A DNA stretch of 59,465 nt. Origin: Lachnospiraceae bacterium. GTDB taxonomy: Bacteria; Bacillota; Clostridia; Lachnospirales; Lachnospiraceae. Under the pieces are notes generated by a model, which saw only the letters and a list, made by a program, of their open reading frames with translations, was not told the DNA's origin and did no database searches. Position 1 is the first letter of the stretch; the number at the start of each line of letters is the position of its first letter. The DNA lies in assembly GCA_014239155.1 (NCBI GenBank), contig JAAZZQ010000052.1, positions 1 through 59,465 of the forward strand. Reading direction: 5' to 3'. The translations under genes were made by a program, and so were the position numbers. Below, one piece after another: positions 1-59,465 of this stretch.

Positions 1-153
1 ATAATCAGATAAAAAAGTACCACCATTTTTATAATTTTCCTGTTCTCTGTCTAATGCCCAGTTGTAAGCAAACCTTGCTGTACCTGCACATTGAAACAGT
101 TTTGTTTCTTGTTTATTATTTGGTTTTAACATTACTTTTATGGATTTAATCAT
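1..153 (-). CDS. tnpB: TnpB RNA-guided nuclease / OrfB family, N-terminal 51 residues only
   Basis: The open frame runs from the ATG at 153 to the window edge without a stop. The 51 residues (beginning MIKSIKVMLKPN, then GTARFAYNWAL) match the conserved start of IS605/IS607 TnpB proteins, whose N-terminal domain folds around the omega RNA. TnpB is an RNA-guided nuclease that promotes retention of the element. The catalytic RuvC-like region would lie outside the window, so intactness cannot be judged. The start overlaps the end of the degenerate tnpA (ATGATTAA), which supports this ATG. Confidence 0.8.
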   Translation of the reverse strand, partial: MIKSIKVMLKPNNKQETKLFQCAGTARFAYNWALDREQENYKNGGTFLSDY

Positions 154-493
154 TTTGCATAAGCTCCTTTATCATGTTCTTCGTTTTACTTGCACGTTTT
201 TCCTGAAGCTTACAACGAAATACTGTAAAAATCTAAACCAAATCTTCTACAAGTTCTTCTTGTTCTGTCTTTTCTGTCGTATCAACAATTTCAATTTCAC
301 AGTCCTATAATTCAGCGATATACTCAATCAATTCAAATCCAAATCCTGTCAGTCGGTCTTTATAAAGAACGACAACTTTGGAAATGCTTCTGTTTGCCAT
401 TCCTCTTATCAGTTCCTGTAACCCTTTTCTTCTGTAATTGATTCCTGAAGCAATATCTGTGACAATTTCACTATTTCTATGATAACATAACAA
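146..493 (-). pseudogene. tnpA: IS607-family serine recombinase (TnpA), N-truncated with two nonsense codons
   Basis: Residues IASGINYRRKGLQ, VVVLYKDRLTGFGFELIEY and the acidic tail EIEIVDTTEKTEQEELVEDL are typical of IS607 resolvase-like transposases, which cut and rejoin DNA with a catalytic serine. The helix-turn-helix and catalytic N-terminal part are absent upstream of 493. Reading on in the same frame, a TAG follows AEL (around 302-304, normally Tyr) and a second TAG follows EDLV. The frame then resumes to a natural end (ELMQND) at 146. Both stops are single-base changes from sense codons, so this is decay rather than a frame error. Confidence 0.8.
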
Positions 494-525
494 TTATAGT
501 CAAAACAAGTGTTATTTGTGGTAAA

Positions 526-1377
526 TTAAGGAAAGGGAAATCGCTCAAGGTTTTGGTGAGAAGTTATACTTTTTCTAAAATTTCCGGGAGTTGCTCCAAT
601 ATTTTTGTGAAATTGCCGGCAGAAGTGTTCAACATTTTTATAACCGCACTGTTCGGCAATTTCAGCGATGCTCTGCTCTGTGTAGACAAGCAAATCCTTT
701 GCTTTGCGGAGACGAAAGTCAATGACATCATTCATACAGGAAACACCAAACTGTTGTTTGTATAGTAATTGCAGATGCCCAGAACTAATATGTAATTGTT
801 CTGCCATATTTTGTATGGTCCATGAATACTGCGGATTATTGGAAATCTGCCTGCGCAGCATTAGAAGCGCATGGTTATGTGGAGAGATTGCATGGTGTAG
901 TACGTCGTCACGCAGTTTTAAAAACAGGATGCGCAGTAACTGGGCGGTGACTGAATTACTGTTTTCGTTTGACTCATTTGTGCAGCCATCTGTCTTTGCG
1001 TGGTGGAAAGAGCGCGAAGTGCCTGTCCACAGGGAGGTTTCCCATGTGAGTAGCTGTATAAGGTTATGACAGTAATCCGGATCTGAGATGGGAAATGGAC
1101 GATTGGTTTGCGGAAAGCTCTGTACAAATGTTTCGTCGGACGAGAAGCGTATCCAGTCATCGCTGTAGTTGTCTGTGGTGCCACTATACCAGATCGGTGT
1201 ATGTGGTGTATAGAGCATGGCGCAATGGGCAGGATATTCTTCTGTTATCCCGTCGATATAGAAACGAGCTGGTGTGTGAGTGACCAGAAGAAGATAACAA
1301 TTGTAGCCTTCTTCTACTTCAAAGACAAAATCTTTGGTATGTTGAGCATTGTATCCAGTAAAATGAATGGAATTCAT
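526..1377 (-). CDS. AraC-family transcriptional regulator
   Basis: A 283-residue protein. Residues 1-150 resemble an AraC-type sugar-sensing cupin domain (FYIDG, HCAMLYTPHTPIWYSG). Residues ~180-275 form the two helix-turn-helix motifs, with the signature IAEIAEQCGYKNVEHFCRQF followed by IGATPGNFRKS. Such proteins usually activate sugar-catabolic operons when bound to ligand. It is read away from the xylan cluster 4.5 kb further right and stands alone as a unit. A sigma-A promoter with a cre-like site lies at 1524-1553. A regulatory link to the xylan genes is plausible but not shown by the sequence. Confidence 0.9.
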   Translation of the reverse strand: MNSIHFTGYNAQHTKDFVFEVEEGYNCYLLLVTHTPARFYIDGITEEYPAHCAMLYTPHTPIWYSGTTDNYSDDWIRFSSDETFVQSFPQTNRPFPISDPDYCHNLIQLLTWETSLWTGTSRSFHHAKTDGCTNESNENSNSVTAQLLRILFLKLRDDVLHHAISPHNHALLMLRRQISNNPQYSWTIQNMAEQLHISSGHLQLLYKQQFGVSCMNDVIDFRLRKAKDLLVYTEQSIAEIAEQCGYKNVEHFCRQFHKNIGATPGNFRKSITSHQNLERFPFP

Positions 1378-1523
1378 AAGCTCTCCTTTATTTTTCTCTT
1401 AGGAGTTGTAAAAACAATAAATGCAAATAGTACAAAAGTAGGTAAGTCAAAATGCGTCAGTTATTTATCTATAATTATAGTGATTGAGCCAGAATCTTAG
1501 ATGAAACTGTAATTCTTTATACA

Positions 1524-1553
1524 ATTATAGCAGAAAGCGTTTACTATTCGCAA
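1524..1553 (-). promoter_or_regulatory. Promoter of the AraC-family gene with a cre-like site in its spacer
   Basis: On the minus strand TTGCGA (1548-1553) and TATAAT (1524-1529) are separated by 18 bases. The spacer and its edge contain AGAAAGCGTTTACT on the plus strand (1532-1545), which matches 12 of 14 bases of the CcpA cre consensus TGAAAGCGTTTACA. CcpA binding there would block RNA polymerase, so the regulator gene would be subject to catabolite repression. Confidence 0.5.
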
Positions 1554-1650
1554 TATATACTGTAAAATAGAGAAAAATAATATAAAATTAAGGTTGCTTT
1601 TCATGACTCTGTAAAAAGAATGAAAAGTTTTTATGGATGGAGAGAGGAAA

Positions 1651-1935
1651 ATGGATCTTTACGAGTTGGTTGTAGGTCAAAATGGATTATTGGTAGAGTT
1701 GCGTATGCAGAATTCTTTTAATGAGCAGATATTTGAAAATATCACAGATTATCTCAATGTGCACTTAGATGAGTGGAAAGCAAAAGGTGCAATACCAATT
1801 GCAGATGCAGTCCCTATTTTTAATTTGATAGATGATTTGGCTGGCGGGAGTAAATTTTGGAGCGAAGAAATTGGATTGCGTGTGGAAGATGCTGTGCTTG
1901 AGATACAAGAGATAATAAGTGCATTAGAGGATTAG
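1651..1935 (+). CDS. Small acidic protein of unknown function
   Basis: 94 residues from the ATG at 1651, which has a GAGAGG ribosome site 8 bases upstream; an in-frame ATG at 1633 has none. The protein is acidic and probably helical (VEDAVLEIQEIISALED at the C-terminus), with no signal peptide or membrane segment. I do not recognise the family. Its size, acidity and company of NADAR and immunity-like genes suggest an immunity or antitoxin-type accessory protein, but that is only context. Confidence 0.55.
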   Translation: MDLYELVVGQNGLLVELRMQNSFNEQIFENITDYLNVHLDEWKAKGAIPIADAVPIFNLIDDLAGGSKFWSEEIGLRVEDAVLEIQEIISALED

Positions 1936-1964
1936 GAAGCGGCATTTTAGTTAGATGACAATGT

Positions 1965-2056
1965 GCTAGTACTCCACCCGGTCAGAAATTAGAATTGTAA
2001 ATTGCCTGTTACGCACCATTGTGTTGTTAAAATTTCTGTCTGAATGAAGCGCTAGG
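1965..2056 (+). repeat. Imperfect palindromic repeat, copy 1 (second copy at 36182-36253)
   Basis: The left arm, CTAGTACTCCACCCGG-TCAGAAATT, pairs with a right arm ending in CTAGG; 18 of 25 positions match, and several differences allow G-U pairs. The same element with better preserved arms occurs at 36182-36253, sharing the core GGTCAGAAATT. Both copies lie 15-20 bases upstream of a ribosome site. It may be a small non-autonomous mobile repeat or a transcribed hairpin. Confidence 0.55.
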
Positions 2057-2068
2057 TTAGGAGGAAAA

Positions 2069-2704
2069 ATGGCCAAAAGACCTGCATTTTATAGTTACAA
2101 TGGAAAAATTGTCAGCAAAGAATACTCGTTTGAATGGTTTTCCGGTTTTGCAGTGTCTCAGAAGCAAAAATCGATAGAAAGTCTGCACAATGCGATTTTG
2201 AAGACAGACCCATTTGCAAATCCATTGGAAGTTAGTACAAAAAGTAAAGAAGAGCTTGGCAAGAAGTTAAGTGCATTTCATCTTAAATTAAATGGATATA
2301 CTCTTGAGAATATTTTTCAGAGCGCAAAAGTTTTTGAGAGAGGTGGTCCATATCTTGATTTACTTGACGTATTGCCAAAGGAAGCAAAACAGGATGAGAG
2401 ATTACAGCATTCAGGAAACTTAAAGGTGTTTCGCTATCAAGGCGAGGATTTTCCTTTGACTCCCAAGACCGTATTTTATGATTATATTTATATAGCTGCT
2501 GTAAAAAGTTCGTTGACAGCAGAAGAAATCCAAACAATTTTAAATTACAATTATTTTACAGACATTGTGTTTAATCCTGCCAAAAGTATTAATACTCAGG
2601 CAAGAACAGTCTCAATAATCAAATTAATTTTAGAAGAGTATGGACATCTGCCAGAGTTTTCAAAGGACGAATTTCTTCAATATCACAAGGAACATATTGT
2701 ATGA
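2069..2704 (+). CDS. NADAR-domain protein of the DarT1-associated antitoxin type
   Basis: 211 residues, with GGAGG 7 bases before the ATG. Diagnostic stretches are FEWFSGFAVSQKQKSIESLH (residues ~21-40), LENIFQSAKVFERGGPYLDL (~78-97) and FTDIVFNPAKSINTQA (~166-181). These match the NADAR (NAD and ADP-ribose) family that accompanies DarT1 toxins and removes ADP-ribose from DNA. In a normal pair the DarT1 toxin gene is adjacent. None of the neighbours here (a 94-residue acidic protein and a 249-residue membrane protein) resembles DarT, so this copy is an orphan. It could be a relic, a protective anti-toxin, or part of an unrecognised pair. Family assignment is firm; role is inference. Confidence 0.8.
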   Translation: MAKRPAFYSYNGKIVSKEYSFEWFSGFAVSQKQKSIESLHNAILKTDPFANPLEVSTKSKEELGKKLSAFHLKLNGYTLENIFQSAKVFERGGPYLDLLDVLPKEAKQDERLQHSGNLKVFRYQGEDFPLTPKTVFYDYIYIAAVKSSLTAEEIQTILNYNYFTDIVFNPAKSINTQARTVSIIKLILEEYGHLPEFSKDEFLQYHKEHIV

Positions 2705-2830
2705 CTAGTAACTTTTTTGCTTAAAAGTAAACTTTCATAAACAAATGAGTGACATTTAGTTAATTTTATGCTAAACTATTTAAGATTAGCAGAAAAATAT
2801 TAATGTTTTGTTTAGGAAAGGGGCTTTTAG

Positions 2831-3580
2831 ATGGAAAAGTATTTACCTGTTATGAGTGAAGATTATAAGAGGAAGCATTATGCAGAAGGTGTGTTTGTTT
2901 CCATCAAGAAGAAAACGGCAAAGATTTCATTTGGAATCTATATTTTTTTCGGAATTTTGTTTTTTGGTGGTGCGTATGGTGTCTATTGGTCGCGCGGAAG
3001 GATAGAAGACTATCGTCTGGAAGGACAAGAGGATTTGATTAGCGCTGGTTATGTTATTATGGGAGTTTGTGCGTTCTTTGCCGTTATTGCACTAGCGTGC
3101 ATTATTATCACATTCATTCGTCACAAGCGGGGAACGAAAAAATGGAAAGAATTATGTGCAAAGAACAATGGATATACTGTAAGTGATATGGATGAGTTCG
3201 AGCGTCAGACTATGGATATGGAGTGCCGTGTAGTTAAGCTTCTTGGCGCAGCGCAAGCGGTAGCAAACGGACAGTCAGATGGTATTTTGACTAGAGATTA
3301 CATCTATCTGGCAGACGCACATCATGCAATCTTAAAGATTTGCGATCTTTCAGCGGCTTGTCTGGTCAAACAGACTGTATCAGTAGACAGTATGCCAATA
3401 CATAAAGATCATGATTTCCTTACGATTATGCTTTTGAGCAGAAAGGGAGTTCGCGCCATAGCAGAATGCTCTGAGGAATCTGGCACAGAGCTGATTGCGT
3501 TTTTAAAGAAAATAAATTCTAGTATTTATACAGCAGATGGAAACGTGATTTCTGACGAAGCCTTTAGTCGTTTGCGATAA
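2831..3580 (+). CDS. Two-helix membrane protein of unknown function
   Basis: 249 residues preceded by AAAGGGG. Two hydrophobic segments (residues ~31-53 and ~71-97) flank a short charged extracytoplasmic loop. Residues 100-249 form a soluble domain with no motif I recognise; it contains a stretch KLLGAAQAVANGQSDGIL and several short strand-like repeats. It follows the NADAR gene by 126 bases and may share its transcript. It could be the effector partner of that orphan NADAR protein, but nothing in the sequence shows enzymatic activity. Confidence 0.7.
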   Translation: MEKYLPVMSEDYKRKHYAEGVFVSIKKKTAKISFGIYIFFGILFFGGAYGVYWSRGRIEDYRLEGQEDLISAGYVIMGVCAFFAVIALACIIITFIRHKRGTKKWKELCAKNNGYTVSDMDEFERQTMDMECRVVKLLGAAQAVANGQSDGILTRDYIYLADAHHAILKICDLSAACLVKQTVSVDSMPIHKDHDFLTIMLLSRKGVRAIAECSEESGTELIAFLKKINSSIYTADGNVISDEAFSRLR

Positions 3581-3901
3581 AAAATCATGGTATGTAGGCA
3601 AAAATGAATTGATAGAGACAAAGAGATGGATTGTGGCTATGGGTATTTTGAAGGATATGAGGAAAATTCAAATGGAATATTTTCCGAAAAAGGCGTTGTT
3701 TTTAGATATAAAAAATTCTGATTTCACACAAGGCTGTAAAAAATCCGTCTAAAAACACAAATATTTTATATTGCCATCATTCTTACTATTATGTGTTCCG
3801 CTTTGTGGGAGATTTGTGTTAAGTTTAATTGACGTAGCCCGCTACGACTTAAATTATTGATAAGATGATTTAACCTTCCACAAAGTGTGGCACATATCTG
3901 T
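3581..3901. other. Intergenic region with two hairpins, no convincing gene
   Basis: A short open frame from 3639 (about 38 codons, MGILKDMRKIQM...) has no ribosome site and no recognisable family; it may be a gene remnant. Hairpins: CGTAGC-cc-GCTACG extended by AT pairs at about 3821-3855, and CCACA-aag-TGTGG at 3878-3890. They sit between converging genes and could end transcription from both sides, though neither has a long T-run. Confidence 0.45.
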
Positions 3902-4471
3902 TTAGAGAGTATGTTTTAAACATGCTCTAAGGAGCTGTGGTAGTTGTAACTTGAATTCTATTTCGCCCTTTGCTAACAAACTTTTGACTTGATTTCTGGA
4001 CAATTCTAAAACTTCAGCAATTTGCTTTTCTGGACGGATTTTCAGTTGGTGAGGATTATTGATTGTAACGATAATCTGCTCTTGAAAATCACTATATTCA
4101 ATAGTTTCGTGTAGTTTTACAAAGCTATAATTTAGCTTTTCAAAATCAATGTCTGCTTTATTTTTTTGAAATAACTGTATATTTTTTCCATACATTTCTG
4201 CAAAGAGTTCATTATTTTCCAAAAAATATTGATACGCTTCCTTTGGGATACAAGAGATTTTTTGTCGCTCATAAATTGAAAGGTTAAGGGTATGTTTACA
4301 GTTTTCACATTGGTAGATTAGCCAGATATCCAGCTTATTACTGTTGGCATTGACACGAAACTTCTTTGTGTTTTTAAAATATGTTTTTCTACCACATTTG
4401 GGGCAATTCCGAATGACCCAAAAGGAATCTTTTAGAACAATTTCATATTCAATTTTCTTTAAATAGCTCAT
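3902..4471 (-). CDS. DUF1062 family protein with zinc-ribbon cysteines
   Basis: 189 residues from the ATG at 4471, where AGGAG lies 6 bases upstream; the ATG at 4477 is too close to it. Near the N-terminus CPKC and, about 35 residues later, CENC form a probable zinc ribbon around FRVNANSNKLDIWLIYQC, the hallmark of DUF1062. The C-terminal ~40 residues (IAEVLELSRNQVKSLLAKGEI) resemble a DNA-binding helix-turn-helix. The function of the family is unknown; nucleic-acid binding is likely. It is preceded by a 250-base hairpin-rich leader carrying a mini-ORF. Confidence 0.8.
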   Translation of the reverse strand: MSYLKKIEYEIVLKDSFWVIRNCPKCGRKTYFKNTKKFRVNANSNKLDIWLIYQCENCKHTLNLSIYERQKISCIPKEAYQYFLENNELFAEMYGKNIQLFQKNKADIDFEKLNYSFVKLHETIEYSDFQEQIIVTINNPHQLKIRPEKQIAEVLELSRNQVKSLLAKGEIEFKLQLPQLLRACLKHTL

Positions 4472-4525
4472 GTGCATCTCCTATTCATTTTGTAGTAGGA
4501 TGCGCAGGCTATTACATTGTTTATT

Positions 4526-4733
4526 TTAGTTATACTCACGACAGATGAAATCTGCCGTGAGTATCGCGCCAACCGCAGCCGCAAAGCGGCATATTTCCTC
4601 ATGCGGTTGTGCGCATCACATTATACTGAGCGGTCAGTCTTTTCGACCGCCAGTATAATAACAGAAAGCTTACAAAGCAGACTTTCTATGATATGCAATA
4701 GCCACGCTATGCATAGTAAACTGGTGTAGTCAT
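4526..4733 (-). ncRNA. Array of five tandem hairpins, probable structured leader of the DUF1062 gene
   Basis: Five stems follow each other with almost no spacing: ATACTCACG/CGTGAGTAT with inner AGAT/ATCT; GCGC-AACCG/CGGTT-GCGC with inner CCGC/GCGG; TTATACTG-CGGTC/GACCG-AGTATAA; AGAAAG/CTTTCT; and TATG-ATAGC/GCTAT-CATA. Arm lengths and G+C content far exceed those of the surrounding AT-rich DNA. The array lies between the CD3324-type gene and DUF1062 start on the same strand, so it would be transcribed as a leader. No known RNA family is recognised. Confidence 0.5.
4707..4733 (-). CDS. 8-codon leader mini-ORF upstream of DUF1062
   Basis: ATG with AAGAAAGGA about 12 bases upstream encodes MTTPVYYA and stops at TAG within GCATAGC, the 5' arm of a hairpin whose other arm is GGCTATTGC. 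A second mini-ORF of identical length and identical ending (GCA TAG then the same hairpin) lies at 5295-5321. Translation stopping inside the hairpin would open it, as in attenuation leaders. Coding function is inferred from the pattern only. Confidence 0.35.
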   Translation of the reverse strand: MTTPVYYA

Positions 4734-4911
4734 AAAATATAGTTTTCCTTTCTTGATATTTTTAGAACAAAGTAATGAGGGATTTTATTGATTTTATAAT
4801 TGTTTTTCACTTTATATCTTTTTTTCTAAGATAACATATTTTAATATTGCATACCACCTTACATATTTTTATAAAAAAATATGAGCCAATACATAGTATT
4901 AGCTCGTGTTG

Positions 4912-5181
4912 TTATGCTCTCATTTTTCTTAGAATACGTTGTATGCTTTTTTGGGATAGATAATATTTGCAGGCTAATTCTGAGGTTTTGTTTCCGTCAA
5001 GATAATCTTTGTAGATTTGTTGGTCACGCGTCAAAAGCGCCTGCTTAATTTGTGTACTTGTGCCCCATGCTTGTCTGTTTGCTGGCTTGCGTGGAATATA
5101 AATATTTTCTCCGTCAACATACTGCTGTATCAACTCGATCACTTCAATAGGCAGAATTTCTTCCGCTCTTAGATAGCCCAT
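4912..5181 (-). CDS. CD3324-family small helix-turn-helix protein
   Basis: 89 residues, with TTAGGAGG 8 bases before the ATG. The sequence ILPIEVIELIQQYVDGENIYIPRK, the conserved WG, and the C-terminal SQKSIQRILRK define the CD3324 family. These are small clostridial proteins with a Mor/resolvase-like helix-turn-helix in the last ~35 residues. They are presumed transcription regulators of unknown targets. The gene has its own promoter (5356-5384) and a 160-base leader with a mini-ORF; it could also regulate the DUF1062 gene downstream on the same strand. Confidence 0.8.
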   Translation of the reverse strand: MGYLRAEEILPIEVIELIQQYVDGENIYIPRKPANRQAWGTSTQIKQALLTRDQQIYKDYLDGNKTSELACKYYLSQKSIQRILRKMRA

Positions 5182-5294
5182 GTTTGCCTCCTAAACTAAT
5201 ATTTTTTAGGAATAGCATTGGCTATAACAATTTAATGAATATAAAGATAAACCGTCAGGTGACAGCCTCTATTGTTTTATTGCAATAGCCAGTG

Positions 5295-5321
5295 CTATGC
5301 AAACATAATATATCGTCTCAT
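5295..5321 (-). CDS. 8-codon leader mini-ORF upstream of the CD3324-type gene
   Basis: AAAGGAG about 8 bases upstream of an ATG encodes MRRYIMFA and ends at TAG inside TTGCATAGC, which pairs with GGCTATTGCAA just downstream. It starts about 30 bases after the -10 box at 5356-5361, so its ribosome site is near the 5' end of the transcript. It has the same length and stop-in-hairpin layout as the mini-ORF at 4707-4733. Confidence 0.4.
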   Translation of the reverse strand: MRRYIMFA

Positions 5322-5355
5322 AAATAAAATCTCCTTTCTTTCCAAATTCTTTTAT

Positions 5356-5384
5356 ATAATACCAATATTTTCAATGGAAATCAA
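5356..5384 (-). promoter_or_regulatory. Sigma-A promoter for the CD3324-type gene
   Basis: On the minus strand TTGATT (5379-5384) and TATTAT (5356-5361) are separated by 17 bases. The start point would lie near 5349, leaving a leader of about 165 bases that contains the mini-ORF and its hairpin. Confidence 0.5.
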
Positions 5385-5424
5385 TTTATTGTTTCTAAAA
5401 TTTATAATGAGCTTTTTGTATGCA

Positions 5425-5556
5425 TTACTGTTCACTCCGTTCCAGTAACAAGTAAAAATCCATGCAAAATTTACATCGCAAATGGATTTTTATTTGTAAT
5501 ATACATGTTTTAGTACAAGACTTAGCAGTAAATGCTAAGTCCTGTGTGAACAGTAA
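5425..5556. repeat. Palindromic element with outer inverted repeat and two inner hairpins
   Basis: TTACTGTTCAC (5425-5435) is exactly complementary to GTGAACAGTAA (5546-5556). Inside are AAAAATCCAT/ATGGATTTTT (5454-5463 and 5482-5491) and GACTTAGC/GCTAAGTC (5519-5526 and 5534-5541), giving a three-way junction. A second CAGTAAC at 5443-5449 can pair with the same TTACTG, so two structures compete. It may be a MITE-like repeat or a structured RNA. The rest of the 5182-5675 stretch holds only the leader and promoter listed separately. Confidence 0.5.
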
Positions 5557-5675
5557 CTTGTGTATTTCTGTTTAATTGTTGTGTGGTAGATTTCTTTGCT
5601 TTTGCAGGTATTTTGTAGAAGAATAATATCAATAAGATATATGAGGATAAGTCAAAAAGTTGTGAGTAAAAATCA

Positions 5676-5704
5676 TTGTGTCTGGTATGACGGAAAAATA
5701 TAAT
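5676..5704 (+). promoter_or_regulatory. Promoter of the xylan-degradation operon
   Basis: TTGTGT (5676-5681) and a perfect TATAAT (5699-5704) are separated by 17 bases. Transcription would begin near 5711, giving a leader of about 220 bases before the first gene. Confidence 0.5.
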
Positions 5705-5728
5705 AATAGTATCTGTTTTAAAATATAG

Positions 5729-5909
5729 TTTTATCTCGGCCAGAGAAGACTTGCGCTTCTATAGGTGGCGAGTAAAATACAATTTTGTCTCAGTGGGAGT
5801 ACAATCTCCGACTGAAATAAGTCTCTGGCAGGATTGTAGGCGTGCAAATCCGTAATCTGTCAGCAGAGCTGACCTGCACGCCACAGCAAGAATGCCGATG
5901 GCATTCTTC
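5729..5909 (+). promoter_or_regulatory. Leader of the xylan operon with four consecutive stem-loops
   Basis: Stem 1: TTTTA-CTC..GCCA with TGGCGAG-TAAAA (5729-5778), holding an inner AGAAG/CTTCT. Stem 2: CTCAGT-GGAG with CTCC-GACTGA (about 5789-5816). Stem 3: GGCGTGCA/TGCACGCC (about 5839-5882), with inner GTCAG/CTGAC. Stem 4: AAGAATGCC-gat-GGCATTCTT (5889-5909), ending just before the ribosome site. The arrangement suggests control of the operon by RNA structure or RNA stability; no known riboswitch is recognised. Confidence 0.45.
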
Positions 5910-5930
5910 AACATAATGGAGGAGAAGATA

Positions 5931-7445
5931 TTGGAAGAGAAAAGAATTGTGGTGAATCAAAATGAAGAAGTGTTTTTTTACAATAATGTAGATTTTTGTA
6001 TTGGAACAGGGCATATGGGGCTTGCGCTAACACAAGAATATCAAGAGCAGCTAAGACTGGTGCAGAAAGAGATAGGATTTCAACATATTAGGGGGCATGG
6101 GCTGTTTAGTGACAATATGGCAATATATCAAGAATATGAGGAGAATGGCATAAGGAAGCCAGAATTTAATTACACCTATTTGGACCGAGTAATGGATTTT
6201 TATCAGAGTGTGGGGTTGCGTCCCTTCTTAGAATTAGGATTTATGCCAAAGGAGCTCGCAAGTGGTGTACAGACAATTTTTTATTGGAAGGGAAATACGA
6301 CTCCGCCGCGCGATTATGAAGTGTGGTGTGAGATGGTGCAAAGTCTGTTGCGTCATTTGATGGAGCGCTATGGTGTGGAGGAAGTTGTGACATGGCCGAT
6401 TGAGGTGTGGAATGAACCGAATTTATGTGGATTTTGGGAAAATGCCGATATGAAAGAGTATTTTTGCCTTTTTCATAAAACGTTTGATACAATCAAGGCG
6501 GTGGACAGCAGATTTCGTGTGGGTGGCCCTGCTGTCTGCGGTGGTACAGACGAAGTGTGGATTCGTGCCTTTATGGAGTATTGCAGCGCGCACAAAATTA
6601 CGGTAGATTTTGTGACCAGACATCACTATACAATCGAATCACCAAAATGTGTAGGGCATTATGATTATGTTACACTGATGAACCCAGAAGATGGATTTGC
6701 AAATCTAAAAACTTCGCGGGATATCATTGATTCTTTTGCAGAATATAGAGATTTGCCAATTCACATTACGGAGTTTAATACTTCCTATACGCCTAAGAGC
6801 GTAATTCATGATACAAATCTGAATGCAGCGTTTATTGCACATCAGTTGTCACGGCTCGGTGATGGAAATGCTTCGTATTCTTATTGGACTTTTGGAGATG
6901 TGTTTGAGGAGCAGGGTGTGCCATTTACACCGTTTCACGGCGGATTTGGATTGATAGCAAATGGCTGTATTCCTAAGCCAACCTTTTGGACATTTGTTTT
7001 TTATAAGGAGTTGCAAAAGAGCGGTGGGATATGTGTCTATAGAGACGATTGTTTCGTGGTGCTAAGAAAGATGGATGGAAGTTATTTAGGAATAGGCTGG
7101 AATCCTGTGAAATCAAATGCAGAGGAAGATAAGCGCATTGTACTTTCCTTAGAAGCTGATGCGGGGATATACAGTCTTCTGACAAAGACAGTGGATGAAA
7201 AGACCTGCAATCCGTTGCGGGTATGGCATGATATAGGAGAACCTGCAAATCCCACAGACATGCAGAAAAAACTTTTGCGGCAGGCGGCGCAGCCTTTTGT
7301 GCAGACATGCAGGTTGAAGTGCGAGGCTGTCACAATGGAAGTTACGCTTTTACTAAAGCGAAATGCAGTTGTCTATTTTGAAGTTTGGAAATGTGATATA
7401 CAATCCGACCGCGGTTATGATTATGAGCGTGCGGTATTTGGATAG
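5931..7445 (+). CDS. GH39 family beta-xylosidase, cytoplasmic
   Basis: 504 residues from the TTG at 5931, which has GGAGGAG 7-8 bases upstream; in-frame ATGs at 5916 and 5892 lie in the ribosome site and hairpin 4. The (beta/alpha)8 domain starts CIGTGHMGLAL and IRGHGL. E162 in VWNEPN is the acid/base and E281 in HITEFNTSY the nucleophile, as in clan GH-A retaining beta-xylosidases. HGGFGLI and KPTFWTF near residues 338-355 are also family hallmarks. No signal peptide is present, so it releases xylose from imported oligomers. It is first in a five-gene operon. Confidence 0.9.
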   Translation: MEEKRIVVNQNEEVFFYNNVDFCIGTGHMGLALTQEYQEQLRLVQKEIGFQHIRGHGLFSDNMAIYQEYEENGIRKPEFNYTYLDRVMDFYQSVGLRPFLELGFMPKELASGVQTIFYWKGNTTPPRDYEVWCEMVQSLLRHLMERYGVEEVVTWPIEVWNEPNLCGFWENADMKEYFCLFHKTFDTIKAVDSRFRVGGPAVCGGTDEVWIRAFMEYCSAHKITVDFVTRHHYTIESPKCVGHYDYVTLMNPEDGFANLKTSRDIIDSFAEYRDLPIHITEFNTSYTPKSVIHDTNLNAAFIAHQLSRLGDGNASYSYWTFGDVFEEQGVPFTPFHGGFGLIANGCIPKPTFWTFVFYKELQKSGGICVYRDDCFVVLRKMDGSYLGIGWNPVKSNAEEDKRIVLSLEADAGIYSLLTKTVDEKTCNPLRVWHDIGEPANPTDMQKKLLRQAAQPFVQTCRLKCEAVTMEVTLLLKRNAVVYFEVWKCDIQSDRGYDYERAVFG

Positions 7446-7497
7446 GATGATAAGTGCGGTGACAGCCAAAAAAGAGATACAGGAGGAAAAAGAGAAT

Positions 7498-8964
7498 ATG
7501 CAAACAAAACAAATTACAATTAATATAGGTTACAAAGGAGTGCAGGACACCAACCCGCTAATAACACAGCGGTTTGGTGCAGATCCATATGCTATGGTTT
7601 ACAAGGATAGCGTATATATTTATATGACTGGGGACGCATTTGAGTACGATGCGAATGGAGATGTCAAAGAGAATACATACAGCAAGATTCATCAAATTAA
7701 TGTCATTTCGACAAATGATATGGTAAACTTTAGGGATTGTGGTTCTATTAATGCGGCTTCTCAAACAGGTATTGCAAAATGGGCAAATAATTCGTGGGCA
7801 CCAGCTGCGGCGTGGAAAAAGATTGATGGAAAGGATCAGTTTTTCCTCTATTTTGCAGATGGGGGTGGAGGGATTGGTGTTTTGCAGGCGGACAGTCCCA
7901 CGGGACCATTTTATGATCCGTTGGGAAAGGGGTTAATTACAAGACAGACGCCAAATTGTGCAGATGTGTTTTGGCTGTTTGATCCGGCGGTGTTAGTGGA
8001 TGATGACGGGAGGGCTTATCTGTATTTTGGCGGCGGCGTTCCGGAAGGGAAGGCGGCTGCACCGGGTACAGCGAGGGTGGTTGAGCTTGGCGCAGACATG
8101 ATTCATATTGTCGGGGATCCACAAGTGATTAATGTGCCATATCTGTTTGAGGATTCTGGTATTCATAAGGCTGGTGGGAAATATTATTATACATACTGTA
8201 CAAACTGGCAAGTTGATGTGGCGGGCACAGAACAGTATGGTTTTCACGACGGGGAAATTGCTTGTCTGGTCAGTGATACACCAATGGGACCATTTACTTA
8301 TCAGGAGACGATTCTAAGGAATCCGGGAAGTGTATTTGGACTGAGTGGAAACAATCATCACTGTGTTTTTAACTTTCAAAATCAGTGGTATATCGCTTAT
8401 CATACAAGAATTCTCGAGAAAGCTATGGGTGTAGAGAAGGGATACCGTTGCACCCATATTGATGCGTTTGAAATGCAAAAGGATGGTACAATTGGAGAAA
8501 TCAGACAGACTTTGCGCGGCAGGAAACAGATTCGATATGTGGACGCATATCAACAGAATTTGGCAGTCAACTTTGCTGTTATGGCGGGTGTGGACATCAC
8601 AGAGGATAAAAGCAGCAATCAAAATAATGGTTGTGACATGGTGTTGACGGGGATTGACAGTGGTGACTATATCAAGATTGCAGGTGTGGATTTTTCGGAG
8701 AACTCGCCAGAATGTTTTGCGGCAGCACTGCGGTGTAATGGAGCGCATGTAGCGAATGGTATGATACAGGTGCGTATTGACAATTTGGAGGGAGAGCTTC
8801 TTGCAATCCTTTCCGTAAAAGATTTGACAGAAAAACAAAAGTTTATAGAATATAAGACACAGCTTTTAATGCCTGTCCAGGGAGTTCATGATTTATATTT
8901 GATATTTGATGGAGAGGGTTATGAGATAAAGAGCTGGATTTGCCAAGAAAGATGCAGCAGATGA
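7498..8964 (+). CDS. GH43 family arabinofuranosidase/xylosidase with C-terminal CBM6-like domain
   Basis: 488 residues from the ATG at 7498 behind AGGAGGAAAAAG; a longer frame upstream overlaps the GH39 gene and has no ribosome site. The five-bladed propeller starts with ADPYAMVY (D29, the probable general base), followed by WAPAAAWKK and FDPAVLVDDDGRAYLYFGGG. Residues ~355-488 resemble a CBM6 jelly roll (TGIDSGDYIKIAGVDF). The arrangement is like arabinoxylan arabinofuranohydrolases of the GH43_29/XynD type, so removal of arabinose side chains is likely. No signal peptide. Confidence 0.85.
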   Translation: MQTKQITINIGYKGVQDTNPLITQRFGADPYAMVYKDSVYIYMTGDAFEYDANGDVKENTYSKIHQINVISTNDMVNFRDCGSINAASQTGIAKWANNSWAPAAAWKKIDGKDQFFLYFADGGGGIGVLQADSPTGPFYDPLGKGLITRQTPNCADVFWLFDPAVLVDDDGRAYLYFGGGVPEGKAAAPGTARVVELGADMIHIVGDPQVINVPYLFEDSGIHKAGGKYYYTYCTNWQVDVAGTEQYGFHDGEIACLVSDTPMGPFTYQETILRNPGSVFGLSGNNHHCVFNFQNQWYIAYHTRILEKAMGVEKGYRCTHIDAFEMQKDGTIGEIRQTLRGRKQIRYVDAYQQNLAVNFAVMAGVDITEDKSSNQNNGCDMVLTGIDSGDYIKIAGVDFSENSPECFAAALRCNGAHVANGMIQVRIDNLEGELLAILSVKDLTEKQKFIEYKTQLLMPVQGVHDLYLIFDGEGYEIKSWICQERCSR

Positions 8965-9036
8965 GAAGGAAACTTTAGTATTATTAGGCACAACTTGCAA
9001 ATTTTGTATTGATAACAGAAAGTGAGATAAAATCAA

Positions 9037-11928
9037 ATGAACACATTTACCATATTTGAGAATAATAAGCTAGTGTCGCTTTTTATTGAAAATGAGTCAT
9101 ATGAGGGCGTAAAGAAAATTGGAGCGCGTGTGGCGTGTGATATTGAGCTGGTAACCGGTGTCAAGCCTGAGCTTTTCACAGTGCCAGAGCAGTGCAAAAG
9201 TGACAGGGTTGTTATATTTGCAACGCTTGGGAAAAGTTCGTTTCTTGAGAAGCTCGAGGTGTCGGGCAAATGGAGCAGCACACAGATTCAGGGTAAGCGG
9301 GAGGTTTACCAGATGCAGGTTGTAAGTGCGCCTTTTGGTGATGTAGTGTCAGTGAAGGAAGCGCTGGTTATTGCGGGAAGTGACAAGCGAGGGACAATTT
9401 ATGGAATGTTCCGACTGTCAGAACTGTGTGGTGTGTCGCCGCTTATTTATTGGGGAGACGTTGTTCCACAGAGAAAGGAGACAGTAATTTTGTCAATTGG
9501 AGACAAACTTGTCTCAAAGGAGCCATCTGTAAAGTACCGTGGTTTTTTTATCAACGACGAGTGGCCTGCTTTTGGGAATTGGTGTATGGAGACATTTGGC
9601 GGTGTCAACGCAAAGGCGTATGAGGAAATCTTTATTTTGTTGTTGCGTCTCAAGGGCAATTACATGTGGCCTGCAATGTGGGACTCTGTTTTCTCTGAGG
9701 AGGGACCGGGACTTGCAAGCGCAGAGTTAGCAGATGTTTATGGTGTTATTATGGGAACGTCACACCATGAGCCATTATGTCGCGCTGGTGCGGAGTGGCA
9801 GCGGATTTATCAGAGATATGGCACAGACAATACATGGAGTTTTGTATCAAACCGCGATGCAATCACAGCGTTTTGGAAAGATGGCATTTTGCGCAACAAG
9901 CCATTTGAGAATGTGATTACAATCGGTATGCGCGGCGAGAGTGATTCTATGTTACTTCCAGAGGATGCAGGACTTGCGGATAATGTGCAGGTCATTAAGG
10001 ATGCTATTGTGACACAGCATGCGCTTTTGCGTGAGCATATGGACAAGGACCTAAAGGATATTCCGCGTATGCTTGCCATCTACAAAGAAGTGGAAGACTA
10101 TTATTACGGAGATGTGACCTGTGCGGGATTGAAGGGGTGGGAGGAACTCGACGACGTGATTCTGCTACTCTGTGAGGATAATTTTGGCAACACTAGAGGA
10201 TTGCCTAATGAGGCAGATAGGAAGCACCCCGGGGGTTATGGTATGTACTATCATTTTGATTACCACGGTGGTCCGATTAGTTATGAGTGGCAGAATACAG
10301 CGCGGCTGACCAAGACGTGGGAACAGATGACGCAGGCTTATGAATATGGAGTACGAGAGCTTTGGATTGTCAATGTGGGTGATTTGAAGGGAGCAGAGTA
10401 TCCACTTTGTTATTTTATGAATCTTGCATATGATTATGAAACCTACAGCCAGAAAAATAAAACAGAGGAATATGTAAAAATATGGATTGAACAGCAGTTT
10501 GGAAATCGTCTTGACAAGGAGGACAAACAGGATATGTTTGCTTTGCTAGATGGTTATACTAAGTGGAATGCGGCAAGACGTCCGGAGGCGATGACACCAG
10601 ATATTTATCATCCTTGCCACTTCCGGGAAGGGGAGCGTGTCTGGAATGAAGTACATAAATTGATGGAGACAGCAAATCGGTTGAAGGAACATATGCCGAA
10701 GGAGTGTATGGACGCATATGGAAGTATGATTTATTACCCAGCAATAGCATCTCTAAATCTGATACTAATGCACATTGAGGCGGGCTGGAATGCGTATTAT
10801 GCAAAGCAAGGCAACATGGGGGCAAATGCCTATGCCGCCAATGTAAAGTGGCGGGCAGCAAAAGACCGTCAATATGTGCAGGAGTATCATGCGCTGGCGG
10901 GCGGCAAATGGAATCATATGATGGATTCTGCACATACAGGTTTTCGTAGTTGGGATGCACACAACTGGACATATCCAATCGTGCAGGAAGTGATACCGCT
11001 TCCAATGGCGAAAATGATTGTCGGTTTCCGCGGTGGGGAAGCATATCATCTGGGTGCACACTGGCAGGATAACAATTACCCATACAACGATGATTTTACC
11101 AGACCAGATACAAAAAACGTGGTTATTGAGCTTGGCAGCCGCGGAGATGTGGATTTCCTATATCGCATACAGTGTGATAAGCCGTGGGTATACTTTGACA
11201 GAACACAGGGAAGTGTTGAGAGCTTGGCAAAGGGTAAGGAAAGCATTGTGGTTACTTGTAACAGGGAAAAATTAAAGGGCAGGGAACGCGCCTTAGTCGA
11301 GGTTTTAGTCACGTTTGAAAATGGTGAAAAGACAGTTGGAAGGCTGGAGCTTGTGGCGGAGGAGGTAGAGAAGACTGTCTATATGGCAGGCACTTACATT
11401 GAGAAGCAAGGTTATATTGCTATGAATGCAGATGGCTTTACCGAGAAGAAGGACATAGGAGATGAAGGCTTTGAGGTTATTGCGCACCTTGGCAGAATGG
11501 GATCTGCAATAAAGGCTTTTCCCGTTACAAAATCGTGGATTGACATAATAGATGCGCCTTATTTGCGGTATACATTTGCAGCGCAAAACGCGGGGGATTA
11601 TATTGTGCGGTTTTATCTGCTACCCAGAAATCCGGTCGAGAAGGGAAAGCGCATGTGTCTTTCTTTCTCGGTTAACGGAGAGTGCAGGAAGGTGCTTGAT
11701 ACTGTGTCAAATTCCTTCCATACAGATTGCACGTGCGAGGAGTGGAATCAAGGCGTCCTAGACAATATCCGAGTGGCCGAATCGGTTGTTCCAGTGAAAA
11801 GAGGAGAGAATCAATTGTATTTCTATGCGGCGGATCCCGGGATTGTGCTTGAACGTATTGTCTTGTATCCTGAGAATACTATGTTGCCAGAATCCTATCT
11901 GGGACCTGTCGAGAGCTGGCGAATTTAA
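9037..11928 (+). CDS. GH115 family alpha-glucuronidase, cytoplasmic
   Basis: 963 residues. The pattern GTIYGMFRLSELCGVSP (residues ~113-130), KYRGFFINDEWPA (~165-178), RLKGNYMWPAMWDSVF (~204-219), IMGTSHHEPL (~240) and TIGMRGESD (~303) identifies GH115. This family removes (4-O-methyl)glucuronic acid from internal xylose units of xylan and its fragments. A C-terminal beta-rich region (~840-963) fits the extra domain usual in the family. There is no signal peptide, so decorated oligomers must be imported. The ribosome site is weak (AGTGAG). It sits between GH43 and the esterase in the same operon. Confidence 0.93.
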   Translation: MNTFTIFENNKLVSLFIENESYEGVKKIGARVACDIELVTGVKPELFTVPEQCKSDRVVIFATLGKSSFLEKLEVSGKWSSTQIQGKREVYQMQVVSAPFGDVVSVKEALVIAGSDKRGTIYGMFRLSELCGVSPLIYWGDVVPQRKETVILSIGDKLVSKEPSVKYRGFFINDEWPAFGNWCMETFGGVNAKAYEEIFILLLRLKGNYMWPAMWDSVFSEEGPGLASAELADVYGVIMGTSHHEPLCRAGAEWQRIYQRYGTDNTWSFVSNRDAITAFWKDGILRNKPFENVITIGMRGESDSMLLPEDAGLADNVQVIKDAIVTQHALLREHMDKDLKDIPRMLAIYKEVEDYYYGDVTCAGLKGWEELDDVILLLCEDNFGNTRGLPNEADRKHPGGYGMYYHFDYHGGPISYEWQNTARLTKTWEQMTQAYEYGVRELWIVNVGDLKGAEYPLCYFMNLAYDYETYSQKNKTEEYVKIWIEQQFGNRLDKEDKQDMFALLDGYTKWNAARRPEAMTPDIYHPCHFREGERVWNEVHKLMETANRLKEHMPKECMDAYGSMIYYPAIASLNLILMHIEAGWNAYYAKQGNMGANAYAANVKWRAAKDRQYVQEYHALAGGKWNHMMDSAHTGFRSWDAHNWTYPIVQEVIPLPMAKMIVGFRGGEAYHLGAHWQDNNYPYNDDFTRPDTKNVVIELGSRGDVDFLYRIQCDKPWVYFDRTQGSVESLAKGKESIVVTCNREKLKGRERALVEVLVTFENGEKTVGRLELVAEEVEKTVYMAGTYIEKQGYIAMNADGFTEKKDIGDEGFEVIAHLGRMGSAIKAFPVTKSWIDIIDAPYLRYTFAAQNAGDYIVRFYLLPRNPVEKGKRMCLSFSVNGECRKVLDTVSNSFHTDCTCEEWNQGVLDNIRVAESVVPVKRGENQLYFYAADPGIVLERIVLYPENTMLPESYLGPVESWRI

Positions 11929-11966
11929 AGAATAAAAAGTTTTAAAGAATAAAGGAGATTATAACT

Positions 11967-13685
11967 ATGGAAGGACCAAAAGCACCAAAAGACCCTGAAA
12001 AGAAACGGCAGGGATTTTACATTATGAGAAACAAACAAGTTTCCGGTTCCGCGCAGCCAAATGGAACGGGAGTTCAGTTTATCTATTTAAATGATGGACG
12101 TATGATATCTAGCGCCCGCATTGTAGGAAATATTACTGACAAGGAGATTCTTGACCTACTCTTGACAACAGAAGGCTTTCGGCGTCTGGTTCACAGCATT
12201 GGCGTCAGCGTGGAAATGGACAATCAAGATAAGAAGGCAGTGTTTGAGTTTCAAATGTATGGAAAATCTGATCCGTATGGGTCTGGAACGACGCTTCGTA
12301 TGGAGGTTCCGGCGGATGGTATGGAGTATATACTAAACCTGTCAAACTGTGATTGGTCGGATGATGACAGCATTCCGGGGCAGATTCGATTTGTATTTGA
12401 AGAACCGCAAAAGGATGGTGTGGCAGCGCAGGCATTAACAACGGTAAAATTTTATCTAAACGATGGATTTACAGCGCCAGAACCGGAGGAGGAGGAACAA
12501 GTTAATTTCGCGTGCAGCGAATATCAAAAAATGTTGCAAAAATCGCTTGTGCAGACTGGAAACAACGCGCGTTTAAAGGCTGCTATTGAGCAGGCGAAAC
12601 GGGGAGAAGATACCACCATTGCTTTTATTGGTGGTTCGATTACACAGGGGGCGGGCGCAGTGCCTATCAATACGAAATGCTATGCGTGGCGTACTTTTGA
12701 GGGATTATGCCGCCTTGTAGGAAAAGGTGTGGACGAGAACATTCACTATATCAAGGCAGGCGTGGGAGGAACACCCTCTGAGCTTGGAATGATACGTTAT
12801 GAACGCGATGTGTGCAGAGATGGGGCAGTGACCCCAGATATTGTGGTGGTGGAATTTGCGGTGAACGACGAGGGGGATGAGACAAAAGGCGTTTGTTACG
12901 AATCGCTAGTCAGAAAGATTTTGGCAGCAAAGAACAAGCCTGCTGTTATATTGCTGTTTGCCGTGTTTGCCAACGATTGGAATTTGCAGGAGCGACTTTG
13001 TGTTGTGGGAGAACACTATCAGCTGCCAATGGTTAGTACGCGGGATTGTGTGGTAGAACAATTTTACAAAAAGACGGGTGCAGGTAGAATTGTAACAAAG
13101 AACCAGTTTTTTTATGACTGTTTCCATCCAACGAACATAGGGCATCAAATTATGGCAGACGGTCTGCTTTATCTAATGCAAGAGGTGGAAAGGAGTCCAC
13201 AGGACGAAGACACACTGGACTTGAAAACAGTTCCATCTGTGATTGGTGGAGCCTTTGAACAGATTTGGCTTTTTGACCGAAGCAGCAAGACAGATACTGT
13301 AACAGTAGTATCGACGGGAGATTTCTCAGAGACGGACAATGAATTGCAAGGTGTTGAGATGGATAAGAACTTGACACAGACCAAAGAGTTTTCGTATAAT
13401 TGGAAACATATAAAGGGGCAAAAACCTTTTGTTATGGATATTTGCTGTACCAGTCTTATAATGGTGAACAAAGATTCGGGTGCGCCGAATGCGGGCTGTG
13501 CACAGGTGTTTGTAGATGGAGAGATGGTGCTTTTGGTGGATCCAAAGGTCAACGGTTGGATACACTGCAATCCGCTTATTTGTTTCCAAAATAGAGATCG
13601 CAAAATATGGCATATTGAGGTTAGAATGCAGCCGGGTGATGAGGACAAGGAATTTACAATACTTGGATTTGGCGTTGTGAGTTAA
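11967..13685 (+). CDS. SGNH/GDSL hydrolase, probable xylan acetyl esterase
   Basis: 572 residues, with AAAGGAG 9 bases before the ATG. The N-terminal ~190 residues look beta-rich with a charged start. The SGNH hydrolase core runs from ~200 to 400: IGGSITQG (S224 nucleophile, block I), AGVGGTPSELG (oxyanion Gly, block II), VEFAVNDEG (Asn, block III) and DCFHPTNIGH (D384/H387, block V). Residues ~430-572 form a further beta domain. Position between GH115 and GH43 suggests deacetylation of xylooligosaccharides; the substrate is inferred from context. No signal peptide. Confidence 0.85.
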   Translation: MEGPKAPKDPEKKRQGFYIMRNKQVSGSAQPNGTGVQFIYLNDGRMISSARIVGNITDKEILDLLLTTEGFRRLVHSIGVSVEMDNQDKKAVFEFQMYGKSDPYGSGTTLRMEVPADGMEYILNLSNCDWSDDDSIPGQIRFVFEEPQKDGVAAQALTTVKFYLNDGFTAPEPEEEEQVNFACSEYQKMLQKSLVQTGNNARLKAAIEQAKRGEDTTIAFIGGSITQGAGAVPINTKCYAWRTFEGLCRLVGKGVDENIHYIKAGVGGTPSELGMIRYERDVCRDGAVTPDIVVVEFAVNDEGDETKGVCYESLVRKILAAKNKPAVILLFAVFANDWNLQERLCVVGEHYQLPMVSTRDCVVEQFYKKTGAGRIVTKNQFFYDCFHPTNIGHQIMADGLLYLMQEVERSPQDEDTLDLKTVPSVIGGAFEQIWLFDRSSKTDTVTVVSTGDFSETDNELQGVEMDKNLTQTKEFSYNWKHIKGQKPFVMDICCTSLIMVNKDSGAPNAGCAQVFVDGEMVLLVDPKVNGWIHCNPLICFQNRDRKIWHIEVRMQPGDEDKEFTILGFGVVS

Positions 13686-13701
13686 AAGTGCACTGAAAGG
13701 C

Positions 13702-15351
13702 ATGGTCATTATAATGAATATTGATAATAAACTTCAGAAACAAGATACAAAAGTCAATCCTATCACAAGGCTGGATTATCCCGACCCTGATGTGATTCGG
13801 ATTGACGACACCTATTATATGATTTCAACAACCATGCATTTTATGCCGGGTGGAGAGATACTACGCTCATATGACTTGATAAATTGGGAGCATGCAGCCT
13901 TTGTGTATAATCGTTTGGATAGTACAGATGGGCAGCGGCTTGAGGGTGCAGAGAACATATATGGCAAGGGCATGTGGGCGGCTTCCTTACGATTTCACAG
14001 AGGAGTGTTTTATGTGTGCTTTGTCGCAAATGATACGGGAAAGACTTATCTGTATATGTCAGAATCCATTGCGGGACCGTGGAAAAAGCATCACATTGAA
14101 GGGTTTTACCACGATTGTTCTCTTTTGTTTGATGGAGATAATGTCTATATTGCATATGGAAACAAGAATATTTATATTACCCAGTTAAACAAGGAATTAA
14201 CAGCGCCTCTTAAGGGCGGTTTGCACCGTCTGGCAGTCAGTGATGCGGGGCACCCGGGGCTTGGGTATGAAGGGACGCATTTTTATAAAGTTAATGGGAA
14301 ATATTATTTATTTTTTATTCATTCACTGCGGGACCGATGGATGCGCACAGAGGCATGTTTTGTGGCTGATTCCATTGATGGTACATTTACTGGCGGTGAT
14401 ATTTTGATTGATGACAGAGGATATTGCGGCCAGGGTGTGGCACAAGGGGGAATTGTTGATACGCCGGATGGAAAGTGGTATGCAGTGTTGTTTCAGGATT
14501 ACGGTGCTGTCGGCAGGATTCCAGTGTTGGTCCCCGTTACATGGGAGGCAGGTTATCCCGTGTTTGGAAAAGACAAGCGGGTTCCGCGGCAATTTGAAGT
14601 GCCCTGTGGAAAGGAATCTTACCGTTATAAGCCGTTGGTACAAAGTGATGATTTTAGAAGAGAATCTGGTCTTTTGGAGGAAAAAGAACGCGAGTTGTAT
14701 GGTTGTTATGGCCTAAAAAGTGTATGGCAGTTTAATCATGAGCCAAATATGCAGTTGATTACACAGGATATAGAGAATGGTGTCCTCTGGGTAGAGACAG
14801 GAAAACGATGTCAAAGTTTGTTACAGGCGGCAAATGTGTTGACGCAGCGTATGCTCTTTCCGCGGTGCGCGGGGGAGGTGACAGTGGATGCTGCTGCGCT
14901 GAAGGTGGGAGATTATGCAGGAATTTGTGCTCTTCAGGGCTGTTATGGCATGGTTGCGGTGACGCGGCGGGACGATGGATTTTATCTTGTGATGAAAAGT
15001 AAAATAGCCGAAGAGGATTCTTTGCGTGCATCATCAGAAGAGAACATAGAAGAAAAAGAGTGGGAGGCAGTACCGATCAAGCAGAGCACAGTGCGCCTTC
15101 GGCTGGAAGTGGATTTTACCCAGATGAAAGATGAGGCGCGTTTTTTCTATTACGATTACGGTAATGATAATAATGCTCAGAATCATGATTGGGACAGCGG
15201 CACATGGAGACCGATTGGCATCGCGCAGAAACTGTATTTTAAATTAGATCATTTTGCGGGCTGTCGGTTTGGTCTGTTTGCCTATGCCACAGAGCAGGTA
15301 GGCGGCAGGGCGGGATTTTCTAAGTTTTGTTACCATAAAGTATATATGTAG
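13702..15351 (+). CDS. GH43 family exo-beta-xylosidase (GH43_12-like)
   Basis: 549 residues, last of the xylan operon, 16 bases after the esterase. ITRLDYPDPDVIRIDDTYYM carries the catalytic base Asp, and GYEGTHFYKVNGKYYLF holds the probable acid Glu. A C-terminal concanavalin-like beta domain from ~320 onward (VGDYAGICALQGCYGMVAV, HFAGCRFGLFAY) is typical of GH43 subfamilies 11/12, which act on xylooligosaccharides. The start is uncertain: GAAAGG is 1 base from the ATG at 13702 and 13 from the one at 13714. No export signal. Confidence 0.87.
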   Translation: MVIIMNIDNKLQKQDTKVNPITRLDYPDPDVIRIDDTYYMISTTMHFMPGGEILRSYDLINWEHAAFVYNRLDSTDGQRLEGAENIYGKGMWAASLRFHRGVFYVCFVANDTGKTYLYMSESIAGPWKKHHIEGFYHDCSLLFDGDNVYIAYGNKNIYITQLNKELTAPLKGGLHRLAVSDAGHPGLGYEGTHFYKVNGKYYLFFIHSLRDRWMRTEACFVADSIDGTFTGGDILIDDRGYCGQGVAQGGIVDTPDGKWYAVLFQDYGAVGRIPVLVPVTWEAGYPVFGKDKRVPRQFEVPCGKESYRYKPLVQSDDFRRESGLLEEKERELYGCYGLKSVWQFNHEPNMQLITQDIENGVLWVETGKRCQSLLQAANVLTQRMLFPRCAGEVTVDAAALKVGDYAGICALQGCYGMVAVTRRDDGFYLVMKSKIAEEDSLRASSEENIEEKEWEAVPIKQSTVRLRLEVDFTQMKDEARFFYYDYGNDNNAQNHDWDSGTWRPIGIAQKLYFKLDHFAGCRFGLFAYATEQVGGRAGFSKFCYHKVYM

Positions 15352-15396
15352 CCATAGATTTATTTTTTGATTTATGGTATTTGGGCTATGGATGGA

Positions 15397-15663
15397 GTGA
15401 AGGATTGTCGATTGCAGAAACTTTATGTGAAGCTGTTGGACAAATACAAAACGCATCAGAATGCAAAGCTTGACTATGAAGGTAGTCAGATGGTCTTAAA
15501 AGACGGCAGCTGCATTGGTGCCAGCAGATCAGAAGGACAACTTGTAAGTAATTTGATGCGTAAGTTTGATTTGTTTGGACTGGATTATAGGGGAGCATGG
15601 AAGCTGCTGATGGACGATGAAAGATGGAGAGAATGGAAACAACAGAATGGTTTTTGTAGGTAA
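15397..15663 (+). CDS. Small hypothetical protein
   Basis: 88 residues beginning MDGVKDCRLQKLY and ending REWKQQNGFCR, mixed charged and helical, with no recognisable family and no good ribosome site before the ATG at 15397. It lies at the left edge of the immunity-like cluster. The composition looks like a real or formerly real protein rather than random sequence, but the evidence is weak. Confidence 0.35.
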   Translation: MKDCRLQKLYVKLLDKYKTHQNAKLDYEGSQMVLKDGSCIGASRSEGQLVSNLMRKFDLFGLDYRGAWKLLMDDERWREWKQQNGFCR

Positions 15664-15717
15664 ATTAAGTTAGTTATTTTTTAGTGCTTTACGAAAGGAA
15701 TTGTAAAATACAAGCAT

Positions 15718-16236
15718 ATGAATAAAGATTTTAATTGTAAAATATATTTGTTATATCATCAGTATGAATATGGTGAGCATTGTGAATATGAGGAACTTAA
15801 AATTCTAGGTATCTACAGTTCTGAACAGAAAGCACAGGAAGCAATAGAACGGTATTATAAACTGGCAGGTTTTAAGAACTATTCTAAAGAGTGTTTTGTG
15901 GTTGATGAATATATTGTAAACGAGGACCGTTGTTGGAAAGAGGGATTTGTAAGTTCTGCCGATTTGGAACAAGATTTTGAGATTTTGACGAATTGTTTTA
16001 ATGAATGGCTATGTAATAATAAAAGTCCTTGTGAATCATGGGAAAATAAAGCATACTATAATGCGCTTTGTGAAGTGAATGAAGTGATATATGAAATGAA
16101 AGATATAACAAAACTTGCAGAACATATTCAACAGGTTTGGATTCGGCGGTTTGATGACAAAAGCAAAAGTTTTGATGACTATATGGAAATAGCAGGCAAA
16201 ATTATAGCAAAAGGATTTTACGATTTGTATGATTAA
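15718..16236 (+). CDS. DUF7336-like protein
   Basis: 172 residues. The first ~75 residues (YLLYHQYEYGE, LKILGIYSSEQKAQEAIERYYKLAGFKNY, FVVDEYIV, WKEGF) match the DUF7336 module, a small domain of unknown function found in proteins near toxin-immunity loci and phage genes. The C-terminal 90 residues are helical and unassigned. No membrane segment or signal peptide. Together with the following genes it forms a set of small acidic cytoplasmic proteins resembling an immunity gene array. Confidence 0.6.
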   Translation: MNKDFNCKIYLLYHQYEYGEHCEYEELKILGIYSSEQKAQEAIERYYKLAGFKNYSKECFVVDEYIVNEDRCWKEGFVSSADLEQDFEILTNCFNEWLCNNKSPCESWENKAYYNALCEVNEVIYEMKDITKLAEHIQQVWIRRFDDKSKSFDDYMEIAGKIIAKGFYDLYD

Positions 16237-16341
16237 GTTAGTCCCTCCAAACCCCCTCTTGCATCTGCGCTTAGGAATGAAACTCAAATGTAAATAGTAA
16301 TTTTTTTACAGATCATAAGACTTTTAAGAAGGGTAATGCTA

Positions 16342-16917
16342 ATGGAAAAACAGATAAATTGTACTTTGACAGATATTTGTATTGATTACTTAGTAAAAAA
16401 TAATTTTCAGCTTTCTATAGAGCCTAACAATGAGTGGTCTGAGTGGAATTGGCAAGCAGAGCGGGAGGACTTAATATTATATGCAACAGATCCCATTCGA
16501 TTGGTTGCATTATATATGATTCGGGACGACTGGGTATCCGATAGGGAAGTTGATAAGGACTACATTCCTGTGATAGCAGATGATGGAAATACATATCGAT
16601 ATGCAGTTTGTAAGTTGGTATAGTGGGGATATACCGTTTCACGGGTTGAGGATTCTGCTGATTTTGGAGTATATGAATGGCTGGCAGAAAAAGATGGAAA
16701 GACATATTCGGCGGAAGCCCCACTTGGATTGCTGGGATTTGTTACAATCATGCGAGCGTATGGAGAAGACTGGACTTGCAGCGATGTAGCAAAATCTTTT
16801 TCAATCAATCCGATACCAGGAAGGTTGGATGATATAGAATTAATATGGGGAAAAACGCTTGATTTGGATCAGATTGAGCAAGATGATGAATGCCGTCAGA
16901 GAGGGAAAAGGATATAG
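16342..16917 (+). pseudogene. Tandem-domain immunity-like gene interrupted by a TAG codon
   Basis: One frame runs from the ATG at 16342 (AAGAAGGG upstream) to TAG 16915-16917, broken by a TAG at 16621-16623. The text around that stop, CKLV*WGYTVS, aligns with NKLTDWGYSIS in the C-terminal domain of the next gene. Before the stop a domain copy reads EWSEWNWQAE...TDPIRLVALYMIRDDW; after it a second copy reads EWLAEKDGKTY...LGLLGFVTIMRAYGEDW. It was therefore a protein of about 190 residues with two copies of the same domain. The two fragments might still be made separately, but the second lacks a start and ribosome site of its own. Confidence 0.7.
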
Positions 16918-16919
16918 AG

Positions 16920-17609
16920 ATGAAAAAAGTAAAACAAAAGGAATATGATTTTAGAAATGATTTATATCTTTCCGTTTTTGTGGGAATTTGTGAGTCAAAA
17001 AACACGCTTGAGCGCTATTTGCAGCAGTATTTAACTTTATTAGAGATGGACTGTATTGGTTCTTCGTTTGGGATTGATTTTCATATCAATTATTATGATG
17101 ATGAATATTATACTGCGGTTGTAAATTCGCAGATGTCAAATGATATTGATGAGATTTTTGCGGATGCAGCAGTGTTTGATGTCAGTTTATTGAAAAAAGA
17201 TTACCCCAACTTATTTGATACACAATATAATGCAGTTATTATTATTGGCAGAATGAAATATGAGGGAGAAATTCAGGAAATACAAAACGATGAATTTGGA
17301 TATTTTAGATTTTTAGGAACATATCCAGAATTGTTTCCAAATCAGATAGAAGACCATCCTGAAATGTATCCATATGCAATGAATAAGTTGACTGATTGGG
17401 GATACAGTATTTCTCTAACGAGCAAAAATGGAAGTGATGGCAAGGATTATTTTCAATGGAATGCACAAAAAGAAGGAAAAACATTTACAGCGCTTGACCC
17501 TTTGCGCCTTTTGGCAATTGTGACCATTGTGCGGGAGTATGGGGAGGCGTGGGACCGCGCGAAAATACGAAGCGCACTTTCTGTAACACCTGCAAAGAAA
17601 GATCAGTAA
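16920..17609 (+). CDS. Imm22-like immunity protein with extra C-terminal domain
   Basis: 229 residues from the ATG at 16920, two bases after the preceding frame's stop, with AGGGAAAAGG upstream. Residues ~10-145 match Imm22: LYLSVFVGICESKNTLERYL, SSFGIDFHINYYDDEYYTAV, NAVIIIG and FRFLGTYPE. Imm22 proteins neutralise toxins of polymorphic or contact-dependent systems. Residues ~155-229 (LTDWGYSIS, WNAQKEGKTF, LDPLRLLAIVTIVREYGEAWD) are a second domain shared with the interrupted gene just upstream. No toxin gene is visible nearby. The family call is fairly strong; the toxin partner is unknown. Confidence 0.65.
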   Translation: MKKVKQKEYDFRNDLYLSVFVGICESKNTLERYLQQYLTLLEMDCIGSSFGIDFHINYYDDEYYTAVVNSQMSNDIDEIFADAAVFDVSLLKKDYPNLFDTQYNAVIIIGRMKYEGEIQEIQNDEFGYFRFLGTYPELFPNQIEDHPEMYPYAMNKLTDWGYSISLTSKNGSDGKDYFQWNAQKEGKTFTALDPLRLLAIVTIVREYGEAWDRAKIRSALSVTPAKKDQ

Positions 17610-17680
17610 AGTGATAGACTATTGTAATTATTTAGGTAGGTATTGGAATTGTTACACATAAGTTTATGGAATTGTAGAAA

Positions 17681-18871
17681 ATGGATATAAAAAAATTGAC
17701 ATTAAAAAATATATTGGGCAAAGACTGGACTTTTGAGCCGGATTTTTGCTATGCAGATGTTTCTGGCAATGCAGAGCTCTATAAAGAGGGTGACAGCTTA
17801 ATTCTTTTTAGAAAAGAAGGTGAGAAGGATGTCTGTGCAGTGAGGTTTCGCGCAATTTTAAATTATGACAAAAAACTATTTCATACTGCAAATAAATTAA
17901 TGGCGGATATAGGATTGGACTTTAAAATGGGAGACCGTCTTAATAAAATCATAAAAAAAATGGGCACACCAGATTTTATTTATTATTTAGAAGAGGACTA
18001 TGAGCGTTATTATTGGCGATATCCCCACAATTTTTATGACTATAATGATATATTTTATGTTGTGCATTATCATTACCTTGTTTCGCCAGACCTGCTTGTC
18101 TGTCTTGGCGTACCCAAAATTGATAATCGGTTAACGGATTTAGAAATAATAAACGACCCTAAAATGATTACAGATATCATGCAAACAAGAGAAAAAATAA
18201 AAGAGTATGAAAAGGAACTGTACCAGCCCAAAGAGTGCAAGCGATTTTTGAAACAAAGAATGGAAAATGGGGCAATTACAGAAATAAAGTCTCAAAATAT
18301 CCGTTTTATTAAGATGGAAATAGAAAATTATATTGTGGAAGGAATTGAGACAGCGGATCTGAGGATGCGCAGCTGTCTTTTTCGCAATGTAACCTTTGAA
18401 AATCATTTTGAGACAGGATTTGTTCAGATAGAGCAGTGCGTGTTTATCAATTGTATGTTTCATGATACATTCGGTGATAGTTTTGTGGAATTGACAGATA
18501 GTGTGTTTCAAAATTGTGTGTTTGAGAACATTGGCATGGAAAAAGGGATATTTAACGCAAACAGAAATAATTTTTTGGATTGTGTATTTCGCGGGATACA
18601 GTGGAATGGGGGCGGAGTCTTTTTTCGGTCAAAAATAAAGGGGGGCAAAATGCAACATATTTTTTATACGACCAATGATATTTCCAACAGTGATTTTTCA
18701 GATATACAGATAGAACATATGGAAGTGGAGATGGAAGACGAAGACAGCATTGGCTTTTTTGAGAATCAATTCAACACAGTAAGATTTTGTGATACGACAG
18801 TAAGAGCTCCCATAGAAGATACATATTTTGTGAATTGTGATACAAGTGGACTGAATTGCATGGTAGTATGA
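17681..18871 (+). CDS. Pentapeptide-repeat-like protein of unknown function
   Basis: 396 residues, no signal peptide. The first ~200 residues are a mixed domain rich in aromatics (YYLEEDYERYYWRYP) without a recognised family. Residues ~225-390 contain degenerate repeats such as CLFRNVTFEN, CVFINCMFHD, SVFQNCVFEN and NNFLDCVFRG, typical of a right-handed beta-helix of the pentapeptide type. It is placed downstream of the Imm22-like gene and may belong to the same accessory set. The ribosome site is weak. Function unknown. Confidence 0.55.
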   Translation: MDIKKLTLKNILGKDWTFEPDFCYADVSGNAELYKEGDSLILFRKEGEKDVCAVRFRAILNYDKKLFHTANKLMADIGLDFKMGDRLNKIIKKMGTPDFIYYLEEDYERYYWRYPHNFYDYNDIFYVVHYHYLVSPDLLVCLGVPKIDNRLTDLEIINDPKMITDIMQTREKIKEYEKELYQPKECKRFLKQRMENGAITEIKSQNIRFIKMEIENYIVEGIETADLRMRSCLFRNVTFENHFETGFVQIEQCVFINCMFHDTFGDSFVELTDSVFQNCVFENIGMEKGIFNANRNNFLDCVFRGIQWNGGGVFFRSKIKGGKMQHIFYTTNDISNSDFSDIQIEHMEVEMEDEDSIGFFENQFNTVRFCDTTVRAPIEDTYFVNCDTSGLNCMVV

Positions 18872-18883
18872 GGAGGAACTTTT

Positions 18884-19588
18884 ATGAGAAAAGGCTTAAA
18901 GTTTATCCTATTTGCGATATTGTTTCCTGCTTTAATTGTCTCTACTGCAATTTTAGCGTACTTGCAGTTTTTTGCATCTAATGACAGGAATCTTTCTGGT
19001 CAATGGATTGCGAAATTGGACATGAGCAATCAGGCGGCTGTCACAGCGCTTGACTGGCTACAGGAGATAGAAGCAGTCTCTGTCCCAATGCAGGATTTAC
19101 AGACCAATATGCAGGGGGTGGCGGTTGAGATGAATCTGACGCTGGAACAGACTGCACACTCCGAGGGGACTTTCCAGTGTTCTATATTGCCAGAAAGTTA
19201 TGACGCCTGTAGTCAAGCAGCCTATGAGGCATTTGCCACAGCTTTTCGGGAGTTGTTAACGCAGAGACTTCATATGGCAGGTTATACAGGCAGCACAGAC
19301 GAGGAAGCAGTTGAGGCACTTGTGACAGAATCCTTTGGAATGCCCACCGTTTCTTATTTGAAAATTTGTGCACCAGACTTGTTGCCTTCTTTGGAGGAAT
19401 TGCAGGCGCAATATAATGGCAGTGGGACTTATCAGACTGCAAACGGCATTTTAACAAGACAGTTTGATGACGAGACGAGTCGTGTACAAGAAGAAAGCTA
19501 TATTCGCAAAGATTCTACTTTAATTTTATCTGAGGATTTTTCAGACCATTCTTCTGTGATATACACATTACAACAAGGAAAAAATTAA
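18884..19588 (+). CDS. Secreted or membrane-anchored protein of unknown function
   Basis: 234 residues with GAGGAGG before the ATG. Residues 7-29 are an uncleaved-type hydrophobic segment after MRKGLK, with no lipobox Cys; the rest is acidic and extracytoplasmic. I do not recognise a domain. It is 34 bases upstream of the D,D-carboxypeptidase and very likely cotranscribed with it, suggesting a role at the cell wall. Confidence 0.6.
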   Translation: MRKGLKFILFAILFPALIVSTAILAYLQFFASNDRNLSGQWIAKLDMSNQAAVTALDWLQEIEAVSVPMQDLQTNMQGVAVEMNLTLEQTAHSEGTFQCSILPESYDACSQAAYEAFATAFRELLTQRLHMAGYTGSTDEEAVEALVTESFGMPTVSYLKICAPDLLPSLEELQAQYNGSGTYQTANGILTRQFDDETSRVQEESYIRKDSTLILSEDFSDHSSVIYTLQQGKN

Positions 19589-19622
19589 TTTTTTTGTAGT
19601 TCCTAATTAAGAAGGGAGTTTT

Positions 19623-21077
19623 ATGAAAGCAATCTTACAGAAAACAAATTCTTTCATTCTGTCTGTAATTTTGATATGTTTTATGTTGCCTTTTCCGGTT
19701 GATGCAGCATATCAAATACCAAGAACCTATCAGGTACAAACGGATATTGGCACGGCTGGCACAGTAAAAACACTCGATTACAGTTATGATTACAACACCT
19801 ACTTTTCTTTGCGGGATATTGCTATGGTGTTAAGAGATACGAGCAAGTCCTTTTCTTTGGAAATCACAAAAAATGCTGTCGCTTTAAATCTAGGAAATGC
19901 TTATATACCTGTAGGTGGAGAGAATATTCCTTGGGAAAATAGTGAGAATCCCAATGTTTCGCTGCGGCGAAATGAGTTTCAGGTAAATGGGCAAAAGGTA
20001 TCTTACTATACAATGATAGTGGCATTTCCTTCTGGCGCCTACGATTGTTTTATGATGGCAGTAGATTTGGCGATGATTTTGGATATGGATATCACGGTTC
20101 CTAATGTTGGTGTTTTGCAGATGAATACACAAGTTCCATTTAGCATGTCCCCTGTAACTTTGGAGCAGACAGGTTATTTTTATGGAGTGAATGGCGTCTT
20201 TGTAGGAAATGCTACTACGGGAGAACTTTACTATCAATATCAGTCAGATATGTCCTATCCTATTGCAAGTACGTCTAAGTTAATGACATGTCTGTTGACA
20301 ATGGAAGCTATTGCGGCTGGGCAGCTTTCCTTAGAACAGACGGTTACGGTCTCCGAGGCAGCACATGCATTGTCTATCTCTGGTGATGGGGTGATTCCTT
20401 TAGAAGTTGGACAACAGATTACAGTGCAGGAACTTTTAATAGGTGCCCTTCTGCCTTCTAGCAATGAATGCGCACTGTGTCTGGCTGAAGCAATTGCTGG
20501 TTCCGAGGGGGCTTTTGTTTCAGCCATGAATCAGAAAGCGTTGGATTTAGGATTATCGCAGGCAGTTTTTTTTAACAGTCATGGTTTGCCCTTTTATACA
20601 CAAACTCCTGTTCCTGCAAAGTGCCAAAACCGCATGAGTGCAAAGGATATGTTTCGGATGTGCTCTTATCTTTTGAAGGTTTATCCGCAGATAAAAGATA
20701 TTACTTCTATGGAAAAGGCAACATTACAATCACTCAATCTTGAGGTGCACAATTTGAATCCACTGTTGCGCAATATACCTCAAGTTACAGGTTTAAAGAC
20801 CGGGACAACAAACAAATCGGGAGCTTGTCTTGTTACATCGTTAACTGTGGACAATGGAACAATGAAAAATGACTTGGTGGTTGTGGTGTTGGGAACAGAA
20901 GATTCCATAGAAAGAGGGCGTGTGTCAACCCTGCTGGCAAAGTATGCCTTGCAGGCATTTTATACAGGAATAGAAGAACCAGAAGTTGATTCTATTTCTG
21001 GAAATCTACCCACACATGCTGAGGCAGCAGTGGACTGGATTTTGCAGACAGCAAAAAGTACAGTCAGCCCTTTTTGA
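19623..21077 (+). CDS. D-alanyl-D-alanine carboxypeptidase, peptidase S11, with an N-terminal stalk domain
   Basis: 484 residues with a signal peptide (residues 1-29, ending PVDAAYQ). Residues ~40-115 resemble a copper-amine-oxidase-N-like domain (YFSLRDIAMVLRDTSKSFSLE). The penicillin-binding catalytic motifs are all present: S216-T-S-K219, S279-S-N281 and K392-T-G394. The enzyme trims the terminal D-Ala of peptidoglycan stems. There is no obvious C-terminal membrane anchor. It ends 14 bases inside the convergent araC-type gene; no terminator is seen between them. Confidence 0.88.
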   Translation: MKAILQKTNSFILSVILICFMLPFPVDAAYQIPRTYQVQTDIGTAGTVKTLDYSYDYNTYFSLRDIAMVLRDTSKSFSLEITKNAVALNLGNAYIPVGGENIPWENSENPNVSLRRNEFQVNGQKVSYYTMIVAFPSGAYDCFMMAVDLAMILDMDITVPNVGVLQMNTQVPFSMSPVTLEQTGYFYGVNGVFVGNATTGELYYQYQSDMSYPIASTSKLMTCLLTMEAIAAGQLSLEQTVTVSEAAHALSISGDGVIPLEVGQQITVQELLIGALLPSSNECALCLAEAIAGSEGAFVSAMNQKALDLGLSQAVFFNSHGLPFYTQTPVPAKCQNRMSAKDMFRMCSYLLKVYPQIKDITSMEKATLQSLNLEVHNLNPLLRNIPQVTGLKTGTTNKSGACLVTSLTVDNGTMKNDLVVVVLGTEDSIERGRVSTLLAKYALQAFYTGIEEPEVDSISGNLPTHAEAAVDWILQTAKSTVSPF

Positions 21078-22131
21078 ATGTATGAACGGAAAGTTTACTG
21101 CGGTATTCACTTGGAGAACACTTCTTGTATACTCGAAACAGACGGTTAAAAGTAGAAATACTGGAAAATCCCACTTGCATTGCAATTTCTGTGATTGGAA
21201 GTTCCACGTGCGGCAGTAGTTCCTCTGTCGCTTTGATACGCCTGTAATTAAGGTAGTCGCAGAATGTGTATCCAGTGTAATTCTTAAATAGTCTGGAGAA
21301 ATGAAATTTGGTGAATCCCATCAGCGAAGCCATGCTCTCGAGTGTAAGCGCATCCATGTAGTGATCGTCGATATACGCCAGCAGGTCGTTGAACTGCTTG
21401 AGATACTTCCGCTGCTTTCCAGCCCGGATATCAGCGGTGCCAAGCTTATTCGAGTAGTCGGTGCCAAGCTTTACGAACATAGTCATCAACAGCGAGTATA
21501 CGGTGAGTTCACTATATAAATTTTTACGAAAATACTCAACCTGCATCTGCATCAGCAGATCAAAAATATCCTTATAAATATCAGGCGAATTCTCTTTAGT
21601 CAGCAGAAATGGGGTCGAGAGCAGCGGTTGGATACCTGCATAGGCTTTTAAATGGGTCATAACGCTCAGATCGAGCAGATAGACAAAACGCACGCCATTA
21701 GAACCCGGGGGGGGGTATACGGAATGCAGAGTCCCTGGGGGTATAAAAAAGATTTCTCCCTCCTGAATGCGGTTTGTGGTTTCGCCAGTGAGGGCATAAT
21801 AACAGTCGCTGATCGGCAATACGATCTCAAGCGAATTGTGCCAGTGGAGTGGGAAGGTTTCCAGTTGTTCATTGTACCAGATGCGGACTGTGGAGCTGTT
21901 GCGGTAATTGACGATTTCATGATTTTTATTGACCATTGTGAAGCCGATATAATCGCTGTTTGCGCTGTAGAAATCAAAGCCACTGCCATTAATCTGTTCC
22001 AAATCAATGGATTTAGCGTGCCCCGCTGAAACCAAGTTTGTCTGATGCTTCTTTGTTTGCTTTTCATTTGGCTCTTCATTTGTCATATATTTCTCAGTCC
22101 TTTGCGAATACGAATCAATTATGTTTATCAA
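21064..22131 (-). CDS. AraC-family regulator with cupin sensor domain
   Basis: 355 residues. Residues ~80-180 form the cupin sensor (LPLHWHNSLEIVLPI equivalent, EGEIFFIPPGTLHSVYPPPG). The last ~100 residues are two helix-turn-helix motifs (LESMASLMGFTKFHFSRLFKNYTG and ITEIAMQVGFSSISTFNRLFRVYKKCSPSEYR). It is divergent from the double-transporter operon, whose promoter carries 21-bp direct repeats, so it is the natural candidate activator. A promoter on the minus strand (TTTACA-17-TAGAAT) lies just upstream. Its coding sequence holds a run of nine C/G bases (21707-21715), encoding the PPP of YPPPGS. Confidence 0.9.
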   Translation of the reverse strand: MINIIDSYSQRTEKYMTNEEPNEKQTKKHQTNLVSAGHAKSIDLEQINGSGFDFYSANSDYIGFTMVNKNHEIVNYRNSSTVRIWYNEQLETFPLHWHNSLEIVLPISDCYYALTGETTNRIQEGEIFFIPPGTLHSVYPPPGSNGVRFVYLLDLSVMTHLKAYAGIQPLLSTPFLLTKENSPDIYKDIFDLLMQMQVEYFRKNLYSELTVYSLLMTMFVKLGTDYSNKLGTADIRAGKQRKYLKQFNDLLAYIDDHYMDALTLESMASLMGFTKFHFSRLFKNYTGYTFCDYLNYRRIKATEELLPHVELPITEIAMQVGFSSISTFNRLFRVYKKCSPSEYRSKLSVHTFKKG

Positions 22132-22252
22132 TCGTTCGTAGCATTTATGATATTATTCTAGCATTGAAACAAACAAATGTAAATGGGTATTATTCACAGT
22201 TTGTACAACAGAACAAGAAAAATTAAAATATTATAAATTATTAGTGAAACAC

Positions 22253-22296
22253 AAAAAGACATGAGATGCAGGAATACCTGTCAGGTGTCTTTTTTA
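22253..22296 (+). terminator. Rho-independent terminator-like hairpin between divergent genes
   Basis: AAAAAGACA (22253-22261) pairs with TGTCTTTTT (22286-22294), enclosing CAGG-aata-CCTG, followed by more T. The orientation is rightward. No gene ends just before it on the plus strand. The nearest rightward transcript is the carboxypeptidase operon, which would have to run antisense through the araC-type gene to reach it. It can also insulate the downstream promoter. Confidence 0.55.
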
Positions 22297-22448
22297 TATT
22301 TATTATGATAACTACTCAGTAATCTACTCTCAAGCACTCTTGCATTATCAATTTGCAATATCTATACAAATTATACAAAGATTCGCGCAAAAATGCTTAA
22401 TAAAAGTATAAATACCCAAAGCTTTTTAAACTAGGAAAATCAAATATA

Positions 22449-22511
22449 AGCAAAATATGAAAAGTGTAGAGCAAAATATGGGAAGTGACGGGTAATCTTA
22501 TACAGTATAAT
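22449..22511 (+). promoter_or_regulatory. Promoter of the double-transporter operon with two 21-bp direct repeats
   Basis: AGCAAAATATG-aa-AAGTG at 22449-22469 is followed directly by AGCAAAATATG-gg-AAGTG at 22470-22490, an exact 21-base period (two helical turns). The second copy covers a poor -35 (AAGTGA, 22483-22488), which stands 17 bases before TATAAT (22506-22511). This is the classical layout for activation by an AraC-family protein. The divergent regulator at 21064-22131 is the likely binder. Confidence 0.6.
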
Positions 22512-22572
22512 GAAGTATAGAAAAAAGGGTTACGGTTCATGAAACGGAACTGTAAAAAGGGAGGTTGTGGGT

Positions 22573-25530
22573 ATGAAAGATTCTTTGAAAAAAGGTATTT
22601 TTCTAGGCGGACTGGTGGTTGTGCTTGCAGTGGTTCTAATTATCAAAAGTATGTTCCGTGAGGATGATTTTCATGAGAAGTATGCTGGCTATGATCTGGA
22701 TGTGGATGTAGATGGTACTGGAAGAGAGGGTACTTATACAATTTATCTAAGTGAGCATCAGGACGCGGTGTGCCCGGTACAGGATGTGGATATTCCGGTG
22801 ACAGAATATGTGTCGGGGATAGATGCTGAAGTTTACGCTGACTATGAGGGTGAACAGAATGTGCTGTACACTGGGGTGGATTCTGAGGTGAGTTGGGAAT
22901 TTGAAATTCCGGAAACTGGATTCTACAATATTTATATGGAATACATGGCTGTGGAGTCCAGAGGTGTTGCAGCGGAGCGCGCAGTGCGCATCAATGGCGA
23001 ACTTCCGTTTTCGGATGCGGCGAATATCATGTTCACGCGCATCTGGAAAAATGACGGTGAGCCACGGGTGGACAATCAAGGTAACCAGATCCGCGCGACA
23101 CAGATTGAGGAGTTTGCATGGCAGGGGGCGTACTGCCGGGATGATATGGGTTATATTACTGAGCCATATCGCTTTTATTTCGAGAAAGGGAAAAACACAT
23201 TGACACTCGAAGCAGTCAATGAGCCGCTCGTGCTCAAATCCCTCTCTGTGCGCGGGCTGGAGCAGGGCAGGAGTTATCAGAATTACGTGCAGGAGAATGC
23301 GGGAAAAGGTGCCTCTGGAGAGGGATTATCATATGTGCAGAAGATACAGGGTGAGGACTCAACGATCCGCTCGGAATCTTCGCTGTATGCCAAGTATGAC
23401 CGCTCTTCTCCCACAACACAGCCTTACAGCGTGACTAACACGTTGCTAAATTATGTTGGAGGCGATGCGTGGCGTTCCTCTGGACAGTGGATCGAATGGG
23501 ATTTCGAGGTGCCGGAAGATGGCTATTACAATATCACTGTAAAGGGCAGACAGAACTACGCGCGGGGAAGTGTATCCAGCAGATGTCTTTACATAGACGG
23601 TGCGGTTCCGTTTGATGAGGTGAAGGAAATATCCTTTGAGTATTCAAATGACTGGAAATTGATGACACTTGCTGATGAGTCCAAAACACCATATGATTTT
23701 TATCTCACGGCAGGAAAACATACGATTCGTCTTGAAGCAACACTTGGCGGTATGGGAAGCATACTCGAAGCGTTGGAGGATTCAACCTACAGATTAAACC
23801 AGATTTATAGGAGGCTTTTGATCTACACAGGACCAAATCCCGACAAGTACAGGGACTATAATATTGACAAGGTTTATCCTGAGATTGTGGAGGCGATGTC
23901 GCTGGAGTCAAAGCGGCTCTACAAGGTTGTGGATGACATGGTTCTTTATACTGGGCAGAAGGCGGATAAGATTGCCACAGCGCAGACGCTGGCACAACAA
24001 TTAGAGCGGTTTGTGGACAGACCAGAGAAGATCACGCTGGAATTTAGCCCAACTTTCAAGGACAATATTACCGCGCTTGGTACTGCGATTCTCAATATGA
24101 GCGAGACGAAGCTCGATATCGATTATTTAGTGGTCACAGGCAAGAATGCAACCCCTGAGAAGGATGTGGCAAACGGTTTTGACAAGGTAGTGCATGAGCT
24201 TCGTTCCTTCGCCGCTTCATTCTATGTTGATTATGACGCAGTCGGTGATGTGTACGACAAGAACAGCGATGATGTTGTGAGTGTGTGGGTGCTGACGGGG
24301 CGTGATCAAGGTACAATTCTCAAGAGTATGGTGGATGACACGTTCACACCAGATACGGGGGTTAAGGTCAATGTCGAGATCGTTGCGCCAGACGCACTTT
24401 TAAGTGCAGTTGTGGCAGGGCGCGGACCGAATGTCGTGCTCTCTGTAGGTGCAGACCAACCAGTCAACTACGCACTTAGAAACGCGTCGGAGGACTTGAC
24501 ACAGTTTGAGGATTTTGATGAGGTGATCAAATCTTATACGGAGAGTTCTTATGAGCAGTATCGTCTGGGTGACAAAATATATGGTATTCCTGAGACACAA
24601 ACTTTCAATGTGATGTTCTACAGGACAGATATTCTGAATGAACTTGGACTTGAGATACCACAGACTTGGCAGGAATTGATCGAGATGCTTCCAACGATAC
24701 AGGGAAACAATATGTCCATTGGTATTCCATCAGCGGCAGGCAGTAGCAGCAACACGACAGCGAGTACGTCGGTAGCGTCGAATATGCCCGATCTGAGTAT
24801 GTATTTCAGCATGTTGTTCCAGAATGGCGGTGACCTGTATGATGGCGAGGGTATGCAGACGACAGTCGACGAGGAGGCAGGTGTCGTGGCGATTGAAGAC
24901 TATACGGAGTACTTTACAGATTACGGCATACCGGTATTTTTCGACTTTGTGAGTCGGTTCCGTTCGGGGGAGATGCCGATTGGCATTGCGGCGTACAGTG
25001 TGTACAACACGCTAATGGTATCAGCGCCTGAGATCCGCGGCTTGTGGGATTTTACACTTATACCAGGAACAGAGGTGGTAGGTGCAGACAAAAAGACACA
25101 CATTGACCGCTCGGATTTTATCACCGGAAATGCGACAATGATGGTGCGAACGGAGGATGAGGCACTTCGTAATGCCTCATGGGAATTTATGAAATGGTGG
25201 GCGCAGGTGGACACACAGGTGCGTTTCGGACGGGAGATGGAGGCGCTGCTCGGATCCTCAGCGCGGTACGCAACGGCGAATTTTGACGCATTTAGCCAGC
25301 TTGCGTGGAATGCAGATGACATCGAGGTGCTTTCACAGCAGTGGTTGCAGACAACGGGAATCCGAGAAGTACCGGGCGGATATTATACAGGGCGCCATAT
25401 CACAAACGCCATTAGAAAGATTGTAAATGACAAGGAGGATCCACGTGAAACAATACTGGATTACAGTATTACGATCGACGAGGAGATTACTAAAAAACGC
25501 AATGAGTTTGGTCTTCCTGTCAAAAAATAA
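22573..25530 (+). CDS. Large membrane-anchored sugar-binding protein with two CBM-like domains
   Basis: 985 residues from the ATG at 22573, 9 bases after GGGAGG. Residues ~8-28 are a membrane anchor rather than a lipobox. Two related jelly-roll modules follow: ~95-225 (FEIPETGFYNIYMEYMA) and ~295-395 (FEVPEDGYYNITVKGRQ). A helical linker follows. Residues ~570-985 form a family-1 extracellular solute-binding domain (SMVDDTFTPDTGVKVNVEIV, YGIPETQTFNVMFYRTDILNELG, FMKWWAQVDTQVRFGREME). At twice the usual length, it may grip polysaccharide while delivering oligomers to the two permeases that follow. Confidence 0.85.
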   Translation: MKDSLKKGIFLGGLVVVLAVVLIIKSMFREDDFHEKYAGYDLDVDVDGTGREGTYTIYLSEHQDAVCPVQDVDIPVTEYVSGIDAEVYADYEGEQNVLYTGVDSEVSWEFEIPETGFYNIYMEYMAVESRGVAAERAVRINGELPFSDAANIMFTRIWKNDGEPRVDNQGNQIRATQIEEFAWQGAYCRDDMGYITEPYRFYFEKGKNTLTLEAVNEPLVLKSLSVRGLEQGRSYQNYVQENAGKGASGEGLSYVQKIQGEDSTIRSESSLYAKYDRSSPTTQPYSVTNTLLNYVGGDAWRSSGQWIEWDFEVPEDGYYNITVKGRQNYARGSVSSRCLYIDGAVPFDEVKEISFEYSNDWKLMTLADESKTPYDFYLTAGKHTIRLEATLGGMGSILEALEDSTYRLNQIYRRLLIYTGPNPDKYRDYNIDKVYPEIVEAMSLESKRLYKVVDDMVLYTGQKADKIATAQTLAQQLERFVDRPEKITLEFSPTFKDNITALGTAILNMSETKLDIDYLVVTGKNATPEKDVANGFDKVVHELRSFAASFYVDYDAVGDVYDKNSDDVVSVWVLTGRDQGTILKSMVDDTFTPDTGVKVNVEIVAPDALLSAVVAGRGPNVVLSVGADQPVNYALRNASEDLTQFEDFDEVIKSYTESSYEQYRLGDKIYGIPETQTFNVMFYRTDILNELGLEIPQTWQELIEMLPTIQGNNMSIGIPSAAGSSSNTTASTSVASNMPDLSMYFSMLFQNGGDLYDGEGMQTTVDEEAGVVAIEDYTEYFTDYGIPVFFDFVSRFRSGEMPIGIAAYSVYNTLMVSAPEIRGLWDFTLIPGTEVVGADKKTHIDRSDFITGNATMMVRTEDEALRNASWEFMKWWAQVDTQVRFGREMEALLGSSARYATANFDAFSQLAWNADDIEVLSQQWLQTTGIREVPGGYYTGRHITNAIRKIVNDKEDPRETILDYSITIDEEITKKRNEFGLPVKK

Positions 25531-25548
25531 CCAGCTTGGAGGATTTAT

Positions 25549-26487
25549 ATGAAAGAATACATCAAAAAATATTTCATATTGCGCCGGCATAACTTTGAGG
25601 TAAATGTCAAGAAGGCAAAGAGGAGCAAGATGTGTTATCTGTTCCTCGCGCCCTACGCAATACTGTTTACCATGTTCTATATCGTTCCTGTTGTGAGCTC
25701 GATCTTTCTGAGCTTTACCTACTATAATATTCTGGAATCACCAACCTTTGTGGGGCTGCAGAATTACATCAGCCTGATCCTCGAGGATGACATCTTCCTG
25801 ACTGGTGTGAAGAACACATTTATGATTGCGGTCATCACAGGACCGCTCGGCTATATTATGTCCTTTCTGTTTGCATGGCTTATCAATGAGATACCACGCT
25901 GGATTCGGACAATTGCGATCGTTGTGTTTTATGCGCCGTCTATTGCAGGGAATGTGTTCGTCATTTTCTCCATTTTCTTTCGGGGTGATGCATATGGCTA
26001 TGTCAATGCATTTCTGATGAGCTGGGGTATCACAGATGCGCCAATTCTCTGGCTCACAAACCCGACTTACATGCTTCCAATATGTATGATCGTTATTCTG
26101 TGGATGAGCCTTGGAACTGGATTTCTATCGTTTGTGGCGGGTCTGCAGGGCATCGACAAAAGCCAGTATGAGGCGGGGTACATGGATGGTATCAAGAACC
26201 GCTGGCAGGAGCTTTGGTTTATCACGCTCCCGAATATGAAACCTATGCTGATGTTTGGAGCTGTTATGGCGATCACACAGTCTTTTGGCGTATGTGATGT
26301 CACCATGCAGTTGTGCGGCTATCCAAGTACGGATTACGCGGCGCGGACGGTTGTGACACATCTGTTTGACTATGGCTACTCGCGTTTTGAGATGGGTTAT
26401 GCGTCAGCAATTGCAACACTGCTATTTCTGATTATGATCCTTTGCAACAAGGCAATCCAAAGTTTGTTAAGAAGAGTAGGAACCTGA
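25549..26487 (+). CDS. Sugar ABC transporter permease (MalF/LplB-like)
   Basis: 312 residues with GGAGG upstream. Six membrane segments; the EAA loop that contacts the ATPase reads YEAGYMDGIKNRWQELWFITLPNMKP near residues 205-230. It is the first permease of a CUT1-type pair with the next gene, which starts one base after its stop. No ATPase gene occurs in the window, so a shared MsmK-type ATPase encoded elsewhere is expected. Confidence 0.92.
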   Translation: MKEYIKKYFILRRHNFEVNVKKAKRSKMCYLFLAPYAILFTMFYIVPVVSSIFLSFTYYNILESPTFVGLQNYISLILEDDIFLTGVKNTFMIAVITGPLGYIMSFLFAWLINEIPRWIRTIAIVVFYAPSIAGNVFVIFSIFFRGDAYGYVNAFLMSWGITDAPILWLTNPTYMLPICMIVILWMSLGTGFLSFVAGLQGIDKSQYEAGYMDGIKNRWQELWFITLPNMKPMLMFGAVMAITQSFGVCDVTMQLCGYPSTDYAARTVVTHLFDYGYSRFEMGYASAIATLLFLIMILCNKAIQSLLRRVGT

Positions 26488-26488
26488 T

Positions 26489-27385
26489 ATGAGTAAAAAA
26501 AAGAAAAATGCAGAAGTAAAAAATAAAATAAAAATATTAAAAAAGCGCCAGCCGAACCGTTCGCGCATAGGGGACTTCTTTGTTTATCTATTTTTGTTTC
26601 TTGTTGCGGTTGCGATGGTGTTTCCTCTGGTGTATGCAGTTAACAGTGCGCTGAAGCCACTCGACGAGTTGTTTATGTTTCCTCCCAAGATTTTTGCGCA
26701 GAACCCGACATTGGATAACTTTTCCGATTTGTTTGTCACAATGGGCAAGTCGTGGGTGACTTTTTCGAGATACATATTTAACACAGTGTTCATTACTTTT
26801 GTTGGTACTGTGGGACATCTGATTATTGCATCAATGGGGGCATTTGTGCTTGCAAAATATGATTTTCCAGGTGGGAAGATGTTCTTTAATCTTGTTACGG
26901 TTGCACTGATGTTTAGCGGATATGTAACGGCAATTCCAAACTACCTAATCATTAATGCGCTAGGATGGATCGATACTTACTGGGCGATTATCATTCCGTC
27001 ATTTGCGGCTCCAATCGGACTGTTTTTGATGAAGCAATTTATGGAAGGGCTTCCAATGTCCTTGATCGAGGCAGCGAAGATAGACGGTGCGAGTGAGTGG
27101 ACGGTATTTATGAGGATTGTGATGCCGAATGTGAAACCTGCTTGGCTGACATTGATCATCTTTCAGGTGCAGGGACTCTGGAACAATAGGGCATCGACCT
27201 TTATCTACTCAGAGGAGAAGAAAACTTTGGTGTACGCGCTGCAGCAGGTGCAGAGCGGTGGCATTGCGAGGACAGGACAGGCGGCTGCTGTTACAGTCAT
27301 TGTCATGATTGTGCCAATTATTATCTTTATCTTGTCTGAGAGCCAGATATTGGAAACAATGGCAAGCTCTGGGCTGAAAGACTAA
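26489..27385 (+). CDS. Carbohydrate ABC transporter permease (MalG/LplC-like)
   Basis: 298 residues, lysine-rich cytoplasmic N-terminus, six membrane segments. The EAA loop is LIEAAKIDGASEWTVFMRIVMPNVKPAW (~190-217). It pairs with the preceding permease and the 985-residue binding protein. Short intergenic gaps place it in one operon. Confidence 0.92.
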   Translation: MSKKKKNAEVKNKIKILKKRQPNRSRIGDFFVYLFLFLVAVAMVFPLVYAVNSALKPLDELFMFPPKIFAQNPTLDNFSDLFVTMGKSWVTFSRYIFNTVFITFVGTVGHLIIASMGAFVLAKYDFPGGKMFFNLVTVALMFSGYVTAIPNYLIINALGWIDTYWAIIIPSFAAPIGLFLMKQFMEGLPMSLIEAAKIDGASEWTVFMRIVMPNVKPAWLTLIIFQVQGLWNNRASTFIYSEEKKTLVYALQQVQSGGIARTGQAAAVTVIVMIVPIIIFILSESQILETMASSGLKD

Positions 27386-27411
27386 GAGCGTATGGAGCAG
27401 GGGGAATAAGC

Positions 27412-28914
27412 GTGAAAAATATCATAAAAAGAATCAGCGCATTACTTGCGGGCGTCATGGTACTCTGCAGTCAGCCCTTGGAGGTGTGTGCGGAAAAGGG
27501 CTATACCTACAACTACGACTGGTGGGAGGATGTGCAATACTCTCCGGATCTGTATGAAGTGATCGGTGTATTTACGGCAAGCGACCTGGGCATTACAGAT
27601 AAGTTCAGCTCACCACAAGGACTGTATGTGTGCGGTAGCACAGTATATATTTGTGACACAGGGAACAACCGCATTGTCGAGATGGAGCGGACGAAGTTCA
27701 ACAATTTTTCTTGCAAGCGGATCATCGACAGTTTTCAGGGGGATGTCGAAACGACTACATTTGCATCGCCCACAGATATTGCCGTTTCGGAGGATGGATA
27801 TCTGTATATTGCAGATATGAATAATGGGCGTATCTTAAAGCTTGACCAGGATCTGAACTATGTCATGCAGTTTGACAAGCCAGTGGATTCTACGATTGAC
27901 CCGTCAGCGAGTTTTCTGCCAAGCAAGATTTCCATTGATACGGCGGGGCGTGTGTACTGTGTGGCGACAAACATCAACCAGGGGTTGATCAAATATGAAA
28001 ATGATGGTACGTTCTCGGGGTTTGTGGGGGCGACCAAGGTAACTTACGACTGGACGGACTATTTGTGGAAACGCCTTGCAACAAAGGAGCAGAGGGCACA
28101 GCTTGCCTCCTTTGTACCGACAGAGTACTCCAATCTCTACATGGACACGGAGGGCTTTATCTACGCGTGTACGGTTAACGTTACAGAGGAGGATCTGGCT
28201 GCGGGTAATGCGACACCCATAAGAAAACTGAATCTGATGGGTGATGATATCTTGGTCCGAAATGGTTCGTTCCCCGTAGTTGGAGACTTGTGGTGGAACG
28301 GTGGCACATCTGGTTATGATGGACCATCGTTGATGACTGACATTACGGCGCTTGACAATGATATCTATGTCGGGCTTGATCGGGTGCGGGGGCGTATGTT
28401 CGGATATAATGACCAAGGAAATCTAGTGTTTGTTTTTGGCGGAAACGGAAATATGGACGGTTACTTCCGGCAGCCAGCGGCGATCGATCACATGGGGCAT
28501 GACTTGTTAGTGCTGGATTCTGTGGACTGCAGTATTACGCTATTTGCCCCAACCGAATTTGGCGGTCTGGTGTATGATGCGATCGAGCAGTTCCAGGACG
28601 GCAAGTACTATGAGTCTGGTGAGACATGGAAACAAGTTATGGTGCAGAATGGCAACTACGATCTTGCTTACATCGGCATTGGGCGTTCACTGCTGCGACA
28701 AGAAAAGTACCACGAGGCAATGGAGTATTTCGAGCTAAAATGGGACTACAAGAATTATTCTAAGGCGTTTAAGCAGTATCGTAAGGAATGGGTGGAAGAA
28801 CATATCGTGATGATTTTGCTAGTGCTGTTTCTAGTGATTTGCCTGCCATTGTTTGTTGGGAAGGTTAAAAAAATCAAGCACGAGATTGATACAGCAGATA
28901 TCTTCAAGGTATAG
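27412..28914 (+). CDS. NHL-repeat membrane-anchored protein with TPR-like C-terminal helices
   Basis: 500 residues from a GTG at 27412 preceded by AGGGGG. There is a signal peptide (residues ~1-26), then NHL propeller blades at ~45-370: FSSPQGLYVCGSTVYICDTGNNRIVEM, FASPTDIAVSEDGYLYIADMNNGRILKLD, FRQPAAIDHMGHDLLVLDS. Then comes a short TPR-like stretch (YDLAYIGIGRSLLRQEKYHEAMEYFE), a membrane helix (~462-482), and a short cytoplasmic tail. The propeller faces the outside. NHL propellers bind sugars, proteins or RNA; in this operon it probably supports sugar capture or holds the two transporters together. Role inferred. Confidence 0.75.
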   Translation: MKNIIKRISALLAGVMVLCSQPLEVCAEKGYTYNYDWWEDVQYSPDLYEVIGVFTASDLGITDKFSSPQGLYVCGSTVYICDTGNNRIVEMERTKFNNFSCKRIIDSFQGDVETTTFASPTDIAVSEDGYLYIADMNNGRILKLDQDLNYVMQFDKPVDSTIDPSASFLPSKISIDTAGRVYCVATNINQGLIKYENDGTFSGFVGATKVTYDWTDYLWKRLATKEQRAQLASFVPTEYSNLYMDTEGFIYACTVNVTEEDLAAGNATPIRKLNLMGDDILVRNGSFPVVGDLWWNGGTSGYDGPSLMTDITALDNDIYVGLDRVRGRMFGYNDQGNLVFVFGGNGNMDGYFRQPAAIDHMGHDLLVLDSVDCSITLFAPTEFGGLVYDAIEQFQDGKYYESGETWKQVMVQNGNYDLAYIGIGRSLLRQEKYHEAMEYFELKWDYKNYSKAFKQYRKEWVEEHIVMILLVLFLVICLPLFVGKVKKIKHEIDTADIFKV

Positions 28915-28924
28915 ATCGGAGGGA

Positions 28925-29584
28925 ATGATGACAGCTTTTTTGAATAAGAAGGAAGGCTTTACACATTATTTGGGTACGCTGAAATATGCGTTGTATGTGA
29001 TCACACACCCATTTGACGGATTCTGGGACTTAACACATGAAAAGAGAGGTTCTATCGCGGCGGCAAATACAATTTTGTTCCTGACGCTGCTGGTGCGCAT
29101 CATGAAGTTGCAATTTACAAGCTTTGTGTTTCTGCAGGTATATTGGGAAGGAATCAACATTCTTCTTTATCTGGCGAGTGTCCTGTTCCCGCTTGCGTTG
29201 TGGTGCGTGGGCAACTGGGGGCTTACAACACTCTTTGACGGCAAGGGAACATTGAAACAGATATATATGGCGACTTGTTATGGACTGACACCGTATCCGC
29301 TAATACAGTTTCCTCTGATTCTCTTTAGCAATGTTGTGACGTATGACGAGGCGGAATTTTATGGTGTGCTGAGTGCGATATCCCTGATCTGGGCAGCGTT
29401 GCTTATACTGGCGGCCATGATACAGATTCATGAGTACACAGTGAAAAAAACGCTTTTTTTTACAGTTGCGACTGGATTTGCGATGTTGGTTATGATTTTT
29501 ATCCTGCTGCTGTTCTTCAGTATGATTTCACAAGGGATTGCATACTTTATCTCTATCGGCAGGGAAATTCTGTTCCGAATGTGA
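28925..29584 (+). CDS. YIP1-family membrane protein
   Basis: 219 residues from the ATG at 28925 behind GGAGGG; frames further upstream lie in the previous gene. Five or six membrane segments with the YIP1-like opening HPFDGFWDLTHEKRGSIAAANTILFLTLLVR and YMATCYGLTPYPLIQFPL. The function of bacterial YIP1 proteins is unknown. It sits between the NHL-repeat gene and DUF5696, apparently translationally linked, and may be an assembly partner for the membrane complex of this operon. Confidence 0.75.
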   Translation: MMTAFLNKKEGFTHYLGTLKYALYVITHPFDGFWDLTHEKRGSIAAANTILFLTLLVRIMKLQFTSFVFLQVYWEGINILLYLASVLFPLALWCVGNWGLTTLFDGKGTLKQIYMATCYGLTPYPLIQFPLILFSNVVTYDEAEFYGVLSAISLIWAALLILAAMIQIHEYTVKKTLFFTVATGFAMLVMIFILLLFFSMISQGIAYFISIGREILFRM

Positions 29585-29633
29585 TATGATATGCGGCAGT
29601 ATGTAACGAAGAAAGGTTATGGGAGAACTAACT

Positions 29634-32198
29634 ATGAAAATTGATATCAAAAGTAAAATAAAAAGCATGGTGGTTCCTGTTATCGGTTTGCTGGTTGTCG
29701 GGGTGTTTGTTTTGATAATAGTGCTGTACCAGGGTGAGGAGGAGGAACCGAAGCTCATTGAAGTCAATGCTTACACAGGAGAAACAGAGCTTGTCACACT
29801 CGAAAATAACGCCCTGCGTTTTGAGATGGATCCAGCAACCACTCAGTTTGAGTTGACAGTCAAGGAGACTGGAAAGGTGTGGCGTTCCACGCCCGAGGGA
29901 GTGGAGGAAGATGCGCTTGCACTTGCTGCAGAGAAAGATAAGCTCGATTCGACGCTCCTTGTCACTTACAGCAACACCAATGGTATTGATGCCGTGTACT
30001 CCAGCTATGGATACAGTGTTAAGAAAGGTATCTACAATATTGAAACAGGTACAGATTATGTTAAGGTGAACTATTCCATCGGCGATGTGGAAAAAGAATA
30101 TCTAATACCGACCGTGATCCGGGAGGCAGATATGGATAAGCTGTTAGACAGCATGAACAAGAACAATGCTGTGATGGTACAGGATTATTATAAAAGGTAC
30201 GATATTAACAAGCTTGGCAAGAAAGATAACAAGGAAGAATTGCTGGCAAACTATCCAGCACTTGCGGATGAGGTGCTCTATATCTTGCGCGACACGACCA
30301 AGGATAACATGAAGACGAAATTTGAGCAGTTTTTCGAGGAGGCGGGGTACACCTTAGAACAACACGAGGCAGATAAGGTGCTGGACTTAAGCAGTAAGAG
30401 TTCTGATAAGCCTATTTTTAATGTCAGTGTGGTATATCGGCTAGATGGTAGTGATTTTATTGTGGAAGTGCCATTGTCGGAAATCCAGTACCGGGAAGAC
30501 TATCCACTATACAATCTAACTCTGCTGCCGTACTTTGGCGCGGGCGGCATTGATGATGAGGGATTCTTGTTTGTGCCAGAGGGCGGTGGTGCGTTGATCC
30601 GGTTTAACAATGGCAAAGTTTCACAAAACAATTATTATTCCAATATCTATGGCTGGGATATGGCACTCAACAGGGAATATATTGTACATGAGACAGAGGC
30701 ATATTTTGCCACATACGGAATTGCAAGCGGGGATGATTCCTTCCTGTGCATGATGGAGGAGGGAGCACCATACGCGTCAGTTCAGGCGGATATTAGCGGC
30801 AAGAACCACAGCTATAACTTTGTCAATGCAGTCTATAGTATTGCACAGAGGGAACAGTACGATGTGTCAAGTAAGGTAAACGGTAAAATTTTTGTGTATT
30901 TGCCCGAGCTTCCTAATGAGACGTTGCGGCAGAGATACCGTTTTATAGACAGCAACAGCTATGTGGATATGGCAAAGACATACCAGGGATATCTAAAGGA
31001 ACAATACGGAGATTATCTCACGGTCAATGCGGATATGCAGGTGCCGGTGGCAGTTGAGATAATCGGCGCGGTTGATAAAGTAAAGCAGGTGTTTGGTGTT
31101 CCAACATCAAGACCGCTCAAACTCACAAGCTACAAGGAAGCACTCAATATTGTAAAGCAACTCAGAGAGGAGGGGATGACAAACCTCTCTGTTAAGATGA
31201 CTGGATGGATGAATGGCGGCGTGCGCCAACAGATATTGAACAAGGCAGACACCATATCGGATTTGGGCAGCAAGAAGGATTTGAAAACGCTGGCCTCCTA
31301 TGCAGTGGACAATGGAATTGGTTTTTATTTGGATGGGATCACCAATTATGCGATTGACAGCAATCTATTTGACGGATTTGTGCAGTTTGCGGATTCTGCG
31401 AGGTTTGTGACAAAGGAGAAGGCTGAGTTGAATGATTACAGGGTAGTTACATACATTCAGGATACAGATAGCAGCGACGCATACTATCTGCTCCACGCAG
31501 ATAAGATCCTCGAGATGGCGGATAACCTCAAGGCAGTTGCTGATAAGTATGGTGCAGGTGTTTCTTTCCGGGATATCGGTGATACAATATCAAGTGATTT
31601 TTACAGAAAGGCACCTGTGAGCAGGCAAGCAGCACTTAACAACCAAAAGAACAAACTTAAGGAACTGTCTGACGGTGGTATGTTGGTCATGATTAACAAG
31701 GGAAATGACTATGCCGTAGCATACAGTAATGTTGTGACCAACATGGATCTCGGCGGTTCTGCGTACACAATTCTCGATCAGAGCGTGCCTTTTTATCAGC
31801 TTGCAGTACACGGATATGTAAACTATATGGGTGAAGCATTGAATTTAACACAAAACTACGAGGAGGAATTACTAAGATCGGCGGAGTACGGCGCAGGGCT
31901 GTCGTTTGCTGCGATGAGCGAGTCGGCGTTTGCCTTGCAGAAAACATTGTACACAGAATATTTCGGTGCGGACTTCTCCCAGTGGCATGACAAAATGATG
32001 GAAATTTACATGCGGTACAATCAAGAGTTGGGGCATATTTTCAACCAGCAGATGACAGATCATACATATGTGGGAGAAAAGACATCATGTACGACATACG
32101 AGGATGGCACGAAAGTGTATGTCAATTATGATTATGAAGAGGCGGAGACGGCAGATGGCGTGGTAATTCCAGCAAGGGATTATCTTGTAGTGAGATAG
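29634..32198 (+). CDS. DUF5696 membrane-anchored extracellular protein
   Basis: 854 residues from the ATG at 29634 (GGGAG 9 bases upstream; an in-frame ATG at 29619 is 2 bases from its GAAAGG). A membrane helix (residues ~11-31) anchors a large outside domain. The sequence is that of DUF5696 proteins of sugar-transport loci in Lachnospiraceae and Paenibacillus. The central part (LKLTSYKEALNIVKQLREEGMTNLSVKMTGW and DNGIGFYLDGIT) resembles a TIM barrel of the glycoside hydrolase type, so it may be an outside enzyme or oligosaccharide-binding protein. Catalytic residues cannot be assigned. Confidence 0.8.
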   Translation: MKIDIKSKIKSMVVPVIGLLVVGVFVLIIVLYQGEEEEPKLIEVNAYTGETELVTLENNALRFEMDPATTQFELTVKETGKVWRSTPEGVEEDALALAAEKDKLDSTLLVTYSNTNGIDAVYSSYGYSVKKGIYNIETGTDYVKVNYSIGDVEKEYLIPTVIREADMDKLLDSMNKNNAVMVQDYYKRYDINKLGKKDNKEELLANYPALADEVLYILRDTTKDNMKTKFEQFFEEAGYTLEQHEADKVLDLSSKSSDKPIFNVSVVYRLDGSDFIVEVPLSEIQYREDYPLYNLTLLPYFGAGGIDDEGFLFVPEGGGALIRFNNGKVSQNNYYSNIYGWDMALNREYIVHETEAYFATYGIASGDDSFLCMMEEGAPYASVQADISGKNHSYNFVNAVYSIAQREQYDVSSKVNGKIFVYLPELPNETLRQRYRFIDSNSYVDMAKTYQGYLKEQYGDYLTVNADMQVPVAVEIIGAVDKVKQVFGVPTSRPLKLTSYKEALNIVKQLREEGMTNLSVKMTGWMNGGVRQQILNKADTISDLGSKKDLKTLASYAVDNGIGFYLDGITNYAIDSNLFDGFVQFADSARFVTKEKAELNDYRVVTYIQDTDSSDAYYLLHADKILEMADNLKAVADKYGAGVSFRDIGDTISSDFYRKAPVSRQAALNNQKNKLKELSDGGMLVMINKGNDYAVAYSNVVTNMDLGGSAYTILDQSVPFYQLAVHGYVNYMGEALNLTQNYEEELLRSAEYGAGLSFAAMSESAFALQKTLYTEYFGADFSQWHDKMMEIYMRYNQELGHIFNQQMTDHTYVGEKTSCTTYEDGTKVYVNYDYEEAETADGVVIPARDYLVVR

Positions 32199-32212
32199 GA
32201 AGGGAGTGGATT

Positions 32213-33121
32213 ATGGAAAGACAGAAGAAATTAACAGGTCTTCAAAAGCGGAAGGCAATCGCAGGGTACTTGTTTATTTTGCCTTTTATCGTAGGCTTTC
32301 TTGTTTTTATGATACAACCCCTCGCGCAATCGTTGTACATGAGTTTCTGTGATGTGCAGGTGGGGGCGGGAAGTTTCTCACCTCAGTTTAGAGGATTGTT
32401 TAACTATGTGCGTGCTTTCACAGTTGATCCTGAGTTTACTCGCCTGTTGTCGGAGGAGATATCACGCATGTTTATCAATTCGCTGGCAATTATGGTATTT
32501 AGTTTCTTCGTGGCCTTAATACTAAACCAAAAGTTTCGGGGAAGGGCGTTAGTGCGAGCTGTTTTCTTTCTGCCGGTCATACTGTCATCGGGTGTTATTA
32601 TCGGTGTTGAGACGGACAATGCATTAATGGCGAGCATTGAGGCTGCTGTCGGAGAGACAGCAGCGAGTGGTGTCAGCGTTACAGGTGCGATCGAGGAGAT
32701 CCTCAAGACGGCTGGCATCGGTACAAGAGCGTTCGAGACAGTGTTTGAGATTGTGGACAGTATTTATGATGTGGCAATTGCTTCGGGCATACAAATTATC
32801 ATATTTCTGTCTGGCCTACAGACTATCTCAACGAGCATGTATGAAGCGGCGGACATCGAGGGCTGTACGAAGTGGGAGAGTCTGTGGAAAATAACGCTTC
32901 CGATGGTGAGTTCCCTGTTCTTGGTGAACTGGATTTATACTATTGTTGACTTTTGTATGCGTTCAGACAATGAGGTTATCGAGAAAATTAGTGAGGAGAT
33001 TACAGTCCAGATTAACTACGGTTTTGCGTCAGCGATGTCATGGGTGTACTTCGGGGTGGTAATCGCAATCATAGGCATCACGTCGCTGATCATATCAAAG
33101 GGGGTATATTATTATGACTGA
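32213..33121 (+). CDS. Sugar ABC transporter permease with an extra loop
   Basis: 302 residues. Six membrane segments, with the EAA loop at MYEAADIEGCTKWESLWKITLPMV (~208-232). Between membrane segments, residues ~131-184 are an acidic/alanine-rich insertion absent from the other permease in this operon; it would face the outside and could touch the DUF5696 or binding protein. It starts 14 bases after DUF5696 and overlaps the next permease. Confidence 0.9.
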   Translation: MERQKKLTGLQKRKAIAGYLFILPFIVGFLVFMIQPLAQSLYMSFCDVQVGAGSFSPQFRGLFNYVRAFTVDPEFTRLLSEEISRMFINSLAIMVFSFFVALILNQKFRGRALVRAVFFLPVILSSGVIIGVETDNALMASIEAAVGETAASGVSVTGAIEEILKTAGIGTRAFETVFEIVDSIYDVAIASGIQIIIFLSGLQTISTSMYEAADIEGCTKWESLWKITLPMVSSLFLVNWIYTIVDFCMRSDNEVIEKISEEITVQINYGFASAMSWVYFGVVIAIIGITSLIISKGVYYYD

Positions 33122-34160
33122 TGCTGTTATAAAGGGCGGACGCAACATGGAACATAGAAAAGTGCATAGAAAAGAATCTGAGGCAAGCAGCTTCTGGGAG
33201 CGCAATCGTAAGTCGGGTGGATATCTTCTCAAAAAAAGGATTAGAGAGGTTATATACAAAATTATTCGGGTGTTTATGCTGTTTGGCATGTGTTTTCTGA
33301 TCCTGCAGCCAATTCTGAATAAAATTTCAGTCAGTTTCATGGAGGAGCAAGATCTGTACAAGAGTACAGTCATCGCGGTGCCAGAGCATTTCACGACAGA
33401 GAACTATAGACTTGCCGCGGAACTGATGAACTACGGAGGAACGCTGTTGAACACCATCGTCATTTCGTGCACAATTGCCCTTTTGCAAATTGCCGTGTGC
33501 ACACTTGTTGGATATGGATTTGCACGATTTGATTTCCCGCTTAAGAAAATGTGGTTTGCCTGTGTGCTGCTTGTCATTATCGTGCCCCCGCAGACAATCT
33601 CGACATCTCTCTATCTGCATTTTAGGTACTTTGACATTCTAGGTATCATCGGGGCGATCAGGGGTGAAGGGTTAAATCTGAGAGGTTCCAAGATTCCGTA
33701 CTATCTGATGAGTGCAGGGTGTATGGGACTTAAGAATGGTCTCTATATTTACATGATACGGCAATTTTTCCGCAATATACCCAAAGAACTTGAGGAGGCG
33801 GCTTATGTGGACGGTTGCGGAATCCTCTCCACTTTTGTGCGGATTATGCTTCCCGACGCGACTCCAATATTGACTTCCTGTTTTCTGTTCTCGTTTGTGT
33901 GGGAATGGACGGACAGTTTCTACGCACGCATGTTTATGGGAAACACGAGCTTGCTTGCTACACAGCTTGCGGCGATCGGCGATCGTGTGAACAAATATGT
34001 GGTGAATGTGGTTGGAAACGCATCAGGTGCCTCGGTGGGCTACACAAGTTGTATGATCTCAACAGGGATTTTGATGGTCATCACACCACTGTTAATCCTG
34101 TATTTGTTTGCCCAAAAAGGGTTTGTTGAGAGTATCAGCAGCTCGGGAATCAAGATGTAA
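33114..34160 (+). CDS. Carbohydrate ABC transporter permease, second set
   Basis: 348 residues. The start at 33114 overlaps the stop of the previous gene by 8 bases (translational coupling); the ATG at 33147 is an alternative that would remove a hydrophilic N-terminus. Six membrane segments follow from about residue 45. The EAA loop is LEEAAYVDGCGILSTFVRIMLPDATP (~224-249). Together with 32213-33121 it forms the second permease pair of the operon. Confidence 0.9.
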   Translation: MTDAVIKGGRNMEHRKVHRKESEASSFWERNRKSGGYLLKKRIREVIYKIIRVFMLFGMCFLILQPILNKISVSFMEEQDLYKSTVIAVPEHFTTENYRLAAELMNYGGTLLNTIVISCTIALLQIAVCTLVGYGFARFDFPLKKMWFACVLLVIIVPPQTISTSLYLHFRYFDILGIIGAIRGEGLNLRGSKIPYYLMSAGCMGLKNGLYIYMIRQFFRNIPKELEEAAYVDGCGILSTFVRIMLPDATPILTSCFLFSFVWEWTDSFYARMFMGNTSLLATQLAAIGDRVNKYVVNVVGNASGASVGYTSCMISTGILMVITPLLILYLFAQKGFVESISSSGIKM

Positions 34161-34227
34161 TTGGATCTATGATGTGTTATAAACCTCTATGTCTATGGGG
34201 TTTATATGTACGCACCACAGTACATGC

Positions 34228-34289
34228 GTACAGAATAAAAACTCCCAATGTGAAGTCACAGACAATCTTGTGAAAAGTTTTTGGGAGAC
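34228..34289 (+). promoter_or_regulatory. Hairpin before the second binding-protein gene
   Basis: ACTCCCAA pairs with TTGGGAG around a long loop, immediately before the ribosome site of the lipoprotein gene. Smaller hairpins (ATAAACC/GGTTTAT; GTACG/CGTAC) lie between 34177 and 34226. Such structures between permease and binding-protein genes commonly protect or process the mRNA so that the binding protein is made in excess. Confidence 0.4.
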
Positions 34290-34312
34290 GATTCAAAAAG
34301 GAGGATATTTCT

Positions 34313-35821
34313 ATGAAAAGAAAAAGTGTAACAAGGATGCTCGCGGCAACAATAACGATATCAATGCTCACAGTAGGCTTGACAGGATGTGGTGGATCGG
34401 GCAACAATGGCAGTGATGATACACCCGCAGCAAACACAGGTACACAGGCACCTGCGGACGAGAAAAAGCAAAATACAGCAAAGCCAGCAACAAATGCGGT
34501 GGATACACAGACAGAAGTAGATAATGAGGCAGATGAAGAAGACGGTTATACTGTACTTACGGATGCAGACGGCAATGTCTATGATCTTGATGGCATGGAA
34601 ATTATTATTCGGGACTGGTGGTCGCCTGAGGAGCCGAACGAGCCGAATAACGCGTATGAGGAGGCGGTTGTTGAGTGGCGCGAATGGTGTCAAGAGACCT
34701 ACAATTTCAAGATCAGAGAGCTTGGAATCAGCGAGTGGTCATCTGTGCCAGAGGATTTTGTCAACTATGCCACAACGGGCGGCGATGAGAATTACATTTT
34801 TGTACTCCGCATGGATGGTTCTCTTGTATCAGCAATGTATAGTGGTTTGATGTACGACCTTGCTTCCTTAGATTGCCTTGATTTCAATGATGATAAGTGG
34901 AGTGGCGGCGTGGATGATTTGTTCTCCATTGGGGATTCTAAGTATGCAATGTATGCGCTGACTCCGGAACCGAAAATTGGTACATATTTTAATAAAAGAT
35001 TGTTGGAGGAGGCAGGTATCAATCCAGATGATCTCTACACATGGCAGGAGAACGGGGAGTGGACCTTTGACAAGTGCAAGGAAGTCATGGGACAAGTTCA
35101 AAGAGATATTGACAATGATGGCGTGGTCGATGTGTACGGCACAACAAACAATACAGGGGATTTCTACAAGGCGGCTGTGTTTTCAAACGGCGGTGAGCTG
35201 ATTTCAAAAGGTCCCGACGGCAAGTTCATATTTGAGGCGGATAGTGAGAAGACACTGGCAGGCTTAAACTGGGCGCAGGAGATTCTAAATGATTACGATC
35301 TTGTAAAACCTGCGGACGCAGAGTGGGATTATTACAAACAGGCATTTCTGAATGGTGATGCCGTATTCTGCTTTGACAACGCTTACATGGCAGGCCAGGA
35401 CTTTAAGGATATGGAGGATGATTTTGGTTTTATCTGTTATCCAAAGGGACCTGGAGCATCTGACTACATCAATGTGTGGAGCAACAACCCAGTTGTTATT
35501 CCGGCATGTTATGATAAGCAGAAGGCATGGAATCTTGCATTTGCTTACAATCTTTACACAGCACCAATACCAGGATATGAGGACTACGAGGGCTGGAAAG
35601 CAGGATATTATAACAACTTTCGTGACACAGAGTCCGTTGATTTGTCACTTGCCCGCATGGTGGAGAATGGTGTAGTAAACTATGCAGAAGTAATACCTGA
35701 TTTGAAGCAAGGTGATGACTTCCTGTGGAAGCTTAACAAGGACACAACAGCTGCGCAGGTAGCAGGGGAGATTAAGAACACGTGGCAGTCTTATGTTGAT
35801 AATGCAAACAGCAAACAGTAA
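34313..35821 (+). CDS. Sugar-binding lipoprotein of the second ABC set
   Basis: 502 residues, AAAGGAGG 9 bases before the ATG. The signal peptide ends in the lipobox LTGC (Cys at residue 26), followed by a flexible acidic linker to ~85. The family-1 solute-binding domain starts YDLDGMEIIIRDWW and contains YALTPEPKIGTYFNKRLLEEAG and AFLNGDAVFCFDNAYMAG. A glycine/serine/aspartate-rich linker after a lipid anchor is usual. It is the last gene of the operon; a strong hairpin follows at 35837-35870. Confidence 0.9.
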   Translation: MKRKSVTRMLAATITISMLTVGLTGCGGSGNNGSDDTPAANTGTQAPADEKKQNTAKPATNAVDTQTEVDNEADEEDGYTVLTDADGNVYDLDGMEIIIRDWWSPEEPNEPNNAYEEAVVEWREWCQETYNFKIRELGISEWSSVPEDFVNYATTGGDENYIFVLRMDGSLVSAMYSGLMYDLASLDCLDFNDDKWSGGVDDLFSIGDSKYAMYALTPEPKIGTYFNKRLLEEAGINPDDLYTWQENGEWTFDKCKEVMGQVQRDIDNDGVVDVYGTTNNTGDFYKAAVFSNGGELISKGPDGKFIFEADSEKTLAGLNWAQEILNDYDLVKPADAEWDYYKQAFLNGDAVFCFDNAYMAGQDFKDMEDDFGFICYPKGPGASDYINVWSNNPVVIPACYDKQKAWNLAFAYNLYTAPIPGYEDYEGWKAGYYNNFRDTESVDLSLARMVENGVVNYAEVIPDLKQGDDFLWKLNKDTTAAQVAGEIKNTWQSYVDNANSKQ

Positions 35822-35836
35822 TCAAATAGGTCATTT

Positions 35837-35870
35837 TACGAGGGATAGTGCGTATGCATTATCCCTCGTA
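35837..35870 (+). terminator. Hairpin ending the double-transporter operon
   Basis: TACGAGGGATA (35837-35847) is exactly complementary to TATCCCTCGTA (35860-35870), a 11-bp stem with a 12-base loop, 16 bases after the stop codon. There is no T-run, so it may act as an mRNA 3' stabiliser or a weak terminator. Confidence 0.55.
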
Positions 35871-36272
35871 TACGATATCATATACGACAGGATAGTACAC
35901 TTTTCCTGTGACTGGTGTTGCGCACAGTTTGGGAGAAAGATGAAAACATGCTGCCGACAAAGGAGGACGTGCGAATACCATGTATTTTGTGGGACAATGG
36001 AAGTATCATAGATGTAACAAAAGGGAGAAATTTGAATATCTCGATAGATAGAATGTTACATGGTTTGACAAAGAATATGTGTACGCAATTGTTTGTGTGC
36101 ACAGAGGATTTTTAAAGAACAAAGCAAAAGTAATTAGATGTCATTGACAGGACCCATTGGTTGCGTTATTTTAAAAGAGCATTAGTACTTCATCTGGTCA
36201 GAAATTGGAGTTGTCGGCTACATATTCCAATTTCTGTTTGGATGAGGTACTAAAAATCTGGAAAGGAATGGT
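35871..36272. other. Intergenic region before the GH43 gene
   Basis: About 400 bases. GGAGG at about 35961 precedes short frames (under 50 codons) that match nothing I recognise. The only clear structure is the palindromic repeat at 36182-36253. I see no convincing promoter. Confidence 0.4.
36182..36253 (+). repeat. Palindromic repeat, copy 2 (copy 1 at 1965-2056)
   Basis: TTAGTACTTCATC (36182 on) through CAGAAATTGGA pairs with TCCAATTTCTG through GATGAGGTACTAA; 23 of 28 positions are complementary. It shares TAGTACT, GGTCAGAAATT and TTTCTG-T-TGAATGA/TGGATGA arms with copy 1. Both copies end 15-20 bases before a gene start, here a GH43. Confidence 0.6.
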
Positions 36273-37703
36273 ATGATTATGAACGAAACAGTACAATTGG
36301 CAGCACATAAACAGGCGTTTAACCCATATTTGCCTTCATGGGAGTACATACCAGACGGGGAACCCTATGTATTTGGGGATAGGGTCTATGTCTACGGTTC
36401 ACATGACTATTATAATGGGTATGTATTCTGCATGGGAGATTATGTATGCTGGTCAGCGCCAGTGGACAACTTAGGAGATTGGCGTTATGAGGGTGTTATC
36501 TATCCGAAAGATGCAGATCCGCTTAACAAAGACGGAAAAATGTGTTTGTATGCACCAGATATCACAGTAGGACCAGATGGCAGATATTACCTATATTATG
36601 TGCTAGACAAGGTATGTGTTGTGTCCGTTGCAGTCTGTGATACACCAGCGGGAAAGTTTGAGTTTTATGGATATGTGCATTATAGTGATAATATTCGCTT
36701 GGGAGAGCGGGACGGAGATGAGCCACAGTTTGACCCAGGTGTGCTGACAAGTGGAGATAAAACGTATTTGTACACGGGGTTTTGTCCGCGGGGAGACCGT
36801 TCCAGAAGTGGTGCTATGGTGACAGTGTTAGGACCAGACATGCTCACGGTGGTACAGGCGCCAAAGATTGTGGTGCCGGGCTGTGAGTACAGCAAAAATT
36901 CAGGATTTGAAGGGCATGAGTACTTTGAAGCTGCTTCAATCCGTATGGTTGGAGAGAAATACTATTTTATTTATTCCTCTATTGTAATGCATGAGTTGTG
37001 CTATGCAGTCAGCGAAAAGCCAGATGAGGGTTTTGTTTATGGAGGTGTCATTGTCAGCAACTGTGACCTGCACATAGATAGTTACAAGCCAGCAGATCGC
37101 CCAATGGCATATGGAGCAAACAATCATGGAAGCGTGATTGAAATTAACGGGGGATGGTATATTTTTTATCACCGTCATACAAACGGTACATGGTATAGCC
37201 GACAGGGCTGCGCGGAGAAACTTGAACTGTTGTCAGATGGAACAATTGTGCAGGCGGAGATGACTTCCTGCGGTTTGAATGACGGACCGCTTGTAGGGGA
37301 AGGCGAGTACGGGGCGTATATTGCTTGCAATCTGTTTACCGATACCCCATCAATGTATGTAGGCGATGATCGATTTCCCAAGATTATGCAGGACGGGCGC
37401 GACGGTGACGAGAATCCGGGATATATTGGCAATATGAAAGATTCAGCAACAGCAGGATTTAAGTATTTTGACTGTAAAAATGTAACTGCAATTACCATTA
37501 AAACACGCGGATATGCAGAGGGTTATTTCGAGGTACGGACCAAGTGGGACGGTGATGTGCTTACAAGAATCCCAGTTCACAATACCAATGTCTGGGAGGA
37601 GTACAGCACACCGCTTGCGATTGAAGATGGTGTGTGCGCGATTTATCTCACGTATCGGGGAAGTGGGAATGCATCGCTGCTATCATTTGCGTTGAAGATA
37701 TAA
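36273..37703 (+). CDS. GH43 family glycoside hydrolase, cytoplasmic
   Basis: 476 residues, GAAAGG 6 bases before the ATG. The propeller begins YIPDGEPYVFGDRVYVYGSHD with the likely base Asp; YAPDITVGPDGRYYLYY and EYFEAASIRMVGEKYYFIYSS carry the blade-2 Asp and candidate acid Glu. Residues ~360-476 form a CBM6-like beta domain (CKNVTAITIKTRGYAEGYFEV). No signal peptide. Likely an arabinofuranosidase or xylosidase acting on products brought in by the adjacent transporters; the subfamily cannot be fixed by eye. Confidence 0.85.
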   Translation: MIMNETVQLAAHKQAFNPYLPSWEYIPDGEPYVFGDRVYVYGSHDYYNGYVFCMGDYVCWSAPVDNLGDWRYEGVIYPKDADPLNKDGKMCLYAPDITVGPDGRYYLYYVLDKVCVVSVAVCDTPAGKFEFYGYVHYSDNIRLGERDGDEPQFDPGVLTSGDKTYLYTGFCPRGDRSRSGAMVTVLGPDMLTVVQAPKIVVPGCEYSKNSGFEGHEYFEAASIRMVGEKYYFIYSSIVMHELCYAVSEKPDEGFVYGGVIVSNCDLHIDSYKPADRPMAYGANNHGSVIEINGGWYIFYHRHTNGTWYSRQGCAEKLELLSDGTIVQAEMTSCGLNDGPLVGEGEYGAYIACNLFTDTPSMYVGDDRFPKIMQDGRDGDENPGYIGNMKDSATAGFKYFDCKNVTAITIKTRGYAEGYFEVRTKWDGDVLTRIPVHNTNVWEEYSTPLAIEDGVCAIYLTYRGSGNASLLSFALKI

Positions 37704-37722
37704 GAACAGGAGAAATGACAAA

Positions 37723-38454
37723 ATGCAATTATTGATTATAAGACATGGCGATCCGGATTATTCTATTGACTCATTGACAAAAAAGGGATGGAGGGAAGCT
37801 GAACTTCTTGCAGACCGACTGTCAAAGTTAGATATCAAAGCATTCTATGTGTCTCCATTAGGCAGGGCAAAGGATACTGCTTCCTTGACTTTAAAGAAAA
37901 TGAAACGTGAGGCAGTAGAGCTTCCTTGGATGCAGGAATTTTTTCGTGCGGATATCGCAAGACCAGATGTAAAAGAGCGAACGATTGCATGGGATTGGCT
38001 ACCACAGGACTGGACCGTGGAGAACAAGTATTATGATAAAGAAAGATGGTTAGACACCCCTATTATGCAGAATAGCACGATAGAAAAAGAGTATCAGTGG
38101 GTAGTTCATGGACTGGACCAACTGCTTGCTGAACATGGTTATGTTAGAGAGGGAAACTGCTATCGTGTTGAAAAGGCAAACGCAGATCGCATTGTGTTGA
38201 TTTGTCATTTTGGCGTGGAGTGCGTTATGTTGAGTCATTTGCTTGGCATCTCACCAATGGTATTATGGCATGGATTTTGTGCGGCGCCTACATCTGTTAC
38301 CACGATTAATACGGAGGAGCGAAGAAAGGGAATTGCTTCATTCCGCGTAAGTTCCTTTGGTGATATCTCGCATTTATATGTGGCAGATGAACCACCTGCT
38401 TTTCATGCAAGATTTTGTGAGTTTTATGGAAAGGAAGGAGAACGTGCCGATTGA
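37723..38454 (+). CDS. Histidine phosphatase family protein
   Basis: 243 residues with GGAG 8 bases upstream. The phosphohistidine motif LLIIRHGDP is at residues 3-11 (H8), with a second arginine in SPLGRAKDTA and a second histidine in VLICHFG. This is the phosphoglycerate-mutase-like fold; members hydrolyse small phosphate esters. It follows the GH43 by 19 bases and may act on sugar phosphates, which is a guess from position. Confidence 0.85.
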   Translation: MQLLIIRHGDPDYSIDSLTKKGWREAELLADRLSKLDIKAFYVSPLGRAKDTASLTLKKMKREAVELPWMQEFFRADIARPDVKERTIAWDWLPQDWTVENKYYDKERWLDTPIMQNSTIEKEYQWVVHGLDQLLAEHGYVREGNCYRVEKANADRIVLICHFGVECVMLSHLLGISPMVLWHGFCAAPTSVTTINTEERRKGIASFRVSSFGDISHLYVADEPPAFHARFCEFYGKEGERAD

Positions 38455-38471
38455 CAAGTGGCATTTAAAAT

Positions 38472-38513
38472 AGAAAGTGAGTAGGGAAACAGACATTTCT
38501 CTACTCACTTTCT
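38472..38513. terminator. Bidirectional terminator between convergent genes
   Basis: AGAAAGTGAGTAG (38472-38484) pairs perfectly with CTACTCACTTTCT (38501-38513), with A-rich sequence on the left and T-rich on the right. It separates the phosphatase from the convergent DUF1294-argG unit. Confidence 0.75.
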
Positions 38514-38516
38514 ACT

Positions 38517-38795
38517 TTAACCTATTATGCGATAAATCAGTACTGCAAGACTTAGTTGCACAATCAGTATGAATGGCATACCAAGCACAAAATACCAGTG
38601 TCTGGTTTTATGATGGAATACCCTCATGCCGATAATGGAACCAATGCTTCCACCAATAATAGCAATGATAAAGAGCGTAGACTCTGGTATGCGCCAGAGT
38701 CTTTTGACTGCCTTTTTCTTGTCAATGCCCATCACAGCAAAACCAATTAGATTTATTACAGTAAGATAAAGTATAAGGATATTATAGACTGTCAT
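38517..38795 (-). CDS. DUF1294 small membrane protein
   Basis: 92 residues with three or four membrane helices. GIDKKKAVKRLWRIPESTLFIIAIIGGSIGSIIGMRVFHHKT is the DUF1294 signature; the function is unknown. Its ATG overlaps the argG stop by one base (TAATG), so it is translationally coupled to argG. Confidence 0.88.
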   Translation of the reverse strand: MTVYNILILYLTVINLIGFAVMGIDKKKAVKRLWRIPESTLFIIAIIGGSIGSIIGMRVFHHKTRHWYFVLGMPFILIVQLSLAVLIYRIIG

Positions 38796-40009
38796 TATTT
38801 TTCATTTTCCTGCATTTTCATTGCACGCACCTTGCAGGATAAGCCAAAGAGATTGATAAAACCTTCTGCGTCATGGTGATCGTACAAGTCGCCAGTAGTG
38901 AAGGAAGCAATACTTTCATTATAGAGAGAGTAGGGACTTGTCTCGCCAGCTTTGATAATGTTGCCCTTGTAGAGTTTAAACTTCACTTCGCCAGTGACAT
39001 ACTCCTGTGTCTTTTCGATAAATGCTTGAATCGCCTCACGTTTTGGTGTAAACCATTTTCCTTCATAGACTGTATCAGCGAGCTTGTTGCCCATTTCTTT
39101 CTTTAAGGTGTATGTATCACGGTCAAGAATTAGTTCTTCAAGTTGCTGGTGTGCTTCCATCAGAATTGTTCCGCCTGGTGTCTCATAGACGCCGCGGGAC
39201 TTCATGCCTACAACGCGGTTCTCAACAATGTCTACAATGCCAATACCATGCTTGCCGCCGAGCTTGTTTAATTCTCTGATAATATCAGAAACCTTCATTT
39301 CCTTGCCATTTACAGACTTTGGAACACCTTTCTCAAATGTTATGGTCACATATTCGCCCTTCTCGGGAGCCTTCTCCGGCGTGGTACCAAGTACAAGCAA
39401 GTGGTCGTAGTTTGGTTCATTTGCAGGGTTTTCTAGTTCAAGCCCTTCATGGCTAATGTGCCAGATATTTCTGTCACGGCTGTAGGAACTGTCCGCAGAA
39501 AATGGAAGGTGGATACCATGTGCCTTGCAATATTCAATTTCAGACTCGCGGGAATCCATTGTCCACTTGTCATTTCTCCACGCAGCGATAATCTTAATGT
39601 CAGGAGCCAATGCTTTAATGCCAAGCTCAAAACGAATTTGGTCATTGCCCTTGCCAGTAGCGCCGTGGCAAATAGCAGTGGCACCTTCTTTTCTTGCAAT
39701 TTCCACAAGTTTCTTTGCGATAAGGGGTCTTGCCATAGAGGTTCCCAGAAGATATTTATTTTCATAGATGGCATTTGCCTGCACGCAGGGAACGATGTAC
39801 TCGTCACAGAATTCGTCAATTACATTCTCAATGTAGAGCTTCTCTGCGCCACAAGATTTTGCGCGCTCCTCAAGTCCGTCAAGCTCCTCCTCCTGTCCAC
39901 AGTCAACGCATACACAGATAACCTCATAGTCAAAATTCTCCTTTAACCAGGGAATGATTGCAGTGGTGTCCAGACCACCAGAATAGGCAAGTACTACTTT
40001 TTCTTTCAT
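38795..40009 (-). CDS. argG: Argininosuccinate synthase
   Basis: 404 residues, with GGAGGATATATT before the ATG. It joins citrulline and aspartate using ATP, the penultimate step of arginine synthesis. The PP-loop ATP site is [13 protein letters not shown] at residues 6-18; [16 protein letters not shown] and SREIEYC-type stretches ([15 protein letters not shown]) bind the substrates. Full length for the family. A promoter lies at 40122-40150. It is read opposite to argJBD 1.6 kb away; argH is not in the window. Confidence 0.97.
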
Positions 40010-40121
40010 AATATATCCTCCTTTTGGTAAATGGTTTCAAAAATTAATTATTAATATAGAGGGTTTTAATAAGAACCACTCTTTTTATAGATGGGCAAAC
40101 AACTATAAATACACTATTGTT

Positions 40122-40150
40122 ACTATACATCATTGTATTGTATAAATCAA
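40122..40150 (-). promoter_or_regulatory. Promoter of argG
   Basis: On the minus strand TTGATT (40145-40150) and TATAGT (40122-40127) are separated by exactly 17 bases. Several TGTATAAAT-like half sites overlap the -35 and -10 region and may be additional weak ARG boxes. The leader is about 105 bases and shows no T-box features. Confidence 0.5.
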
Positions 40151-40233
40151 GTGTAAATTTATACAGTTTTAGGTTGACAAAAAGGAATAAAAATGTAAAA
40201 TATAGAGAAAAGATGAATAATATACAAAAAAGA

Positions 40234-40247
40234 TGAATAAACATTCA
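40234..40247. promoter_or_regulatory. ARG-box-like operator (ArgR/AhrC)
   Basis: TGAATAAACATTCA is a near-perfect palindrome that fits the ARG-box consensus TGAAT-N4-ATTCA; a half site GATGAATAA lies 20 bases to the left (40212-40220). It stands about 85 bases upstream of the argG promoter and just before a possible rightward promoter (TTGCTG at 40251, 17 bases, TTATAT) for the next gene. ArgR would repress when arginine is abundant. Confidence 0.5.
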
Positions 40248-40395
40248 ATGTTGCTGTGCGGTTATTTTGCAGGTTATATTCCATAGATGGGTTAGCTGTG
40301 ATATACTTGTAGAGTGGTGAGGCGATTCTAGCGCGTCACGAGCCAAGGAATTGCTTATGGATGTGCTTTTGGATTTTTAGAGGTACAAAAAGAGA

Positions 40396-40857
40396 ATGAA
40401 AAAAATTTATATTATTTTGTTGGTGCTGACAGTTTGTGGAGCCTGCTTTGCGCTGTTTGTTTTGGCAGCACTGGGAGCGACAGGTAAAGATTCTGTTATG
40501 ACAAGTACCAAGACAGAGCCGATCTATAATCATTTTCCAGATTTGCCAGAGACATCAGAGATAAAGTGGTGTAGTAAATCGTCAGGGGGAATTGGCTTAG
40601 TGACCACAACAATCTATATTTTTGCATTTTATGACAAAGATGTCACTGGCGAGTTACATGAGATGACAATTAGCAAAGAGGCGGCAGAACTTGATATGTA
40701 CTATATGCCAGATGAAGTGAAGGGGCAGAAGTGGAGGGCTGTTGAGGACGCACCCTTTGCTTTTCAGACCGGGATTAAAGACACACGAAAAATGAATACT
40801 ACTGTCTATAGCAACGAATTAGGAACGATTTTGTATGTCAAGGCGATTGGAGATTAA
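40396..40857 (+). CDS. Membrane-anchored or secreted small protein of unknown function
   Basis: 153 residues. Residues 4-28 are a hydrophobic signal/anchor (IYIILLVLTVCGACFALFVLAALGA), followed by an outside domain with no family I recognise. The start at 40396 has AGAGG about 13 bases upstream. It stands between argG and the arg operon and does not obviously belong to either. Confidence 0.55.
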   Translation: MKKIYIILLVLTVCGACFALFVLAALGATGKDSVMTSTKTEPIYNHFPDLPETSEIKWCSKSSGGIGLVTTTIYIFAFYDKDVTGELHEMTISKEAAELDMYYMPDEVKGQKWRAVEDAPFAFQTGIKDTRKMNTTVYSNELGTILYVKAIGD

Positions 40858-40925
40858 TGGAAGCGACTATTGGTTACTATTTTGCGGAATATAGGCTGCA
40901 AAGTCCGTAAAATTGTGTCGTGGCA

Positions 40926-41007
40926 GAGATCCATCAAGCCACCATGAAGTGGTTTTGCAAGGCTTGATGTCTGTAACAGAAAGCCGAAGGATGAACTGTT
41001 ACTGATT
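40926..41007 (+). promoter_or_regulatory. Paired stem-loops before the GNAT-arg operon
   Basis: CATCAAGCC and GGCTTGATG form a perfect 9-bp stem with an inner ACC/GGT, and GTAACAG/CTGTTAC form a second 7-bp stem. They follow the 40396-40857 gene. A TATAAT at 41044-41049 downstream may be the operon's -10 box. The stems could be a terminator for the preceding gene, though no T-run follows, or a leader element. Confidence 0.4.
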
Positions 41008-41145
41008 TTAGAATATTTTGGTGAAAATGGTTGTATTTCTTTTTATAATAAATTATGATGGTAAGAGGTCTTTTGGCGTATCGCGGCGATGGAAAAGGCA
41101 ATATGGTCGGATAGATTTTGTACAATAGAGAGGTGGCATTTTGGT

Positions 41146-41589
41146 ATGGTTAGATTGATGACAATTGAGGATTACGATCAGGTGCGGGCATTGTGGATGA
41201 CAATCAAGGGATTTGGCATCAGAAGTATAGATGATTCGCGGGAGGGTGTGGAGCGCTTTCTGCGACGGAATCCGACAACAAGTGTTGTGGCAGTGGAGGA
41301 CGGCATTGTAGTGGGAGCAATTTTGTGCGGGCATGATGGCAGGCGCGGCAGTCTGTATCATGTATGCGTAAATCCGGCGTACCGCAGACGCGGCATTGGT
41401 AAGGCAATGGTAGTGTTTTGCATGGATGCTCTAAAAAGAGAACAGATTAATAAAGTGAGTCTGATTGCATTTACCAAAAATGATATAGGGAACGCATTCT
41501 GGCACAGTGTCGGCTGGAAACAGCGTGAGGATTTAAACTATTATGACTTTGTGCTCAACAGTGAAAATATTGAGGCGTTTAACAGATAA
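41146..41589 (+). CDS. GNAT family N-acetyltransferase
   Basis: 147 residues from the ATG at 41146, 9 bases after AGAGAGGTGG; longer frames upstream lack a ribosome site. The acetyl-CoA pyrophosphate loop is VNPAYRRRGIGKAM (~83-96). It precedes argJ by 45 bases and is probably cotranscribed. In that place one would expect argC. A small GNAT next to argJ could be a short-type N-acetylglutamate synthase; this is an inference from position, and other acceptors are possible. Confidence 0.85.
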   Translation: MVRLMTIEDYDQVRALWMTIKGFGIRSIDDSREGVERFLRRNPTTSVVAVEDGIVVGAILCGHDGRRGSLYHVCVNPAYRRRGIGKAMVVFCMDALKREQINKVSLIAFTKNDIGNAFWHSVGWKQREDLNYYDFVLNSENIEAFNR

Positions 41590-41634
41590 TGAGAGAGAGT
41601 TAGATAAATGTTTTGCCTGACAGGAGGAATAAGA

Positions 41635-42861
41635 ATGATAAGACAGATACTAGGAGGCGTAACTGCTGCAAAGGGATTTGAGGCAGCAGGCACTGCAGCA
41701 AATATCAAATATAAAGACAGAATGGATATGGCACTGATTTACAGTACTGCGCCATGTAAAGCAGCGGGAACATTCACAACCAATATAGTGAAGGCAGCAC
41801 CCGTATTGTGGGATAAGGAGATTGTGGAGAAAAGCCCTTATGTGCAGGCAGTTGTTGTCAATGCTGGAATTGCGAATGCATGTACGGGAAGGCAGGGCAT
41901 GGATTACTGCCGCGAGGAGGCGCAGACAGCGTCAATGCTTTTGCAGATTCCTGAGAATGCAGTGCTTGTGGGTTCGACAGGCGTAATTGGTATGCAACTT
42001 CCTATGGAGCGTATCAATGAAGGAATCGAAAAGCTTGCAGCAGCAAGAGATGGTTCTGTCGAGGCAGGAACAACAGCGTCGAAAGCAATTATGACGACCG
42101 ATACGGTCAACAAGGAAATTGCTGTGACGATAGAACTTGGCGAAAAGACCGTGACTGTTGGTGGCATGAGCAAAGGTTCTGGCATGATTCACCCTAATAT
42201 GTGTACCATGCTCGCCTATATCACAACCGACGTGGCAATTAGCAAACCACTTTTGCAGGAGGCGCTCAGCAGCAGTATTATTGATTCCTACAATATGATA
42301 TCTGTAGATGGGGATACTTCAACAAACGATACCTGCCTTTTGCTGGCAAATGGTCTGGCAGGCAATGTGGAAATTACACAAAAAGGCGCCGATTATGAGG
42401 CATTTTGTGAGGCGCTCAATTTTGTCAATACATATCTTGCAAAAAAGATGGCAGGAGACGGCGAGGGCGCGACAGCGCTGTTTGAGGCGACGGTCATCAA
42501 TGCCGCGACAAAACAGGAGGCGCGCATTCTAGCAAAATCGGTGATTGGTTCAAGCTTGTGCAAGGCAGCAATCTATGGGCATGACGCGAATTTTGGCAGA
42601 TTTTTATGTGCGCTGGGATATTCGGGGGTGGCATTTGACCCAGAAAAAGTTGCGCTCTTTTTTGAGAGTAAGGCAGGAAAGATGCTGATTTATAAAGACG
42701 GCACGGCGACAGACTACAGCGAGGATGAAGCGACAAAGATTCTGTCTGAGCCGGAGGTGACTGTTCTGGTTGATATGAAGATGGGAACAGAGACTGCTAC
42801 CGCGTGGGGATGTGATTTGACATATGATTATGTGAAGATTAATGCAGATTATAGAAGTTAG
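41635..42861 (+). CDS. argJ: Ornithine acetyltransferase / glutamate N-acetyltransferase
   Basis: 408 residues from the ATG at 41635, which has AGGAGG upstream; an in-frame ATG at 41608 lacks one. ArgJ moves the acetyl group from acetylornithine to glutamate and is made as a precursor that cuts itself before a threonine. The site is [14 protein letters not shown]: Thr191 is the nucleophile, preceded here by Cys190 where most homologues have Ala. [14 protein letters not shown] and [11 protein letters not shown] are other conserved blocks. First arg gene of the rightward operon. Confidence 0.96.
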
Positions 42862-42883
42862 AAAAAGGGAGCAAAGAAATCAG

Positions 42884-43786
42884 ATGAACGAAAAAGATAT
42901 GAACAAGGTTTTGTCAAAGGCGGAGGTGCTGATTGAGGCGCTTCCTTATATACAGAAATTTAACAGAAAATATATTGTCGTAAAATATGGTGGAAGCGCT
43001 ATGAGCAATGAGGAGTTACAAAAGAATGTCATAAAGGATGTGACACTTTTAAAGCTGGTAGGCTTTAAGCCGATTATTGTGCACGGCGGCGGCAAGGAAA
43101 TTAGCCGCTGGGTGGAGAAAGTCGGCATGGAGGCGCAGTTTGTGAACGGTCTGCGCGTCACAGACGACGCGACTATGGAGATTGCGGAAATGGTGCTTAA
43201 CAAGGTTAATAAGAGTCTTGTGACAATGGTTCAGGAGCTTGGTGTGAAAGCAGTTGGTGTCAGCGGCAAGGACGGTGGTCTGTTAAAGGTCGAGAAGAAG
43301 TATGCAGAAGGAAAGGACATTGGCTTTGTGGGCGACATCAAAGAGGTGAATCCCAAGGTGCTGTTTGACTTGATTGAAAAAGATTTTCTGCCTATCGTTG
43401 CACCTATTGGTCTTGACGAGCATTTTCAGACCTACAACATTAATGCAGATGACGCGGCGTGTGCGATTGCGAAGGCAGTCGGCGCGGAGAAGCTTGCCTT
43501 TTTGACGGATATTGAAGGTCTATACAAGGATATCAATGACAAATCCTCATTTATCTCAAGGATAACGGCGACGCAGGCAGAGAAGCTAATTGAGGATGGT
43601 TTTATTGGCGGTGGCATGTTGCCGAAGCTTGGCAACTGCACCAGCGCAATCAACAACGGCGTCAACCGTGTGCATATCCTAGACGGGCGGATTCCTCACT
43701 GCCTATTACTGGAAATCTTTACCAGAAATGGTATTGGTACAGCGATTGTCAAGGACGAGGACTTGGAGCATATGGATATAGAATGA
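42884..43786 (+). CDS. argB: Acetylglutamate kinase
   Basis: 300 residues from the ATG at 42884 (GGGAG upstream); a longer frame overlaps argJ. It phosphorylates N-acetylglutamate. VVKYGGSAM (~26-34) and [10 protein letters not shown] (~61-70) bind ATP and substrate, and [21 protein letters not shown] closes the C-terminal domain. The N-terminal extension (~20 residues) fits the arginine-inhibited hexameric type. Between argJ and argD. Confidence 0.97.
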
Positions 43787-43871
43787 TAACATGATGGTAA
43801 GAGGCATGTACTGAGCAGGGCTGATATTGACGAAAAAGCAGGGTCTGCGGACATAGGGAGGTTCGACGGTT

Positions 43872-45068
43872 ATGAGTATGAAGGAATATATTGACGAGGC
43901 CGAGGCAGCATTGCTTCACACCTACAATCGGTACCAGATTGTGTGGGATCGGGGTGATGGTATGTATATGTACGATATCGAGGGAAAGAAATATCTTGAT
44001 TTTGTGGCAGGTATTGCAGTGTTTGCGCTTGGCTATAACAACAAGGCGTACAATGACGCGCTCAAGGCGCAGATTGACAAAGTAATTCACACATCAAATT
44101 ATTATTACAATATTCCCGCAATCGAGGCGGCAAAGAAACTCAAAAAGGTTTCGGGCATGGACAGAATCTTTTTTACTAATAGCGGTGCGGAGGCAGTTGA
44201 GGGGGCGCTGAAAGCAGCGCGCAAGTATGCATTTTTGCGAGATGGGCGTACAGACCATGAGATAATTGCTATGAATCATTCTTTTCACGGACGCACAATG
44301 GGTGCACTCTCAGTGACAGGAAATCCACATTACAGGGAGGCATTTGAGCCGCTCATTGGCAATGTTAGATTTGCGGATTTCAATGACTTTGAAAGTGTCA
44401 AGGAACAGGTGACGGATAGAACGTGTGCGGTTATTTTTGAGACAGTTCAGGGCGAGGGCGGTATCTATCCGGCGACGGAGGCGTTTATGCGGCAGGTGCG
44501 GGCGCTTTGTGATGAGCGGGGAATCCTGCTGATTCTGGACGAAATCCAGTGTGGTATGGGACGGACAGGTACGATGTTTGCGTGGCAGCGTTTCGGCGTG
44601 AAACCGGATATTCTGACAAGCGCAAAGGCAATTGGTTGTGGCGTTCCAGTCGGTGCGTTTATGATGACAGAGAAAGTGGCACAGCAGTCGCTGACAAGCG
44701 GGGATCACGGGACAACCTACGGCGGCAATCCACTTGCGTGTGTGGCGGTTTCAAAAGTGATTGATTTGTTTGAGGAGCAGGATATTTTGGCGAATGTAAA
44801 TGAGACAGGAGTTTATTTATACGAAAAATTAGAGGCGTTGACGGAAAAGTATGACCATATCAAGGCACATAGAGGTATTGGTTTGATGCAGGGATTGGAG
44901 TGTGGCATGTCAGTCAATGAAATTATCAACAGGGCGATTGAGAAAGGACTTTTGTTAATTAACGCAGGCGCAAATATTATTCGATTTATTCCGCCCTTGA
45001 TTGTGTCAAAGGCAGATGTAGACAATATGATAGAAATTGTAGATGCTTGCTTTGCAGAGCAACAGTGA
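43872..45068 (+). CDS. argD: Acetylornithine aminotransferase
   Basis: 398 residues, GGGAGG before the ATG. A class III PLP enzyme that converts N-acetylglutamate semialdehyde to acetylornithine. Conserved blocks: FFTNSGAEAVEGALKAARKY, FHGRTMGALSVTG, ILDEIQCGMGRTG, and K252 in TSAKAIGCGVPVGAF, which binds PLP. It ends the operon; argF and argC are absent from the window. Confidence 0.96.
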   Translation: MSMKEYIDEAEAALLHTYNRYQIVWDRGDGMYMYDIEGKKYLDFVAGIAVFALGYNNKAYNDALKAQIDKVIHTSNYYYNIPAIEAAKKLKKVSGMDRIFFTNSGAEAVEGALKAARKYAFLRDGRTDHEIIAMNHSFHGRTMGALSVTGNPHYREAFEPLIGNVRFADFNDFESVKEQVTDRTCAVIFETVQGEGGIYPATEAFMRQVRALCDERGILLILDEIQCGMGRTGTMFAWQRFGVKPDILTSAKAIGCGVPVGAFMMTEKVAQQSLTSGDHGTTYGGNPLACVAVSKVIDLFEEQDILANVNETGVYLYEKLEALTEKYDHIKAHRGIGLMQGLECGMSVNEIINRAIEKGLLLINAGANIIRFIPPLIVSKADVDNMIEIVDACFAEQQ

Positions 45069-45082
45069 TAGGGTAACTTATT

Positions 45083-45252
45083 AGGAACCGTTTAAAAATA
45101 ACTTTTAATATTGCTTGTCTTTTTCTACGATATCATATTGCTAAAGCAATTACTCAAAAATCAGTTACATAGCCTGCTATGCGCCTGATTTTCGAGTGGC
45201 ACTCTCGAAAAAATCCTACGCACTATTTAAAAGTTATTTCTTAACAGTTCCT
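45083..45252. repeat. MITE-like palindromic element with ~26-bp terminal inverted repeats
   Basis: AGGAACCGTTTAAAAATAAC and further bases at the left end match the reverse complement of the right end (AGGAACTGTTAAGAAATAAC) at 23 of 26 positions. Inside are hairpins (ATCAG/CTGAT; TCGAG/CTCTCGA). The 170-base size, long arms and lack of coding capacity suggest a non-autonomous transposable element lying just after argD. No clear target duplication was found. Confidence 0.6.
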
Positions 45253-45329
45253 CAGATGGGATAAAGCTCTGTGAAATGCTGTTTGCAATAAAAGCAAATG
45301 TCAATATAGATAATTTAAGAGGAGTTTTA

Positions 45330-46841
45330 ATGAAACATGATAGGATAAAAAAGAGAATGCTTGGTGTGGCAGCAGCACTTGTAGCGATAGTGCTCGTTTG
45401 GTTTGTCGTATTTTGGTATCACACAGATTCTGGAAAAATAAATAACTCTTTGACAGAACTTGTAAACCGGAAAGAAACGATTCATTTGTGGTACACAGAC
45501 GACGCTCTGACAGATTATTTAAATAGTAAGACTTTAGAGTTTTATAATAGTACAGATATTCGAGTGAATGTAAAATTAGTATCGGGACTCGAGTATCTCG
45601 AAGCAATCAACACGGCAAGTCTGGATGATGAAGTAGATACACCGGACATTTATATATTGAGTAACAATTCTCTTGAGAAAGCATATTTGGCAGGACTTGC
45701 GACACAATTGCCGGATAGTGCGCCCGTGTACGAGGAACAGTTGTTTCATGAAGCAGCGCAAGATGCAGTACTATATGATGGAAAGTATGTGGCGTGTCCA
45801 ATGTACTATGAGACAAGTGCCTTGCTTTACAATAAGACCTATTTGCAGCAGATTGCAGATGAGGCAAATGGCGCAGGAGGGAGTGAGGCAGACGATGGGG
45901 AAAATGCAGAGGAAGAAAATACAAGCGTGACAGATGCAGTGACTGCAGAGCAGTTGATTCCCACATCAATTGTAGATATCTTGACCTTTGCAGATCAGTA
46001 TTCGACACCGGAAAATGTGGAGTATTTCTTTCGGTGGGATGTGTCAGATATTTTTTATAATTATTTTTTTATAGGAAATTATATATCTGCAGGCGGTGCT
46101 GCAGGGGATGATAAATCATTGATTGATATTTACAATACAGAGTCTATTTCTAGCCTGAAAGTGTATCAGGATATGAATCAATTCTTTTCCATTGACACCA
46201 AGGAGACGAATTACGACACAATTATGCAGGAGTTTCAAGAGGGAAAAATCATCTATACGATTGCGACAAGTGACTGTATTGGGCGGCTTGACAAGGCAGC
46301 TGAGAATGGTGAATTTGAATATGAATATGGGCTTGCAAAACTGCCTGACATTAATCAGGAGCTTTCGACGAAAGGGATGTCTGTGACAAACGCATTGGTT
46401 ATCAATGGATATTCTGATCACAAAGAGTCCGCGGGGCGTTTGATGGAGTTTTTAATTAAAAATGCAAGCTCTGATTTGTACAATATGACAGGGAAGCTTT
46501 CGGCGGTAAATCGGGATAGCTATGAAAATGCAAACGAAGCCGTGTTTATGCAAAATTATCGGGAATCCGTGCCAATACCCAAGATGTTAGAGACTGCAAA
46601 CTTTTGGGTGGAGTTGGAAATTTGTTTTGCAAAGGTCTGGGGCGGTGAGGATGCAAATACCCAGTTACGACAACTCTCCGAGCAGATAAAAACTCAGCTT
46701 GCGGGGGAGCCTGTCACAGAGATGCCACTCGAGGACCCTCAAGTGGAACTTTTGCCTGCTGTCGAGTACGAGGAGGGTACAGGAGAACTGGATGTCGCAC
46801 CTAACAACGGATCACCTAGTCCAACGTCTGAGACACAATAA
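45330..46841 (+). CDS. Stand-alone membrane-anchored solute-binding protein
   Basis: 503 residues from the ATG at 45330 behind AGAGGAG. A hydrophobic segment (residues ~13-35) anchors the protein; no lipobox Cys. The family-1 solute-binding fold starts ETIHLWYTDDALTDYLNSKTLEFYN and includes CPMYYETSALLYNKTYL, EFQEGKIIYTIATSDCIGRL and WGGEDANTQLRQLSEQIKTQL. An acidic linker (~200-220) and a proline/glutamate-rich tail are unusual. No permease or ATPase is adjacent, so it may feed another transporter or act as a sensor, for example with the chemoreceptor downstream. Confidence 0.75.
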   Translation: MKHDRIKKRMLGVAAALVAIVLVWFVVFWYHTDSGKINNSLTELVNRKETIHLWYTDDALTDYLNSKTLEFYNSTDIRVNVKLVSGLEYLEAINTASLDDEVDTPDIYILSNNSLEKAYLAGLATQLPDSAPVYEEQLFHEAAQDAVLYDGKYVACPMYYETSALLYNKTYLQQIADEANGAGGSEADDGENAEEENTSVTDAVTAEQLIPTSIVDILTFADQYSTPENVEYFFRWDVSDIFYNYFFIGNYISAGGAAGDDKSLIDIYNTESISSLKVYQDMNQFFSIDTKETNYDTIMQEFQEGKIIYTIATSDCIGRLDKAAENGEFEYEYGLAKLPDINQELSTKGMSVTNALVINGYSDHKESAGRLMEFLIKNASSDLYNMTGKLSAVNRDSYENANEAVFMQNYRESVPIPKMLETANFWVELEICFAKVWGGEDANTQLRQLSEQIKTQLAGEPVTEMPLEDPQVELLPAVEYEEGTGELDVAPNNGSPSPTSETQ

Positions 46842-47189
46842 GCGTTCGCGTAGAGCAGTATTTTGTAAGTTGTGCATACAACACAGAATATTTGTGAATC
46901 TTAGAATAATTTTTTAAAAATAATCCAATTATAATTGTAAACTGGTGGCAACGGTTTTAAACATTAGTTCTAAGCTACTATGGAATCTGTTACTTTTCAT
47001 AGGTCGGGAATGCGCATATACTGTGCATTCCATAAGAATATGATTCAGGTATAAGGGGCGGTTTTTGCAAAGCAAAATTTCAAATATCGCCCCGAATAGT
47101 TACTATAAGTGGTTTTCTAGATCATAAATAGTAACTGGAATATTGAATTGTTATTACTGTTGTCAGAATAGTAAAGGAGATTTATAATT
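46842..47189. other. Intergenic region with several hairpins, no gene
   Basis: Stems: GGAATGC/GCATTCC (about 47008-47032); GGGGCG/CGCCCC enclosing TTTTGC-aaa-GCAAAA (about 47056-47092); AGTTACTAT/ATAGTAACT (about 47098-47135), which ends about 50 bases before the next ribosome site. The middle one could act as a terminator for the binding-protein gene. No reading frame worth listing. Confidence 0.45.
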
Positions 47190-47621
47190 ATGATTGGGAT
47201 TTTAATCGCGCTGATATCGGGGACACTGATGAGTGTGCAAGGAGTGTTCAACACAAAGGTGACAGAGTCATCCAGCCTATGGGCGGCAAATGCGTTTGTA
47301 CAGTTCACCGCATTTCTAGTGTGTATTATAGCGTGGCTGCTTGTAGATAGAACGTCTTTTCGTGAAGTGATCGCTGTGGAACCCAAATATGTTTTACTTG
47401 GTGGTGCTATGGGGGCTTTTATTACATTGACGGTTATCAAGAGCATGGATGCCCTCGGACCGTCAAAGGCAGTGATGCTTATTGTCATAGCACAACTGAT
47501 TATCGCATATTTGATAGAGCTATTTGGATTGTTTGGTGTGGAGAAGCAACCATTTAGTTGGCGGAAAGTTATTGGTGCCCTGATTGCCATTGGAGGATTT
47601 GTACTATTTAAGTGGGAGTAG
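47190..47621 (+). CDS. YdcZ/DUF606-type DMT transporter
   Basis: 143 residues with AAAGGAG before the ATG. Five membrane helices; GILIALISGTLMSVQGVFNTKV at the start and GGAMGAFITLTVIKSMDALGPSKAVMLIVIAQLI are typical of the half-size YdcZ family in the drug/metabolite transporter superfamily. Usually a pair of such proteins or a homodimer works; only one gene is present here. Substrate unknown. Confidence 0.85.
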   Translation: MIGILIALISGTLMSVQGVFNTKVTESSSLWAANAFVQFTAFLVCIIAWLLVDRTSFREVIAVEPKYVLLGGAMGAFITLTVIKSMDALGPSKAVMLIVIAQLIIAYLIELFGLFGVEKQPFSWRKVIGALIAIGGFVLFKWE

Positions 47622-47832
47622 TGCGTTGTCCTTATCTTTTGTCATTGTAAAAAAGAAAAATCCTGTATCATTTATAAGAAAAAAAGAATATGTTTTATAG
47701 GATAGAATAACGCTTTACTTTAACTTTAACAATGGAGAAATTCACCAAAAAGGTTCATAAATTTTGATTATAAATTAAGAGATTGGAGACTTTATTAAAA
47801 AAGAAATGTAATTTTGAAAAACGGAGGAACCA

Positions 47833-49518
47833 ATGATGCGTAACAATCAAATGCAGAATGGAGAGAAAAGTAGAAAATACATAGGGATTGGACTAAAGAT
47901 AGGATGTGTAATGGCTATTATGCAGATTTTCTTTGTTGTGATGGCACTTACTATATGTGTCTCTATGTTTCGGAACTTAATTACGGATATGCAAAAGGAG
48001 CGCTGTATTAATGGCACAGATATGCTGGGTTATGAACTTGGAAGGATTTCTGACAGTGAGGATATAAACCAGATGCTGGATGAGATGAAGCAGCATATGG
48101 GTTGTGAGTTTACTATTTTTGAGGGAGATATCCGCAAATATAGCACGGTGATGCAAAATGGAGAACGTGTGGTAGGGACGAAGTTGTCTTCAGAGCTGAA
48201 AGCGATTGTGTTGGATCAGGGGCAGAGTTATGTAGGAGAAGCAGATATTCTAGGTGTTAGTTATCTATGTTCCTATGTTCCCACAAAAGGAGAAGACGGA
48301 AAGGTTAATGGTTTGATTTTTGCCGGGCTTCCCACAACACAAGCGAAACAGGGAACCGCCAACGTGATTAATGTTATTTCTATTTTAAGTATTATCACTG
48401 TCACTTGTTGTGTATTGTTTCTAGCAATCTACCTGACAAAGAGAATATCCAGACCTTTGCGTGAGATTGCCCGTATGGCGCAGCGTCTAGAGAGGGGCGA
48501 TCTTGGATTGGCAAAGGACGAAAAGATACAGGTTGGTATTCATTCCCATGATGAGATTGGCTTTCTGGCGCGGGTTTTTGAGAAAACAATACAACAAATG
48601 CAGGTTTATATTGGTGAGATTTCTGATGTGCTGGGGGCGATTGCAGACGGTGATCTAACAATAAGTGCCAAACAAAATTATACAGGGGATTTTCAGTCCA
48701 TTCGGCGGTCTTTAGAGAGCATTCATTCCGCGTTAAATCATACTATGGGAAAGGTTGCTACCAGCGCCGGACAGGTTTCGACAGGAGCAGATCAAATGTC
48801 CCATACTGCGCAGTCGCTGGCACAGAGTACGACAGAACAAGCGAGCGCAGTCGAGGAGATTTCGGCAACTGTCACAGATATTTCTGAGAGCGCTAAGCAG
48901 ACTGCAGTTGCTGCAAAGGAAGCCGGAGAGTTTGTCAATCAGGTTAGTGAGAAATTGGCGGTTAGCATGGATTGCGTTAAAGAGCTGAATGTAGCAATGG
49001 TACATATTTCGGATTCCTCAGAAAAAATCAACACAATTATTGCCACAATCGAAAGTATTTCCTTTCAGATTAATATTTTGGCGCTCAATGCTGCCGTGGA
49101 GGCTGCGAGAGCAGGATCTGCGGGTAAGGGATTTGCCGTGGTTGCAGAGGAGGTTAGGAACTTGGCTGCAAAGTCTGACGAGGCAGCCAAGGCAACGAAG
49201 GAATTAATTGAAAGTTCTATAAACACTGTTGGCGAGGGCAGCCAAGCAATGATAAAAGTTACGCAAGCACTAGAACAGACCAATCAGATTGCAGATGGAG
49301 TGACGGATAAGATGACAACTGTTGTGGATGCTGTGGAGAAACAAACTGTGGCGATTGCGCAGGTCAATGAGGGCATTGAACAGATTTCTGCTGCGGTTCA
49401 GTCAAATTCCGCTACAAGTGAGGAGTGCGCTGCAGTCAGCGAGGAGTTGTCCTCTCATTCGAGTCTTTTAAGGAGCTTGATAAATTCTTTTAAACTCAAT
49501 GACGAAAAGCGTATCTGA
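47833..49518 (+). CDS. Methyl-accepting chemotaxis protein with extracellular Cache-like sensor
   Basis: 561 residues, GGAGG upstream. Membrane helices at ~20-45 and ~182-204 enclose a single-Cache-like sensor ([53 protein letters not shown]). A HAMP domain follows (~205-265) and then a long signalling coiled coil with the tip [22 protein letters not shown] that contacts CheA/CheW. It therefore reports an outside ligand to the flagellar motor. The adjacent glycan locus may decorate the flagellum, an inference. Confidence 0.93.
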
Positions 49519-49946
49519 TAAAATTTGGTAGGATGACTTCTGATATATGCAAAAGAGAGAAAGCATACCATGAAACTGCTACATATTATAGCTGTATTTT
49601 AATCATTTGAGCAAGAAGTTACTGCCTACGGGCAATGGTTAGTTAACACTTTTAAATTGTTTGCAATTTTGGACAAAAAGTGTTATAGTTACAGCAATGA
49701 ACAATATTGACAACTGGTGGGAACAGTCACCAGTTGTCATGACATAAAAATTCTGTTATAATTTATCTCAATCTCAATAGAGTATTGCCTTTTAAAGTGG
49801 AAGATAAATACCACCTTTTTACTCAAATTAGAAAAGAGGTGGAGTAGTTCACAAAAAATTGTCATTTTAGTAAAAACATAATAGACTAATGTCGATATAA
49901 GAATAAATATATTTAAGTGTTTGAATAAAAGATTGGTTGGGAAAAA
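49519..49946. other. Intergenic region with nested hairpins and a strong promoter
   Basis: AACACTTTT/AAAAGTGTT with inner AAATTG-tttg-CAATTT (about 49645-49685) looks like a terminator region for the chemoreceptor gene. A 12-bp palindrome and promoter follow (listed separately), then GTGG/CCAC with a T-run (about 49797-49820) lies in the leader of the glycan locus. No reading frame. Confidence 0.5.
49708..49762 (+). promoter_or_regulatory. Promoter of the glycan locus overlapped by a 12-bp perfect palindrome
   Basis: TTGTCA (49734-49739) and TATAAT (49757-49762) are separated by 17 bases, a near-consensus sigma-A promoter. TGACAACTGGTG (49708-49719) is the exact reverse complement of CACCAGTTGTCA (49728-49739), so the right arm contains the -35 box. 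A repressor bound to the palindrome would block the promoter; alternatively the palindrome is a hairpin in a readthrough RNA. The leader is about 180 bases. Confidence 0.6.
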
Positions 49947-50891
49947 ATGAGAAAAGCACAGAAACAGGAAGTATTAGAGTTTATTCAGAGTTTGTATCAG
50001 GCTCATGAGGAAATTAAAGAAGCATTAAGTCAAAATAATTGTATTTTAGCACAAAATATGCTTGCCGAATGTCAGGAATTTGCAGTTTCACTAGGAAAAA
50101 GTATTGAAGGACTAGAAGGGCCGGGACATATTACAGTGTCTTTTGTTGAAGAATACTGTAATACTCTTTTTTTTGCTTACAATGAGTTAGACAGCAAGGC
50201 ATACAATGAAAATAAAATTTATAAAAAGCTAAGAAAGCAATTACTAAAAGTAGAGAATAGTGTAAAAAATGACATTGTTGCCAAAAAAGAAGTTGTTTTT
50301 CTTCCTTATAAAGCCAGTATGTGGGACAGCCTTGAGAGTGTTTGGAAGGCAGCAGATGCAGATGAACAATGTGATGCTTTTGTAGTCCCAATTCCATATT
50401 ACGATAAAAATCCAGATGGAAGCTTCCGTGAGATGCATTATGAAGGCAATCAGTATCCAGATTATGTACCAATTACAAGCTATGAGGATTATGATTTTAA
50501 AATGCGGAAGCCGGATGTTATTTATATACATAATCCATATGATAATATAAATCTTGTGACAAGTGTACCTCCATTTTTTTTCTCAGAGAATCTAAAAAAA
50601 TTCACTGACAAGCTGGTTTATATACCATATTTTGTACTAGATGAGATTAAGCCAGAGGAAGATGAAAAAATAAAGGGTATGAGACATTTCTGCACTGTGC
50701 CAGCAGTATTTAACGCAGACAGAGTGATTGTACAGTCTGAGGATATGAAACAAGTATATATTAAAGTACTTTTGGAGGCGACAAATAATGATACAGAGAT
50801 AGCGAGAAAATATTGGGAGGAAAAGATACTGGGACTTGGTTCTCCCAAGATTGATAAAGTATTGAATACAAGAAGAGAGGACTATTTGTAA
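49947..50891 (+). CDS. N-terminal part of a CDP-glycerol glycerophosphotransferase-like glycan enzyme
   Basis: 314 residues. A helical N-terminal region (~1-110, AQNMLAECQEFAVSLG) leads to a Rossmann-like domain: VVFLPYKASMWDSLESVWKAAD, VVPIPYYDKN, PDVIYIHNPYDNINLVTSVPPFFFS, LGLGSPKIDKVLNTRRED. In related Lachnospiraceae proteins this is followed by the nucleotide-binding half (VIFYNTSV...WWRPHPL). Here the frame stops after REDYL, and that half appears at 55437. The truncated protein would lack the donor site. It is the first gene after the strong promoter. Confidence 0.7.
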   Translation: MRKAQKQEVLEFIQSLYQAHEEIKEALSQNNCILAQNMLAECQEFAVSLGKSIEGLEGPGHITVSFVEEYCNTLFFAYNELDSKAYNENKIYKKLRKQLLKVENSVKNDIVAKKEVVFLPYKASMWDSLESVWKAADADEQCDAFVVPIPYYDKNPDGSFREMHYEGNQYPDYVPITSYEDYDFKMRKPDVIYIHNPYDNINLVTSVPPFFFSENLKKFTDKLVYIPYFVLDEIKPEEDEKIKGMRHFCTVPAVFNADRVIVQSEDMKQVYIKVLLEATNNDTEIARKYWEEKILGLGSPKIDKVLNTRREDYL

Positions 50892-50901
50892 TTGATAATT
50901 T

Positions 50902-52260
50902 ATGAAACGAATTTTATTAATATGCAACTATTTTGCACCAGATAATACAATTGCGGCAGTTAGAACAAGTAAATTGGCGAAGTATTTGCGTCAAAATGGA
51001 TATGAAGTACAAGTAATAACAGAAAAAAAAGAGATAAATATAGAGGATGAACTTTTAAAGTTAGATACAGAAGGTATCAAAGTATACTATGCATATCAGT
51101 CTAAGTTCTATAAGAGGTTTTATAATATATATCATAAAATAATTGAACCGCACAAAAAGAAACGTTTTGATAATTTAGAAAACAGATATAAAATCAATCC
51201 TAAAACAGGACATGAAGAATTTTATACTTATGAGGCAGCATATCCTATTTTGGGAAGTTTGGATTATATAGTGCAATTGATAAAACAATATGATTTATAT
51301 TTAAGTGTGAAAAAAACGCTAAGAAAACTTGATGGTTTTGACTATGTGATTACTTCCTATGGGGATATATTTAGCTTTTTTACCGGGAAGTATTATCGTA
51401 AGTGTCATAAAGAAATTTTGTGGATATTTGACATACGCGATGCAATTTATCGGTATAAATTTACACCAGATTATGTGAAATGGTTGGCAAAGAGATATGA
51501 AAGGCAGGTTTGGAAAAAAGCAGATTGTATTCTGGGAGTATCAAAGGGAATATGCAAAAAAGTGCCATTGAAATATAGAAAGAAAACATATTGCTTGACA
51601 AATGGGTATGATATGTCAGATCGGTATCATTTAAATACACAAAGACTGGATTGTTCAAAGTTAATATTTACATATACAGGATCTATGTATGGAGGGCTTG
51701 TCAATTTATCTATATTTTTTCAATGCGTCAAAGATGGGATAGAGCAGGGAGAAATAGACAAAGATGCAGTGGAATTTCATTTTGCTGGAAATGACTCGGC
51801 ATATAAAATATTTAAGAATCAGGCACAAAATTATAATTTAGGCAAAAATTGTGTTTCGCATGGAAAGCTTTCTCATAAGGATGCACTGCAATTGCAGCAG
51901 CAGTCTGATATTTTATTGGTGGCATCACACGATTATCAGAATAATGAAGGAGGCGTAATAACTGGTAAAGTATTGGAATACATGTCTGCTGATAAGCCTG
52001 TAATTGGTCTGATAATGGGAGATATAATGCACAGTGAACTGGCAGATATCATAAGAAAAACAAATTTGGGAATTGCATATGAGGAATCCCATAACGAGAC
52101 GGATTACAAAAATTTATATCTTTATATTTGCGAAAAATATAAAGAGTTTATGTGCTGTGGAAGGATAGAACATAATCCAAATAAAAAAGAGCTTCGTAAA
52201 TATGATTATAAGTTTTTATGTAAGCGATTAATAAAAATAATGAATCAAATTGAGAAGTAA
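50902..52260 (+). CDS. Glycosyltransferase, GT4-like (GT-B fold)
   Basis: 452 residues. The N-terminal acceptor half begins ILLICNYFAPDNTIAAVRTSKLAKYLRQNGYEVQVIT; the C-terminal donor half has FTYTGSMYGGLVN, SHGKLSHKDALQLQQQSDILLVAS and GKVLEYMSADKPVIGL. It transfers a sugar from a nucleotide donor, most likely in surface glycan or flagellin glycan assembly. It starts 10 bases after the truncated gene with no proper ribosome site (AATTGATAATTT), which fits an abrupt junction at this point. Confidence 0.85.
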   Translation: MKRILLICNYFAPDNTIAAVRTSKLAKYLRQNGYEVQVITEKKEINIEDELLKLDTEGIKVYYAYQSKFYKRFYNIYHKIIEPHKKKRFDNLENRYKINPKTGHEEFYTYEAAYPILGSLDYIVQLIKQYDLYLSVKKTLRKLDGFDYVITSYGDIFSFFTGKYYRKCHKEILWIFDIRDAIYRYKFTPDYVKWLAKRYERQVWKKADCILGVSKGICKKVPLKYRKKTYCLTNGYDMSDRYHLNTQRLDCSKLIFTYTGSMYGGLVNLSIFFQCVKDGIEQGEIDKDAVEFHFAGNDSAYKIFKNQAQNYNLGKNCVSHGKLSHKDALQLQQQSDILLVASHDYQNNEGGVITGKVLEYMSADKPVIGLIMGDIMHSELADIIRKTNLGIAYEESHNETDYKNLYLYICEKYKEFMCCGRIEHNPNKKELRKYDYKFLCKRLIKIMNQIEK

Positions 52261-52272
52261 AAGGAGAAAAAT

Positions 52273-53346
52273 ATGAGATATGCACTAATTGGCTGTGGGA
52301 GAATATCACCAAATCATATAGCAGCAGCACAAAACAGTGGACTGGAAATTGTAGCAATCTGTGACATTGATTCTGCCTGTATGGCGGATAAAGCACTTAA
52401 GTTTAAGTTGAGTGATCAAGTAAAGAAGTACACAAATTATATTGAAATGATTGAAAAGGAAAAACCAGAGTTGGTTGCAATTTGTACAGAAAGTGGGAAA
52501 CATGCAAAGATAGCATTGGATTGTATAGAACGGGGAATTCATTGCATTATAGAAAAACCGATTGCGTTGTCAATTAAGGAAGCGGATGCGATTATCGCTG
52601 CCTCAATTAAATACCACGTAAAAGTTAGCGCATGCCATCAAAATCGTTTTAATCGATCTGTACAGATAATTAGGGAAGCGGTTGATATGAACCGTTTCGG
52701 AAAACTTTTTTATGGTACAGCACATATTCGCTGGTGCAGAGATCATGAATATTATGATAGAGCAGCTTGGAGGGGTACTTGGGAACAAGATGGTGGAGCT
52801 TTGATGAATCAGTGCATTCACAATATTGATTTGCTTCGCTGGATGATGGGAAGTGAAATTGAAGAAGTCGTTGGCATGACAGATAAACTAAATCACAATT
52901 ATATTGAGGCTGAGGATTTTGGAATTGCATTGATAAAATTTAAGAATGGCAGTTATGGAGTTGTGGAAGGGACAACAGATATCTACCCCAAAAATTTAGA
53001 AGAAACGTTGTATATATTTGGCGAAAAAGGAACTGTAAAAGCGGGGGGGCAGTCGGTGAATGTAATTGAGGAGTGGCGTTTTTCAGACTTGTTGGATGAC
53101 CCCGAAGAAGTCAAGGTACGGTTTCATGAGAATCCCCCCAATGTGTATGGATACGGGCATACGCCATTATATGAGGATGTAATCAATGCGATAAAGAATG
53201 ATAGACAGCCATATGTTACAGCAATGGATGGCAAAAAAGCATTAGAACTCGTATTGGCAATCTATAAGTCTGCCGCCGAGGGTAAAAGTGTTAAGTTACC
53301 ACTTACAGAGTGCGCAACAATGGATTTTGCAGGTCGGTTTCGATAG
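52273..53346 (+). CDS. Gfo/Idh/MocA oxidoreductase, WbpB/WlbA-like sugar-nucleotide 3-dehydrogenase
   Basis: 357 residues, AAAGGAG upstream. The NAD(P)-binding fold starts YALIGCGRISPNHIAAAQ; EKPIALSIKEADA contains the conserved lysine-proline, and MNQCIHNIDLLRWMMG the active-site histidine. With the aminotransferase and acetyltransferase that follow it forms the trio that turns UDP-N-acetylglucosaminuronate into its 3-acetamido derivative. The 6-dehydrogenase (WbpA type) is not in the window. A run of seven G occurs at 53043-53049. Confidence 0.85.
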   Translation: MRYALIGCGRISPNHIAAAQNSGLEIVAICDIDSACMADKALKFKLSDQVKKYTNYIEMIEKEKPELVAICTESGKHAKIALDCIERGIHCIIEKPIALSIKEADAIIAASIKYHVKVSACHQNRFNRSVQIIREAVDMNRFGKLFYGTAHIRWCRDHEYYDRAAWRGTWEQDGGALMNQCIHNIDLLRWMMGSEIEEVVGMTDKLNHNYIEAEDFGIALIKFKNGSYGVVEGTTDIYPKNLEETLYIFGEKGTVKAGGQSVNVIEEWRFSDLLDDPEEVKVRFHENPPNVYGYGHTPLYEDVINAIKNDRQPYVTAMDGKKALELVLAIYKSAAEGKSVKLPLTECATMDFAGRFR

Positions 53347-53374
53347 ACAAAATTGTGAAAAAGAGGAAGTACAG

Positions 53375-54505
53375 ATGGAATTTCGTGATCTGAAGAGACA
53401 ATATCAATATTTAAAAACTGACATAGACAGCAGAATACAGGAAGTGATCCAACAGACAAGTTTTATTCAGGGAAAGCAAGTGGTTGAGTTAGAGAAGAAG
53501 CTTGCAGATTATGTGAATGTAAAACACTGTGTAACCTGTGCAAATGGAACAGATGCTTTGCAGCTTGCTTTGATGACATGGGGGATAGGAGAGGGCGATG
53601 CAGTGTTCGTCCCGGACTTCACTTTTTTTTCAAGTGGGGAAGTTGTATCAGCAGTGAATGCAACTCCAATTTTTGTGGATGTTGATTCAGACACTTATAA
53701 TATAAATTGCGTTTCTTTGGAAAATAGCATTCAAAAAGTAGTTCAAGAAGGTAAACTTATTCCCAAAGTTGTTATGACTGTGGATTTGTTTGGACAGCCA
53801 GCAGACTATGGAAAAATTAAAGAAATAACAAACCGATATCATATGCTGTTGTTAGAGGATGCAGCACAGGGATTTGGAGGAAGGATTGGAGAAAAAAAAG
53901 CCTGCTCCTTTGGCGATATATCGACTACCAGCTTTTTTCCAGCAAAGCCTTTGGGATGTTATGGAGACGGAGGTGCTGTTTTTACAAACAATGATGAATG
54001 GGCGGACTTGTTGCGATCTTTTCGGATACATGGAAAGGGTGATTCTAAGTATGATAATATTAGAATCGGTATGAATTCCCGTTTAGATACATTGCAAGCA
54101 GCAGTATTGTTGGCAAAGTTTCCAATTTTTTGTGAAAAGGAATTAGAGTGGGAACAACAAATTGCAGCCCAATATACAGAACAATTGAATGAATTTGTAA
54201 AGACTCCAATGATCAAATATGGATTTTATTCTAGTTGGGCACAATATACCATTCAATTATCTAGTCAAGTCCAACGCGACGGACTGAAAAACTATTTACA
54301 AAAGCAAGAGATTCCAACTGCAATATATTATCAAAAGCCTATGCACCGACAGATAGCATTTAAAACAAATAAATATGAAGATAGTGATTATCCCGTTGCA
54401 AACAAGCTTTCTCAAACAGCATTGTCACTTCCGTTTCATCCTTACATGAAGGAGGAAGAGATTTTGCGGATAGTGAATGCAATAAAACAATATCTGAGGG
54501 TATAA
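53375..54505 (+). CDS. DegT/DnrJ/EryC1 aminotransferase, WbpE-like
   Basis: 376 residues from the ATG at 53375 (GAGGAAG upstream); a longer frame overlaps the oxidoreductase. PLP-dependent transamination of a 3-keto sugar nucleotide. VTCANGTDALQLAL binds PLP phosphate, LLLEDAAQGFGG contains the PLP Asp, and K191 in FFPAKPLGCYGDGGA is the Schiff-base lysine. MNSRLDTLQAAVL is also conserved. Works between the oxidoreductase and the acetyltransferase. Confidence 0.9.
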   Translation: MEFRDLKRQYQYLKTDIDSRIQEVIQQTSFIQGKQVVELEKKLADYVNVKHCVTCANGTDALQLALMTWGIGEGDAVFVPDFTFFSSGEVVSAVNATPIFVDVDSDTYNINCVSLENSIQKVVQEGKLIPKVVMTVDLFGQPADYGKIKEITNRYHMLLLEDAAQGFGGRIGEKKACSFGDISTTSFFPAKPLGCYGDGGAVFTNNDEWADLLRSFRIHGKGDSKYDNIRIGMNSRLDTLQAAVLLAKFPIFCEKELEWEQQIAAQYTEQLNEFVKTPMIKYGFYSSWAQYTIQLSSQVQRDGLKNYLQKQEIPTAIYYQKPMHRQIAFKTNKYEDSDYPVANKLSQTALSLPFHPYMKEEEILRIVNAIKQYLRV

Positions 54506-54508
54506 AAC

Positions 54509-55093
54509 ATGAGTGACTATTTTGTACATAAAAGCAGTTATATAGATGATGATGTAGTGATAGGAAAAGGTACAAAAATATGGCATTTCTGTCATATTCA
54601 AACGGGCGCGAGAATTGGAGAGAACTGTTCCTTTGGACAGAATGTCAATGTATCAAATAATGTAAAGATAGGAAGTGGCGTAAAGGTCCAAAATAATGTT
54701 TCAATTTACGAGGGTGTGGAATTGGAAGATTTTGTGTTTTGTGGACCGTCTATGGTTTTTACAAATGATTTAACACCAAGGGCGAAATATCCAAAAGGAA
54801 AAACAGGATATAAGAAAACTTTGGTTAAGGAAGGCGCCAGCATCGGTGCAAATGCGACAATTGTATGTGGGCATACTATAGGCAGGTATGCAATGATTGC
54901 CGCAGGGGCAGTGGTGACAACAGATGTACCAGATTATGCGTTGATGGCAGGAGTTCCAGCAAAGCAGATTGGATGGGTTTGTGAGTGTGGGAAAGTACTA
55001 AGACAAGTTGGAATATGTAAAGGGTGTAATAAGCAATATGTCTTAAATAATAAAACTGCAACAATGATATTAAAGGAGAAAAGTTCATTATGA
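54509..55093 (+). CDS. Hexapeptide-repeat N-acetyltransferase, WbpD/WlbB-like
   Basis: 194 residues, left-handed beta-helix repeats from ~10 to 150 ([74 protein letters not shown]). A C-terminal CECG...CKGC cysteine set resembles a small zinc ribbon, which is common in WbpD relatives. It would acetylate the 3-amino group of UDP-GlcNAc3NA. It starts 3 bases after the aminotransferase stop, so translation is coupled. Confidence 0.88.
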
Positions 55094-55406
55094 AAGATAA
55101 TCATAAACAAAAAGTAATTTTGTACGATACGAGGGGGATCGTGAAGCGGTAAAAAAAGGTGTTTTTGAACAATTTATTGGTATTTTAAAGAATGCGGGTT
55201 TTGGTAGAATAGAGTATAAAGGTGGTTATCCTAATCATATGGAATTAACTATTGCTCAGAAGTATATTTATCAAGCACTAGAAGATAACCGATTGGAAGA
55301 GGTTCATAAAGAATTTTTAAGAAAAGTTTCATTTAATAAAGAAGGTTATCCTATTTATAATGAAAAAATATGTTGTATCGGTGGAGTGTATATTTGTTAT
55401 ATATAA
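55090..55406 (+). pseudogene. Frameshifted small gene of unknown function
   Basis: The ATG overlaps the acetyltransferase stop (ATGA). The frame [16 protein letters not shown] ends after 19 codons. Adding one G to the GGGGG run at 55133-55137 restores a frame that continues DREAVKKGVFEQFIGILKNAG and runs to TAA at 55404-55406, about 105 residues with sensible codons. I do not recognise the family. Either a real frameshift or a base-call error in the G-run explains it. Confidence 0.5.
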
Positions 55407-55436
55407 TCTTTAGACAAAATCAGTGGAGGTATTTTT

Positions 55437-57017
55437 GTGGAGACTGATAAGATTTTCCCTAATAATTGGAAGGAAATCGTTCAAGGAAAAAAAGTAATTT
55501 TTTATAATACAAGTGTCGGCAATATATTAAGTGGACGGAAAAAACATATAGAAAAGATGCAGTGGGTTTTTAGTGTATTTAACGAACATCCAGAAGTTGT
55601 GTTGTGGTGGCGACCGCATCCTTTAGAATTGAGTACAATTCAGTCTATGCTTCCTGAGTTAGAAGAGCAGTATAAGGAGATTCGCAGACAATACCAGGAA
55701 AAAAATGTTGGCATTTTAGATGAAAGTACGGACTTGAATAGAGCGATTGCGGTATCGGATGCTTACTATGGAGATTGGAGCTCAGTAGTGCAATTAGTTA
55801 CAGTGGTGGGCAAACCTGTATTGTATGAAAATGATAATATCTTAGAGTGGCATAAGGATTTATTTTTTAATGTTGTGGATTTTGTGTGCATAAATCAGAT
55901 TGTATGGTTTCTTTCTTCAACCATGAATATTTTATTTGCAATGAATTTGGATACTTTTGAATTGGTGGAAACAATAAAAATTCCATATGGAAATACTCTA
56001 GGGAAATATATGTCATATCGTATAGCGAATATAGAGAATTATCTTGTGTTAATCCCAGGATGTGGGAAGTGGATTATTAGATTTGATTTGAAGGAACACA
56101 AGTTTGAACAATTGGAAATTGGGAATTATGGGGTTTCTATAAAGTTTGGTGCGTACTTTGTTTGGAATGAATTTATCTATATGTTACCAGCATTTGAAAG
56201 CCGAATTATAAAGTACGATGTCTTTCATAACAAAATAGTATGTGAAAAGCAGTTTGAAGATATTCTGTTTTTGGATACAAATATCGATGTAGTAGGGTCA
56301 AATATTTATGCAGTAGAAGTCGGAAAAAATTATATTTTTAAATATGATATACAAAATGATTTATGTGAGAAAATACAAGTTTCTGTTGAAGATATACAAT
56401 TATTTGCAGTTAAGAAGATAAAAGATTTATTTATTTTGATTATTGCAAACAAAAATGAAATTTTGTTGTGGAATGAGAGGGAGAACAAAGTATGGAAACT
56501 AGACGGACTTCCTAAAGAATATTCGGTTAAGGATAGACCATTCTGTGATTTTGTTGAGTATAAGCAAGATATTTATTTTTTCCCTGAACAATCAGATCGA
56601 GTGTTTAAGTTTAATAAAGATCGAATGGTTTTAGAGCAATATCAAGAGATTGCAACAAAAAAGGAAGATGAAATCTATTTCTCACGAGCTAAAAATATTG
56701 GAAATAAGATTTTGGCTTTTAATTGTTGGAATAATCAATGGTTGATTGTGGATCCACAGGAAAACACTGTAAATAGGTATGATATTATTTTGGATCAAAA
56801 AAGACAGGATGAAATTACAAAGTATTCTATATTTGATACAGATGAAAAGTCTGATAAACATAGAAAAGTGTGGGAAGAGGATAAAGATTTTTATTCCTTA
56901 CACAATTATATAAAAGATATTAGTCGTATCAAAACAACGGAACAGAAGATGGAAAAAAAGGAGTCTATTGGGGAAAGAATACACAAATTAATCACAAGCG
57001 ATATCATTGTAACATAA
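55437..57017 (+). CDS. C-terminal part of a CDP-glycerol transferase-like enzyme fused to a beta-propeller
   Basis: 526 residues from a GTG at 55437, with GGAGG 8 bases upstream. Residues ~8-135 (WKEIVQGKKVIFYNTSVG, VLWWRPHPLELSTIQSM, AIAVSDAYYGDWSSVVQLVTVVGKPVLYEN) are the donor-binding end of the family whose beginning is at 49947-50891. From ~150 to 480 a repeated beta pattern with an aromatic/basic rhythm (RIANIENYLVLIPGCGKWIIRFDLKEHKFEQLE, FGAYFVWNEFIYMLPAFESRIIKYD) indicates a propeller. Such two-part proteins occur whole in related bacteria. Whether the two fragments combine to work is unknown. Confidence 0.7.
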   Translation: METDKIFPNNWKEIVQGKKVIFYNTSVGNILSGRKKHIEKMQWVFSVFNEHPEVVLWWRPHPLELSTIQSMLPELEEQYKEIRRQYQEKNVGILDESTDLNRAIAVSDAYYGDWSSVVQLVTVVGKPVLYENDNILEWHKDLFFNVVDFVCINQIVWFLSSTMNILFAMNLDTFELVETIKIPYGNTLGKYMSYRIANIENYLVLIPGCGKWIIRFDLKEHKFEQLEIGNYGVSIKFGAYFVWNEFIYMLPAFESRIIKYDVFHNKIVCEKQFEDILFLDTNIDVVGSNIYAVEVGKNYIFKYDIQNDLCEKIQVSVEDIQLFAVKKIKDLFILIIANKNEILLWNERENKVWKLDGLPKEYSVKDRPFCDFVEYKQDIYFFPEQSDRVFKFNKDRMVLEQYQEIATKKEDEIYFSRAKNIGNKILAFNCWNNQWLIVDPQENTVNRYDIILDQKRQDEITKYSIFDTDEKSDKHRKVWEEDKDFYSLHNYIKDISRIKTTEQKMEKKESIGERIHKLITSDIIVT

Positions 57018-57090
57018 AAAAGTTAAATATAAAATATTTCAATTATACAAGCATATGTTTTGCCAGAAAGGAGTACATTAAAAAAGAAAA

Positions 57091-58623
57091 ATGTTAGTTT
57101 GTATAAGAGGCTGCGGAAAAGCAGGAGAAAGATGTCTACGCTTTTTGCAATATAAGCAAGATGTGGAAATATGCTTCTCAGATATAGATGATAATAAAAA
57201 AATATGTTGTGGAAAAGATGTGTATTCTATAAGCGAAAGTGTTGATAAGTATCATAGAGAAATCATACACTTTTTTATTGTACCTTTAGAATATTCTGAA
57301 AAGATAAGGAAGGATATTATAGAGGAACTATTGATCGAAAACGTAAAGGAAGAACATATTTTGCTGTTTCCAAATAGAGTAGAGATGGAGTACAAAATTG
57401 ATAAGCTGGCAGACATAAGATTTATAAAAGGATTTTATATCTCAAGTTTATACTTTGAAAAGCTACACTATTATAATAAGGAAAGATGTAAAAGGTATAT
57501 ATCAGATATTCTTTGCAAGTTAAAAGAAACTTATGAGAAAGTCCAATATCAATTTATCTTTACAGGGGGGGGGTATATAAAAGACTATTTAGACAGATTG
57601 AAATTAGAGTCTTTTGAAGAAGAAGTATCTACACATACTGCAACAAAAAAAGTTTACATCGTATGTGACAACAGTACATATAATTGGAAAAATTGTTTTG
57701 AAAAGGCAGGCAAGTCAGATATATTTATTTTTTTATATGAGTATTTAATGCATTACTATTATAAAGATCCAAATTGGTATTTTTATCATTGTAAAGTTCA
57801 AATACAACAAAAGATAACGAGTATTATAACAGGGATTTCTTATATTAGAGATGCGTTGAAAGATAAATCTTTTTTAAATTTAGCTAATTCTGGACAAGAT
57901 TTAGAGCATGATTTTGCACTATTTAAAAAGTATATCAATATGTGCGAGCAAAGAAATATAAAAATAAAAAATGTTATTATAGGTATATGTCCTTATAGTC
58001 TTAGATATTCGATGAAACGTTCAAATGTGAATCAAGAGAAAATATTATTATATGAGCCAGTTATAGAAGGAATTTTATTGAAACAGGGATATTCATATTA
58101 TTATTGGTGGTATGAATACCAAAAGCGACTGATTGATATATTTTTAGATAATTTTGATATTCAGAAATGCTTTTTTGAGCATTATGTACCTCTACATGAA
58201 AAAATTGACTACAAAGAGACAATATTTGATGCAAATCGTTTATCAGAGGAGGAACGAAAAGCATATGAACAAAACCAATGTATTTTATATAACAAGCCAT
58301 ATGGGGAAACCAAACAGGAAAATAAGGAGATTTTAAAAGAATACGTAGTCAGTGCATTAAGTAAAAAGTTGGAAGTTTACTTCTTTATTCCGCCTTATTC
58401 TGAATTGCATAAAAGTACATGGAATAGGGATTATTTGGAAGAAACTAAAGAATATTTGAAAGGGCTAAAGGAAACATATGATATTCATATATTAGATATG
58501 TCAGGTGATTATTTTCCTGATTGGTATTTCTATGACGCGGGGCATCTAAATACTGTTGGGCAAGAAGTAGTAACAAAGAAATTGTTAGAATATATGGCGA
58601 AAGAAAAAGAAAAGTATAATTAG
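57091..58623 (+). CDS. Protein with Rossmann-like N-terminus and SGNH/AlgJ-like C-terminal domain
   Basis: 510 residues, AGAAAGGAG upstream. The N-terminal ~90 residues (CIRGCGKAGERCLRFLQYKQDVEICFSDIDDNK) look like a nucleotide-binding fold. The C-terminal ~120 residues (YFFIPPYSELHKSTWN, DMSGDYFPDWYFYDAGHLNTVGQEVV) carry the Asp-x-x-His of SGNH/DltD-AlgJ-type acyltransferases. The middle is unassigned and rich in tyrosine. No signal peptide. Codons are very AT-rich except for nine consecutive G (57565-57573) encoding three glycines near residue 159. A role in acylating a glycan is likely from context. Confidence 0.6.
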   Translation: MLVCIRGCGKAGERCLRFLQYKQDVEICFSDIDDNKKICCGKDVYSISESVDKYHREIIHFFIVPLEYSEKIRKDIIEELLIENVKEEHILLFPNRVEMEYKIDKLADIRFIKGFYISSLYFEKLHYYNKERCKRYISDILCKLKETYEKVQYQFIFTGGGYIKDYLDRLKLESFEEEVSTHTATKKVYIVCDNSTYNWKNCFEKAGKSDIFIFLYEYLMHYYYKDPNWYFYHCKVQIQQKITSIITGISYIRDALKDKSFLNLANSGQDLEHDFALFKKYINMCEQRNIKIKNVIIGICPYSLRYSMKRSNVNQEKILLYEPVIEGILLKQGYSYYYWWYEYQKRLIDIFLDNFDIQKCFFEHYVPLHEKIDYKETIFDANRLSEEERKAYEQNQCILYNKPYGETKQENKEILKEYVVSALSKKLEVYFFIPPYSELHKSTWNRDYLEETKEYLKGLKETYDIHILDMSGDYFPDWYFYDAGHLNTVGQEVVTKKLLEYMAKEKEKYN

Positions 58624-58637
58624 GAAGGGAAATGATT

Positions 58638-59333
58638 ATGAAGGTATTAGTGACAGGTGGCGCAGGTCATATAGGCTCACATATTGTAGAGAGGCTGTTG
58701 GCAAGGGGAGATGAGGTGTTGGTAATAGACAATTACCAGACAGGAAGGCGTGACAATCTGTGTGAACACAGGAATTTGCAGATTGTAGAAGATAGTATTG
58801 CAGATACAAAAAGGGTATTTGAGATATTTGAAGAGTTTCAACCAGAAATTTTGGTGCATGCGGCGGCTTCCTATAAAGATCCCGAAAACTGGATTGAGGA
58901 TGCAACTGTGAATGTGGTTGGTGCAGCAAATTTGGTAAAGGCAGCGAAGGAAGTAGGGGTGCGAAGAATCATTTATTTTCAGACTGCGTTATGTTATGGA
59001 TTAAAACCAATTGAACAGCCAATTACTCTGAAACATCCATATTTTTCAGGTGGATACGCAGGGGGCAGTAGTTATGCAATTAGCAAGACGGGTGGAGAAT
59101 TATACATTGAATTGTCTGGGATTGAGTTTCTATCTTTCAGGCTTGCCAATTCTTATGGTCCTAGAAATTTAAGTGGTCCTTTGCCAACATTTTATAATAG
59201 ACTTACGAATGGAAAAGAATGTTTTGTGATGGATACCAGAAGAGATTTTGTATTTGTGGATGATGTAGTGAATGTTATTATTAAGGCGATTGATGGCATG
59301 GGGAATTGTGGTTATTATCATATTTCTAGTGTA
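58638..59333 (+). pseudogene. NAD-dependent epimerase/dehydratase, interrupted by an insertion element
   Basis: The ATG at 58638 has AGGAAGGG 8 bases upstream; one at 58632 is too close. The short-chain dehydrogenase fold starts VLVTGGAGHIGSHIVERLL (GxxGxxG), with YAISKTGGE giving the catalytic Tyr-x-x-x-Lys, and RDFVFVDDVV. It resembles UDP-sugar 4-epimerases. After NCGYYHISS (about 59330) the reading changes to residues with no similarity, and the minus strand encodes the end of a transposase. The C-terminal substrate-binding part is therefore lost or displaced beyond the window. Confidence 0.75.
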
Positions 59334-59465
59334 GTGACCAAATTATATTTAGCTTATTTTGTGGCCACATCAAACTTAGGATATAGAGATACCAGCTTTG
59401 TCCTGGCATTATCGGCAGTGAACTGCCATTGGATGCAGGCTGCATGTTTGTTGCGGTCGCTCTCC
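59331..59465 (-). mobile_element. IS630-type insertion element, one end
   Basis: The element begins at about 59331-59333, inside the epimerase gene at or next to a TA dinucleotide, the target preferred by IS630/Tc1 elements. Its minus strand carries the transposase C-terminus. The rest lies beyond the window. The exact terminal repeat cannot be defined from one end. Confidence 0.55.
59354..59464 (-). CDS. Transposase C-terminus, IS630-like (partial)
   Basis: The frame open from the window edge encodes 36 residues ending IQWQFTADNARTKLVSLYPKFDVATK and stops at TAA (59354-59356). The motif WQFT-xx-AR-xKL-xx-LYP is typical of the extreme C-terminus of IS630-family DDE transposases. The catalytic region is outside the window, so activity cannot be judged. 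Confidence 0.55.
   Translation of the reverse strand, partial: ESDRNKHAACIQWQFTADNARTKLVSLYPKFDVATK

Follow-up and report, generated by a model that had tools for sequence, protein, structure and literature searches.

Two genes encoding complementary halves of a GT-B glycosyltransferase on either side of a diacetamido-sugar cassette in a Lachnospiraceae bacterium

The window, a stretch of 59,465 nucleotides from a Lachnospiraceae bacterium, carries two genes encoding complementary and consecutive parts of one glycosyltransferase family, lying approximately 4.5 kb apart with sugar genes in between. The features of the locus are:

47833..49518, + strand, methyl-accepting chemotaxis-type gene (putative, labelled from sequence), marking the resident locus
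49947..50891, + strand, N half, 314 aa, ending ...KVLNTRREDYL; helix bundle (about residues 1-110) and first Rossmann domain of a GT-B glycosyltransferase, stopping in the interdomain linker
50835..50868, + strand, approximate zone of a probable recombination joint (codons about 297-307), where likeness passes from the resident fused gene to the N halves of other split loci
50902..52260, + strand, GT4-type glycosyltransferase (Glycos_transf_1)
52273..53346, + strand, WbpB/WlbA-type sugar dehydrogenase (Gfo/Idh/MocA), best PDB match 3q2k (E 1.4e-75)
53375..54505, + strand, WbpE-type aminotransferase (DegT/DnrJ), PDB matches 4qgr (E 8.8e-114) and WbpE 3nyu (E 1.4e-90)
54509..55093, + strand, WbpD/WlbB-type sugar N-acetyltransferase (hexapeptide), PDB match 3mqg (E 1.2e-58)
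55091..55408, + strand, SAM-methyltransferase gene remnant, out of frame and missing its interior
55437..57017, + strand, C half, 526 aa; second Rossmann domain (WRPHPL and GD-SS motifs), then a beta-propeller, then a helical tail
57091..58623, + strand, next cassette gene after the C half, 510 aa, function not assigned

No ribosome site is visible ahead of the GT4 gene at 50902, as the initial annotation had remarked, its counterparts in loci L095, L108 and L102 having an AGGTG-type site. The WbpB/WbpE/WbpD-type trio described there was borne out, the three adjacent enzymes all matching solved members, of which we take 3q2k to be WlbA and 3mqg to be WlbB while WbpE is named in the PDB table. 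WbpB, WbpE and WbpD are the equivalents of WlbA, WlbC and WlbB in the pathway leading to UDP-2,3-diacetamido-2,3-dideoxyglucuronic acid. The window differs from this pathway in that a WbpA-type 6-dehydrogenase is lacking between the halves; candidates for this step are two NDP-sugar dehydrogenases elsewhere in the genome that score over the TIGR03026 cut-off. The gene previously described as frameshifted has indeed lost its frame, but some 1 kb of its interior is also gone, with an intact 439-aa SAM-methyltransferase gene at the corresponding place in L095 (15146-16465) and no such gene intervening between WbpD and the C half of L108. The gene following the C half has a partial counterpart at the end of the L095 contig, a gene labelled from its sequence as epimerase-like standing there instead in L108.

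Residues 1-307 of the N half match, at 57% and 55% identity, two single open reading frames (ORFs) carried by the window genome and 856 and 857 aa long, and the C half matches the stretch directly after the N-matching part in the same two ORFs at 29% and 32% identity. The halves are therefore successive parts of one family rather than homologues of different families, a possibility that had been raised against their relationship. The fused relative L130 is predicted to adopt a GT-B fold of two facing Rossmann domains (mean pLDDT 90) and the cut between the halves maps to the linker between these domains in the L130 model, through which the fold of the N half was assigned, in keeping with the earlier proposal of a single enzyme encoded by two genes and divided at a domain boundary. 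The C half was modelled with intermediate confidence (mean pLDDT 74.9; block values of 54-84 across residues 1-130). In this model the second Rossmann domain, as expected of a continuation of the family, occupies residues 1 to about 140, but residues 145-450 or so form a beta-propeller that the initial annotation did not mention. The C half begins with a GTG codon preceded by its own ribosome site (GGAGG), as originally described. In the GT-B fold the active cleft sits between the two domains, such that neither chain alone would be a whole enzyme. A sequence search of the PDB with family profile A1 gave 0 matches at E up to 1.

The order N half, GT4, WbpB, WbpE, WbpD, (methyltransferase), C half is complete in the window, in its near-identical sister L091, and in L095 and L108, the related strains IMSAGC_011 and 526-35 having this split order with the propeller on the C half. 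With 89 contigs in the window genome an assembly artefact would be conceivable, but recurrence of the order in the L091, L095 and L108 assemblies makes this a negligible prospect. Among the 80 named loci (the best 80 of at least 566) 71 are fused, three are split with both halves seen, three have an N half followed by GT4 on a contig that stops too early to show a C half, and in a further three (L101, L105 and L120) the N gene is cut by the contig end and was not counted as split, although L101 and L105 are marked as split in one listing of the loci. Homologues that are naturally two separate proteins, which the initial annotation had regarded as telling against a fission at this locus, therefore exist in six of these best 80 loci, with both halves seen in three. 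In the 397-genome family sample, frames of at least 438 aa are found in all 67 N-type rows (E up to 1e-60) from genomes other than that of the window.

The initial annotation had interpreted the locus as the insertion of the GT4-WbpB-WbpE-WbpD cassette at the domain boundary of one gene with both parts kept in use. The complementarity of the halves and their meeting at the linker are what such an insertion would leave, but in L130 and L157 the same cassette follows an unsplit gene and is itself followed by a stand-alone propeller-type gene, and GT4 lies directly after the GT-B gene in all eight carriers among the 80 named loci, six split and two unsplit. Together with the different trees of the two halves, the absence from the split C domain of an insert (DGS) that every short unsplit C domain has, and the old and common gene order, these observations make insertion very unlikely. 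No transitional layout was found in any locus read in a search for intermediates with the GT4 protein, which is present in 5/38 genus genomes at E up to 1e-60. With a limit of 1e-80 the window's own genome was the only carrier among 397 of the family, and with a limit of 1e-60 the genomes of L130 and L157 were the only ones among 121 and seven of their respective genera.

The split C halves form one clade (98) whereas the split N halves lie at least three changes apart on starred branches, both trees being of a quick kind without bootstrap, with the C tree based on 141 columns only and two remote rows from L161 left out of the N tree. A long branch (1.11 changes per site) leads to the split C domain, which groups with the long protein L082 without strong support (80). 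In every gene pair of the window, L095 and L108, dS is above 1 or saturated; the split arrangement is old and common to related species, and is probably working. Both halves are under purifying selection, with pN/pS of 0.21-0.26 for the N half and 0.20-0.27 for the C Rossmann domain, while the C-terminal tail of the C half is loosely held (0.47-0.58). The 11 columns that are invariant among unsplit C domains are all kept in the three split C domains, and of the 81 columns with at least 90% conservation among unsplit N domains 75 are unchanged across all seven split rows. With both parts open, their motif residues kept and purifying selection acting on each, the initial suggestion that the enzyme may function as two chains remains plausible. 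The function of the C half may nevertheless have shifted, since its branch is long, its tail is loosely held and all three split C domains deviate from the unsplit consensus at 10 of the 53 columns with conservation of at least 80%, the absent DGS insert making up three of the ten.

In another reading the halves do not cooperate, the N half being a relic that repeated recombination with functional copies keeps intact and the C half a propeller protein with a nucleotide-binding domain acting alone. This would account for the grouping of N halves with different fused copies, the long branch of the C halves and the presence of two full-length paralogues in the same genome. Such independence is regarded as doubtful, and against it stand the purifying selection on both halves, the Rossmann motifs kept in 3/3 C halves and the [RK]EDYL tail that closes the N gene in all seven split loci (window included) and in no other ORF of the set searched.

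The explanation favored here, to which we assign a probability of roughly 60%, is that a ready-made split cassette recombined onto a resident N domain and that the two chains form a two-subunit glycosyltransferase, the split having arisen earlier. The chemotaxis-type gene upstream has 79% identity over 555 aa to an ORF of L076 (contig 228 of G006, IMSAGC_011), where a GT-B gene also follows, its continuation on contig 28 (L153) being fused and the two contig ends overlapping by an exact 51 bp. Most of the window N half resembles this resident fused gene, which has the same gene upstream, and only the last codons resemble other split copies: informative sites favor the resident over the split copies by 25:8 in codons 113-297 and by 0:7 in codons 298-314 (Fisher p 0.0003), a figure to be read in the light of the few codons involved (5), a breakpoint picked after seeing the data and a single resident relative with its gene divided between two contigs. 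On this reading most of the N half would have come from the resident locus, with only its last codons arriving with the cassette.

The split itself would have been made not in the window but earlier, probably once, in the kind of cassette also found downstream of intact genes. The upstream gene would have come to stop at the linker, and the second Rossmann domain of a long, propeller-bearing lineage would have come onto a propeller gene 4-5 kb away, the split cassette then reaching several loci through recombination in the conserved N-domain coding sequence. As only two unsplit loci carry the cassette, this order of events rests on few cases. A concrete form of this origin, rather than its opposite, is reciprocal loss in neighboring paralogues in which a short upstream gene lost its C domain and a long downstream gene lost its N domain. 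The DGS insert is absent from 3/3 split C domains and 12/33 long unsplit rows but from 0/67 short ones, which together with the weakly supported grouping with L082 suggests a long parent; 21/33 long rows nevertheless carry the insert, and no locus was found in which the cassette is flanked by the two paralogues, both intact. Outside the split set, the propeller is matched best by the stand-alone propeller gene at the same position in L130 (67.9 bits versus 56.4 for L082), which favors a propeller gene gaining a C domain over a long paralogue losing its N domain. In L157 the stand-alone gene fits the propeller profile of the long forms (probability 96), with no match to that of the split forms (7). 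Loss between paralogues, given initially as the alternative, fits the origin better than insertion but falls short of proof, and reciprocal loss in the form above is given slightly less than an even chance.

In EpsE/EpsF and Alg14/Alg13 one GT-B enzyme is likewise cut between its two domains into two genes, with fused and split versions existing (PMC8993221). The window enzyme, which also has fused relatives, differs from these in the distance between the halves and the sugar genes occupying it, in the propeller carried by the C chain and in unsplit forms being the rule (71/80 of the best 80 of at least 566 loci), and neither half matches the Pfam families of these pairs at E up to 1. The halves are likewise not members of PF04464 (CDP-glycerol:poly(glycerophosphate) glycerophosphotransferase; TagF, TarL), giving no match at E up to 1, with unsplit relatives scoring near the Pfam cut-off of 22.1 bits (L130 22.0 and L098 22.6 bits; best member E 9.8e-7). 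UDP-GlcNAc 2-epimerases reach the same Z as this glycerophosphotransferase family, at 8-13% identity. Nothing was found among the paper titles listed on this GT-B split, nor on TnpB beside such glycosyltransferases.

In relatives, TnpB-type proteins are encoded upstream. TldR proteins are nuclease-dead TnpB repressors, and in the 41 upstream proteins aligned no acid is found at any of the three expected RuvC catalytic positions, the third having been aligned to solved Cas12f/TnpB-type chains and the first two placed by what we take to be the RuvC motifs. PF07282 was over its cut-off in 5/5 of these proteins scanned, with the TnpB profile giving 60 and 48.5 bits in the two scanned, below its cut-off of 100, and there was no Rfam match at the gathering score in the window, L095, L108 or L106. 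A broader scheme would have the N domain serve as a common anchor that recombines, with interchangeable C domains supplied by the downstream cassettes and nuclease-dead TnpB-type proteins guarding many of the loci. This is improbable on present evidence, but if true would amount to a mix-and-match two-chain glycosyltransferase system diversifying the surface glycans of Lachnospiraceae.

The two genes would thus encode the two subunits of one GT-B glycosyltransferase from a large Lachnospiraceae family, with the N half supplying the helix bundle and first Rossmann domain and the C half the second Rossmann domain and beta-propeller, the chains docking in trans to act and probably adding the diacetamido sugar made by the trio, or an adjacent sugar, to a surface glycan. 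The locus cautions against reading insertion into every gene found split around a cassette, and would offer a natural two-chain version of an otherwise mostly single-chain GT-B family with fused relatives in the same genus for comparison. It suggests that the cut enzyme travelled inside a preformed cassette before being joined to a resident N domain, such grafting being a possible route by which these bacteria may change their surface sugars.

The initial annotation described two open reading frames, the 314-aa ORF A (49947-50891) and the 526-aa ORF G (55437-57017), and this description was confirmed, with no Pfam match over the cut-off and no NCBIfam match for either. Within the same genome (4.57 Mb, 89 contigs) two single ORFs, open over 856 and 857 aa, match residues 1-307 of ORF A at 57% and 55% identity, while ORF G matches the following stretch of these ORFs at 29% and 32%. 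As ORF A and ORF G match consecutive stretches of the same single ORFs, they belong to one family, ORF A being its N half and ORF G its C half. In the GT-B fold the cleft is built from both domains, such that the simplest working form would be a two-chain enzyme, and we infer that the two halves would pair in this way. The split halves can be likened to the known two-chain enzymes EpsE/EpsF and Alg14/Alg13 (PMC8993221).

Pairwise comparison of the window with the split loci of IMSAGC_011 (L095) and strain 526-35 (L108) gave pN/pS values of 0.21-0.26 for the N half, 0.20-0.27 for the C Rossmann domain, 0.34-0.36 for the propeller, 0.47-0.58 for the C-terminal tail and 0.08-0.24 for the intervening GT4 gene and WbpB/WbpE/WbpD trio, with dS above 1 or saturated for all pairs. 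The three split C domains retain all 11 positions that are 100% conserved in unsplit ones (W58, R59, P60, H61, P62, Y79, G92, D95, Y110, G112 and S116), and among the 53 columns conserved at 80% or more, all three copies retain 38, with a further five retained in some and ten in none. Across all seven split rows, 75 of the N half's 81 highly conserved columns are unaltered, and [RK]EDYL forms the N-gene terminus in 7/7 split loci and is found at the end of none of the other ORFs in the set searched. The low pN/pS, the retained columns and the common terminus therefore indicate that both genes are selected as proteins.

The order N half, GT4, WbpB, WbpE, WbpD, C half is common to the window, its near-identical sister L091, IMSAGC_011 and 526-35. 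Before the C half IMSAGC_011 has an intact methyltransferase gene (439 aa), the window and its sister have a remnant of it, and 526-35 has no such gene at this position:
Window 55091-55408: methyltransferase remnant with interior deletion and frame loss; intact counterpart L095:15146-16465.
Near its start the intact gene contains ten consecutive G, at which slippage would be possible. GT4 lies immediately behind the GT-B gene in all eight GT4-bearing loci among the 80 named (six split, two unsplit). In the unsplit pair, L130 and L157, the gene is followed by GT4, WbpB, WbpE, WbpD and a stand-alone propeller-type gene (399 or 361 aa), the label in L157 coming solely from a match to the profile of long forms; a gene split around the cassette is thus unnecessary. 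The trio matches solved WbpB/WbpE/WbpD-type enzymes, and this points to a 2,3-diacetamido sugar nucleotide as the probable product. The 6-dehydrogenase step would depend on a gene at another site of the genome, and two candidates elsewhere score above the family cut-off.

The split form is infrequent among the loci covered. Among the best 80 of at least 566 loci in the named scan (titles mostly Lachnospiraceae), 71 are fused, three have both halves as separate genes, three have the N half and GT4 followed by the contig end and three have an N gene truncated by the contig end. Five of 38 genus genomes (the window's, G036, G006, G025 twice and G028) have closed N-type frames of 319-383 aa with GT4 behind them; a separate C half is present in three of the five, and the contig stops inside GT4 in the others. 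Across 397 evenly sampled family genomes, each of the 67 N-type rows at E ≤1e-60 from genomes other than the window's own lies in a frame of at least 438 aa.

The two domains have differing histories. Quick trees place the three split C domains together on a long branch as one clade with support of 98, and the seven split N rows can be explained only by three or more changes on starred branches. The DGS insert is present in 67/67 short and 21/33 long (propeller-bearing) unsplit C-domain rows, and its absence from the split kind points to a probable origin in the long lineage. The window N half shares 74-76% identity with fused N domains from other genomes, and 88% with L153 over a 200-residue stretch, but less with the split N halves of L095 (70%) and L108 (65%).

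In IMSAGC_011 (G006), an N domain on contig 228 (L076) lies behind a gene that corresponds to the window's chemotaxis-type gene (79% identity over 555 aa). The end of this contig and the start of contig 28 (L153) share 51 identical bases, and on contig 28 the GT-B gene continues fused, with different genes behind. This other gene set, L153:1021-10599, places a different cassette behind the same N domain, and its proteins appear to begin like nonulosonate-type sugar synthesis enzymes. When the window's N half was compared with this resident gene and the split N halves of L095, L108 and L102, site patterns favoured the resident gene by 25 to 8 over codons 113-297 and the split halves by 7 to 0 over codons 298-314 (Fisher p 0.0003, with the breakpoint picked post hoc and the second stretch comprising five changed codons). 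The arrangement in the window is read as a split cassette probably grafted onto a resident N domain by homologous recombination. In G023 a broken 191-aa N-domain piece with a stop inside the match (L080:1674-2249) directly precedes a full-length long copy, a further sign that these GT-B genes recombine or decay.

The window's split copy has the chemotaxis-type gene in the upstream position rather than a TnpB-type gene. At 42/75 named loci a TnpB-type protein ends no more than 1.2 kb upstream of the GT-B gene, and 33/75 have another neighbour, five of the 80 being left out for too little upstream sequence. These proteins are mostly about 450 aa and end 0.2-0.9 kb upstream, as in:
L095:8158-9528: TnpB-type protein.
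L108:52-1515: TnpB-type protein.
L106:5612-7045: TnpB-type protein.
L100:8398-9765: TnpB-type protein.
The loci L002 and L003 of the window's own genome likewise carry one. Three loci also have upstream genes whose starts resemble serine recombinases of IS607-type elements, which suggests that they adjoin IS607-like elements:
L106:4773-5408: putative serine recombinase.
L128:9187-9801: putative serine recombinase.
L148:8882-9490: putative serine recombinase.
Acids are missing at all three RuvC positions in 41/41 aligned TnpB-type proteins. The upstream proteins of the relatives resemble TldR (PMC13418256), in the main text of which 'glycosyl' has no occurrence. They may represent TldR-like RNA-guided regulators of a kind linked to glycosyltransferases, and these neighbours at GT-B loci are perhaps worth separate study.
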